Shown piece after piece: positions 1 through 40,555 of a stretch of 40,555 nt of DNA (position 1 is the first letter of the stretch; every line of letters begins with the position of its first letter). Below the pieces are notes generated by a model. That model did no database searches. It was given only the letters and a program-made list of their open reading frames with translations, and had not been told where the DNA came from. The translations under genes and the position numbers were made by a program. Source of the stretch: Methanobacteriota archaeon (GTDB lineage: Archaea > Thermoplasmatota > Poseidoniia > Poseidoniales > Thalassarchaeaceae); contig PSPW01000010.1 in assembly GCA_004195615.1 (NCBI GenBank), forward strand, positions 1 through 40,555, given 5' to 3'.

Positions 1-380
1 GAGTACTCTGTGACTCGAATACCAAGCTTTCCTGTACGTGCCTTACGAGTCATAACGAGGTTCATCTTCTTGTGGAATTCCTCCTCGAGATCGACATTCA
101 TCGCGAGAGCGTGACCGAGGATCAGTATCAGAAGGTCAGCCAGTTCCTCGGCCGCCTCCTCGTCGGGCTTGCCCTTCGTTATGGCAGCGGAGAGTTCACC
201 CAGCTCCTCAACGGTGAGGGCGATTCGGAAGCCCATATCGTGGCCGTGGTTCTCCTCGGCGGCAAACTTGTGCTTGTGGTGGAAAGATGCCACCCTAGAC
301 ATCATCGTCAACCAAGAACCATCAGGTTCCCCACTATGCTCCACCTGCAACCAATCATCGACGCTCAGCCTTCCTGTCAT
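1..380 (-). CDS. MazG-like nucleotide pyrophosphohydrolase (3' end outside the window)
   Basis: Reading the minus strand from the ATG at 380-378 gives an open frame of about 126 codons that runs off the window at base 1. Residues 47-90 carry the all-alpha NTP pyrophosphohydrolase pattern: an EELGEL helix, then EEAAEELADLLILI, then a basic helix. The Glu/Asp residues of EELGEL and EELAD would bind the metal in MazG/dUTPase-like enzymes, which hydrolyse NTPs or dNTPs to NMP and pyrophosphate. Another ATG pair lies at 305-300, but the upstream ATG keeps a coherent N-terminus and sits 34 bases after the preceding gene. The substrate cannot be read from the sequence. Cotranscription with the nucleoside phosphorylase upstream suggests a nucleotide-salvage or house-cleaning role. 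Confidence 0.7.
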   Translation of the reverse strand, partial: MTGRLSVDDWLQVEHSGEPDGSWLTMMSRVASFHHKHKFAAEENHGHDMGFRIALTVEELGELSAAITKGKPDEEAAEELADLLILILGHALAMNVDLEEEFHKKMNLVMTRKARTGKLGIRVTEY

Positions 381-414
381 GCCCCTACTCCGACGAGAGG
401 CTCCATCAAGATAG

Positions 415-1182
415 TTACTCTAAGTGAAGGTTTTCCAGCAGAGATAGTATGCAGGAGGCTACTAGATCTCTCATTTCCGAAGCCATCGCGTCCACCTCTC
501 CATGGTCAATTTGCGCATCGGGATCGCCAGGGGTCCGTCCTGCGGCCCAGTTAGACGAACATGGTAGCGAGATATGAGCAATACCCGTCTCTGAAACGAG
601 TCTTTGTTCGGGGCCAAGAGTCATACCCACGACATTGGCGCCTAGTATCTCCAGCGCATCGATCTCCGAGGGACTCTCAAACTGTGGACCGACGCATTGA
701 GCCACAACTACTCTGGATGGGGGCGAGCCCTGCTTCTCCGCGAGTACTTTCTCGCAGACAGATGAGGCCCTCGGGTCGAAGGGAGAAGTTCGATCTGCGT
801 GGATTGCATCGTCGTCGTGGAAGGTCCATGGCTTGATCGATAGGTCCAGTACCCCTTCGGCAACGCCTACGGTCCCCGGAGGCATTGATTCCAGCATCGA
901 GCCTACGGAGTTCACACTAACCAGCAGATCAGGTTCGCAACTTGCAGCAGCATGCACGTTCGCTCGGTGCTCGATTGCGTGAGGGGGGGTTCTTTCATCC
1001 TCGGTAGAGTGGTGCCTGTCTATCACGAAGACTACTCCCAAATCGTGATTCACGACGCTAAGTGGGACATCCCCCCATTGCGACTCCGCGATCATGGAAT
1101 TCGAACGAGAAACATCTTCTGAAACTAGAGTAGAGGCGAATGCACTCATTCCAGTTCCGCAAATCACCGCGATGCGGGGCAT
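415..1182 (-). CDS. S-methyl-5'-thioadenosine / purine nucleoside phosphorylase family protein
   Basis: A 255-residue protein of the PNP/MTAP family (phosphorylase superfamily, Rossmann-like). It has an N-terminal ICGTGM loop for phosphate, RHH followed by PPHAIEHRANVHA (the MTAP pattern RHGxxH..PxxINYRAN), VSVNSVGSM, and a CVGPQFESPSEI motif followed by GANVVGMT, which form the purine pocket. Family members cleave MTA or purine nucleosides with phosphate to give the base and a ribose-1-phosphate. The exact substrate is uncertain: the last motif normally has an Asp (TD) that selects the base, and this region is divergent here. The gene starts 4 bases after the eS1 stop, with a GAGGAG purine run before the ATG, so translation is probably coupled. 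Confidence 0.8.
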   Translation of the reverse strand: MPRIAVICGTGMSAFASTLVSEDVSRSNSMIAESQWGDVPLSVVNHDLGVVFVIDRHHSTEDERTPPHAIEHRANVHAAASCEPDLLVSVNSVGSMLESMPPGTVGVAEGVLDLSIKPWTFHDDDAIHADRTSPFDPRASSVCEKVLAEKQGSPPSRVVVAQCVGPQFESPSEIDALEILGANVVGMTLGPEQRLVSETGIAHISLPCSSNWAAGRTPGDPDAQIDHGEVDAMASEMRDLVASCILSLLENLHLE

Positions 1183-1186
1183 CTCC

Positions 1187-2083
1187 TCACTCCGAGAGTC
1201 TGGAGATTAGGTCGGCCTTCTTCCCTGATACTGGCTTCCCTTTCTCCTTCAGAAGTTCCTTGAGCTGAGCGACGGTCATCGAATTGTAGTCAACATCCAC
1301 CGATGTTTCTTCCTCTTGCACTTCCTCGACGGAATCTGCGACTGTTTCTTCTTCGGGGGCTTCCTCGGATAGGGCTTCCTCGCTGGCATCCCCCTCATCC
1401 TCGGAACTCTCCTCTTCCTGCTCCTTGGCTGTCTTCTCCTCGGCCTTAATCTCCTCGAGAGTAGGGCCGTCATCCAGCACAACCCCGGCTTGCATCAGCT
1501 GGCTGCGTCTGAAGAACACCGCCTTAACTGGCTGAATCTTGGAAATTGCCTTGGAGACGCTCTCTTCAAGGGAGCCGTCCATGAGCGCCTTCTGGACGTT
1601 TATCCAAGTCGATTTTGCGCAGAATTTGACTACCTCGTTCCTAGCGATGCTGCGCGACTCCTGCTTCTGGCTTCCCTTGACACTGGACCTCGTGACGATG
1701 AATGGCTTAATTCTGATGAAGAACCCATCCTCAGTGACGACATCTATTGTGTCGTCAATTTTGCCTCTTTCTCTCCTTATCTGCCTCCTGACGAAGTCCT
1801 TCATGACATCATGGCCAACAAACTCTGTGATGGCGTCGTTTCCGACTACTTCCTTGATTCTGAAGTTGATCTTGACGTGCATCTTCGTGAAGTCGCCGTC
1901 CAACTCGTTCTGCATTATCTCAAATTGTCTTCCTACGAGTAGCTCTTCTTCCTCGGCAATGGTCTCGCCGATTACCTTGAACGACCATGGGTTTCGAGGC
2001 GCTCTGATAGAATACCAACGCTTGGTCTTCCACTTGTCCTTCTGCCTACGGGCAGCTGCTCTCGCTGATGCGCCTTTGGCCAT
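1187..2083 (-). CDS. rps3ae: Ribosomal protein eS1 (S3Ae) with acidic tail and C-terminal SAP domain
   Basis: A 298-residue protein. Residues 1-200 match the eukaryotic/archaeal small-subunit protein eS1: a basic N-terminus with KWKTKRWYSIRAP, then EIMQNELDGDF, RRQIRRERGKIDD and RIKPF. eS1 sits near the mRNA exit of the 30S subunit. Residues about 215-265 form a long Glu/Asp/Ser-rich linker. The last 30 residues (269-298, MTVAQLKELL...GKKADLISRL) have the helix-extension-helix pattern of a SAP domain, usually a DNA- or RNA-binding module. Archaeal eS1 is normally about 200-220 residues without this tail, so the extension is unusual. It heads a minus-strand operon and is divergent from the gene at 2176. 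Confidence 0.9.
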   Translation of the reverse strand: MAKGASARAAARRQKDKWKTKRWYSIRAPRNPWSFKVIGETIAEEEELLVGRQFEIMQNELDGDFTKMHVKINFRIKEVVGNDAITEFVGHDVMKDFVRRQIRRERGKIDDTIDVVTEDGFFIRIKPFIVTRSSVKGSQKQESRSIARNEVVKFCAKSTWINVQKALMDGSLEESVSKAISKIQPVKAVFFRRSQLMQAGVVLDDGPTLEEIKAEEKTAKEQEEESSEDEGDASEEALSEEAPEEETVADSVEEVQEEETSVDVDYNSMTVAQLKELLKEKGKPVSGKKADLISRLSE

Positions 2084-2175
2084 TGAAACATCTCCATATT
2101 CCGGGGGCTACCCCGTTTGCGAGCCGTCCGACCTGCAACCAGTATTTGAACGGAATGCTACTGATAACGTCAGCA

Positions 2176-2646
2176 ATGGGGCGCATTCAAGTTAGTTCGT
2201 CATCTGGGATTGACATGAGTCTGCACGGCGGGGAATGGAGAATACATGCGAGTGCTGTTGATGAAAGCAAAGTGATTGCAGAGGCACTAAGTTGGTTGAG
2301 TGGGGGTGAGTCTGAGATAATTGTCCATAAAGAGAACTCTACATTGGGGGCCCCGATGCAGACAATTAGTGTGAAGATGAAGGGTAAACAGGCACTACTG
2401 TCATTGGGGATGCTAGAGAAAGAATCTTTGAGAATCATCCTTGAAAATGGCCTAGATGAGCGAATAGACGATGACAAGTTTCTGCACATCAGACTGAGCC
2501 TCGGCCGGCTAGTCCAAGGAATAGGTGTTCTATCAATGAATAAGGATGACCCCGTTGCAAAAGGGAAGTTCAAGTTAGAGGTTTACTCTGGTCAAGAACC
2601 TATAGATGTCGCAGAGAAGTTGCTGGGACTATTGATCGACGAGTAA
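2176..2646 (+). CDS. DUF54 / COG1325-type RNA-binding protein
   Basis: A 156-residue protein if the ATG at 2176 is used. The core reads [20 protein letters not shown], then [12 protein letters not shown], a Leu-rich helix, and [17 protein letters not shown]. This resembles the small archaeal RNA-binding family COG1325 (called a predicted exosome-associated subunit in some annotations). Its molecular role is not established. The frame is open further upstream, but residues before 2176 are low-complexity. ATG 2176 is preferred because a TATA-like stretch (GTATTTGA, about 2142-2149) lies roughly 27-30 bases before it, which would suit a leaderless or near-leaderless transcript. ATG 2215 is an alternative. 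Confidence 0.65.
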
Positions 2647-2687
2647 TACAAGAATTCATATGTCAATTACTGAGGCAGTTACTTGTT

Positions 2688-2966
2688 ATGACCCATGTAG
2701 TAACTAGTGCTTGTGTACAATGCAAGTACCAAGATTGCGTCCATGTCTGCCCAGTAGAAGCGTTTAAGGAAGCCAAAGACTATCTCGTGATAGATCCCGA
2801 TGAATGCATAGACTGTGCGGCATGTATCCCTGAGTGTCCGAAAGAGGCGATCTATGCAGATAGCGACTTACCAGATGAGGAAATGGACTGGTTGGAGAAG
2901 AATGAGCGAGAATCGCCAGAACTCCCTATCGCAGAGGGAAATTCGCCCGTTCTGGCTGACAGTTGA
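2688..2966 (+). CDS. fdxA: 7Fe ferredoxin, [3Fe-4S][4Fe-4S] type
   Basis: A 92-residue cytosolic electron carrier of the FdxA/Azotobacter ferredoxin-I class. The N-terminus ([21 protein letters not shown]) gives Cys9, Cys12, Cys17 and Cys21, and [14 protein letters not shown] gives Cys40, Cys43, Cys46 and Cys50. All seven cluster ligands are present; the extra non-ligand Cys often seen in the VDCF motif is replaced (VEAF). The C-terminal extension ([18 protein letters not shown]) is also typical of the 7Fe class. It may serve ferredoxin-dependent oxidoreductases encoded elsewhere. It lies 41 bases after the RNA-binding gene on the same strand and 51 bases before pdxS. Confidence 0.9.
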
Positions 2967-3017
2967 GCCTATTGTACTCTGAAATAGGTTCTTCAATACA
3001 AGCCGAGAGGATTGAGT

Positions 3018-4007
3018 ATGCCGCAAAGAGTTGAGCTTAGTAGTTTGAGGCATGGCACAGAGCTACTCAAGCGCGGTTTTGCGAAGATGCAAGAGGGCGG
3101 CGTAGTGATGGACGTGGTCACACCAGAGCAGGCCCATATCGCAGAGGATGCCGGGGCTGTATCCGTAATGGCCCTAGAGAGAGTTCCGGCAGACATCCGT
3201 TCTTCTGGTGGCGTGGCAAGGATGAGCCATCCCAAACTGATTAAGGAGATCATAGAAACCACTAGCATTCCAGTCATGGCCAAGGCCAGGATCGGGCACG
3301 ACGAAGAGGCCAGAGTCCTAGAGTCACTTGGCGTAGACATGGTCGACGAGTCTGAGGTACTAACTCCTGCTGACCCATTTTACCACATTGCCAAGAATGA
3401 CTTCACGATCCCGTTCGTTTGCGGATGCACCAGTCTTGGAGAGGCGGTAAGAAGACTGGCAGAGGGGGCTGCGATGATTAGGACAAAGGGAGAGGCGGGT
3501 ACTGGAAACGTTGTGAGTGCAGTCAAGCATGCTCGCCTCCTATCAACTGAGATTGAGACTGCAATGAACGCAGACTCAGACGCGAGATCTGACATTGTAG
3601 ATACCATTCTTGATGGATACAGAAGACTGGAGAAATCATCCGAAATAGGTGCCAAGGTTAACACAACCCCCTTCGGAGACCTAGAAACTATCAGAAAAGA
3701 AGTCGCTTTGGTTCTTGATGAAGTTTCAGGATTGGGCCGTCTACCGGTGGTAACTTTCTCTGCGGGAGGGATTGCCACACCTGCTGACGCGGCTCTGATG
3801 ATGAAGCATGGAATGGACGGGATTTTTGTTGGTTCGGGGATATTCAAAAGTTCGGATCCAGCTCGGACAGCTGAGGCGATTGTCCTCGCGACACATCACT
3901 TCGAAGATCCCAAAGTGGTTGGAGAGGCATGCGAGATGGTTGGGGAGGCAATGCCTGGACTAGAAATTGACAGTCTCAAGGTTAGGCTCGAGGAAAGGGG
4001 CTGGTGA
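3018..4007 (+). CDS. pdxS: Pyridoxal 5'-phosphate synthase lyase subunit PdxS (Pdx1)
   Basis: A 329-residue TIM-barrel enzyme that makes PLP from ribose 5-phosphate, glyceraldehyde 3-phosphate and ammonia. Visible hallmarks are [13 protein letters not shown] with Asp32, [12 protein letters not shown], and MAKARIGH with Lys89, the Lys that forms the ribose-phosphate Schiff base. The second Lys region [11 protein letters not shown] follows. The C-terminal phosphate site reads [16 protein letters not shown] and [12 protein letters not shown]. Length is slightly above the usual ~295. ATG 3018 is chosen over an in-frame TTG at 3012. The glutaminase partner PdxT is not next to it in this window. 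The 3' end abuts the convergent coiled-coil gene at 4008 with no gap. Confidence 0.96.
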
Positions 4008-4994
4008 CTATCTCTTCCTACCACGAGAAGTTCCGAGTTTCCTAGGTGCTCTTTTGGCCTTCGGTTTTTGTTTGACATCAGCATCGACTCCGCTGGAAAC
4101 AATGCCGCCGAAGGTGATTGATCCACTCTCAAGTAGCTTCTCTGTTAGCGAATCTGCCAGCTCTTCGTTTTGATCGGGACCTCTGAGAGCCTGCCTGACT
4201 GATTTGTTATGGTCCTTGACGAGCCTCTCCCTCTCCTCGTGCTGTGATCGGATCTCTCCGCGGATCTCGTTTACCTTCGAGAGGAGTTCGACCATCCCCT
4301 TATGTGCCTCGTCTGCCTTACCCCTCTCCTCCAAGAAAAGTGCGTGTAGCCTATCTCCCTCTCCCCTAAGGAAGTCCCTCTCTTCGAACAGTGGCTTAAT
4401 TGCACTCCAAATCTCATCTGCTAGACTATTCTGCTCTAGCATTAGCTTGTGTTCGTTGTCTGCTTCGGCCCTCAATCTTTGAATCGACTCGTCCATGTTA
4501 CTCAAATCGATTGAGACGATTCGCTGATGCTCGACATGTGGGATTAGTTCGTCTCTTCGAGAAATTAATGAGCGGAGTTTCTTGATTAGTGAATTCTCCT
4601 TCTCAAGTGTTAACGAACCATCGGTCATTATTCGATCTTCAATCCTCTCTATCTCCCCAACGGTCTCCGACAGTTGAATCATAACAGACTTGCCTGAACC
4701 ATGGTCCCTTTTTCCCTTCTTACGGGAGGAAATCTCCCTAATGCTCTGCTGGATTTCGTCGCGACTGGCCTGGTGAATCTTTGCTTGTGCACGGACTTTC
4801 TTCTGGTCATCCATGCTAGATGTGATCGTTTCTTGGACTTCGTTTCTTTTGTTTTGGGCCGAGTTGCGCTGATCTGCTGCTCTCTTGGCAGAATCGCTGT
4901 GAGAATCCCTCTGCCCTCGGACCCTACTGAGCTTTGACTCCATGGCGTGTAGTCTTGTCCGGAGGTCGTCAGCGTCCCCATCGCCATTATCCAT
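4008..4994 (-). CDS. Coiled-coil protein, COG1340-like (family member A)
   Basis: A 328-residue, almost entirely charged helical protein with no signal peptide or TM segment. Long heptad-like stretches (residues 8-90 and 110-275) predict a coiled coil. A central motif at about 112-140 (EIERIEDRIMTDGSLTLEKE) matches the pattern IE..I.T..L..E found in archaeal COG1340 coiled-coil proteins. It recurs at about the same distance from the N-terminus in the three plus-strand proteins at 8900-11615. Near the C-terminus, LTEKLLESGSITFGGI is followed by a Lys/Arg-rich tail. Function is unknown. It is the last gene of the minus operon from 8861, 34 bases after the multi-TM gene, which suggests a job at or near the membrane. 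Confidence 0.75.
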   Translation of the reverse strand: MDNGDGDADDLRTRLHAMESKLSRVRGQRDSHSDSAKRAADQRNSAQNKRNEVQETITSSMDDQKKVRAQAKIHQASRDEIQQSIREISSRKKGKRDHGSGKSVMIQLSETVGEIERIEDRIMTDGSLTLEKENSLIKKLRSLISRRDELIPHVEHQRIVSIDLSNMDESIQRLRAEADNEHKLMLEQNSLADEIWSAIKPLFEERDFLRGEGDRLHALFLEERGKADEAHKGMVELLSKVNEIRGEIRSQHEERERLVKDHNKSVRQALRGPDQNEELADSLTEKLLESGSITFGGIVSSGVDADVKQKPKAKRAPRKLGTSRGRKR

Positions 4995-5028
4995 GCAATC
5001 GGGAATAGTGCCCCCTTATTGAAGAGAC

Positions 5029-6606
5029 CTAGAGGCCGAGTAACCTTGCTGCAAACGGTAGGATTGGGGAAATTATAGCCAGAGCAGCTCCGAACATGAA
5101 TACGGCACCGGTAGTCATCCTCAGACGGGTGAAGAGGTCAGAGCGAACCTGTGAGGTTAGCACCTTTCCTGAAATCAGATTGCCAGATGAGTCCTCTAGC
5201 CTTACCGTCACAGTGGCGTCCCCCATGGAGGATGGGATTAGTGTCTGCCAGACAATCCTTGATTTGGCAATTGTAGATGACATCCTCTCGTAAGTGGTCT
5301 TTCCAGATAGCGAGGCATGGCTATGTGGTTCCGCCCTTAGGCGATACTCGCACTCATTGGGACGGAAGTCAGGTGTCTGGACCCTTAGGATTAGATCCTG
5401 GCTCTCTTCGGTCTGATTTAGTACGTAGGCGAATAAGTTTGCCTGGCCATGGGTGAGGTTCTCCATGTCTACATCGAACCAGATGTTATTATCGGCTTGG
5501 GACGAGAGGTGCATCCTCATCCTGTCATTGAGACGGAAGAAGGGTGCGCACCTATCTCTAGCATGCATCAGTAGACGATCCAAGGTCTCTTCGCCGAGTT
5601 CGGGATGATTGATTATCTGGTCAATAGTTCGAGAATCTACCAGTTTCCCTAGTGCTTGGTGAAATTCCTCCTCTTCTATCAAGCCTGAACGGAACATGTC
5701 GAGCACCTGCAGAAGGTACTCCTGTAAATCTGAAAGTTTCACGCCTTTCTGAAGATCTGCAGTGAACGAGGAGACGTACTTTGAGAAGCGAACTGCCAGC
5801 ATTGGATCGACATGGGACCTGATGACATCGGTGAATGGCATATTGAGCAAGGCTGGATGTATGGGCGGGGAGAAAGCCTCCAGCAAACCCCAGGGCTCGA
5901 CGGTGTTGAATCTTGGACGGTTGGAAACCATGTATACGCTGTGTCCAGACAATAGGGCTCCGGTCGATACCGCAATGAGGACTGGGATACCGTCTGTGTC
6001 TGAAGGAAAAATCAACGCTAAGCCAAGCAAGCCTGTGGAGAATATCATCAAGGTTGTAGTCAGATTGAGTTGGTTTGCTGCACCATCTATTACTGCTCGC
6101 ATCTCACTGTATCCATGGGAACTACGGAATGTGATTCCCGTGGAAACAATTTCTTCCGTTTCGATTTGAAATATTCTCTTTGTCGTCCACAAGAGATAGT
6201 GCAGGACAAACAATAGCAAAAGATCAGCAACCATCAGAACGAGTGCCAACAAGTAGATTGACTTTGAGAATGTGAAGTCGAAGAATAGCTCCTGCACCCC
6301 AACCTGCCACCAATCTGGTTCTGATGATCGGTACGATTGTGCTAGGCCGAATAGTAGAACAACGACAATGGGGAGAAATAGTATCAAACGTGCTCCTCTG
6401 CTAATTAGCAGGTCATCCACACCAGTTAGAATTGCCTCTCTGGCCTTCAATGTAGACTTGATTGATGATCCCTTGGGTTTGGTATCTTCCTTCACTATTC
6501 CTTTGATGTCCGGAGCAGCAGGGGTTTCAGTCTCTAATGCAGAAATCATCGAGTCTATCTCTTTCTCCAATCCTAAGAGATTTCTAGAGTCCTCGCTTGT
6601 AGACAT
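5029..6606 (-). CDS. Multi-TM membrane protein of unknown function
   Basis: A 525-residue protein not recognised as a known family. A charged cytosolic N-terminus (1-70) is followed by predicted TM segments at about 72-91, 116-139, 181-201 and 207-226. A soluble stretch of about 275 residues comes next, and a last TM lies at about 503-523. The soluble part has a helical half (SKYVSSFTADLQKGV...) and a beta-rich half (residues ~375-490). It lies 4 bases after the DtxR-type gene and 34 bases before coiled-coil gene A, so all four minus-strand genes from 8861 look like one transcript. An even number of TMs before the soluble part would place that part in the cytosol; this topology is an inference. 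Confidence 0.75.
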   Translation of the reverse strand: MSTSEDSRNLLGLEKEIDSMISALETETPAAPDIKGIVKEDTKPKGSSIKSTLKAREAILTGVDDLLISRGARLILFLPIVVVLLFGLAQSYRSSEPDWWQVGVQELFFDFTFSKSIYLLALVLMVADLLLLFVLHYLLWTTKRIFQIETEEIVSTGITFRSSHGYSEMRAVIDGAANQLNLTTTLMIFSTGLLGLALIFPSDTDGIPVLIAVSTGALLSGHSVYMVSNRPRFNTVEPWGLLEAFSPPIHPALLNMPFTDVIRSHVDPMLAVRFSKYVSSFTADLQKGVKLSDLQEYLLQVLDMFRSGLIEEEEFHQALGKLVDSRTIDQIINHPELGEETLDRLLMHARDRCAPFFRLNDRMRMHLSSQADNNIWFDVDMENLTHGQANLFAYVLNQTEESQDLILRVQTPDFRPNECEYRLRAEPHSHASLSGKTTYERMSSTIAKSRIVWQTLIPSSMGDATVTVRLEDSSGNLISGKVLTSQVRSDLFTRLRMTTGAVFMFGAALAIISPILPFAARLLGL

Positions 6607-6610
6607 CGGA

Positions 6611-7270
6611 TCAATCTCCAGTTGACCTTATTCGGGCCAGAATCTTCATTGAAAGACTATCGGATAAGTCAAAGTTGTTTCCATCACTAGTTATCTTGCC
6701 ACCAGTGACAAAGACAACGGAACCTATCCCGAGTCCACAATCTCGAATGGTGATGGATTCGACCTCATTTGCCACAATCAACTCAACCACGGCGGAAACC
6801 CCTTCTGGCAGACGTGCCAGAGGCAATAGGGTCCCGATACCCAGTGTTTCGAAGTCTCGCTCTATACTGGGTATTCTGTTACCTTCGGTTGTAGTCTCTG
6901 GATACCCCAGTAAACGATCCAACGTAGCCTCTAGATCTGAACCTACTGCATGCTCCATTTTGCATGCCACCTCTTTCACATTCCCCTTGAAACCAATAAC
7001 GTCGGTCAGAAGTACCTCCAGAAGGCCCTCTCTTCTTTTTATTCTAGCAGCTAGCTGGAATCCTGCGGTAGTTAGACGAAATCCACGATAGGGGATGTGG
7101 GTAATCATTTCTCGGTGGGAGAGGCGTTGAACCATCTCAGTGACTGAAGCAGCACTGATACTCATCAATTCGGCAAGCTGTGTTGTCTTAACTATCGCAC
7201 CCGGGGTATCGGCGTGGACCTCAAAAATAGTTTTCAGATATGTTTCCTCAATTTCGCTGAACTCTGGCAT
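6611..7270 (-). CDS. DtxR/MntR-family metal-dependent transcriptional repressor
   Basis: A 219-residue regulator. Residues 5-70 hold the DtxR-type winged helix: FSEIEETYLKTIFEV, then TTQLAELMSISAASVTEMVQRL (recognition helix), then a wing ending LTTAGFQLA. The dimerisation/metal domain follows, with CKMEHAVGSDLEATLDRLLG matching the family's CxxEH...E..L..LG metal-site pattern. A C-terminal SH3-like FeoA-type domain covers about 145-219. Such repressors bind DNA when loaded with Fe2+ or Mn2+. The ATG at 7270 lies one base after the upstream stop; an in-frame GTG at 7279 would overlap that gene. Its place inside an operon of membrane and coiled-coil genes suggests local or autogenous control, though no operator could be identified. 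Confidence 0.88.
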   Translation of the reverse strand: MPEFSEIEETYLKTIFEVHADTPGAIVKTTQLAELMSISAASVTEMVQRLSHREMITHIPYRGFRLTTAGFQLAARIKRREGLLEVLLTDVIGFKGNVKEVACKMEHAVGSDLEATLDRLLGYPETTTEGNRIPSIERDFETLGIGTLLPLARLPEGVSAVVELIVANEVESITIRDCGLGIGSVVFVTGGKITSDGNNFDLSDSLSMKILARIRSTGD

Positions 7271-7271
7271 C

Positions 7272-8861
7272 TTAGTCACCCTCGGCCTCTGCCATGAAGT
7301 GAGTCTTGCACACTGGGCATCTAGACATTACCGGCCTGCTCTCCATCTTTACCCTCAAGGCCTGTTCGCATTCTGGACAAATGAGGGTGTCCTCTGAGGA
7401 GCGGACGATTAGGTGAGAGGGAGTTTCTTCCCTTCCAACAACGAATTCCATAGAGCATGCAGGGCATCGTACACCACCGGAATGATTACTGGGGACCATC
7501 AATCTCTGATCGCAATATGTGCATTGAATCTCCTTCTTCTCCTTTCTCAATATGGCCTCTGCTGATTCCTTGGTTTCACGTAGGCTGGAGTCGGATGTGG
7601 AGGGAGTCCTAGTAGATACTGCGCGCCAAACTAATGTCCCAACTAGAATGGTTAGTACACCTGCAAGGGTTCCATAACCAGCTGCGAGTAAGTCAAATGG
7701 GAGCTCCAGTCCTTCATCACCCAGATTTGTCTCCACAGAGTAATATTTCGAGACTCTAACTCCGCTGGTAGACCACTGTACCTCCAAATCCACGCGATCG
7801 CTGTTTGGCCAATTTGACAAGGAAATGTCAGTCGTTATTATTGAGCCTGGCATTACAGACTGGACTACAGTTTCTGCAAGTATTGTACTATCGGAGGACA
7901 TTAGTACTCTAACATTGCCGGAGTCAGTCTGGTAGTTACCGATGTTTTCTAGAGATATTGAGGCCAATGCTCTGCTACCGGGAATGGGTTTTTCGGGATT
8001 GAAGATGACCTCTAGGGTGATTGAAGACTCAAACACAAGTGGTTCTTGAACACTTTCTTGGGAGAAATTCTCTGAATCGAAAGATGGCTGCCAGCCAATT
8101 GGAATGGCCTCAATGATAATCTCCTCTGCATGGGGGTGTCCGAGGTCTAATTTGATTGTCCGTCGACCAGGATCAGATTCCAATTCTATTCTCTGTAGAA
8201 GTTGTGATGAGTCCTGGTTTCCAGAGGATGCTTCGAGAATGATGTCCCTGGATCGTCCATTAGAGAGATATACCGAGATCTCGATACTCAGTCCCTCAGT
8301 GTTTGTCCAGTAAATTGAGTCCATGGAAAGATTAAGAGTTTGACTCGGCATTGCCACAACTGAAATATTTCCTTCCAATGGAAAATGGCCTGGAACGCCG
8401 TCTACAAAGATCCACCAGTCGAAATGGTTTGATCCAGAAGAATTGATAGAAAAGGGGGCGGAGACCTCGCGAGTTGATCCTGGTGAAATCTGAACATTGA
8501 CACCTTGGAAAATCTCCTCACTAGTCGAGGGGGAAACATGGAGTGAAGCATTACCGCTATCATTGCCAGAATTAGTCACCATCACAGAAGCTATTAGCGT
8601 GTCTCCCACATACGATGGCTCTCCAGAGATTGCCAAACCAGACCCTCCCGAAGAAGTGAAGTTTGCAGAGGAAAGAGAATCACCAGAGTACTCAGCTACC
8701 CGATTAGTCTCGTGGAGAGACTGGTTTGAGAGGGCGAAGTTTCCGAGGCAAGAGAGGAATAGTATCGCCAGTGATATGTAAATAATATTGCCAGACAAGT
8801 CCCTCATGAAGTCGGCTTGAACGGATATCGTATCAATCAAACCCAGAAAAATGTCCAGCAT
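7272..8861 (-). CDS. Membrane protein with extracellular beta domains and two C-terminal zinc ribbons
   Basis: A 529-residue protein. A hydrophobic segment at 25-43 is a signal anchor or signal peptide. Residues about 70-385 are Ser/Asn/Gly-rich beta-strand repeats with CARDB-like phrasing (VMVTNSGNDSGNASL; ISLENIGNYQTDSGN), expected outside the cell. A second TM spans about 391-412. The cytosolic tail has two zinc-ribbon-like knuckle pairs: Cys447/Cys450 with Cys466/Cys469, and Cys495/Cys498 with Cys515/Cys518. It therefore couples a surface adhesin-like or sensor part to a cytosolic zinc module. The specific function is unknown. It is the first gene of the minus operon and lies 38 bases from the divergent coiled-coil operon. 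Confidence 0.8.
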   Translation of the reverse strand: MLDIFLGLIDTISVQADFMRDLSGNIIYISLAILFLSCLGNFALSNQSLHETNRVAEYSGDSLSSANFTSSGGSGLAISGEPSYVGDTLIASVMVTNSGNDSGNASLHVSPSTSEEIFQGVNVQISPGSTREVSAPFSINSSGSNHFDWWIFVDGVPGHFPLEGNISVVAMPSQTLNLSMDSIYWTNTEGLSIEISVYLSNGRSRDIILEASSGNQDSSQLLQRIELESDPGRRTIKLDLGHPHAEEIIIEAIPIGWQPSFDSENFSQESVQEPLVFESSITLEVIFNPEKPIPGSRALASISLENIGNYQTDSGNVRVLMSSDSTILAETVVQSVMPGSIITTDISLSNWPNSDRVDLEVQWSTSGVRVSKYYSVETNLGDEGLELPFDLLAAGYGTLAGVLTILVGTLVWRAVSTRTPSTSDSSLRETKESAEAILRKEKKEIQCTYCDQRLMVPSNHSGGVRCPACSMEFVVGREETPSHLIVRSSEDTLICPECEQALRVKMESRPVMSRCPVCKTHFMAEAEGD

Positions 8862-8899
8862 AGGCCTATAATGGATGTATTTCCTCGGACGGAAACGAA
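8862..8899. promoter_or_regulatory. Compact divergent promoter between the two coiled-coil-containing operons
   Basis: Only 38 bases separate two divergent starts. On the plus strand CCTATAATGG (8865-8874) is a TATA-like box about 30 bases before the ATG at 8900. On the minus strand AAATACAT (about 8878-8885) lies about 20 bases before the ATG at 8861. Both transcripts would have very short leaders or none. Overlap of the two promoter boxes means the operons could be co-regulated or mutually exclusive. Boxes were picked by eye. Confidence 0.45.
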
Positions 8900-9730
8900 A
8901 TGGACACTGAAGCGCTGTTGCGGGTAGAGCCGAGTGAGCTAGCCGTTAAACTTCTGGAAAGGAGGATTATTCTGAAGGAGAGTCTGCCCGGAGTGATAAG
9001 GAATTTAGAGGCGGCGGAAGACACCTTGTCTCCCAAGGTTGAACGAATGAAGAAATTATTCGAAGATTCCAATAGCAAGGTTGCAAAATTCAAGGAAGAG
9101 AGGGATATTTGTCAGAAGAGTACTGGTGTACTGATTCCAGAGGTTAAAGAAATTAGAGAGAGCCTGATAAAATCCGGAGGGATGGTCAGCCTAGATCCAA
9201 AGTGGAAGAAGAAGAAATTGCTTGAGCAGATTGAAGAAATAGAGAACAAGATTCAGACATCGGCCCTTGATCACAAGTCCGAGGGGAAACTACTAGACAA
9301 GAGAAGGGCATTAATTTCAGAGAATGACAAATGGGTCAGAGATAGAAAGGACTCAAATCCAGAGATGTCAGTCTACCTGAAAAAGAACAGAAAGATGTCT
9401 GAACTCTTCAAGAAGGCGGATAAGTCCCACACCAAGATGGTCGAGGCCGTATCAAAGGCACAACCACTGTATCAGAAGTTGACTGAAACGTCTGGAGAAT
9501 TGAAGGAAGTGAAGAGTCAACTAGACCGTGCGAAAGAGTTGCTCTCTCAGAGTGATAAGGCGATTGCGCACTGGGAAAAGAGATTGGAGAGTGGTTTTGG
9601 AGAGATTGGATTTGGTTTCCGAGACCTCTTAAAGGCCAAAAAGGCAGTGGATGGAGGCGGTCGTTCCTCATTTGCAAAGAAGTCTCGGAAGGCATCCAAA
9701 AAGGAAAAATCAGCAGGTGAAGAAGAATGA
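8900..9730 (+). CDS. Coiled-coil protein, COG1340-like (family member B)
   Basis: A 276-residue highly charged helical protein with no TM segment. Its central motif at 108-136 (LLEQIEEIENKIQTSALDHK) aligns with residues 112-140 of the protein at 4008-4994. Coiled-coil heptads flank it on both sides (30-75 and 150-230). The C-terminus is a Lys/Ser/Arg-rich tail (SSFAKKSRKASKKEKS). This is the first gene of a plus-strand trio and its stop overlaps the next start by 4 bases (ATGA), so translation is coupled. Function is unknown. Related archaeal coiled-coil proteins are annotated only as COG1340. Confidence 0.72.
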   Translation: MDTEALLRVEPSELAVKLLERRIILKESLPGVIRNLEAAEDTLSPKVERMKKLFEDSNSKVAKFKEERDICQKSTGVLIPEVKEIRESLIKSGGMVSLDPKWKKKKLLEQIEEIENKIQTSALDHKSEGKLLDKRRALISENDKWVRDRKDSNPEMSVYLKKNRKMSELFKKADKSHTKMVEAVSKAQPLYQKLTETSGELKEVKSQLDRAKELLSQSDKAIAHWEKRLESGFGEIGFGFRDLLKAKKAVDGGGRSSFAKKSRKASKKEKSAGEEE

Positions 9731-10692
9731 ATGAAACTTCTGATGTCAACAAATGGGGTGATCTTGAGAAATTTGATGCTGATGGAATTAGCAGAATTAT
9801 TAATGAAAAGAAGGTTTTGTTTCGTTCTTTCGAGGGGCAGATAAGGGAATTGCAATCTGAGCGTAAAGAGCAGGTTCACATTGTGAAGTCATTGAGATCG
9901 GCAATTGTTGGTTTTGAAAACTCTGGTTCAGGGAGGAAAAAGTTACTCGGAGAATTTCACGTTTCTAGGAAGGAGGCGCAAAGACATAGAAAAAAGAGGG
10001 ATGGAATCAACAAGTGCGTGCCGCCTCCATCAAAAATACTTGAAGAATGGTTGAACGAGACTTACAGCTCTCTAACAAATATCGATAATGATTTGACTTC
10101 GGTTCCAATGCTCAATCCAGAGCTATCCGCATTCAGTCGGTTCTTCGAGATTCAATCATCAATTAGGAAAAAGAGGGAAGCAGAGAAAGCCCATTCGAGT
10201 TACATTTCCAAAGTTAGCGAAATGAGAAAGATTTCCTCCAAATTAGATCAGAATAAGGAAGAGGTCGACAAAGTTGTATTGGAACTCAAAGACAGTGTAG
10301 AGATCGAAGGAGACAGAGTTAGCAGGAAAGAGATTTGGAGGATTAGTAATAGGATTTCTTCCATCGATAAAAAAATTGACGTTCTGAAGGTCGATGTAAA
10401 GAAAGAACGAAAGGAACTGAAGAGAGTAGAGAGATACGCTAGAATTTCATCAGGTAGAAGGGGCGTTTCAAGCATAGAGGATATTCGAGGAATAGCAGCC
10501 AAGGGTGGATCTCTAAGTACGGAGGAGTTGGGCGCGTTGTTGGAATATGGTGGTTTTTCATCGATTTCTGAAACAAATAAGGATGTAGAGGAGAAGACAA
10601 CTGTTGGAGTCAATCCTAGAAAGAAGGTGAGAAGAATAGGCGTTTCTAGAAAGGGAAGTAGACAAGGAAAAGTTGCCAGCAGAAGAGAGTAA
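9727..10692 (+). CDS. Coiled-coil protein, COG1340-like (family member C)
   Basis: A 321-residue charged helical protein. The central motif is more divergent (NIDNDLTSVPMLNPELSAF, about 118-136) but has the same position and the same I..I...LT...L..E skeleton as its neighbours. Helices at 20-60, 78-95 and 140-225 predict coiled coils. Near the C-terminus, LSTEELGALLEYGGFSS resembles the LL.SGS / LMEGQTLS endings of members A and D. A strongly basic tail follows (RKKVRRIGVSRKGSRQGK). It overlaps the upstream gene by 4 bases and is followed by a 62-base gap. Function is unknown. Confidence 0.72.
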   Translation: MNETSDVNKWGDLEKFDADGISRIINEKKVLFRSFEGQIRELQSERKEQVHIVKSLRSAIVGFENSGSGRKKLLGEFHVSRKEAQRHRKKRDGINKCVPPPSKILEEWLNETYSSLTNIDNDLTSVPMLNPELSAFSRFFEIQSSIRKKREAEKAHSSYISKVSEMRKISSKLDQNKEEVDKVVLELKDSVEIEGDRVSRKEIWRISNRISSIDKKIDVLKVDVKKERKELKRVERYARISSGRRGVSSIEDIRGIAAKGGSLSTEELGALLEYGGFSSISETNKDVEEKTTVGVNPRKKVRRIGVSRKGSRQGKVASRRE

Positions 10693-10754
10693 CTACTTGG
10701 AAATTCGGTATTCCTTAAATGGAAGCCCAAATTGGCGATGTCTGAGGGACGTCG

Positions 10755-11615
10755 TTGGAACTCAATCAATCGAATATTGGATCGGTCTTCGAGACTAAAA
10801 CTGAGTCAGTAAGCGATAAGTTATCTGATTTCAGAACTCGGCGGGACGATCTCAACCTGAAAGTTAGGACCCAGTTAGACAAGCGCAATGAAATCAACCG
10901 ACAGGTTAAGGAATTAATTTCTGAAGTCCAGAAACAGAAAAAACTGCGGAATGAGGCGAATAGCAAAGTAGCAGAATTAAGGAAGACTAGGCTCGAGAAG
11001 ACGAATGAACTCAAGGAAATTAGGATCAAACTAAGAAGCTCTGGTGAGAATAATGATTGTGACTCAGGTAAGAAGAGAAATGAGGGCAGCTCTCGGAAAA
11101 TCAGAGAGCAAATGAATAAACTAGAATGGCGTCATCAAACAGGTCAGATTGGTCCTAGTAAAGAGAAGAGTTTCTTTTCAACGATGAAGAGATTGCAGGC
11201 TGAGTTCAAGAAATTAAAACAGGAAGAGGAAGCAAGTAGCTCCTCCATACTGAAAGAAGTTAAGCAAGCAGAGAAGAGGCAACAAAGGGCACATGACGCA
11301 GTTACCGATGCGTCAGAGAAATCAGAAGAGGTGCATTCCCTGATGATGGAGCTATCGAACGAAGTAGACAACCTCAGAGGCCTGGCAAATTCAGAACACC
11401 TAGGGCTAACGTCGACAAAGAGAGATGCAGATACTTTACATAACAAATACATTATCTCTATCAGGTGTATCCATTCTATGCAAGATATTCTGAAGTTAAC
11501 TGGATCAAACAAGGAGCGAGATTCAGAGAGGGTGGATGTATCTGATCTAATGTCGAGGTTGATGGAGGGGCAGACCCTCTCTGATGAGGACATGATGCTA
11601 CTTCAGAGGAATTAG
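10755..11615 (+). CDS. Coiled-coil protein, COG1340-like (family member D)
   Basis: A 286-residue charged protein with the clearest family motif, MNKLEWRHQTGQIGPSKEK at about 120-138 (compare the usual E.W..QT..L...E of COG1340). Coiled-coil stretches occur at 15-95 and 145-215. It ends with DLMSRLMEGQTLSDEDMM and lacks the basic tail of the other three. There is no in-frame ATG near the N-terminus, and an upstream ATG at 10719 is closed by a TGA. The TTG at 10755, with a GAGG purine run at 10744-10747, is the best start. It overlaps the convergent gene at 11612 by 4 bases. Confidence 0.72.
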   Translation: MELNQSNIGSVFETKTESVSDKLSDFRTRRDDLNLKVRTQLDKRNEINRQVKELISEVQKQKKLRNEANSKVAELRKTRLEKTNELKEIRIKLRSSGENNDCDSGKKRNEGSSRKIREQMNKLEWRHQTGQIGPSKEKSFFSTMKRLQAEFKKLKQEEEASSSSILKEVKQAEKRQQRAHDAVTDASEKSEEVHSLMMELSNEVDNLRGLANSEHLGLTSTKRDADTLHNKYIISIRCIHSMQDILKLTGSNKERDSERVDVSDLMSRLMEGQTLSDEDMMLLQRN

Positions 11616-12535
11616 ACGTCATAAAGACGGCCGTTTCTGCCATGCAAGATTTTTTCAGTTTCTAAGTGGATGGTCCACCCTGGAATTAGTATCTTGACAT
11701 GACTGATATTAGCCCTAACGAAATTCAATGACCATTTCTGCAGAAGCATGCTTCGAACAGATCCAGAGAGGGATATCTCTCCAGAGTTTCCCCTCCTCCT
11801 TTGCTCGATGATCTTAGCTAATTCTTCGTTGAGTCTATCCTCAGTTAGCCAATTGTCACTCTGTGGTTCTATTGTCCGTAGAACCGGTGCTCTCTGAAGT
11901 TTCTCAACATCATCCAATAATACGATAATTTGCGACCAAGGGTCCTCGAGGATTGTCCATTTTCCCGATTCGCTTTCGCCATTAGGTCCTTGTAAATCCC
12001 CCAATACGATCCATAGGCGAGCAGCCAGAAGTAGTGGGGAGAATGAAAATCCATCCATACCTCGCTGAGTTGTCCAAGATTTGATCTCAATCAGTGGTTT
12101 CAACACCAGTGTTCCTTCATTTGCTGGGATGTGGCTAATCTGTTCAAAATTCTCATGGCTCTCTTCCTCCCTAGCAGTAGCAATCAAGTCACCGGAGAGT
12201 ACGGCCCTCCCGATCCACAAGGAAATCTCCTCTGGGCCAAGTATCTGAAAATTAAAAGAGTCTACTAAGTGGCAATCTGATTGAACTGGACGCTCACTGA
12301 GAATGAGATTAAATCCACTGGGGGCATCCATTCCAAACCTAATTATCTCGCTCCTAGTGATCGGCAATATTCCAGCAGGAGCATGCCAGATGGAAACACC
12401 ATTTGAATGAATTTCTAAGTCTGGGATGGAAGCGGCTACCCCCATGGAAGTGAAACCGTGAGTGTTGTTTGCGAATTCATGATTTCTGAGGCTGACTGCT
12501 TTCTCCCTTAGGAGGTCCCGCAGCACTCCTTCCAT
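11612..12535 (-). CDS. Protein of unknown function downstream of the RNA polymerase operon
   Basis: A 307-residue soluble protein from the ATG at 12535; an in-frame TTG at 12574 would add 13 residues. I do not recognise the family. It has mixed alpha/beta character, with a hydrophobic strand-helix (SLWIGRAVLSGDLIATAREEE), a second (LLLAARLWIVLGDL), and a positively charged C-terminal part (IIEQRRRG...VRSMLLQKWSLNFVR). No signal peptide, TM helices or cysteine clusters are seen. It follows eL30 on the same strand, after a 68-base (or 29-base) gap containing an AT-rich CAATAATTAG element. It may therefore have its own promoter. In many archaea nusA and rps12 occupy this position. Confidence 0.65.
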   Translation of the reverse strand: MEGVLRDLLREKAVSLRNHEFANNTHGFTSMGVAASIPDLEIHSNGVSIWHAPAGILPITRSEIIRFGMDAPSGFNLILSERPVQSDCHLVDSFNFQILGPEEISLWIGRAVLSGDLIATAREEESHENFEQISHIPANEGTLVLKPLIEIKSWTTQRGMDGFSFSPLLLAARLWIVLGDLQGPNGESESGKWTILEDPWSQIIVLLDDVEKLQRAPVLRTIEPQSDNWLTEDRLNEELAKIIEQRRRGNSGEISLSGSVRSMLLQKWSLNFVRANISHVKILIPGWTIHLETEKILHGRNGRLYDV

Positions 12536-12603
12536 GGGTGCAGGCCGAAGGACCTGTCTTTGAAGAGTACCCAAGATTTGGTTTCTCGAGCCTAATTATT
12601 GTG

Positions 12604-12900
12604 TCAAAGGTTCGGGTCGATTTGAAGTAAATCGCTCTGCCCGGGATCTAAAATGCAAAGTGAGCTTACTGGGAATGGTTTTCCGCAGGCTGCACCGAGT
12701 TGCCTGTTGACCAGCGTAACTTGGTGAACTGGTACTGATGGGTGCGAATTCCTTAATTCATCGATGAAGGATTCCGGGCAATTAGCTGCAACGAGAACCA
12801 TCTTCGCGCTCCCCTTGTAACATTCAGATGATGTCTGACGTTGTCCAAAAACAATGTCTCCAGTATTTATTCCCTGCTTTAATTGTCTAGCAATGTCCAT
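12604..12900 (-). CDS. rpl30e: Ribosomal protein eL30 (L30e)
   Basis: A 98-residue protein with the L7Ae/L30e fold pattern: an N-terminal helix (DIARQLKQGINTGDIVFGQRQT), then GSAKMVLVAANCPESF, then VPVHQVTLVNRQLGAACGKPFPVSSLCILDPG. The LG.ACGK stretch is the RNA-contact loop of the family. eL30 binds 23S rRNA kink-turns in the large subunit. Its position 9 bases after rpoA'' is the conserved archaeal order rpoH-B-A'-A''-rpl30e, which supports the call. Length is normal for the family (~100). Confidence 0.9.
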   Translation of the reverse strand: MDIARQLKQGINTGDIVFGQRQTSSECYKGSAKMVLVAANCPESFIDELRNSHPSVPVHQVTLVNRQLGAACGKPFPVSSLCILDPGQSDLLQIDPNL

Positions 12901-12909
12901 TCTCTCCCC

Positions 12910-14490
12910 TCAATTATTTTCGTCGGGAATGTAGAACAACTCTACGCTCCCAGTTCCCAAGGCGACTGGTTGACCGACGATAATGTTCTCAGTTACGCCA
13001 GATAGCATGTCCCTCTCGCCGATTACTCCGGCCTTCAAAAGATGGGTCACAGTAACTTCGAATGCTGAACGGGCGAGGATGGAGTGCTTGGTTCCACTGA
13101 CTCCATGCCGACCTATGGCTCTAACTTCGCCACCAGTTGTCATAACATCTGATACCATGATGAGGTGGCGAACATCTACATCTAGGCCGGCCCCTTCTAA
13201 GGTATCCCACATTTCATTAATTATGGCTTGACGGGCCGCTTCAATTCCCAAGTAGTCATGAATCTCGTTGATATTGTTGGTATATGTTCGTGACCGATCT
13301 ACGCCATCGAACTCACTTACCTTTGCAAGATTGGATCCTATGGTGGAGATGTAGTACTCACCAGTATCGGTCGTTGGACCTTGTACGGTTGCCCTACTAA
13401 TTCCAGGAAGACCCTTCAATCGTAGTTTCTTGATCTTGTCTTCTAACTGAAGAAGTGCAGTGTAAGTAGGGGGGTCTGATGTTAGATCTGCCAGATCTTC
13501 TTCCTTTGAAACGCCCGGGATAATCCTGAGCGACTTTGGGCGAACCTCGTTATCAGCTTGAACATAGAGTCTGAGTGCACGGGATAGTTTGTCTCTTACC
13601 TCAGCGCCGTTCATCTTCTTCAACCTCATATTGCTAAGGTTCAATTGAAGGACAATATTCCTCTGGGCCACATCGACATCAATCGTAGCAATATCTATGG
13701 CTGTTGTTGTCTCGACTGAGGCTGCTAAATCCCTGACTAATTTTTCGTTGGTCCTTAGTGGCTTGCCCTTGGAATTCTTCTCATCCATGTAAATTATCAT
13801 AGTTGGAGTCTTCGGAACCTTTCTGGCATCCACTATCTCGATAATCCTAGGAAGACCCTGGGTGACGTTGACAGTTGCTACACCTGCATAGTGGAAAGTA
13901 CGCATTGTCATCTGTGTACCGGGTTCGCCAATTGATTGAGCTGTTGTTATGCCAACGGCTTCGTAAGGTACAGCCCTTGAATCAATGTAGAAATTGTTTG
14001 CAGATTGAACGATCTTCTTGGCCTTTGCATTAGTCAGTTTCTTCTCGCCCCTGCTATGCAGGCCCTTGACTAGTTGGTCAATCATTCTTGGAGTCATGGT
14101 TGAGTCAAGTTTTTTTGCAGCGTTATTTAGCTGAATGTACATCTCATCTTCAGGGTCTATGTCTCGGATAAGTTGCTTCATCTTGGTATCGTAGTCATAA
14201 TCCTGCAAAGGAAGTGATCGAGTGGTTCTTCGACGCCGAGAAACAGTTCTCCTTCGGACTATTGTCTTCTCTGTACCTACAGAAGAGGCCCTGGAAGATT
14301 TGACAGAGCTAGCCATGACATCATGAATCCTCTGAGATGTCCCTGAGTCTATGCCGCAGATCTGGGCAATCTGGCCATGTGAAAGTCCCTTTACATCATC
14401 CCACTTACGATCGTCGGCAAGCTTGTGGGCATACTCTTCCTCGATGCCAAGGTCCATCAATTTCTTCTTTGTTGCACTCTTAACAACCAT
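12910..14490 (-). CDS. rpoA2: DNA-directed RNA polymerase subunit A'' (Rpo1C) with N-terminal extension
   Basis: A 526-residue subunit forming the C-terminal part of the largest RNAP subunit (jaw, trigger-loop side). Core signatures are [28 protein letters not shown] (given in pieces: [12 protein letters not shown] and FHYAGVA), [13 protein letters not shown], and late [19 protein letters not shown]. Archaeal A'' is usually about 380-400 residues. Here roughly 135 extra residues precede the core: a compact ~47-residue helical domain ([14 protein letters not shown]...AHKLADD) and an Arg/Ser linker ([13 protein letters not shown]). The same domain starts RpoH at 21884. The start overlaps the rpoA' stop as TGATG. 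Confidence 0.96.
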
Positions 14491-17400
14491 CAGTTAGCAC
14501 CCCCTAAGGCGTCATTGAGAACCTGATTTACATCGAACGGATCACCTTTCCGACTCCTAGCTGGGTCGACCCCATCTTCACCGTATTCGAATTGTACGAT
14601 ACGGTTCGCAGTGTTCCTTACAGAGCCCATTTTGTCGTTTGAAACCTTTAGGTCGTCCATTGCGTTAATCAACCTTCTTTGCATATAACCGGACTTGCTT
14701 GTTCTTACCGCCGTATCGACTAGGGATTCCCTGCCCGAGACTGATAGCATAAAGAACTCGGTTGGTTCTAGGCCTCTCTTGAAAGATGAAGAAACGAAAC
14801 CCTTCTCCTTGGATCCCTTAACCTTCCTTGGGAAGTGAGAGAGTACACGGTCTTGATATCCTCGCTCGAGCCTCTTACCTCTGACCTTAGGCTGGCCAAT
14901 TGAACCAGCCATCATGGCTAGATTGTCCATTGACCCACGGGCACCGGAAGTAGCCATCATAACGGCTGAGTTATCGTCACCCAAATGTGCCTTCGCTACG
15001 TTACCGGTTTCGCCCTTTGCAGTGTCCAGAATTGTGAGAATATTCTCCTCAAGAGTTTCATGGGGGGTTCTACCAGGCCTAGCCTCGTATTTCCTACCAT
15101 CCTTGCCGAATTTCTCTAACTCGACATCTACGTCGAGACTTGCCTTGGTGTTAATTTGTTCTATCTCGACCTTTGCCTCGGGAGGTAGGTCCTCATCATC
15201 GATTCCAGTTGTGAACCCCATGGCTGTGCAAATTGCGATTGTCATCTTTGTCATCTTATTGATGAAATCTGCTCCAACATCCGTCCCATGTGTCTGAACT
15301 ACGGCATCCAGTAGACGTCCGTCTTCGGCTCCAATTCCTCTCTTGTCTATTGTTCCAGAAATGGCGCCCGTAGACTGTGTTACTTCGACGTCGTCTCCTG
15401 TACGATTCTTGAAGTTAAGACTAAAGCCTCCGCTTACTAAAAGACTGAAGATCTGATTACCAAGGAAACCCGTCTGTCCATTCCTTTCAACGATTTCTGG
15501 TAGATCCCCCACCCATCCAATTGAACCCAAGACATCCAGTGCTACATGCATTGGAAGGAACGCATCTCCATGAGTAAGCAGGTAAGCACCAGTGATGTGA
15601 TCGTGAATTCCGCCGATTACGCTACCACCATACCTAGGGGAAATAATGTGCTCTTGGACCCGCATCAGAATTCTAGCCTCGGCTCTGGCTTCCTCGCTCT
15701 GTATTACGTGGAGGTTCATCTCGTCTCCATCGAAATCTGCGTTATAGGGAGTGCAATCTGCGAGATTGAACCTGAATGTCTTCCCTTGCATGACTCTGAT
15801 TTCGTGCACAAGCATAGACATCCGATGGAGAGATGGTTGTCGATTGAAGATAGTCACATCACCATCTATCAGATGACGCTCCACTACAACTCCGGGACGG
15901 GGGTTTCCTTCCCTGTCATATGTGCTTAGCCTGTCTTCTATTTCCGTGGGGTAGATATTGTCGTGTTCGTCCTCGACCTCTGGACTGCCGCAGTGTGGGC
16001 ATTTGACCTCTAGATGTTCTGGGAGGTACTCTTCCGGCTTATTGACCTCCCATTTCCACCGATAGTGTATAGCTGCATCAGGATCATCTTCGGCCAATGG
16101 CTTACCATCTTCGCCCTCGCCCCTAAGATTCGAGAGTGTTCGCTCTAGGTGAACGCTCCATTCGGGAACCAGTTCGTCTGTCATTGGATCTCTCCGCAAT
16201 TGCTGTTGTAGCACAAGGCCAGGAAGGAAATTTGGTGCAGGAAGAACCTCATTCAAATCTGGCCTGTAACCCATGTATGGTTCCTCCTCACTACCTGAAT
16301 GGCAATCGGGGTTCAAGCATCTGAAACCCGCCCAGATGTACTTGGTTCGGTCAGTTATTCTTACTCTGAATTTGTCACCCCTGATGATATAGTTCACACC
16401 TGGGTGAACGTCAGGACCACGAAGTATCATCTGCCTCAGTTGTTCTCGGTTTCTGCTTGTAGCCCTGATGGGCACAGTCAGTTCCTTAGCAGTCTTTACG
16501 GGGACTCCCACTTCGTTGATTCCGAGATTTGGATCGGGGCTGATTACTGTTCTAGCGCAGAAGTTCACCCTCTTACCAGACAAGTTGCTCCTGAACCTGC
16601 CTTCTTTGCCCTTTAGTCTCTGGGAGAGAGTCTTGAGTGGTCGGCCAGATCGGTGCCTTGCTGGTGGAATTCCACTTGTCTGATTGTCGAAGTATGTTGT
16701 GCAGTGATACTGGAGAAGTTCCCAAAGATCTTCCACGATTAGTTGGGGTGCACCCGAGTCACGATTCTCACGAAGTCTCTGATTAATCCTGAGAACATCT
16801 ACCAGCTTGTGCGTCAAATCGTCTTCTGATCTGTCCCCACTCTCTAGTGTGATAGACGGGCGTACAGTTATTGGAGGAACTGGTAGGACCTTCATTATGG
16901 TCCATTCTGGCCTGCTGACTTCTTTCTCCATTCCAACGAAGATAAGGTGTTCGTCGGGTATCTTCTCAAGCCACTCTCTGATGTCTCTCGCATTCAACTT
17001 GTGCTCGCCCTTGTCGGTCTTCTTCTCTTTGAAGGTCGTAGGCTTATCCAGTATTATCTTGCCCTGTTCTGCTCCACAGTGCATGCATATTGCTCTCTTA
17101 GGTCCAGCGCAAAGATTCTCAATATCCTTGATAATCTTCTTGAATTCTCTGCCGCCAACACCGTGCTTCAGAATAATATCGTTAACACGGTCCCTGTAGT
17201 AATCCTGTTCAGACTTCTCTGGGTCTATTGGATGAGACTCCGGAGCATCCAGCAATAATGCCTTGCTGCATGAGTTGCAAGTAGTCTTCAAGCAAGTCTT
17301 AATCAAGGCACTAAAGCCGATATGCATAACTGGAAGTTCGAGAGCTATGTGACCAAAGTGGCTGGGGCACTCCTCGTGCTTGTTGCCGCAGGTTTCACAC

Positions 17401-17591
17401 CTGATTCCGGGGTCTATGACGCCCATCTTTGGATCCATTAGGCCCTGTTTGAATGCGTGACCATCATCCTTGTAGGTATCAGCAGTCTTGACCTCAACGG
17501 AAGACATCTTCCGAATTTCATTAGGATCCATCAATGTGAATCTAATCGAGTCGATCCTCTTTGGTATCTTGGCTGCATCGCGGGCACTCAT
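14490..17591 (-). CDS. rpoA1: DNA-directed RNA polymerase subunit A' (Rpo1N) with zinc-finger-like insertion
   Basis: A 1033-residue catalytic subunit. The N-terminal zinc site reads [18 protein letters not shown]. The active-site Mg loop [12 protein letters not shown] lies at 617-628, preceded by [12 protein letters not shown] (bridge to the active centre). The usual archaeal length is about 870-910. The excess is explained by an insertion at about 415-555, between the VNYIIRG/RVRITDR strand and [11 protein letters not shown], with Cys425, Cys430, Cys531 and Cys534 as a potential zinc site. The ATG overlaps the rpoB stop (ATGA). Bases 17317-17319 and neighbours confirm an uninterrupted frame around the insertion, and the Cys425 codon is at 16317-16319. 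Confidence 0.97.
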
Positions 17592-20500
17592 CTTCTATCC
17601 TCCAGTTCTAGTCTCATAGCCACTCCAAGACTCTTCATCTCATCCAAAAGCAACTTGAAGGCGTAAGATGTTTGGACAGAGTGGACATCGGATCTATCAC
17701 CGCACACGGGGCAGACAGTTGTCCGCCTCTTCCAGTCGTAGTATGCAACATGGCCACATCGAGGGGTGTTGCAGACCATCAGATCCCAACCATCCGACTC
17801 ATCGAGTAGTCTGTCTTTGATAACCATCGATGCTCCATGGGAAATGAGGCAGTCGCGCTCCATTTCACCGAACCTGAGTCCACCTTGGCGGGCCCTACCT
17901 TCAGTTGGCTGTCTAGTGAGAATCTGTACCCTACCTCTGCTTCGTGCGTGAAGTTTGCTGCTAACTAGGTGGTGCAACCTCTGATAGTAAATTACTCCGA
18001 CAAATGTTTCGACTGGGAAGCTCTCGCCTGTTTCTCCGCTAATCATTGACTCCCTGCCAGTGTGCCTGAGACCGTTCCTAAGTAGGCCTGAACGAAGTGA
18101 CTCCTCCTTCTCACCGGTGAATGCGGTGCCGTCGATCCGTCTTCCATCCATTGAGCCGACCTTGCCACCTATCATCTCCAACACGTGAGCTACCGTCATC
18201 CTAGACGGGATGGCGTGAGGATTGATGAGGAGATCTGGAATTACACCGTCTTCTGTGAAAGGCATATCCTCCTGCTCCACTAGTCTTCCGATGATTCCCT
18301 TCTGACCATGGCGGCTAGCAAACTTGTCTCCGAGTTCAGGTATCTTGTTAGTTCGCAGAGTGATTCGCACTAGTCTGCCCGAATCTAGAGACTCAGTGAC
18401 GAAGACATTGTCCACCCATCCTTTCTCCCCATGTCTGACCATCATTGATGATTCTCGCCTCTCTTGGGCCTGTAGGAAGGCACCATGCGACTCCTCGAGG
18501 AATCTTGGTGGACTTGTCTTGCCGACAAGTATCCCCCTCCCCCCCTCTTTGCTGGTTAACTCGATTTCAGGAACAGGTAGTCCATCTCTTTCTAAGTGGG
18601 AATATGAGTCCCATGATTTGAGTCCCTTTATCTCATCTAGACCGGTTCCGGGGATCTCTATCTTCTCCTCTTGGCCTCCGGGGAATCTCTTGTTTTCTGC
18701 GTTATATGTCCTGATGAATGCGGATCTTCCGAGAGCTCTTTCCACGGATGCCCTGTTCATTATCACAGCATCCTGCATGTTGTAACCATGATGACTGACT
18801 ATTGCCACGACGTAATTCTGCCCTCCTGGCCTCTGGTCGAATTTGGTTGATTTCATTGCCCTAGTACCAACAATTGAACGCTGGGGATAATGCATCACGT
18901 GAGCACGTGTATCTGGCCTGAGCCGGAAGTTTGCACTTGCCACGCCGAGGCTCTGCTTTACCATCGCGGTTCCGCCCGTCACTCTGGGAGTTGAATTGTG
19001 TTCGGGATAGGGCACCAACGATGCGCAGACGCCCATGATCAACTGAGGGTCAATCTCTACGTGAGTGAAAACAAGGACGGTGTGGTCCTTCTTTTCCTTT
19101 CTTTTCAGTACATCTATGTTTTCTTGATAGTAGTTAAGTGGCACCTTGAACTTCTCACTCTTCACTGCCCCATTAGGCATCTTGACTTCTGCGGAAATCA
19201 GGGCATGGGAAATCCCATGCTCGCCTAAGTTGGTCCACTCCACATTTGCAGGATTAATTGGACGATTGTTCTTCGGGGAAAAGGATGGCAGGTCGAATGG
19301 TCTTGGGGCAATCAGCAGATCTTCTTCTTCCTCTGCATCTACCCACTCAACTACGCCTCCAGAAACTAGGTCGGAGAATGAAATTTCTCCGGAACTCAGA
19401 CCCTCGAGGTGCATCTTAGTAATCTGAAGACTTCCATGATCAATTATCAGAAGTGGTCGGAGCATTCGTCCCCTATCGGTATTGATGTAAACATCACGGT
19501 TCTCGAGATCGTGCCTGATACTCACCTCTGGCCTAATCCTGCCAGAACGCCTCCTCCTCTTGAATTGACTAACAAGCTTATGAGGCCTCTTGTGGAGGCC
19601 AAAGATATCTCCATTGACGTGAATGCGCGAACCATCTGCCCAACCATCAGGGTTATCGTTGACTCCGGCTTCCTTGAGCAGTGCCTTGACATCGCTTTCG
19701 GGGACTTCTTCTGAGACGTCAATCATTTGTGCTGCGTTCTTCACGAGTCCGCAGTTTTGACCTTCTGGAGTTTCGTTTGGACACAGCCTGCCCCATTGAG
19801 TCGGGTGCAGGTCTCTTGCCTCGAAGTGAGGTTGGCTCCTAACAAGCGGGCTTGTTACCCTCCTCATGTGTGAGAGAGCAGAAAGATAAGTCGTCCTGTC
19901 AAGAAGTTGGCTCACTCCGGATCTTCCTCCAACCCAATTTCCTGTTGCTAGTGCGTGCATAATCTTCGTTGTCAAGACGTCTGGCCGGAGGCACGAGGAG
20001 ATTCTGAGCTCTCTCTTTCGATTATGATGCCTCTCTAACTGATACTTCAGGTCTCTGGCAAGCTGTTGAAGGCTCACTCTGAAAAGGTCCTCAATGAGAT
20101 CTCCTGCCAGCCTAACACGCTTGTTTGCATAGTGGTCCTTATCGTTCGGATCCTTGTTCTTTATTGCCATTTCAAGAACCTGTCTGGCGATACGCCCAAG
20201 GAAAATTGCTTTCTTCTCCCTGTTGTCTGTGTTTTGTCCAAGGTGCGGAAGTAGTTCGTTGTCGAGCAGGTTCTGAATTCTAGATTCTCGATACTCCTTC
20301 TGTTGACCGGCTGCGAACTTCTTCTCAAGCCAAGCCAGAGCCTCTTCGGAGGTGTCAACACCGTATTCCTCGTTATCTCTGACATCGTTTAGATTAGCGA
20401 CTGTGAACTTCATTGCCTCTGGGGGACCGGCAATAGAGGCAAATATCTCTCTGTCGTTTTCCACCCCGAGAGCCCTCATCAGCAGGACTAGGGGGATAGG

Positions 20501-21280
20501 TGTTGTTCCAGCGCTCGGAATCTTGACCATCAGCATTCCGTCCCTTCGCTTTTCTACATTGAGTGGTTTTCGAACACCGTCCTTTTGAGAGAAGATCTTC
20601 GCAACTTGAGTCTCGTGAGCGTACTTCTTGTTCTTCTCGACCGTAACTCTGTTAGGGGCGAGATCTTCCATGGAGATTAGTACCCTTTCAGTACCGTTGA
20701 TAATGAAGTATCCGCCGGGATCCAATGGATCCTCGCCAAACTTCCTCAGTAGTTGGGTGTATCTCTCGGCATCTTCTCCAGAAGTCTCTGGGGAAAGGCG
20801 CCTATTCTCATCTATATGGTTATAGTTCAAATTGCATCTCGCAGATCTAACCATAATAGGGAGGTTTCCGATATGTACGCTTGTCTCTTCTTGGAATCCC
20901 ATCTCAGAACCAGGAGAAGGTGGCAAATCATCACGGAAAATCTTGAAGTCGAGATATACCGGAGAGAAATATGTCAGCTTCCTCAGTCTGCATTCCATTG
21001 GGGTTGCATGGTGCTCGGCCCCGTTTGCTTCCTTTATCGTAGGCTTGCCTAATCGAAGATTTTTCAGACGAACGATAATCTCCTTGTCAAGAAGATCTAG
21101 TTTTACTAGACCTCCATCGTCATCTTCTACCGCCTCATCACTTCCTATTGTGATATTTCTGACGATCCTCTCCATCCGGCTTTCCTTTCCGTCGCCGACC
21201 GGTATACAGTCATTGTACGAAGCAAGCTGATGGTTGACTAGGCTTCTCTGTTTGAAATAACTCTCAACAATCTCTTTCAC
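17588..21280 (-). CDS. rpoB: DNA-directed RNA polymerase subunit B (Rpo2, unsplit)
   Basis: A 1230-residue second-largest subunit, encoded as one gene rather than split B''/B' as in methanogens and haloarchaea. Signatures include NPDGWADGSRIHVNG, GYNMQDAVIMN, GDKFASRHGQKGIIG (active-site Lys/Arg), and LINPHAIPSRMTVAHVLE. A C-terminal zinc ribbon reads CNTPRCGHVAYY...CPVCGD. The frame is open to an ATG at 21313 inside rpoH. However, a perfect GGAGGTG ribosome-binding site directly follows the rpoH stop, 7-8 bases before a GTG at 21280-21278, so GTG 21280 is preferred. It is coupled to rpoA' downstream by a 4-base overlap. Confidence 0.96.
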   Translation of the reverse strand: MKEIVESYFKQRSLVNHQLASYNDCIPVGDGKESRMERIVRNITIGSDEAVEDDDGGLVKLDLLDKEIIVRLKNLRLGKPTIKEANGAEHHATPMECRLRKLTYFSPVYLDFKIFRDDLPPSPGSEMGFQEETSVHIGNLPIMVRSARCNLNYNHIDENRRLSPETSGEDAERYTQLLRKFGEDPLDPGGYFIINGTERVLISMEDLAPNRVTVEKNKKYAHETQVAKIFSQKDGVRKPLNVEKRRDGMLMVKIPSAGTTPIPLVLLMRALGVENDREIFASIAGPPEAMKFTVANLNDVRDNEEYGVDTSEEALAWLEKKFAAGQQKEYRESRIQNLLDNELLPHLGQNTDNREKKAIFLGRIARQVLEMAIKNKDPNDKDHYANKRVRLAGDLIEDLFRVSLQQLARDLKYQLERHHNRKRELRISSCLRPDVLTTKIMHALATGNWVGGRSGVSQLLDRTTYLSALSHMRRVTSPLVRSQPHFEARDLHPTQWGRLCPNETPEGQNCGLVKNAAQMIDVSEEVPESDVKALLKEAGVNDNPDGWADGSRIHVNGDIFGLHKRPHKLVSQFKRRRRSGRIRPEVSIRHDLENRDVYINTDRGRMLRPLLIIDHGSLQITKMHLEGLSSGEISFSDLVSGGVVEWVDAEEEEDLLIAPRPFDLPSFSPKNNRPINPANVEWTNLGEHGISHALISAEVKMPNGAVKSEKFKVPLNYYQENIDVLKRKEKKDHTVLVFTHVEIDPQLIMGVCASLVPYPEHNSTPRVTGGTAMVKQSLGVASANFRLRPDTRAHVMHYPQRSIVGTRAMKSTKFDQRPGGQNYVVAIVSHHGYNMQDAVIMNRASVERALGRSAFIRTYNAENKRFPGGQEEKIEIPGTGLDEIKGLKSWDSYSHLERDGLPVPEIELTSKEGGRGILVGKTSPPRFLEESHGAFLQAQERRESSMMVRHGEKGWVDNVFVTESLDSGRLVRITLRTNKIPELGDKFASRHGQKGIIGRLVEQEDMPFTEDGVIPDLLINPHAIPSRMTVAHVLEMIGGKVGSMDGRRIDGTAFTGEKEESLRSGLLRNGLRHTGRESMISGETGESFPVETFVGVIYYQRLHHLVSSKLHARSRGRVQILTRQPTEGRARQGGLRFGEMERDCLISHGASMVIKDRLLDESDGWDLMVCNTPRCGHVAYYDWKRRTTVCPVCGDRSDVHSVQTSYAFKLLLDEMKSLGVAMRLELEDRR

Positions 21281-21296
21281 TTTTACACCTCCAAAT

Positions 21297-21884
21297 TTAT
21301 GCAGTTTCCACAATTAAGCGAAACGCTACCGAATTGCCAGCAGAACGGCTGTAACGGATGACCTTGACCACCCTATTTGCAAGCCAACCAGCCGGTAATT
21401 CGTCGTTCTCTGATTCTTCAATCTCCTTAATCACTTGAATTGCGGGATCGGTAATCAGAATTTTGGGGAGTAGCTCCTTAGCAAGTCTACCGGTTCCAAA
21501 GGCATCATCAGTTGTAAGCCCCCATGGTTCCAATAATTCTGCCTCAGATTCGATGGGGATTAATTCATGGTGAGGGACTAGGAAGTGGTTGAGGACATTA
21601 AATCGGTAATCCCCCATAGGTATATCTTCGTCCAATAGTGCCTTCCTTGAGATTGTAATGCGGTTACTCTTGCTCCTCTTTCTAGATCCGACATGCTCAC
21701 TAATTACGCCCATTACGTGATCTAGTTCGGATACACTCTCTTCCAAGCCAACTTTCTTCGCGATTTGGTCCCGAGACATTCTCTTTATCGTATCCAGATT
21801 TGCGTCATCCGCCAACTTGTGCGCTTGACCCTCTGGAATTCCTAGCTCTATCAGCCTCTTTTTTGTTGAGCTCTTTACTGCCAT
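21297..21884 (-). CDS. rpoH: RNA polymerase subunit H (Rpo5) with N-terminal extension
   Basis: A 195-residue protein; archaeal RpoH is usually 75-90. The RpoH core starts near residue 90: FNVLNHFLVPHHELIPIES, LLPKILITDP, then VVKVIRYSRSAGNSVAFRLIV, the last matching the usual KI.R.S.TAG....YR.V. An acidic loop inserted in the core (EIEESENDELPAGW) is also unusual. The first ~47 residues (VKSSTKKRLIELGI...AHKLADD...SRDQIA) are homologous to the start of RpoA'' at 14490. RpoH sits at the DNA entry side of archaeal RNAP as the counterpart of Rpb5. It is the first gene of the operon, 47 bases after tRNA-Lys. Confidence 0.9.
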   Translation of the reverse strand: MAVKSSTKKRLIELGIPEGQAHKLADDANLDTIKRMSRDQIAKKVGLEESVSELDHVMGVISEHVGSRKRSKSNRITISRKALLDEDIPMGDYRFNVLNHFLVPHHELIPIESEAELLEPWGLTTDDAFGTGRLAKELLPKILITDPAIQVIKEIEESENDELPAGWLANRVVKVIRYSRSAGNSVAFRLIVETA

Positions 21885-21931
21885 GTTTCTTCCCCCGTCC
21901 AGAAAAGCGTGAGCCTGAGAAGCTATTCAGG

Positions 21932-22005
21932 CGGGCCTGAGGGGATTCGAACCCCCGGCCACCGGGTTAAAAGCCCGGCGCTCTACCTGACTAAGCTACA
22001 GGCCC
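21932..22005 (-). tRNA. trnK: tRNA-Lys (anticodon UUU)
   Basis: The minus strand folds as a canonical tRNA of 73 nt plus discriminator. The acceptor is GGGCCTG/CAGGCCC. A D arm (GCTTAGTCAGGTAGAGC) follows. The anticodon stem CCGGG/CCCGG encloses CTTTTAA with anticodon TTT, and the T arm is GGGGG-TTCGAAT-CCCCT. The CCA end is not encoded and no intron is seen. It is oriented with the rpo operon and could be cotranscribed with rpoH. Confidence 0.95.
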
Positions 22006-22203
22006 AAGGCTGATGCTGGGCCATCCTGCGACCCTAGAGGCCTTCTAAAGGCTTACGCACGTCGTCACTCCCGCAATTTTGCGAGAGGTACCGGGGGAAG
22101 CCAGTACTGGCGCCTCTTAGACGGCTTACGACATAAAGGTTGTCAAATTGTCAATGAAAGGGACGTCGCAACAATTTTGTCTTGGTTACGATTGAAAATA
22201 TCG
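22006..22203. other. 198-base intergenic region with inverted repeats, possible small RNA or leader
   Basis: No convincing ORF lies here. On the minus strand a TATA-like CTTTATGT (22132-22139) precedes a run of short hairpins: GCCAGTACTGGC (palindrome), CTCTCGCA-AAAT-TGCGGGAG (8 bp) and GCCTT-TAG-AAGGC. These are followed by tRNA-Lys. The direct repeat GGCTTACG occurs at 22050-22057 and 22123-22130. It could be a tRNA precursor leader or an independent small RNA. It does not match RNase P RNA, SRP RNA or a C/D-box pattern that I can recognise. Confidence 0.35.
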
Positions 22204-23547
22204 ATGGGAGGTTTGAATTTCACTCTTGATGGGGTGGGCGAGTGGGAGATATTTGTCCCACCTACCGTTTACCCCCCCAAGGAAGACACTGAAATGCTTT
22301 GCCATGCTATTTCGGAGCTATCTGCCAAGACTGGTGGCAAGGCTCTAGAGATTGGATGTGGGTCGGGATTGGTTACGATTGTTCTAACGAGCCTAGGTTG
22401 GGAAGTTACCGCTTGCGATGTTAATCCCTTTGCGGTCGCTTGCACACGGGGAAACCTGGAGACGAATGATCTATCTGGAAAGGTTTGCGTTATAGAATCC
22501 GGGATTGGAGAAGAAATGCCAATCTCAGAAAACACAGACTTGATCGTTTGGAATCTTCCTTACTTAGATGAGGAAGTGGATCATCCCGGATTGCTCGAAA
22601 AAATGGAAGAGGCGGCGTTGTCTGACATCGCTCAAGGTGGTTGGGGGCGCGCTCTTCTACAAACCCTGGAGAATAATAGCGCTACTTTGTGTGATAGAGT
22701 TCTGGTAATCCTAGTAATGAGGACTGATCCAGAAGGGAGCAGTAGAGTTCTTGACTGGGAACAAAAAGGTTGGTCTTGGCGCTCGCTGAAGGCCGAACGA
22801 TATGGTGCCGAGAAAATCGAAGTCATCGGTTTTTGGCGAACGGGATCAGGAGTTGGGGCGACTGTATTGGATTCGTGTACTTCTACAATGGAAGAAGCTG
22901 CGAGGCTGCCCAACGATGGATGGCAAAGAATCTTCTCAAAGAGTCAGACCAATGGTAGAGGAAGAAGGAATTCTGACTGGATTTCAGAAGAAGGAGGGGT
23001 CTTTGCAACTTGGAATCTTGACACAGATTTACTCGAGAATCTCGCACCGGGACTCATTCAGACGAGCATTGGTGCTGTGATATCGGACGTATTGGGTGCG
23101 AACATGAAATGGCCAAATGACATTGTCGATGGACATGGAAGGAAGATGGGTGGCGTTCTTCTAGAATCATCGAATAATGATAAGATTAGAGTGGGCGTCG
23201 GGGCAAATAGGAATAGTTTTGTGAAAGGAGATGTATCAGCTTCGGGTTGGGAAGAGACCCTCGGCGCCATTGATGCTTCCGAGGTGTTCCTCAGAATCGA
23301 CAGAGGAATTTCATCCATCTTCGAGAGCAATGGAAAGATTGCAATACCAACTCAGGGGAGTCTTGCCCGAATGTCTTGGAAAGCGCTTTCTAGGTCTCTT
23401 TCCAAAGGGGTTCAAGCATCCCTTAATGGCGAGTTGCTTAGGCCTACCGGATTGAACGACAAGGGAGAGTTAGAGGCGTCTGGCATCGAGGGATTCGTAG
23501 TACTTCGGGAATTAGACGGCATTGGATGGATCATTCCCAAGAAATGA
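22204..23547 (+). CDS. HemK/Mtq2-like methyltransferase fused to biotin-protein ligase
   Basis: A 447-residue two-domain protein. Residues 1-210 form a Rossmann methyltransferase of the HemK/Mtq2 type: VYPPKEDTEML, LEIGCGSG (49-55) for SAM, CDVNPFA, and NLPY at 117-120 in place of the usual NPPY. Residues 220-447 are a biotin ligase (BirA class): STMEEAA, GRGRRNS (251-257) for biotinyl-AMP, KWPNDI (302-307) and KMGGVL with Lys314. No DNA-binding domain is present. The ligase attaches biotin to carrier proteins such as the one at 37638-38048. The HemK half would modify a glutamine in release factor aRF1, although NLPY may alter this. ATG 22204 is preferred over TTG 22177. Confidence 0.88.
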   Translation: MGGLNFTLDGVGEWEIFVPPTVYPPKEDTEMLCHAISELSAKTGGKALEIGCGSGLVTIVLTSLGWEVTACDVNPFAVACTRGNLETNDLSGKVCVIESGIGEEMPISENTDLIVWNLPYLDEEVDHPGLLEKMEEAALSDIAQGGWGRALLQTLENNSATLCDRVLVILVMRTDPEGSSRVLDWEQKGWSWRSLKAERYGAEKIEVIGFWRTGSGVGATVLDSCTSTMEEAARLPNDGWQRIFSKSQTNGRGRRNSDWISEEGGVFATWNLDTDLLENLAPGLIQTSIGAVISDVLGANMKWPNDIVDGHGRKMGGVLLESSNNDKIRVGVGANRNSFVKGDVSASGWEETLGAIDASEVFLRIDRGISSIFESNGKIAIPTQGSLARMSWKALSRSLSKGVQASLNGELLRPTGLNDKGELEASGIEGFVVLRELDGIGWIIPKK

Positions 23548-23829
23548 GTCTAGACGTTGTCTAGCCAGTCTTATCTTTCCGGAACTGGTTAAGGTCGCCA
23601 TATCCTCACTATTGTTAATCAGGGAAAGGACTTGTTGGTAATCCCCTAGTTGAATCTTGAGAATTGCAAGAGTAGCCCCCGCTGCCTCCAAAACATCGAA
23701 TAGCCTCCATTCATAATCCTCCAAACAGAGCACAAGGAGCTGTTTCAATTGGACTCTAGTCAATATTTTTTCTATTCTAAAGGCGACCCACCGGTGTTTT
23801 CCTCGGGCGGCCTTTTTCAGCTTCGGCAT
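23512..23829 (-). CDS. rnp2: RNase P protein subunit 2 (Pop5/Rnp2-like)
   Basis: A 105-residue small basic protein: LKKAARGKHRWVAFRIE at the start, a central helical region, GATLAILKIQLGDYQQVLSLI as a strand-helix, and TLTSSGKIRLARQRL near the end. This order (LR.k.RY..f.i, strand, then a ...SGTi..LRR ending) resembles the Pop5 family, which assists the catalytic RNA in tRNA 5' maturation. The match is by pattern only and the middle is weakly conserved. It overlaps the biotin ligase gene tail-to-tail by 36 bases and is divergent from the membrane gene at 23858. Confidence 0.6.
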   Translation of the reverse strand: MPKLKKAARGKHRWVAFRIEKILTRVQLKQLLVLCLEDYEWRLFDVLEAAGATLAILKIQLGDYQQVLSLINNSEDMATLTSSGKIRLARQRLDSFLGNDPSNAV

Positions 23830-23857
23830 GCTACTCCGAAGGGGTTTACCTTAACCA

Positions 23858-25099
23858 ATGATGGGTTTACGGGGGCTTATGAGAAATCCCCCTTCTAACG
23901 GCTCATCTGATTCTGGCACTATGCTAAGAGTTTTCTCAAGCCCTTCTACCCTGCCACACCTAATTTTCCTAGTGGCATTTTCTGGATTTCTTTACATTGC
24001 TATGAAAATAGACTTATTTGGTTCAGAGGCTCAAGGTGGCGTCATATTTCTGTCACTTTCAATATCTTACTTCTTTGCTGCATTGATTGCCCCCAGTCGG
24101 TTCGGAGAATGGATGTTTAATTCTGAACATAGCGAAACGGGCATACTAAACAGAAATTTCTGGATAGGAGGATTTGCAAGAATATTGCCAATTTTGGTGG
24201 TCGCCGGCGTAGTTTGGGTTCTTTCGAACTTTGCATTGGGAGATGATAACCTGAACAAAGTAAAGCTATTTCTAGCGATGTTGTTTATTGTGATGTCTGT
24301 TTTCCAAGGGATTTCGTTGACCCTCGGTTGGGTCGTTTATGCTAGGAAGGTACAGAAAGCCCCGAGGAATAGCAAGACTGGCGGATTAATTTCGCTCGTT
24401 AGATCGGGAATAGCGGTTATTGTTTTCACGCCTCTCGTTTGGTGGTTCGGATACGGAACAGAAGATCCCCGTAACGCAAAGTTATCTGCAAATATTGTTT
24501 GGCTTCTTTTCCTTATTATTATCGCATTATTGGGCACTGCATTAGATCGTTATACGAAGAGGGCAAGAGAGAGGCAAGGTACCGATGGAGTCGCTTTGGA
24601 TATGGCATTTTTCCTCATATTCATTACAGCGTGTTGGCACCTTCTTGGTGCATTGAGAAGGAGCCCTCTTACGACTGAGCAATCCACCGGAGGAATGCTT
24701 ATTGAAGAGGGGGCACTTATGTCAATCTCGATTCTTCTGGCCGTATGGTCAATGTCTAATAAGGGAAAAAAGAGAGGTTGGCGAATCTTCCAGGGGCAAT
24801 CGGCAATCTTCTGGGGGATTGGTTTCGGATTCACTTATGCCGGCAGTATTTCCTCACTAACTGCGCTATCCGAGGGTAGTCTTCTGACGACCACTGCTAT
24901 CGGCCATGCAATTACTGCTTTGGTTATGATGGCAATATTGCCAGTATCAATTTCATGGGTCGGAAAACCAGATACTGAGGAAGTAAAACAACCTCTAGTG
25001 CTCCAATCCATCGCAGTTGCACCTCAGAAGATGGGTAATCCAACCGATACTGAAAGGCGAACTAATGAGGATGAAGATATAGTCGAATTATTGGATTAA
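23858..25099 (+). CDS. Polytopic membrane protein of unknown function
   Basis: A 413-residue protein with about nine or ten predicted TM helices, for example LPHLIFLVAFSGFLYIAM, ILPILVVAGVVWVLSNFAL, LFLAMLFIVMSVFQGISL, IVWLLFLIIIALLGTAL and a late ITALVMMAILPVSISWV. The C-terminal ~50 residues are hydrophilic and acidic. No transporter or enzyme motif was recognised. The first ATG is at 23858. A third in-frame ATG at 23879 lies about 25 bases after a TTTACCTTAA element (23845-23854) and could be a leaderless start. It overlaps the FtsZ-like gene tail-to-tail by 4 bases. Confidence 0.75.
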   Translation: MMGLRGLMRNPPSNGSSDSGTMLRVFSSPSTLPHLIFLVAFSGFLYIAMKIDLFGSEAQGGVIFLSLSISYFFAALIAPSRFGEWMFNSEHSETGILNRNFWIGGFARILPILVVAGVVWVLSNFALGDDNLNKVKLFLAMLFIVMSVFQGISLTLGWVVYARKVQKAPRNSKTGGLISLVRSGIAVIVFTPLVWWFGYGTEDPRNAKLSANIVWLLFLIIIALLGTALDRYTKRARERQGTDGVALDMAFFLIFITACWHLLGALRRSPLTTEQSTGGMLIEEGALMSISILLAVWSMSNKGKKRGWRIFQGQSAIFWGIGFGFTYAGSISSLTALSEGSLLTTTAIGHAITALVMMAILPVSISWVGKPDTEEVKQPLVLQSIAVAPQKMGNPTDTERRTNEDEDIVELLD

Positions 25100-26001
25100 A
25101 GGCCGCTCACTACAGCTACTAAACGAAGTCTTCCAGCCATATCTTCACTCGCTCTGGCGCCGAGGATGACCTGGCAATCATTGTCTAGAGTCGAAACAAA
25201 TGCTTCAGAGACCCTGTTAAGATGTCCAAGAGTCATGTCGGGCCCCCCCTCAACTTGGATCAGGCAACCCTTGGCACCGTCAACTGAAATCTCGGAAAGG
25301 GGGGAGTTGCGAGCTATTCTTACAACCTCGTCTGGATCATCGGTAGTGCCGTTTCCTACAATGAGGGTCGCATTTCCTGGCCTTCCCACGATAGTCCTTA
25401 GATCCATCAGATCGAGATTCATCTTTCCAACTCTCGCTAGAGTCGTTACAAGTCCCTCAATTAACTCCCCAATCCATTCTGATCCAAGTTTCCAATCAGA
25501 GTCGCGATGTCGGGCCTGCCATGCAAGTCTCTCGAGGCTAACGCGAATACACAAGTCAGAGTTTTTCTCTATAGGAGGGAGGGCTTTCTCTGCGATAGCA
25601 CATCTGAGTGGTTGTTCTGCAAACGGGATTCCTACTATGCTAATTACCAAGCTTCCTGCCTCCCTCGATCTAGCGGCGATTTCTGCAGAGGCACCAGAGC
25701 CGGTACCTCCTCCCAATGCCGTGAGAATGATTACGAGTTCGGATTTCTTCAGTAGCTCCGAGATGTTTGCAATACCTTCGTTGAGCCGATGAGCAGCGAG
25801 GTTTGGTAAAGCGGCAGCACCCCTTGCACTGCCACTTGCATCCAAGTGGAGGCAGTGGGCTTCATGATCGGAAGTAAAAGAGGATTCGTCGGCATCGACC
25901 ATCAGTAGTTCAGAGAGTTGCTGGCATTTATCATGGGCCCCTCCGGACCACTGGCAACCTATTCCGCCGACTCCAACTATCAGAATCGAGCCTTGCTCCA
26001 T
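25096..26001 (-). CDS. Divergent short FtsZ/tubulin-superfamily GTPase
   Basis: A 301-residue protein with the FtsZ/CetZ/tubulin GTPase fold. Visible parts are the N-terminal nucleotide loop VGVGGIG (9-15), the tubulin signature GGGTGSG (97-103), and GIPF. The T7 synergy loop N195-L-D197-L-M-D200 keeps the catalytic NxDxxD pattern. The C-terminal domain has DGAKGCLIQVEGGPDMTL. GTP hydrolysis and polymerisation are therefore expected. It is shorter than usual FtsZ (~350-400) and stops right after the core, with no C-terminal tail for membrane-anchor partners. The region after the first loop (CQWSGGAHDKCQQ) replaces the usual N/A-rich stretch. ATG 26001 is preferred over TTG 26013. Confidence 0.85.
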   Translation of the reverse strand: MEQGSILIVGVGGIGCQWSGGAHDKCQQLSELLMVDADESSFTSDHEAHCLHLDASGSARGAAALPNLAAHRLNEGIANISELLKKSELVIILTALGGGTGSGASAEIAARSREAGSLVISIVGIPFAEQPLRCAIAEKALPPIEKNSDLCIRVSLERLAWQARHRDSDWKLGSEWIGELIEGLVTTLARVGKMNLDLMDLRTIVGRPGNATLIVGNGTTDDPDEVVRIARNSPLSEISVDGAKGCLIQVEGGPDMTLGHLNRVSEAFVSTLDNDCQVILGARASEDMAGRLRLVAVVSGL

Positions 26002-26036
26002 GTTGCCTCGCAAACGACCGACTAGATTATTCTGTT

Positions 26037-26360
26037 CTAGTCATAGGTAAGATATCGTCTGTATCTCCGTCTCTCGTCTCTGGCCCAGGAGTTATCTGGC
26101 TCGAGTTGGAGGACCTTGTCATAGTACTCAATTGATGTTTCGAAGTCAGATAGATATCTGCCGTGAAGGTGACCTAAAATATTCAACACAGGAATGCAAT
26201 GCTTATCTTTGATAAACAAACCCAAAAGTATACTCTCAGCCTCATTTATCTCCATAGATTCCAATTTGTTCTCCGCTTCCTCTAGTTTGTTAATTTGGTC
26301 GGAACTGAGTTTGTATATGTTCTTCCACTGTGGCGCTCCCATGTGTCTACGCTCGAACAT
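26037..26360 (-). CDS. Small TPR-repeat protein
   Basis: A 107-residue soluble protein. Residues about 20-55 and 56-100 read as tetratricopeptide-like helix pairs, the second ending with the typical FETSIEYYDKVLQLEPDNSWA. TPRs mediate protein-protein contacts. It lies 35 bases upstream of the FtsZ-like gene in the same direction, so it may be a partner of that protein; this is an inference from position. The ATG at 26360 is used; the codon before it is TTG. Confidence 0.7.
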   Translation of the reverse strand: MFERRHMGAPQWKNIYKLSSDQINKLEEAENKLESMEINEAESILLGLFIKDKHCIPVLNILGHLHGRYLSDFETSIEYYDKVLQLEPDNSWARDERRRYRRYLTYD

Positions 26361-26363
26361 CAA

Positions 26364-26465
26364 GTGTTTGGTTTTTTTTCCTAATGGGCTCTGTTACGTT
26401 CGGCCCCTTAGGGGCCGAGGTGGAACGTTAATATCCCCGTTTTTTTTCGAGTGTAATATTAGCAG
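26364..26465. promoter_or_regulatory. Divergent intergenic region with strong palindrome and flanking T8 runs
   Basis: A 7-bp GC-rich stem, CGGCCCC-TTA-GGGGCCG (26401-26417), is extended by ACGTT (26396-26400) and AACGT (26424-26428). T8 runs occur at about 26372-26379 and 26440-26447. GTTAATATC (26427-26435) could be the TATA box of the plus-strand respiratory cluster. Because both neighbouring genes point away, this palindrome is not at a gene end and may be an operator or a leader hairpin rather than a terminator. Confidence 0.45.
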
Positions 26466-27287
26466 ATGCTAGGTGAACGAAAGATGGCATCTCGACAAAA
26501 GACATTGGTCCTAATACTAGTCACGGTTTTCGTTGCTGGGTCGAGTGAGGCATTGCACTCAGGAGTCGGTGGAAACGCTAACGGGCAGGGAGATGTTTCC
26601 CTAGCTGGTTGCACGTGTCATGCCGAAGAGCCGGACAATTCCGTAACCGTAATCTTGGATGGCGTGCCTTTCCACTATGTCTCGGATACTGCATATGAAA
26701 TGAAGTTGCAGCTAATAGGTGGCCCAGAGGCAAATTTAGAATCATATACTGGAGGATTCTCAATGAGAGTGAGTTTGGGTTCGCTGGGTCCATCTGAGGG
26801 TTTCGAGTCTCTAGTTCAGAACTGGGAAGATGATGCGTCGACCCTCACACACACTGATTCTGGTTCAAGCACCGCTGACAGATCGTGGATGTTCAGATGG
26901 ACTAGCCCTGCAGAGGGATCGGGTACGGTAGACTTCACAATTGCTGGAAATTCAGTAAATGGAGATATGACTCCATCCAGCCTAGACCGCTGGAATCGTC
27001 TTACGACCAGTGTTGACGAGGGCGAAGACAATGGCAGAACAAAGACGGTTTTCTCGGGCAATGGAGACATCATCCCCCCCGCCCCGGTGGGGGGTCATAC
27101 AGACCTCCACCATATGGGGGCAAAACTTCTGGCCCACTGGCTAGGACTTCTGGGATTCGGGGCAGTTATGCTAGTCATCTTGTTCTGCGGCCTTTTCCTC
27201 AGATATGGATTCTCCACGCATTACAAGGGAAGAAGCAATCTGCTTAGGCTAAGAATAAAGCATCTAAGGAGAGGTGATCAACTATGA
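26466..27287 (+). CDS. Membrane-anchored secreted protein with CxCH motif (Reeler-like)
   Basis: A 273-residue protein. It has an N-terminal signal peptide (TLVLILVTVFVAG, about 13-25). A GCTCH motif follows (Cys49, Cys51, His52), then a ~150-residue beta-rich extracellular domain and a C-terminal TM (about 221-246) with a basic cytosolic tail. The CTCH plus the following strand pattern (VTVILDGVPF) resembles Reeler-like or cytochrome-associated domains. It has only one residue between the cysteines, so it is not a standard CxxCH c-type heme site. It is the first gene of the respiratory cluster and overlaps the next start (ATGA). An electron-carrier or assembly role at the outer face is plausible but unproven. 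Confidence 0.7.
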   Translation: MLGERKMASRQKTLVLILVTVFVAGSSEALHSGVGGNANGQGDVSLAGCTCHAEEPDNSVTVILDGVPFHYVSDTAYEMKLQLIGGPEANLESYTGGFSMRVSLGSLGPSEGFESLVQNWEDDASTLTHTDSGSSTADRSWMFRWTSPAEGSGTVDFTIAGNSVNGDMTPSSLDRWNRLTTSVDEGEDNGRTKTVFSGNGDIIPPAPVGGHTDLHHMGAKLLAHWLGLLGFGAVMLVILFCGLFLRYGFSTHYKGRSNLLRLRIKHLRRGDQL

Positions 27288-27733
27288 AAGACGACACTGT
27301 GATGATGCTTCTTCGACAAGTTAAGTCTGGAGAGGTGAGCGTCGAAGATGCTAGGGTGGCTCTAGAAGATGCTACGCTGACGGAAGAGTCATTCGCTGCG
27401 GCGATTAATCATGGAGTTTTCAACGAGGTTAAGCCCGGTACTATCGTTAGGGCCAGCCTCGCTCCTTCTGGAGATTCATGGCTAATCATTCTAGTTGGGC
27501 TATGGGGGTTAATGTGGACTCTCTATTGGGCTGGGGCATTGGCTTACGGCCTGTTCAACAACTGGGATCAGCAGTTGCTCTCATTCAACCTTGCAATGAC
27601 TATGCTAACTCTCATCATCATGGGGATAGTGTACTTGAAATATGTTCTACCGGATGTGGTAATTGTCAAGCATCGCAGGAACAAGTACATCACGAGCCAT
27701 GATACAAATTCTTGGAAAAAATACGAGGTATGA
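27284..27733 (+). CDS. Two-TM membrane protein of the Rieske/cytochrome b cluster
   Basis: A 149-residue protein. A helical cytosolic N-terminus (1-60, with KSGEVSVEDARVAL) precedes two TM helices at about 67-90 and 99-121. A short charged tail follows. No known family was recognised. It is translationally coupled on both sides: its ATG overlaps the previous stop and its stop overlaps the Rieske ATG (ATGA at 27730). That places it as a likely accessory subunit of the complex. Confidence 0.75.
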   Translation: MKDDTVMMLLRQVKSGEVSVEDARVALEDATLTEESFAAAINHGVFNEVKPGTIVRASLAPSGDSWLIILVGLWGLMWTLYWAGALAYGLFNNWDQQLLSFNLAMTMLTLIIMGIVYLKYVLPDVVIVKHRRNKYITSHDTNSWKKYEV

Positions 27734-28584
27734 GTATGGCAAGGAAGTTCAAGTTACGTCCAGTTGGTTCACAGAAGGAGAGTGTGCATGAGAGGAGCGG
27801 AGCCATAGATAGGAGGGAGTTCATGAGACTGTCATTCAATACGGCTGCTGGCTTGATAACAACGGCATCCTTAGGGAGTGTTGGGTTTGCCTCATTCCTA
27901 ATGGGGCAGGAAGGAAGTAGCAGTTCAGACTCATCTATCAAGTTCTACGTCCCGAAGGGGTCCGACGTCTGGTACAACAATATGGACAAACAACCAATGA
28001 CGACTCAGGCATTCATTGACGAATCTGTGAATTCCACCACGGGAATGGTAGGGGCTGCCGGACTATGGTCTGGATTGCCAATCATTGCAACCTACATCCC
28101 ACACGAGGAGAACAAGAACAAGCCATTAGAAGCAAACTCCCCGCGATTCCAGATGATGGATGGATACACCTCCGGGGGCGCTTATGTCGGATCTGGATAC
28201 GAGATTGAGGAAAAGGAAGAGTTCGCGTCGCTGAACATTCATGACAACATGATCATCGTGTTTGCGAGATGCCCGCACCTCTGCTGCATCCCCGGTTGGC
28301 AACTCGTCAATAATGACTACACGGCTGATAGTTGGTTGCCAGGAGGGACTGACTCGAGCGGGAACAAATCTTTCTGTATTTGCCACTCTAGCAGATACGA
28401 TCACACGGTGATAGAGAAGAACACGGCAAGGAACCGGTCCAATGGGCAAGAATTCGATTTCATTGGGGTCAAGAAGACTGGTGGGCCGGCACCCTACGGG
28501 ATGCCACTGATTCCATTCTCGGTGAATGACGGAACCATTGAGGCGCTTCCGGACTTCATGGACTGGTACACATTCTGCGGTTAG
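27730..28584 (+). CDS. Rieske [2Fe-2S] protein of a cytochrome bc-type complex
   Basis: A 284-residue protein. A twin-arginine-like signal anchor DRREFMRLSFNTAAG (28-42) and hydrophobic helix 40-58 precede the Rieske domain. Cluster ligands are Cys181 and His183 in CPHLCC, and Cys216 and His219 in CICHS. Cys186 and Cys218 would form the Rieske disulfide. The gap between the two motifs (~32 residues) is longer than the usual 15-17, so the cluster-binding loop carries an insertion. It passes electrons from quinol at the outer face of the membrane. The start ATG 27730 is set by the ATGA overlap; the frame is open from a TTG at 27712. Confidence 0.93.
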   Translation: MSMARKFKLRPVGSQKESVHERSGAIDRREFMRLSFNTAAGLITTASLGSVGFASFLMGQEGSSSSDSSIKFYVPKGSDVWYNNMDKQPMTTQAFIDESVNSTTGMVGAAGLWSGLPIIATYIPHEENKNKPLEANSPRFQMMDGYTSGGAYVGSGYEIEEKEEFASLNIHDNMIIVFARCPHLCCIPGWQLVNNDYTADSWLPGGTDSSGNKSFCICHSSRYDHTVIEKNTARNRSNGQEFDFIGVKKTGGPAPYGMPLIPFSVNDGTIEALPDFMDWYTFCG

Positions 28585-28593
28585 GTGAAAAAA

Positions 28594-29466
28594 ATGATAC
28601 AATTCTGGTTCCTATGGATTTTCATCGCGGTCGTCGTTGTTATCGTCGCATTCACTCTGAGGAGAGAGCGTGACGACCTCCCCAGGAAAGACATCCTGAG
28701 AGCAGTAGAGACGAATGCTGGCAGCATGGGCCTCGCTGAGAAGCTGTTCCTTTGGGCTTTCTCATGGCTAGACACCAGATTCAGGATCCAGGACTACTGG
28801 GGGATGAGCAGAGACTCTTACTACAGCATGCACAGGCAAATGCCACTCACTCATGCTGAGAAGTACAAGCTTAGGATAATCTGGTACTGGTACCCACTCT
28901 ACTGCCTGGGTGGAATTTCTTTCATTGCATTCATAATCCTCGTCATCAGTGGTACGATTCTAGGATTCTACTACGTTCCCGGGGGGGACTTGAATTCGGA
29001 CCCGACGCCTGCCTATGCATCGATGGAGTTCATCATGCTGGAGTTGCCGTTCGGATATATCATCAGATCGATACATCACTGGGGAACACACTTCTTCGTT
29101 GCTGCTGTCTTCCTCCACATGTGTAGAGTCTACTTCACCGGTGCTTACAGGAACCCGAGAGAGCTTAACTGGCTTATTGGGGTGTCCTTGATGTTCTTCT
29201 CGATTTTCTTCGGTTACTCGGGGTACCTGCTCCCTTGGGACAGCCTAGCGTTCGGTGCGGCCACCATTGGGATAAACATGGCAATGGCTACCCCACTGGT
29301 TGGGGAGTGGGTCGCAAGTGCAATGTTCGGTGGGACAACACTTACTGGGCAGACTGTGGTGAGGATGTACTTCCTCCACGTATTCGTACTGCCGCTAATC
29401 GTGACGGTACTCATACTGACGCACCTCTTCATCGTCTGGGTACAGGGAATTGCGGAGCCGCACTGA
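28594..29466 (+). CDS. petB: Cytochrome b6-type subunit with extra N-terminal TM
   Basis: A 290-residue membrane protein. An additional N-terminal TM (WFLWIFIAVVVVIVAF) is followed by the four-helix diheme core. Heme ligands are His161 and His175 (HHWGTHFFVAAVFLH, spacing 13), and His262 and His277 (FLHVFVLPLIVTVLILTH, spacing 14). Spacing of 14 in the second pair is typical of cytochrome b6 and related split cytochromes. It forms the quinol-oxidising core together with the subunit-IV part of the next protein. A GTG at 28585 immediately after the Rieske stop is a possible alternative start. Confidence 0.92.
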   Translation: MIQFWFLWIFIAVVVVIVAFTLRRERDDLPRKDILRAVETNAGSMGLAEKLFLWAFSWLDTRFRIQDYWGMSRDSYYSMHRQMPLTHAEKYKLRIIWYWYPLYCLGGISFIAFIILVISGTILGFYYVPGGDLNSDPTPAYASMEFIMLELPFGYIIRSIHHWGTHFFVAAVFLHMCRVYFTGAYRNPRELNWLIGVSLMFFSIFFGYSGYLLPWDSLAFGAATIGINMAMATPLVGEWVASAMFGGTTLTGQTVVRMYFLHVFVLPLIVTVLILTHLFIVWVQGIAEPH

Positions 29467-29475
29467 GGTGAATCA

Positions 29476-32289
29476 ATGGGAATGATGGAAAAATTTGGCA
29501 GAATCGCTGACACATACATCAGCGAGAAGGAGCAGTTGCTCGGAGCGGAAGAAGAGAGGAAGAGGGTTTTCACTGGGCATGCATTCTGGCCCACTGAAGT
29601 CCTCAGAGACACCATTGTCTTCGCAGTCATAGTAATGGTAATCGCATTTTACTCGTGGATCATCCCTCCGCCTTTGCACAATGCCGCCGACCCTTATGCA
29701 CAGGCTGGTTTCGTTTTCCCAGACTGGTACGTCCTGTTTTCATACGGGTACCTGAGATGGGGAGAATACCTACCTCAATTCGTCATTCCCGCTGGACCGA
29801 TAGGCGCATTCTTCGGACAGCCAGTAGTCTCCTGGAATGCGGGCGTCTGGGGGGCGATGATCACGGGACTACCTGTTGGGGTCCTAGCACTGCCTCCATT
29901 CATCATTGGGAAGAGAGAGAAGAGGGGTGTCGAAGACCCGTGGTTCGCTACGGCTGGAGCCGTGTATCTGGCACATGTCTGGTTCATCTCAGTCTTCTCT
30001 ATCAATATCTTCCTCGAGATGTATGCTAAGAATCGTACCGACTATTGTTGGTCGAGCGCTCACGGTGGATTCAATTGCGGCACTCAAGCGCCGTGGACTG
30101 CGGACGTCTTCAATGCAGTCCCTTGGATACTCACAGGAGTCTTCGTCTTCACGCTACTCTACTTCTCCGTCAGGAAATTCATGGTCGGACCCATGGGTTC
30201 ACGACTAACGCCAATTCTCGGCAGGCAGGTGGCTGTGGGGTCCTTGGTCGCCACCTTACTTCTGTGCACTGTGACATGGCCGGTTTACGAGAACGGTTTC
30301 TGGAACCAGCGAGGGCTGGGGACGATGGGATTCTGGGAGTACCAGTATGACGCAAAGCTAGTCGATCTGGACGGAATAAGAGGGCAGCCTGGTGATATCC
30401 TGATTCACACTGAAAAAGGTCCGGTGTGGGAGGAGTGGGGAGACGATTGCTTGCCATACGAACAGACTAGCTCGCTGGACATCTGGGAATCCATGGAAGA
30501 GGGTACTGTGCATACTGATTGGTGCGTTCTCCCGGCAATGTATTGGGTCAACTGGGGTAATTTCCAACCGACTCGAAGCAAGATACTGGACTTCAGCGGA
30601 GCCAACGACCATGCAGATACACAGACCTCTAGGAACATAGGCGCTAATGACGTCATCTACCAAGGCCCTCAAGACGGTTCTCCAATCGGGATCTCCGAGT
30701 CCATACAGTTCGAAGTCGAGGATCTGGGTGTCTCCAGCGTACCGACTGACGTCGGCTGCAACTTCAGGACAACCGTGCGTGGCACCGGGGTACACTCCCA
30801 GAGCCTAGTGCTGACCGATGAAGCGGGAGAGACCCTCTGGATGAACAGCGGTTCGTCCTGCGACTCAGGAACCATATACCTCGACTCTGGGGCGTCATAC
30901 ACAGTGACATTCACCACCACCTCCGAGGGGGTGAACGATAGCGTCACCATGATCTCTGACTTCTCCGCCGTCGCATACCAGCCACTTCTGCTCGCCGAAG
31001 ACGGCACTGCCTTAATCAGGTCCGAAGTAAGCCACAGCGACGAGGAATTATCCACCATGTCAATAGCGAATCCGACGTTCAAAAAGAATCCCAAGAGCCT
31101 AGATGCGAAGCTAATCTACTCTCTGTTCATCCCTTGCTTAGGAGTAGGTGCGCTCGTTTTCGTGATGCTCAGGAGCATGGCTCGCGGCTACGAGTGGGAG
31201 ATGAATAAGTGCTACGGTTGCGACCTATGCGATGATGCATGTCCTGTCAGGCTGTTCAATGCGGGTGACAAACTCAACATAATCTACAACACTTGGAACA
31301 ACGAAGACGACGGTGTGCCGCTATACTCCTGCCTGACATGTACGGCCTGCACGAATGCCTGCCCACAGCTGGTGGACTACGACTCATACATCGACATCAG
31401 GAGGAACCTCGTAGTAGGAGGACCGCCAGCAACGGAGATCCCCCATACCGTCCTACAGGCAGTACTCGCTGCAGAGGCCGAGGAGGATGCGGATGACTCA
31501 TTCATCCCCGTGGAGGACTACCCGCTCGACTCCAGCATTGGCTACTACCCCGGCTGCGTCGACTACATCGACCAGGAGATGGTGTTCAGCCATGTAAACA
31601 AGGGGAGTATGGATCTGGGTGATGCAACGACATCAGCATTCACGATTTTCGAGGAGATGGGAGAGGACGTCACCTACCTCGGTAGGGACTTCCTGAAGTG
31701 CTGTGGCCACGATCAGAAGTGGCAGGGAATGAACGAGGTGTTCGAGAAGCTCAAGACGTACAACCAGAAGAAGCTGGGCGAGAGCGGCATCGAGACTCTC
31801 GTTACATCTTGTGCTGAGTGCTTTAGGACATTCGCCTTGGACTACGAGCTAGACGACATGAAGGTCATGCACACAACCGAGTTCCTAATCGAGAAGGGTT
31901 TCGATATGGAATTGAAGTCCAGCGACGACATCACGGTCACCTACCACGACCCATGTCGGCTCGGGAGGCAGATGAACATCTACGACGAGCCCCGTGACCT
32001 CATTGCCTCTGTCGATGGAGTCAGCCTGGTTGAGATGGAACACACCGGTGAAGATGCGTTGTGCTGCGGCGTCTCCAGCATGATGTCATGCAACGAGAAT
32101 AGCAGATCACTGAGAGTCCAGAGGTTCGATGAAGTCAGAGCCACTGGTGCTGACATAATGCTGACCTCATGTCCGAAGTGTGTGGCCCACTTCGAATGCC
32201 TGAAGTTCGAGGGAGACCCTCGACATGACTTCGAGATTCTGGACGTAGTGAGCTTCCTAGCCAGGCAGATAGAAGAGTCTAGGAACTAG
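29476..32289 (+). CDS. Cytochrome b subunit IV fused to an HdrD/CCG-type iron-sulfur protein
   Basis: A 937-residue fusion. Residues 36-270 match the C-terminal half of cytochrome b (subunit IV), with five TM helices and a PDWY motif at 82-85, equivalent to PEWY at the quinol-oxidation site. Residues about 280-545 are a beta-rich domain, probably outside the cell, followed by TM 546-568. The cytosolic end has two 4Fe-4S motifs (CYGCDLCDDACP ~578; CLTCTACTNACP ~619). Two CCG domains of the HdrD/GlpC/DsrK type follow (PGC ~694 with KCCG ~742; DPC ~827 with LCCG ~862). Family members pass electrons between quinones and thiol/disulfide or soluble carriers. No frameshift or internal stop separates the parts. 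Confidence 0.93.
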   Translation: MGMMEKFGRIADTYISEKEQLLGAEEERKRVFTGHAFWPTEVLRDTIVFAVIVMVIAFYSWIIPPPLHNAADPYAQAGFVFPDWYVLFSYGYLRWGEYLPQFVIPAGPIGAFFGQPVVSWNAGVWGAMITGLPVGVLALPPFIIGKREKRGVEDPWFATAGAVYLAHVWFISVFSINIFLEMYAKNRTDYCWSSAHGGFNCGTQAPWTADVFNAVPWILTGVFVFTLLYFSVRKFMVGPMGSRLTPILGRQVAVGSLVATLLLCTVTWPVYENGFWNQRGLGTMGFWEYQYDAKLVDLDGIRGQPGDILIHTEKGPVWEEWGDDCLPYEQTSSLDIWESMEEGTVHTDWCVLPAMYWVNWGNFQPTRSKILDFSGANDHADTQTSRNIGANDVIYQGPQDGSPIGISESIQFEVEDLGVSSVPTDVGCNFRTTVRGTGVHSQSLVLTDEAGETLWMNSGSSCDSGTIYLDSGASYTVTFTTTSEGVNDSVTMISDFSAVAYQPLLLAEDGTALIRSEVSHSDEELSTMSIANPTFKKNPKSLDAKLIYSLFIPCLGVGALVFVMLRSMARGYEWEMNKCYGCDLCDDACPVRLFNAGDKLNIIYNTWNNEDDGVPLYSCLTCTACTNACPQLVDYDSYIDIRRNLVVGGPPATEIPHTVLQAVLAAEAEEDADDSFIPVEDYPLDSSIGYYPGCVDYIDQEMVFSHVNKGSMDLGDATTSAFTIFEEMGEDVTYLGRDFLKCCGHDQKWQGMNEVFEKLKTYNQKKLGESGIETLVTSCAECFRTFALDYELDDMKVMHTTEFLIEKGFDMELKSSDDITVTYHDPCRLGRQMNIYDEPRDLIASVDGVSLVEMEHTGEDALCCGVSSMMSCNENSRSLRVQRFDEVRATGADIMLTSCPKCVAHFECLKFEGDPRHDFEILDVVSFLARQIEESRN

Positions 32290-32362
32290 GTGCAAAACAG
32301 ATGGCAATTAGGGGAGCACTTGCTCGCACTGATAATGCTTCCAACTATGATTGTGGGTTGCG

Positions 32363-32629
32363 TCACTGAATGAATGCGAACATCGCCGAGACCGATGACA
32401 GGGTCATGTTGATCACCACGCCCCATAGGGTTGCCTTCGCGAATCTGTAGTCCTCGTATCCCAGTGCCACCAAGTAGAGGAAGAATCCGATTAGACCCCC
32501 ACAAGCCAGTGAAATCCAAGCTGCGGAAACGCTCAGGTAGATTGCCATGACGAGCCAGATGGCGCCACCCTGCAAGAGTCCTAGCCAGACCATAGGGTCT
32601 ACCCACCAGGTTGATTCAGGTACGTCCAT
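32363..32629 (-). CDS. Small three-TM membrane protein
   Basis: An 88-residue hydrophobic protein on the opposite strand to the respiratory genes. Predicted helices lie at about 12-32, 35-54 and 66-86. No family was recognised. The competing minus frame at 32286-32606 lacks this regular hydrophobic pattern. It is divergent from the ferredoxin gene and convergent with the fusion gene, with a 73-base gap. Confidence 0.6.
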   Translation of the reverse strand: MDVPESTWWVDPMVWLGLLQGGAIWLVMAIYLSVSAAWISLACGGLIGFFLYLVALGYEDYRFAKATLWGVVINMTLSSVSAMFAFIQ

Positions 32630-32704
32630 GAAACGCGGGAAGGGAGAACACCAATCAAACTCACTATGATAAGGGCCGACGTTATCGATTAGACGGAAGA
32701 TAGC

Positions 32705-33037
32705 ATGACCAAGGTTGGTGACGTCCTGAAGAGGAGGACTGTGGAGCAGTCCAGAATTAGGATGCAGCTAAATTCAGTGAGGGCCGAGGAGGAGGCATTG
32801 CTGAAGGGCGGAGAGGACACTGTCGCTTGGGTCAAGGAGGAGCTATGCATTGGATGCGACCAGTGCACCATAGTGTGCGAAGATGATGCAATAGAGCTCT
32901 ACGACACCCCTCTAGCCAACCCCATCATGGAAGTGGACGTCAACAGGAAGGCAAGGATACTGAGAGACCCATGCACGGGCTGCAAGATTTGCGTCCTTGC
33001 ATGCCCGACCGATGCCATCATCATGATCGACAGGTGA
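32705..33037 (+). CDS. 2x[4Fe-4S] ferredoxin
   Basis: A 110-residue protein. A ~45-residue charged helical N-terminus is followed by two cluster motifs: CIGCDQCTIVCEDDAI (about 48-63; the fourth Cys is followed by Glu rather than Pro) and CTGCKICVLACPTDAI. This is the bacterial-type dicluster ferredoxin fold with a ~25-residue insertion between the motifs. It would carry low-potential electrons in the cytosol. The position, just after the cytochrome b/HdrD-like fusion, suggests it may be that module's electron partner. Confidence 0.85.
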   Translation: MTKVGDVLKRRTVEQSRIRMQLNSVRAEEEALLKGGEDTVAWVKEELCIGCDQCTIVCEDDAIELYDTPLANPIMEVDVNRKARILRDPCTGCKICVLACPTDAIIMIDR

Positions 33038-33041
33038 GAGA

Positions 33042-33308
33042 ATGGGGGTTGACGATCCAGTTAGATTCGGGGCGGAATTCGGACCCCATAGGACCAAGCG
33101 GGCAAGTGGAGTGTCTCTTTCTACGTTCAAGACATTGGTATGGGTTTCCAACCTAGGTGGGCTAATCCTATTCGCAATAGGAATGGAGTTGATAATCAGA
33201 GGATCTTTCTGGTTCGGCATCGCTTGCATAGTGACTGGAGTCGCAATAGCCCTATTCCCATCAAATTACGAAATCGTTGGCATGGAAGAGATGGAAGTAG
33301 AGGAATGA
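33042..33308 (+). CDS. Small two-TM membrane protein
   Basis: An 88-residue protein with two hydrophobic helices (LVWVSNLGGLILFAIGMELI, and FWFGIACIVTGVAIALFP, separated by a tight RGS turn) and an acidic C-terminus. It starts 4 bases after the ferredoxin stop and its own stop overlaps the ogt start as ATGA. It therefore belongs to the same transcript. Function is unknown; a membrane docking or assembly role for the ferredoxin is possible. Confidence 0.7.
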   Translation: MGVDDPVRFGAEFGPHRTKRASGVSLSTFKTLVWVSNLGGLILFAIGMELIIRGSFWFGIACIVTGVAIALFPSNYEIVGMEEMEVEE

Positions 33309-33613
33309 AAGAAGAAGTAACTTCTGATTTGCAAGGTACATCATTTCAGAGAAGGGTCTGGGATGAGATCAGAAAGATCCCATCGGGAGAGATTAGGACC
33401 TACAAGGACATAGCCGAGTCGATTGGAAATCCTAGATCTTCTAGGGCTGTGGCGAATGCCTGTGCTGCCAACCCCTGGCCAATTTCCGTACCCTGTCACA
33501 GAGTCATTCGTTCAGATGGAACGATTGGTGGTTACAGTGGGCCGGGGGGAACTTCTGGAAAGTCGGCACTCCTGGCCGTCGAGAAGGGCCTCGTTAGTTC
33601 TAGAAATACTTGA
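33305..33613 (+). CDS. ogt: Methylated-DNA-[protein]-cysteine S-methyltransferase, minimal form
   Basis: A 102-residue protein comprising only the C-terminal active domain: FQRRVWDEIRKIPSGEIRTYKDIAE (winged helix, shown here in part), RAVANACAANPWPISVPCHRVI with the acceptor Cys in PCHRV, and GGYSGPGG. The enzyme removes alkyl groups from O6-alkylguanine by irreversible transfer to its own cysteine. The usual N-terminal domain is absent, as in some archaeal and alkyltransferase-like proteins, but the Cys is present so it should be active. The ATG overlaps the preceding stop. The frame is open further upstream without extra conserved sequence. Confidence 0.93.
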   Translation: MKEEVTSDLQGTSFQRRVWDEIRKIPSGEIRTYKDIAESIGNPRSSRAVANACAANPWPISVPCHRVIRSDGTIGGYSGPGGTSGKSALLAVEKGLVSSRNT

Positions 33614-33761
33614 AGAAAATTGCGAATGAAGCCAACGAGGCAAGGGCCCATATGAACATGTATGTGCTCTGCCCTAGTGGGGATTCCCACAACTCGGAAG
33701 AAGGTGAGTCTGCTGCATTGTCAGCAGTAGTCTCTGGCGGGTTTGACTCGTGTTCTCTCAT
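33600..33761 (-). CDS. Small single-TM protein (53 aa)
   Basis: A 53-residue frame on the minus strand. A polar Asn/Ser/Glu-rich N-terminus (1-34) is followed by one C-terminal hydrophobic helix (YMFIWALASLASFAIFFKYF). The tail-anchored layout is a sensible protein shape, whereas the overlapping plus-strand frame at 33610-33795 shows none. It overlaps the ogt 3' end by 14 bases tail-to-tail and lies downstream of the lipid-kinase-like gene, past a 51-base gap. The family is unknown. Confidence 0.5.
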   Translation of the reverse strand: MREHESNPPETTADNAADSPSSELWESPLGQSTYMFIWALASLASFAIFFKYF

Positions 33762-33812
33762 ATTCTCATCTGTGGGGTCGGAAATTAGGATGTAAACATG
33801 ACGGGAGTAGAA

Positions 33813-34457
33813 TCACAAGAATGGCAGAAGTAGGACTAGCCCGCCAAGTGGGAGAAGGACCATAGTTGCATTATCATCTATCAATTTGGTCGATGGGATT
33901 TCACCCAACACAGTTAGTGGAGCCAACAATACTGCGGCAATGATATCCGTACCAATCCAGAAATGACAACCAAGCCAGACTGAATAGGAAATAACCATAC
34001 CAGCAATGACGGCTGCTCTGAGGTCTTGCTTTACCCTCTTAATCTCGCCCATGACAGGATCAACTAAGGTCATCCCCAGTATAATGGGAGTCCCATATAT
34101 CCCGGCTTGCATCCCCCCCTTGTCACCCTCTGGAGCGATTAGTAGTGCAAGCGCTACTGCCAATGTACCCCATGCTAGAGCGGAAATCTGCCTAGATTCG
34201 TAATCCCTTTGGCCTACTATCACAATTCCGGCCCTGAGTCGAACTGCCTCGATAATGAGAATTAGTATGCAGATGGCACTGACGAATTCCCTAGCTTGTA
34301 GTGAGAAGTATGACGAGATACTCCCTCCGTGAACATAGTAGAGATACGGGATAGCAGCCATGGAAACATGAGTCACGCGTCTGAAAGCATGCCCACCCAT
34401 TCCGCCTATTGAATGCTCGACATGATCAACGAAGAGGTTACTTGCTTGGTCAACCAT
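33813..34457 (-). CDS. CTP-dependent dolichol/isoprenoid-lipid kinase-like membrane protein
   Basis: A 214-residue polytopic protein of the dolichol kinase/phytol kinase (SEC59/VTE5) family. It has the early GHAFRRVTHVSMAAIP helix, EFVSAICILILIIEAVRLR, and the late EIPSTKLIDDNATMVLLPLGG. The last resembles the family's conserved E....DDN...PL active-site stretch on the cytosolic side. These enzymes phosphorylate isoprenoid alcohols with CTP. In archaea this could serve dolichol or geranylgeraniol recycling for glycosylation or lipid synthesis. ATG 34457 lies one base after the meaB stop; GTG 34469 would overlap it. Confidence 0.75.
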   Translation of the reverse strand: MVDQASNLFVDHVEHSIGGMGGHAFRRVTHVSMAAIPYLYYVHGGSISSYFSLQAREFVSAICILILIIEAVRLRAGIVIVGQRDYESRQISALAWGTLAVALALLIAPEGDKGGMQAGIYGTPIILGMTLVDPVMGEIKRVKQDLRAAVIAGMVISYSVWLGCHFWIGTDIIAAVLLAPLTVLGEIPSTKLIDDNATMVLLPLGGLVLLLPFL

Positions 34458-34458
34458 A

Positions 34459-35355
34459 TCATTCTCCACTTTGGACTATAGATGAACTCAGGATTTGAAT
34501 CGCCTCATTCACAGTTATAGAACCGATACATAGTTTGGCAATTATTTCATCTATTTCTGAGTGAGTAACTAACAGCGAGTCCCATTCAGATATCAGTCTC
34601 TCCCTCATTATCATCTCATTTCTTTCAGACCTTGGTTCACAAGACTCAATGGTTGAAATCAATTTCTCGACCCCCACTCCCTCTAGAGCTGAGACAAGTA
34701 GAACCTCTCGACTGTCATCTCCAGAAAGAGCCAGTGATGTTCGGATGCTCTGAGCCGACGAAACAGCCCGGGGCAAATCTGATTTGTTTATTGCGATCAC
34801 ATCGGCCAGTTCGAGAATACCTGCCTTCTCTGCCTGAATGATATCTCCCCTATCTGGGCCATCCACTAGAAGTAGCCGATCAACCAATGCGGCAATTCGA
34901 AACTCGGATTGACCAGTGCCAACAGTCTCGACCACGATTCGAGTCCATCCACAGAGAGATAGGGCCTGGCACATTGACCAAATATATGGAGAAATCCCTC
35001 CAGGGATATTTCCAGAGGCTATTGACCTAACAAACACGGTTTCCCCTAAGTCATCACCCTCCATCCGAATTCTATCAGCGAGAAACGAGCCACCCGAGAT
35101 TGGCGAGGTTGGGTCCAGAGCCAGTACTGCTACACTCTCTCCCGCGGTAACCCAATGCTTCACCATCTGGCCTATGAGTGTTGATTTCCCAGCCCCAGGA
35201 GGACCTGTGACGCCTAGAGTCCAGCTTGATTCAGAATGAAATTTAGGAATCTGTGGAGACTCGGCAATCTTTGTCATGAGTCTGGACAGGCTTCTTCGAT
35301 CTCCTGATATTGCTAATTCTAGGAGTTCGTTAATGTTACTCAATTCCAGTGCCAC
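34459..35355 (-). CDS. meaB: MeaB/ArgK-type GTPase, methylmalonyl-CoA mutase chaperone
   Basis: A 298-residue G3E-family P-loop GTPase. Walker A is GPPGAGKST (about 51-59). LALDPTSPISGGSFLADRIRM forms the family-specific switch, ETVGTGQSE is the Walker B/switch II region, and NKSD is the guanine-specificity motif. MeaB protects and reloads the B12 cofactor of methylmalonyl-CoA mutase. The GTG start at 35355 overlaps the end of the mutase B12-subunit gene by 16 bases; no in-frame ATG is close. The gene order with the B12 subunit is a common archaeal arrangement and supports the function. Confidence 0.94.
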   Translation of the reverse strand: MALELSNINELLELAISGDRRSLSRLMTKIAESPQIPKFHSESSWTLGVTGPPGAGKSTLIGQMVKHWVTAGESVAVLALDPTSPISGGSFLADRIRMEGDDLGETVFVRSIASGNIPGGISPYIWSMCQALSLCGWTRIVVETVGTGQSEFRIAALVDRLLLVDGPDRGDIIQAEKAGILELADVIAINKSDLPRAVSSAQSIRTSLALSGDDSREVLLVSALEGVGVEKLISTIESCEPRSERNEMIMRERLISEWDSLLVTHSEIDEIIAKLCIGSITVNEAIQILSSSIVQSGE

Positions 35356-35777
35356 CCCAAATCGTCTCCGACTCCGATTGGATGTTTGTTTTGTTTTCTG
35401 AGCAGGGCTTCTTCCAAGAAATCCAAAACATCTGAAGTTGGAGTTCCTGGTCCAAAAACAGCCCTCACGCCAGATTTGTAGAGAAGTTCGAGGTCCCGCT
35501 CAGGGATGATCCCTCCTGCGAAAACGATGACGTTTCCTAGCCCGGCTTCCCTCAGGTGATTGCAAATCTTCGGAATCAGTGAGTCATGGGCCCCAGAAAG
35601 AGTGGACAGCCCGAGAACTTCTGCGTCTTCGTCATTTACAATCCTAACAATATCAGATGGGGTCTTTCTGAGTCCAGTGTAGATTACGTCGTGGCCGCCA
35701 TCCCTGAGTGCTCTAGCAATGACCTTGGCCCCTCGGTCATGTCCATCTAGACCTGGTTTAGCAATCACAACTCGCAT
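35340..35777 (-). CDS. Methylmalonyl-CoA mutase, cobalamin-binding small subunit
   Basis: A 145-residue B12-binding domain. It has KPGLDGHDRGAKVIARALRD with the DxHxxG motif (Asp11, His13, Gly16; His13 would be the lower axial ligand to cobalt), then GLSTLSGAH and VIVFAGGIIP. In archaea the catalytic TIM-barrel subunit is often a separate gene; it is not found in this window. The mutase interconverts methylmalonyl-CoA and succinyl-CoA. The gene is divergent from the carboxyltransferase at 35880, the enzyme that makes the mutase's upstream metabolite. Confidence 0.94.
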   Translation of the reverse strand: MRVVIAKPGLDGHDRGAKVIARALRDGGHDVIYTGLRKTPSDIVRIVNDEDAEVLGLSTLSGAHDSLIPKICNHLREAGLGNVIVFAGGIIPERDLELLYKSGVRAVFGPGTPTSDVLDFLEEALLRKQNKHPIGVGDDLGWHWN

Positions 35778-35879
35778 GTTTCAATGGGTTGCAAATAGCA
35801 ATATGACTTCAAGCAACCGGACAAGAAATTCTTGCTCCCCTTAGGAATGCTCATGGGCGGCCTGTTCCCATCGCACCCC

Positions 35880-37433
35880 ATGAGTGGAAACTCCGACAAG
35901 ATTGACGACCTAAGACGTCGAAAGACTAAGTCGCAATCTGGCGGGGGACAGAAACGGATTTCAGCACAGCATGCCAAAGGAAAGATGACTGCTAGGGAAC
36001 GGATAGAGGAATTGCTTGATTCCGACTCATTCACCGAAGTGGATGCATTGGTTGAGCACCGATGTAGAGACTTCGACATGGATAGAAACGTGATTCCAGG
36101 GGATGGTGTGGTTTGTGGTCATGGCACTATCGATGGCAGGCTTGTTTACTGCTTTGCCCAGGACTTCACCGTTTACGGCGGTTCTCTTGGTGAAATGCAC
36201 GGTCTGAAGATATGCAAGATTCTAGATATGGCAGTAAAGACAGGAGCACCAGTAATCGGATTGAATGACAGCGGCGGGGCAAGGATACAGGAAGGAGTTG
36301 CAAGCCTAGGTTCGTATGCAGAGATTTTCTTCAGGAATGTAAGGGCTAGCGGTGTCATCCCCCAGATCTCTGTAATTATGGGGCCATGTGCGGGTGGTGC
36401 CGTATACTCTCCTGCAATTACTGATTTCGTGGTGATGGTCGAGGGGACGTCGCACATGTTCATTACTGGTCCAGAAGTAATCAAGACAGTAACGAACGAG
36501 GAAGTTGGTTTTGAAGACCTGGGGGGAGCATTCACTCATGCCACGAAGTCGGGCGTAACCCACTTTACAGCAAAGGACGACAATGGTGCATTGGAAATCG
36601 TCAGGGAATTGGTGGGACTAATTCCCTCAAACAACCTACAAAAGGCGCCTATCGTAGAAAGCAAAGACCCACTTGGGCGAAAATGCGAATCACTCGACTC
36701 ACTAATCCCAGAGGACCCGAGTCGGCCCTATGACATGTCAGATGTAATCGAAGATGTCTTGGACTCTGGAAGCTTCTTGGAGATTCAAGATAGTTTTGCT
36801 CCAAATATCATCATTGGCCTAGGTAGGCTTGGCGGTCAATCAATTGGAATCGTGGCGAATCAACCAATGCACTTAGCAGGCTGTCTGGATATAGACGCGT
36901 CTGTGAAGGCTGCAAGGTTTGTTCGTTTCTGTGATGCCTTCAATATCCCTCTGCTGACATTTGTTGATGTCCCTGGTTTTCTTCCGGGGGCCAGTCAAGA
37001 GTGGGGTGGGATCATCAGGCACGGGGCCAAACTTCTCTATGCCTTTGCCGAGGCAACCGTCCCGAAACTTACTGTCATTACGAGAAAGGCATATGGTGGG
37101 GCGTATGATGTGATGTCTTCCAAACATATTCGCGGCGATTACAACATCGCGTGGCCATCTGCAGAGCTTGCTGTAATGGGGGCCAAGGGTGCTGTACATA
37201 TCATTCATAGAAGAAGAATTGAGAATTCAAGAAACCCCGATCAAGAGCGAGAGAGGCTTGAAGACGACTACGAGGAGACCTTTGCGAATCCGTACAAGGC
37301 AGCTGCCTTGGGGTATCTGGATGATGTAGTCAGACCATCGGAAACACGAGCCATTCTTGTGAAAGCATTAGGGGCAATTCTGGAAAAGGAAGAGCCACGT
37401 CCGGAGAAGAAACATGGGAATATTCCGTTGTGA
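35880..37433 (+). CDS. pccB: Acyl-CoA (propionyl-CoA) carboxylase, carboxyltransferase subunit
   Basis: A 517-residue crotonase-fold protein of the PccB/AccD5 class. It starts like other members ([19 protein letters not shown], then [17 protein letters not shown]). It shows [17 protein letters not shown] (acyl-CoA oxyanion region), [12 protein letters not shown], and in the second half [21 protein letters not shown] and [11 protein letters not shown] (carboxybiotin side). It transfers CO2 from carboxybiotin to propionyl- or acetyl-CoA. ATG 35880 fits the family start; the frame is open from TTG 35832 with ATG 35847. Its stop overlaps a GTG of the next small gene. Confidence 0.94.
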
Positions 37434-37633
37434 GATATATGAGTAAAGAAAAAGAGATGAGGATTATTGTAGCCGTAATTTCATCGGTTCTACTCGAGAA
37501 CGAGTTTGGCGAATCAATCAAACCCTCGATAGGAAGGGGAGAGGGGTGTTCTTGGTCTGTTTCTCATAAGAGGATGATCCTGGGTAAGACCCCGTTGATA
37601 AAGGCAAGAACGGTTAGGAGCACAAAGAGGTGA
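37430..37633 (+). CDS. Small protein of the acyl-CoA carboxylase operon, epsilon-subunit-like
   Basis: A 67-residue basic protein between the carboxyltransferase and the biotin carrier. A helix ([18 protein letters not shown]) is followed by a short Trp-containing strand ([13 protein letters not shown]). This layout, an early helix and a late W..s.R segment, is loosely like the epsilon/PccX linker subunits of other acyl-CoA carboxylases. The resemblance is positional rather than firm. The GTG at 37430 overlaps the pccB stop (GTGA); ATG 37439 is an alternative. The stop is followed within 4 bases by the carrier start. Confidence 0.6.
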
Positions 37634-37637
37634 TAAT

Positions 37638-38048
37638 TTGTCTGAAAAGAAGAAAGTCACTGTTGACGGAGAAGAGTTCGAAGTAGAAATTGAGTTCGAA
37701 GAAGGCAATTGGGAGATTTCAATTGATGGGAAAACCTACACTGTTGAGGTAGAAGGGAGTTCAAGGAATCCAACTAAGAAAAAACGCGTGGTAAAGAGTA
37801 GCGGAACCTCGGGTTCGGGGATTGTTGCTTCTGCAATTCCGGGCAAAATTGTCGCAATATTGGCATCGGAAGGGGAAGATGTTGAGGCTGGAAGTGTCGT
37901 GATTATCCTAGAGGCAATGAAGATGCAAAATGAGATTAAGGCCGCCATTGACGGACGTGTCAAGAAAATCATGTGCAAGCCGGGAGAGAGGGTCGAGGCA
38001 AATATGCCCTTGTTGGAAATATCAATTAAATTGGAAGGTGAGAATTGA
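37638..38048 (+). CDS. Biotin carboxyl carrier protein of acyl-CoA carboxylase
   Basis: A 136-residue protein. The N-terminal ~55 residues have a charged beta repeat (VTVDGEEFEVEI, then ISIDGKTYTVEVEG) and a Lys-rich linker. The C-terminal ~80 residues form the biotinyl domain, IPGKIVAILASEGEDVEAG, with LEAMKMQNEI carrying the biotinylated Lys95. It shuttles carboxybiotin between biotin carboxylase (not in this window) and the carboxyltransferase at 35880. There is no early ATG. The TTG at 37638 is preceded by AAAGAGGTGA, a good ribosome-binding site that also contains the previous stop. Confidence 0.92.
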   Translation: MSEKKKVTVDGEEFEVEIEFEEGNWEISIDGKTYTVEVEGSSRNPTKKKRVVKSSGTSGSGIVASAIPGKIVAILASEGEDVEAGSVVIILEAMKMQNEIKAAIDGRVKKIMCKPGERVEANMPLLEISIKLEGEN

Positions 38049-38278
38049 TGTCTATTTGCGATTTCGAAGATTGTGACAATAAGTCGTCTCTTGTTAGCAG
38101 ACTATCGCCCAAGGGATACCTTGTTTCGAGCGGAAAGAAAGCATATTCGTTCAGGGAAGCGTATGAGAGGTTCAATTATTGCAAAGAGTGTCATGACCGA
38201 TTAATGGAAGAGGTGTGGTCCAGAGTGAGGAGTTCTGGGACTAAAAATGACGATCACGTAGCTCCCACCGCAGTTTAG
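38048..38278 (+). CDS. Small four-cysteine protein, possible zinc finger
   Basis: A 76-residue soluble protein. Two early cysteines (ICDFEDCD: Cys4, Cys9) and a later CKEC pair (Cys45, Cys48) are spaced like a zinc-binding knuckle. The family was not recognised. Its ATG shares a base with the carrier stop (TGATG), so it is coupled to the carboxylase operon. Confidence 0.6.
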   Translation: MSICDFEDCDNKSSLVSRLSPKGYLVSSGKKAYSFREAYERFNYCKECHDRLMEEVWSRVRSSGTKNDDHVAPTAV

Positions 38279-38316
38279 AGCGGTATGTTCATTGAACATC
38301 GGTCTAATTCGGATAC

Positions 38317-39543
38317 ATGACCAACTATGTTAGTCATCTAGAATGCGCATACTCAGGAAAGAGATACGATCCCGGAGAGATACACACAGTTTCCGAAATA
38401 GGGAAGCCGATAATTGTAAAGTACGATTTGCAAAGAATCGCTAAGGAAGTTGCACGAAGTTCAATCGAGGAATCAAAGGAGCCGGGATTCTGGAGGTACG
38501 CTCCGTTACTCCCAGTCAGCTCGAAACGAAATAGGGTGTCACTCGGAGAAGTTGTCACCCCGTTAATCTCACTCGAGAACTCTGGTTCAATATTTGGAGG
38601 TGATTCGAGCTCGGTTATTATCAAAGACGAGTCACGACTACCAACTGGGTCGTTTAAAGCAAGAGGTTTAGGAATGGCTGTTTCTATGGCGAAAGAGTTG
38701 GGGGTGAAGCATCTAGCGATTCCCACTAACGGCAATGCTGGTTCGGCGTTGGCTGCTTATGCATCCAGAGCAGGGATTGAATGTACGGTCCTGTGTCCGG
38801 ACAATACCCCAGAGATAAATGTTAGAGAGACGCAAATGCAAGGGGCAAGCACACACATTGTGAATGGCCTAATTGGGGAATGCGGGAAGATCATCTCAGG
38901 TGGAATGCAAGAAATTGACTGGTTCGCAGTTTCAACTCTAAAGGAGCCGTATAGGATTGAGGGAAAAAAGACGATGGGTTTGGAGATTGCCGAGCAAATG
39001 GGGTGGAGTCTTCCGGACGTTATTTTCTATCCGACTGGAGGAGGGACGGGGATAATTGGCATGTGGAAGTGCTTCCAAGAATTAATTGAACTAGGGTGGA
39101 TTGATTGCAAATTACCTCGGATGGTTTCTGTGCAATCGACTGGTTGCGCCCCTATTGTTAGAGCCTGGAACAAAGGGGAAGAGTTTGCGGAATATTGGGA
39201 TGGAGCTGAGACTATTTCTTCCGGAATCAGAGTTCCTTCAGCACTGGGAGACTTCCTAATCCTAGACGCGATTAGATCGTCGGGCGGTTTCGCCGTCTCG
39301 GTTACTGACGAAGAGACTCTCGAGATGCAATATGAGATTGGCCTCAGAGAAGGATTACTTCTCTGCCCAGAAGGTGCTGCTACAGTAGCAGCATATAGGA
39401 ACTCCTTGGATTCGGGTCTGGTGTCCAGTAGCGATTCCGTAGTCCTCTTCAATACTGCAACTGGTCTGAAGTATCCCATGCCAGAGGTTGTTTCCAGCAT
39501 AGACAAAAATAACGTGGATTACTCGTACTTCAGTTCTAAATAA
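38317..39543 (+). CDS. thrC: Threonine synthase
   Basis: A 408-residue PLP fold-type II enzyme. The N-terminal part has the threonine synthase header (LECAYSGKRYDPGE). Lys114 in LPTGSFKARG would form the PLP Schiff base, PTNGNAGSALAAYASRAG supports the substrate, and PTGGGTGIIGMWK is the glycine loop for PLP phosphate. It converts O-phosphohomoserine to threonine. A short gap (38 bases) separates it from the carboxylase operon. Its 3' end overlaps aIF6 by 8 bases tail-to-tail. A TTCGGATACATG context at the start gives no clear ribosome-binding site, compatible with a leaderless mRNA. Confidence 0.93.
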   Translation: MTNYVSHLECAYSGKRYDPGEIHTVSEIGKPIIVKYDLQRIAKEVARSSIEESKEPGFWRYAPLLPVSSKRNRVSLGEVVTPLISLENSGSIFGGDSSSVIIKDESRLPTGSFKARGLGMAVSMAKELGVKHLAIPTNGNAGSALAAYASRAGIECTVLCPDNTPEINVRETQMQGASTHIVNGLIGECGKIISGGMQEIDWFAVSTLKEPYRIEGKKTMGLEIAEQMGWSLPDVIFYPTGGGTGIIGMWKCFQELIELGWIDCKLPRMVSVQSTGCAPIVRAWNKGEEFAEYWDGAETISSGIRVPSALGDFLILDAIRSSGGFAVSVTDEETLEMQYEIGLREGLLLCPEGAATVAAYRNSLDSGLVSSSDSVVLFNTATGLKYPMPEVVSSIDKNNVDYSYFSSK

Positions 39544-40198
39544 GCCCAAGTGCGTCTTCTATCCTATTCAACTCAGGACCGGTAGAGCCCGAGCCAACAA
39601 GTGCATGGCTGTCACTAGCACAGCAACCTGCTCCGACGAAAGGAGAACCGAATGTCACAGTTCCCACCATCACTGGGACTCCCAAAGCGGATTCGATTGC
39701 CTCTACTTCCGATGTCTTCACATCAGGATGCGTCAGTACTCCCTTGTTATTTGCCACGATCATGCTTCCAACGGTCCTATGGCCGGCAACCTCGCACCGG
39801 ATGGCCTTCACTCCCAAAACATCAGAAATAATCTCAGCTCCTGCTTCTGGGATGATAGGGCTTACGACAGCACCGTTGTCATTGCACTCGATGAGGTTTC
39901 CTGCAGCATTAACTCCGCTCTCCATTATGACTACGTCGCCAAAGCTAGATAGTTCGTCCAAGTCCTCCTGAGTTGCTATGTCGGCTACAGCAATGCCCTT
40001 CCTATTCCCACGCACCAGGCTCCCCAGTAATGCCGAACCTCCTATCGAAAGTCTATGTGCCTCCATGTCAAAAGCTGACTCAAACTCCTCTGCGATTTCT
40101 TCTTCTAGAGTCCTTGGAATGAAAAGGACATCACCGATTACACTGAGGTATACTCCGACTTGGGAGTGGCCAAGAATGTCACCTGTGGAAATTGACAT
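39536..40198 (-). CDS. eif6: Translation initiation factor aIF6
   Basis: A 220-residue pentein-fold protein with five pseudo-repeats, for example VGVYLSVIGDVLFIP, LLGSLVRGNRKGIAVAD, VNAAGNLIECNDNGAVVSP, TVGSMIVANNKGVLTHP and FVGAGCCASDSHALVGSG. Each repeat has the G....N.kG...... rhythm of IF6. aIF6 binds the 50S subunit and blocks premature joining with the 30S. A strong ribosome-binding site AGGAGGTA (40203-40210) precedes the ATG at 40198 by a few bases. It is the gene immediately downstream of 23S-5S rRNA on the same strand. Confidence 0.95.
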   Translation of the reverse strand: MSISTGDILGHSQVGVYLSVIGDVLFIPRTLEEEIAEEFESAFDMEAHRLSIGGSALLGSLVRGNRKGIAVADIATQEDLDELSSFGDVVIMESGVNAAGNLIECNDNGAVVSPIIPEAGAEIISDVLGVKAIRCEVAGHRTVGSMIVANNKGVLTHPDVKTSEVEAIESALGVPVMVGTVTFGSPFVGAGCCASDSHALVGSGSTGPELNRIEDALGLI

Positions 40199-40202
40199 GC
40201 AC

Positions 40203-40210
40203 TACCTCCT
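40203..40210 (-). promoter_or_regulatory. Strong ribosome-binding site of aIF6
   Basis: The minus strand reads AGGAGGTA, ending 4-5 bases before the ATG at 40198. It is complementary to the anti-Shine-Dalgarno end of 16S rRNA and fixes the aIF6 start. Confidence 0.7.
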
Positions 40211-40262
40211 TGCATTGACTAACGTCTGTAGTTAATTTGTGTTGCGGGGATAGGTGAAGGAA

Positions 40263-40389
40263 GAGTGGCACAGCGACAATCTTTCCCGTGGGCTTGCGCA
40301 CCACAGTACCGAATCGACGCAGGAGGGCTTGACTTCCGGGTTCGATATGGGACCGGGTAGGGCCCCTCCGCTATGGCCGTGCACAACTC
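40263..40389 (-). rRNA. rrf: 5S ribosomal RNA
   Basis: The minus strand contains the conserved 5S 5' region GGCCATAGCGG, the CCCATATCGAACCCGG loop, and a 3' part closing helix I. Flanks are complementary over 11 bp (GAAGGAAGAGT near 40392-40382 with ACTCTTCCTTC near 40266-40256), extending helix I into a processing stem. Ends are approximate. It follows the 23S gene by about 60 bases. Confidence 0.9.
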
Positions 40390-40449
40390 TTCCTTCGAAT
40401 GCGAATTGATATGCTCTTTTGGACAGAGACTCACACTAATGTGTACCTC

Positions 40450-40555
40450 GAAATTTAGATGCTTGGGGGGTTAGTGCAGCTGGGCTGAACACCTCGGCGA
40501 ACCTCGGTGCTTACACCCGCTGTCTATCAAACTCGTCTTCTACGAGTCCCCTGAG
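40450..40555 (-). rRNA. rrl: 23S ribosomal RNA, 3' end (rest outside the window)
   Basis: The minus strand reads the terminal 23S region: ACTCGTAGAAGACGAGTTTG, then ATAGACAGCGGGTGTAAGCA, CCGAGGTTCGCCGAGGTG and TTCAGCCCAGCTGCACTAAC. This matches the conserved end (GTTGATAGGCCGGGTGTGTAAG...GAGCTAACCGGTACTAA in bacteria). The mature 3' end is approximate. It lies upstream of 5S in the same direction. Confidence 0.9.

Follow-up and report, generated by a model that had tools for sequence, protein, structure and literature searches.

An HdrC/HdrB-like iron-sulfur module fused to cytochrome b subunit IV within a Rieske/cytochrome b6 operon of Thermoplasmatota

The window analyzed here is a 40,555-nucleotide stretch of contig PSPW01000010.1 (assembly GCA_004195615.1, forward strand). 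It carries a gene whose product begins as subunit IV of a cytochrome b and ends as an HdrC/HdrB-like iron-sulfur module. The gene lies in an operon with Rieske and cytochrome b6 genes. An initial annotation, made from the sequence alone, had described this join, and the description is supported: the ligands of the hemes b, of both 4Fe-4S clusters and of the second CCG domain are kept in the aligned rows, as are the Rieske boxes by pattern. Our preferred reading, held tentatively and a little short of evenly balanced, gives the Rieske/cytochrome b6-subunit IV complex a permanent electron port on the cytosolic side, which would most likely carry electrons from ferredoxin to quinone. The evidence is evenly poised on whether it represents a distinct Thermoplasmatota class of complex III, in which subunit IV carries an Hdr-type wire and a third electron terminal is cytosolic, via heme c_n or b_H.

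Architecture of the fusion gene

The operon and the parts of the fusion gene are listed below (+, forward strand). Residue numbers are those of the fusion protein unless another protein is named.

26466..27287, +, membrane-anchored choice-of-anchor V protein (NF041895, 8.7e-23), in the position of a candidate p-side carrier
27284..27733, +, small membrane protein, DUF7318-like (PF24002, 26.1 bits, cut-off 27)
27712..28584, +, Rieske protein (TIGR01416, 7.2e-9, below its cut-off; both Rieske boxes by pattern)
28585..29466, +, cytochrome b6 (PF00033, 2.1e-40; best PDB match 7r0w_I, 3.6e-41)
28903..28905, +, Cys107 of b6, aligned with Cys35 of b6f
29476..32289, +, fusion gene (937 aa), running from subunit IV through an added helix pair, the beta domain and helix H to two 4Fe-4S motifs and two CCG domains
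29575..30039, +, subunit IV core (helices E, F and G), residues 34-188 (profile A1, hydropathy, low-confidence model)
29719..29730, +, PDWY, residues 82-85
30097..30300, +, extra two-helix hairpin, residues 208-275 (hydropathy and model helices)
30301..31110, +, p-side beta domain, residues 276-545, found as an insertion in the window's order
31111..31167, +, final membrane-spanning helix, H-like, residues 546-564 (hydropathy and model)
31210..31362, +, two 4Fe-4S motifs, Cys 579/582/585/589 and 619/622/625/629
31555..31821, +, CCG domain 1 motif, Cys 694, 742, 743, 779 and 782, partly variable
31954..32181, +, CCG domain 2 motif, Cys 827, 863, 864, 899 and 902
32363..32629, opposite strand, ORF of 88 aa between the fusion gene and the ferredoxin gene
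32705..33037, +, dicluster ferredoxin, RnfB-like (RnfB, 43.1 bits, cut-off 68.7)
33042..33308, +, two-helix membrane protein of 88 aa beside the ferredoxin (ORF, hydropathy)

The frame runs from an ATG at 29476 to a stop that ends at 32289, with no internal stop. Both this uninterrupted frame and the domain content given by the initial annotation (a PDWY-bearing subunit IV, then an extracytoplasmic beta domain, a TM, a pair of 4Fe-4S motifs and a pair of CCG domains) are borne out. CCG, in two stretches, and three Fer4 dicluster models exceed their Pfam cut-offs; the subunit IV half of the window fusion is not recognized by Pfam. That half is matched at 29551-30033 (E 5.6e-27) by profile A1, which was built from five relatives, and the same profile matches the 4Fe-4S part at 31168-31416 (E 2.8e-31). 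Both matches sit in one 940-residue frame. Profile A1 also matches b6f subunit IV (2e74_B, 4.3e-5), the C-termini of bc1 cytochrome b (9wcx, 4.5e-9) and HdrC (7bkb_C, 1.1e-6). Two relatives, L053 and L054, score above the PF00032 cut-off.

The helices of the subunit IV core lie at residues 45-63, 122-140 and 158-176 by hydropathy, and at 40-62, 122-138 and 155-188 in a low-confidence AlphaFold2 (AF2) model. The PDWY of the fusion, presumably its Qo-site motif, occurs in all 93 loci that have a subunit IV frame. The set comprises 95 loci, two of them without this frame; it retains the fragments L065, L099 and L100, and some contigs are present twice under two ids (for example, L053/L073, L054/L092, L029/L061, L056/L087, L057/L085, L058/L082 and L059/L081), so row and locus counts exceed the number of independent genomes. 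L053 and L054 lack a matching hairpin between helix G and their last helix. L094 has extra helices of its own in this interval, and L053 has four more helices at its start.

The beta domain is missing from L053, L054 and the f3 relatives. C428 and C462 are found in 54/54 rows, and C325 and C350 in 50/54. The AF2 model is without confidence in this domain. A redox role for it was considered and rejected: inspection by eye found paired cysteines and no CxxCH motif, and a comparison with PDB sequences gave no match up to E 1.

The iron-sulfur module has the order of HdrD and HdrBC, with a pair of CCG domains after the two 4Fe-4S motifs. All eight 4Fe-4S cysteines are present in 87/87 rows. In CCG domain 1, Cys 694, 742 and 779 are present in 86/86 rows; at position 743, 66 rows have C and 20 have S, and at position 782, 80 have C, 5 have G and 1 has X. 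The five cysteines of CCG domain 2 are present in 85/85 rows with letters (1 gap). Two more cysteines of the CCG part, 872 and 908, are also invariant.

The AF2 model of the fusion has a mean pLDDT of 56.3 and is good in the CCG part only. Its best Foldseek match is EtfD (9ojn, E 8.7e-11), with no cytochrome b among the best 50 of 359 matches. For modeling, 72 stretches were listed, L099 was left out, and four X-containing stretches of L084 and L086 were dropped; alignment A2 holds 63 of the 72 stretches and the window, and A5 holds 30 hand-picked rows and P0001. Another AF2 model (mean pLDDT 54.7) was set aside, having a flawed alignment in which subunit IV rows were misplaced on b6.

Cytochrome b6, Rieske and upstream genes

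The neighbors are those named in the initial annotation, b6 and Rieske genes before the fusion gene and a dicluster ferredoxin gene after it; the 88-aa ORF on the opposite strand had been missed. Rieske/cytochrome b6-subunit IV complexes are marked by four heme b histidines, by helices E, F and G together with P[ED]WY in subunit IV, and by a Rieske protein with both cluster boxes. The window has each of these, the boxes by a loose pattern. The heme b histidines of b6 are conserved at 164 and 178 in 93/93 rows with letters and at 265 and 280 in 94/94. No Pfam model matches the Rieske protein of the window. The window and 87 of the 95 loci show the loose box pattern; in the remaining 8 the Rieske gene is missing, cut or broken.

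The complex resembles cytochrome b6f in its b6, for which b6 is the best PDB match, in the Cys35 position, in the subunit IV helices and Qo motif, and in the Rieske protein. The histidines of helix D are 15 residues apart, a b6-like spacing. However, no cytochrome f is seen in the window operon, and subunit IV runs on into the Fe-S/CCG module and has a p-side beta domain.

Cys35 of b6f, with which Cys107 aligns, is presumably the attachment site of heme c_n. Of the 87 fused-group rows, 69 have C at this position and 18 have S, whereas it is T or A in 6/6 unfused rows. His165 of b6 is present in 87/87 fused-group rows and in 0/6 unfused rows. These fused-group counts include L065 and other loci in which the fusion is cut or broken. 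Because fused and unfused rows differ by clade, the covariation may represent a single event; the b6 tree covers 48 of the 94 b6 rows, including 14 of the 58 from the window's order. Of the 23 Marine Group III-like rows, 18 have serine at the c_n position, so heme c_n cannot be needed everywhere.

Upstream, a relative of the DUF7318-like protein in L056 is above the PF24002 cut-off, and in the unfused relative L095 a ferredoxin-like domain is carried on the DUF7318 protein. The place of the choice-of-anchor V gene is taken by a cytochrome c gene in L074 (PF00034) and by an amicyanin-like gene, under cut-off, in L093. As to a cytochrome f or c1 partner, a scan of nine loci found no CxxCH ORFs, and a cytochrome c gene opens the L074 operon.

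Ferredoxin and other potential electron donors

Of the 86 loci that have the CCG module, 75 have a ferredoxin gene downstream in the same orientation (52/57 order-level loci and 23/29 others). Eight of the 11 loci without one end with the contig, which accounts for all six misses outside the order, and the other three are the family f2 loci examined. Family f2 comprises about half of the order's genomes in an 81-genome sample. In these three loci the ferredoxin gene is not next on the same strand: it is on the opposite strand in L031, and L030 and L060 have none, with no ferredoxin in the 16 kb around the L030 fusion gene. In G037 it is about 14 kb away. Searches with tblastn found no ferredoxin homologue in six unfused loci.

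No RnfB is above the family cut-off in any of eight genomes. POR_N, a domain of 2-oxoacid:ferredoxin oxidoreductases, is found in 8/8 genomes, and NuoF has no match in 6/6 class members. ETF is present in 6/6 class members and in 9 of 10 genomes; ETF-QO is above its cut-off in none of those ten. The window's order is probably Marine Group II, for which a specific complex III and an orphan RnfB have been noted and the other Rnf subunits reported absent (PMC6336850). These archaea are globally abundant, according to the title of that paper. The fusion operon is a concrete candidate for both that complex III and that RnfB.

A possible cytosolic electron port

The architecture, ligand residues, conservation and gene linkage are observed directly, whereas occupancy of the cofactor sites, cluster contact with b_H or heme c_n, the direction of flow and the identity of the partner are inferred. 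Quinol would be oxidized at the usual Qo site, at PDWY. One electron would pass to the Rieske protein, an outer carrier and an oxidase, and the other would cross the two hemes b. On the n side, the last helix of subunit IV would bear two 4Fe-4S clusters directly below the membrane and two CCG clusters further out, and the RnfB-like ferredoxin would feed the CCG end of this wire. The most likely route would then lead from ferredoxin through the CCG and 4Fe-4S clusters and heme c_n or b_H to quinone at the inner site. The low-potential electrons on ferredoxin would come from 2-oxoacid oxidoreductases, and complex III would double as a ferredoxin:quinone oxidoreductase.

Given the ferredoxin linkage, POR_N in 8/8 genomes and NuoF in 0/6, a flow from ferredoxin to quinone fits at least as well as quinol splitting. 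Complex I without NuoF may already oxidize ferredoxin, which would render a complex III route redundant. The wire order agrees with that of mycobacterial EtfD, in which the CCG clusters, two 4Fe-4S clusters, heme b and a menaquinone site are about 4-9 Å apart (PMC13083937). For Ca. Angelarchaeales, where HdrD-like and RnfB-like genes show the same association with complex III, ferredoxin entry through that complex has already been proposed independently (PMC9038741). These genes and the window fusion are perhaps the same system; the portions of that paper available to us describe the genes as proximal and mention no subunit IV fusion, heme c_n position or paralogue.

As a distinct class with a third, cytosolic terminal, complex III would be a ferredoxin:quinone oxidoreductase or, in reverse, would reduce ferredoxin by quinol bifurcation, and it would account for the orphan RnfB of the Marine Group II archaea. 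The role of heme c_n and the direct entry of ferredoxin electrons into b6f-type complexes, as in cyclic electron flow, are long-standing questions. Because the Fe-S donor would be a covalent part of subunit IV, they would be testable within one complex.

Alternative functions

The initial annotation suggested that quinol electrons can be split between an outer and a cytosolic acceptor. In such a model one electron would go to the Rieske protein, while its partner would pass heme b and the Fe-S wire and reach ferredoxin or NAD(P), driven by the downhill Rieske branch. We consider this rather unlikely. The parts list is identical to that for ferredoxin oxidation, but the step from menaquinol to ferredoxin is steeply uphill. 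No flavoprotein is seen among the window neighbors searched. An HdrA-like gene beside L054 (NF040770, 62.5 bits, far under cut-off) is cut by the contig end and has no match in 4/4 order members searched; HdrA is found beside L054/L092 only and was rejected as a general partner. Quinol bifurcation has been proposed for the anammox complexes Kuste4569-74 and Kustd1480-85, which share a b6-like cytochrome, a subunit IV (of five helices) and a cytosolic Fe-S electron route (PMC12954380). In contrast to the fusion, these have a separate cytoplasmic NAD(P) oxidoreductase and multiheme cytochromes rather than an HdrD-type module.

Less probable still is a quinol-dependent disulfide reductase, in which electrons would pass through the hemes and clusters to a thiol/disulfide at the CCG sites, as in HdrDE or DsrMK. 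The HdrC-like dicluster, the HdrB-like CCG domains, the complete CCG domain 2 and the invariant Cys 872 and 908 are consistent with this. So are C743 and Glu781 of the window, which replace Thr539 and His583 of EtfD, residues said to render its clusters non-catalytic (PMC13083937). The thiol acceptor is weakened, however, because some family members lack one ligand of the first CCG site (Ser for C743 in 20/86 rows, Gly for C782 in 5/86), and the linked gene encodes a ferredoxin. Unlike HdrDE and HdrBC, the module is joined to a cytochrome b subunit IV beside a Rieske gene.

Entry of electrons from a flavoprotein such as ETF, as in EtfD, is improbable. EtfD is the best solved relative and likewise joins two 4Fe-4S and two CCG domains to a membrane part, although that part is a five-helix heme b domain instead of subunit IV (PMC13083937). 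The claim of the initial annotation that HdrD/GlpC-type modules are separate proteins was thus too strong, as the EtfD-like paralogue L002 (CPHC and CSG motifs) in the same genome also indicates. The distribution of ETF and ETF-QO would suit such a role. However, L002 is the closer EtfD homologue (E 4.8e-105, versus 1.2e-20 for the fusion) and probably has the role of ETF partner, and Glu replaces His583 of EtfD in 14/14 rows.

We give marginally less weight again to a complex that runs the ordinary Q cycle and uses its Fe-S module only to sense the cytosolic redox state or to steady itself. The ligand residues of the Q cycle are retained, but the eight 4Fe-4S and five CCG domain 2 cysteines are unchanged in 85-87 rows, and the gene is linked to a ferredoxin gene.

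Distribution of the fusion and frame breaks

A genome survey proposed in the initial annotation was carried out on two samples, both including the window's own genome. In a phylum sample, the frame is unbroken in 71 of the 81 genomes of the window's order. Among the 10 exceptions, the frame breaks near residues 355-367 in G035 and near 630-637 in G235; in the remaining eight the gene is truncated at a contig end, lies on two contigs or is absent. In the other sample, 48 of 60 genomes have the unbroken frame; the exceptions are four frame-broken genomes, six with the paralogue only and two with fragments or a split over contigs. The four are G035 and three genomes of the same genus, G001 (near 550), G006 (near 62-83) and G015 (near 420-439). 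No two of the five breaks are at one position. The initial annotation would have doubted the fusion if related genomes had two genes separated by a stop between residues 545 and 576; of the breaks seen, that of G001 alone falls in this interval.

An assembly or frameshift fusion of two genes, suggested by the two frames that meet near residue 550 in G001 of the same genus, can be dismissed with near certainty, given the frame intact across the order, the differing break points and the same join of subunit IV to the 4Fe-4S part in distant lineages. Viral contigs that were scanned contained no fusion. In the sister group, which is Marine Group III-like, the fusion is split after the 4Fe-4S part, and in some other Thermoplasmatota it is whole and is without the beta domain.

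The fused gene and its surroundings

An uninterrupted frame joining cytochrome b subunit IV to an HdrD-type iron-sulfur module, as proposed in the initial annotation, is present on the forward strand, and the Rieske and b6 genes before it and the dicluster ferredoxin gene after it are likewise confirmed. The genes, in 5' to 3' order, are:

26466-27287: choice-of-anchor V membrane protein, first gene of the operon
DUF7318-like protein
Rieske protein
28585-29466: cytochrome b6
29476-32289, + strand: the fusion
88-aa ORF, opposite strand
Dicluster ferredoxin
88-aa membrane protein
34459-38048: MeaB, B12-binding, carboxyl transferase and biotin carrier genes, which we infer to be a propionyl/methylmalonyl-CoA cluster

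A Pfam search recognized CCG and Fer4 domains in the fusion and did not recognize subunit IV there. Subunit IV was identified through relatives: PF00032 is above cut-off in the fused proteins of two loci whose fusions lack the beta domain (L053 and L054), and a five-relative profile matches two stretches of the single frame, one for subunit IV and one for the 4Fe-4S module. Against the PDB, the same profile matches b6f subunit IV, bc1 cytochrome b and HdrC.

Hydropathy predicts six helices, comprising three of subunit IV, two extra and one preceding the clusters. We presume that the fusion is oriented as in b6f, with the PDWY loop and beta domain outside and the clusters inside. Paired cysteines in the beta domain agree with this arrangement, as do the loop charges: the beta loop carries 14 K/R versus 42 D/E, and the inner loops are short and basic. 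Two predicted models reached mean pLDDT values of 54.7 (from a flawed alignment) and 56.3. Among the best 50 of 359 Foldseek matches to the second model, the top structures are EtfD, LutA and HdrB, and cytochrome b is absent.

Distribution and architecture

A match of some kind occurs in all 60 genomes compared (in 6 by a paralogue only), and the full-length frame is unbroken in 48 of the 60. Within the order, 71 of 81 members have an unbroken frame, 63 as one alignment and 8 as two alignments within one frame; in the others the contig ends, the copy is split over contigs or absent, or the frame is broken. The five frame breaks found overall all lie at different positions.

Among 95 loci tallied, subunit IV, 4Fe-4S and CCG share one frame in 59. 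In 23 (22 Marine Group III-like loci and L094), subunit IV and 4Fe-4S form one gene and CCG lies in the next. Subunit IV alone is in sight in seven loci, one of which (L100) is a contig end; three copies are frame-broken, L074 stops before any CCG, and L065 and L099 are fragments. With a subunit IV profile on the phylum sample, the rows listed include the join to 4Fe-4S in families f1 and f2 (the window's order), f3 (Marine Group III-like), f22 and f25, and only a subunit IV stretch in other families. Judged by these sequence architectures, what stays constant is the join between subunit IV and the 4Fe-4S module; the beta domain was added in the window's order. That order, a different one from f3 but in the same class, is most likely Poseidoniales (Marine Group II).

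The b6 tree comprises 48 of 94 rows and is midpoint-rooted. The six unfused rows fall on one side of a branch (support 94/87). Another branch sets apart the window's order (99/98), and a third does so for the Marine Group III-like rows (99/99). Under this rooting f25 rows lie beside the unfused ones, and several long branches are unsure. The tree is compatible with a single joining event of subunit IV and an HdrC-like module, but does not prove it.

G002, of the same genus, has two full copies (C5:311-3061 and C17:6919-9726), one of which (L068) groups with f2 in the tree; perhaps the bin is mixed. The complex III locus of a sequence titled Chloroflexi bacterium (L086, NZTZ01000011.1) is Marine Group III-like, and the label of that sequence is probably wrong. 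The beta-less fusion at L053:5577-7943 (G083) starts with about 150 residues containing four further predicted helices.

An archaeal fusion survey reports several fusions between Hdr subunits, and its main text contains neither 'cytochrome b' nor 'Rieske' (PMC11237513). HdrDE and HdrD-like proteins of methanotrophic archaea are treated in PMC9012536, the accessible text of which does not contain 'Rieske'. Fusion of subunit IV with an HdrD-type module is not mentioned in the literature searched, outside which lie supplementary files and most subscription journals; this does not prove novelty.

Cluster ligands and the EtfD-like paralogue

The eight 4Fe-4S cysteines are present in 87/87 rows, and the five CCG2 cysteines in all 85 rows with letters. 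CCG1 has lost ligands in part of the family (Cys743 to Ser in 20/86, Cys782 to Gly in 5). Cysteines 872 (85/85) and 908 (84/84 with letters), which do not belong to the CCG motif, are also invariant (window 32089-32199); by eye, neither is at these places in L002, an EtfD-like paralogue in the window's own genome. Thr539 and His583 are described as hallmark residues of EtfD in the accessible part of PMC13083937. In the fusion, Thr539 is replaced by Cys or Ser, and His583 by Glu (14/14 rows).

ETF is found in 6/6 class genomes. ETF-QO exceeds the cut-off in none of 10 genomes, a cut-off passed by 3 of 14 controls. L002 (G000 C11:23582-24439) matches EtfD with an E-value of 4.8e-105; it is an EtfD-type protein in a genome with ETF and without ETF-QO above cut-off. 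On these results together, the fusion is probably not the port for ETF.

Possible electron routes

Our analysis ranks transfer from ferredoxin to quinone first, on the cluster order of EtfD, the ferredoxin linkage and the ferredoxin economy. Electrons would enter the membrane from the cytosol through the Fe-S wire of the fusion, which fits the order reported for the related EtfD (CCG, 4Fe-4S, heme b, menaquinone). Ferredoxin entry has also been suggested for Angelarchaeales, in which hdrD-like and rnfB-like genes lie near complex III (PMC9038741, as far as its text was available).

In 52 of 57 order-level loci, the fusion is followed on the same strand, within 2.5 kb, by a ferredoxin gene. Among the five exceptions, L031 has it on the opposite strand and four have none, two of these (L037, L068) being contig ends. 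Linkage in the order rests on f1, because the three f2 loci in the set (L030, L031, L060) all have no same-strand neighbour. Elsewhere it holds in 23 of 29 loci, and each of the six without has at most 204 bases of contig left. In G037, a complete genome, about 14 kb separates the fusion from the genes for ferredoxin and the small membrane protein; no ferredoxin was found in the 16 kb around the G042 copy. In L054 and L092, the match is to an HdrA-like protein, at its ferredoxin end. In L054 (5435-6379), that protein directly follows the beta-less fusion and is truncated where the contig stops. It has 18 matches in G091.

The best NCBIfam match of the window's ferredoxin is RnfB, below cut-off. 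RnfB without the remaining Rnf subunits, with a group-specific complex III, is noted in the available part of PMC6336850, and we infer the RnfB in question to be the ferredoxin described here. POR_N domains occur in 8/8 genomes; NuoF is found in 0/6 class members, is present in G083 and is absent from G091. In an unfused relative (L095:4800-5396), a 4Fe-4S dicluster ferredoxin domain forms the N-terminal part of the DUF7318 protein.

Outward quinol bifurcation, the initially proposed splitting of electrons between an outer Rieske/copper or cytochrome acceptor and a cytosolic Fe-S or thiol acceptor, ranks second; bifurcation to NAD(P) has been argued for anammox complexes (PMC12954380, accessible portion). 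Disulfide chemistry ranks third.

A possible outer carrier, and cytochrome b6

The choice-of-anchor V protein is membrane-anchored, has a C-x-C-H motif and may be the outer electron carrier. The first-gene place is taken by a cytochrome c in L074 (4195-4851, PF00034) and by an amicyanin-like protein, below cut-off, in L093 (2-415). The C-terminal helix is similar in all three proteins.

Four heme b histidines are invariant over 94 b6 rows. Position 107, aligned with b6f Cys35, is Cys in 57/57 rows with letters from the window's order and 7/7 other fused rows, Cys (5/23) or Ser (18/23) in Marine Group III-like rows, and Thr or Ala in 6/6 unfused rows. His165, adjoining a heme ligand, is present in 87/87 rows with letters of fused groups and 0/6 unfused rows. 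Residue 169 is His or Asn in fused groups and Met or Gln in unfused ones. In two lineages (L053:8089-9975 and L054:986-3610), cytochrome b6 carries N-terminal Big_5 Ig-like repeats.
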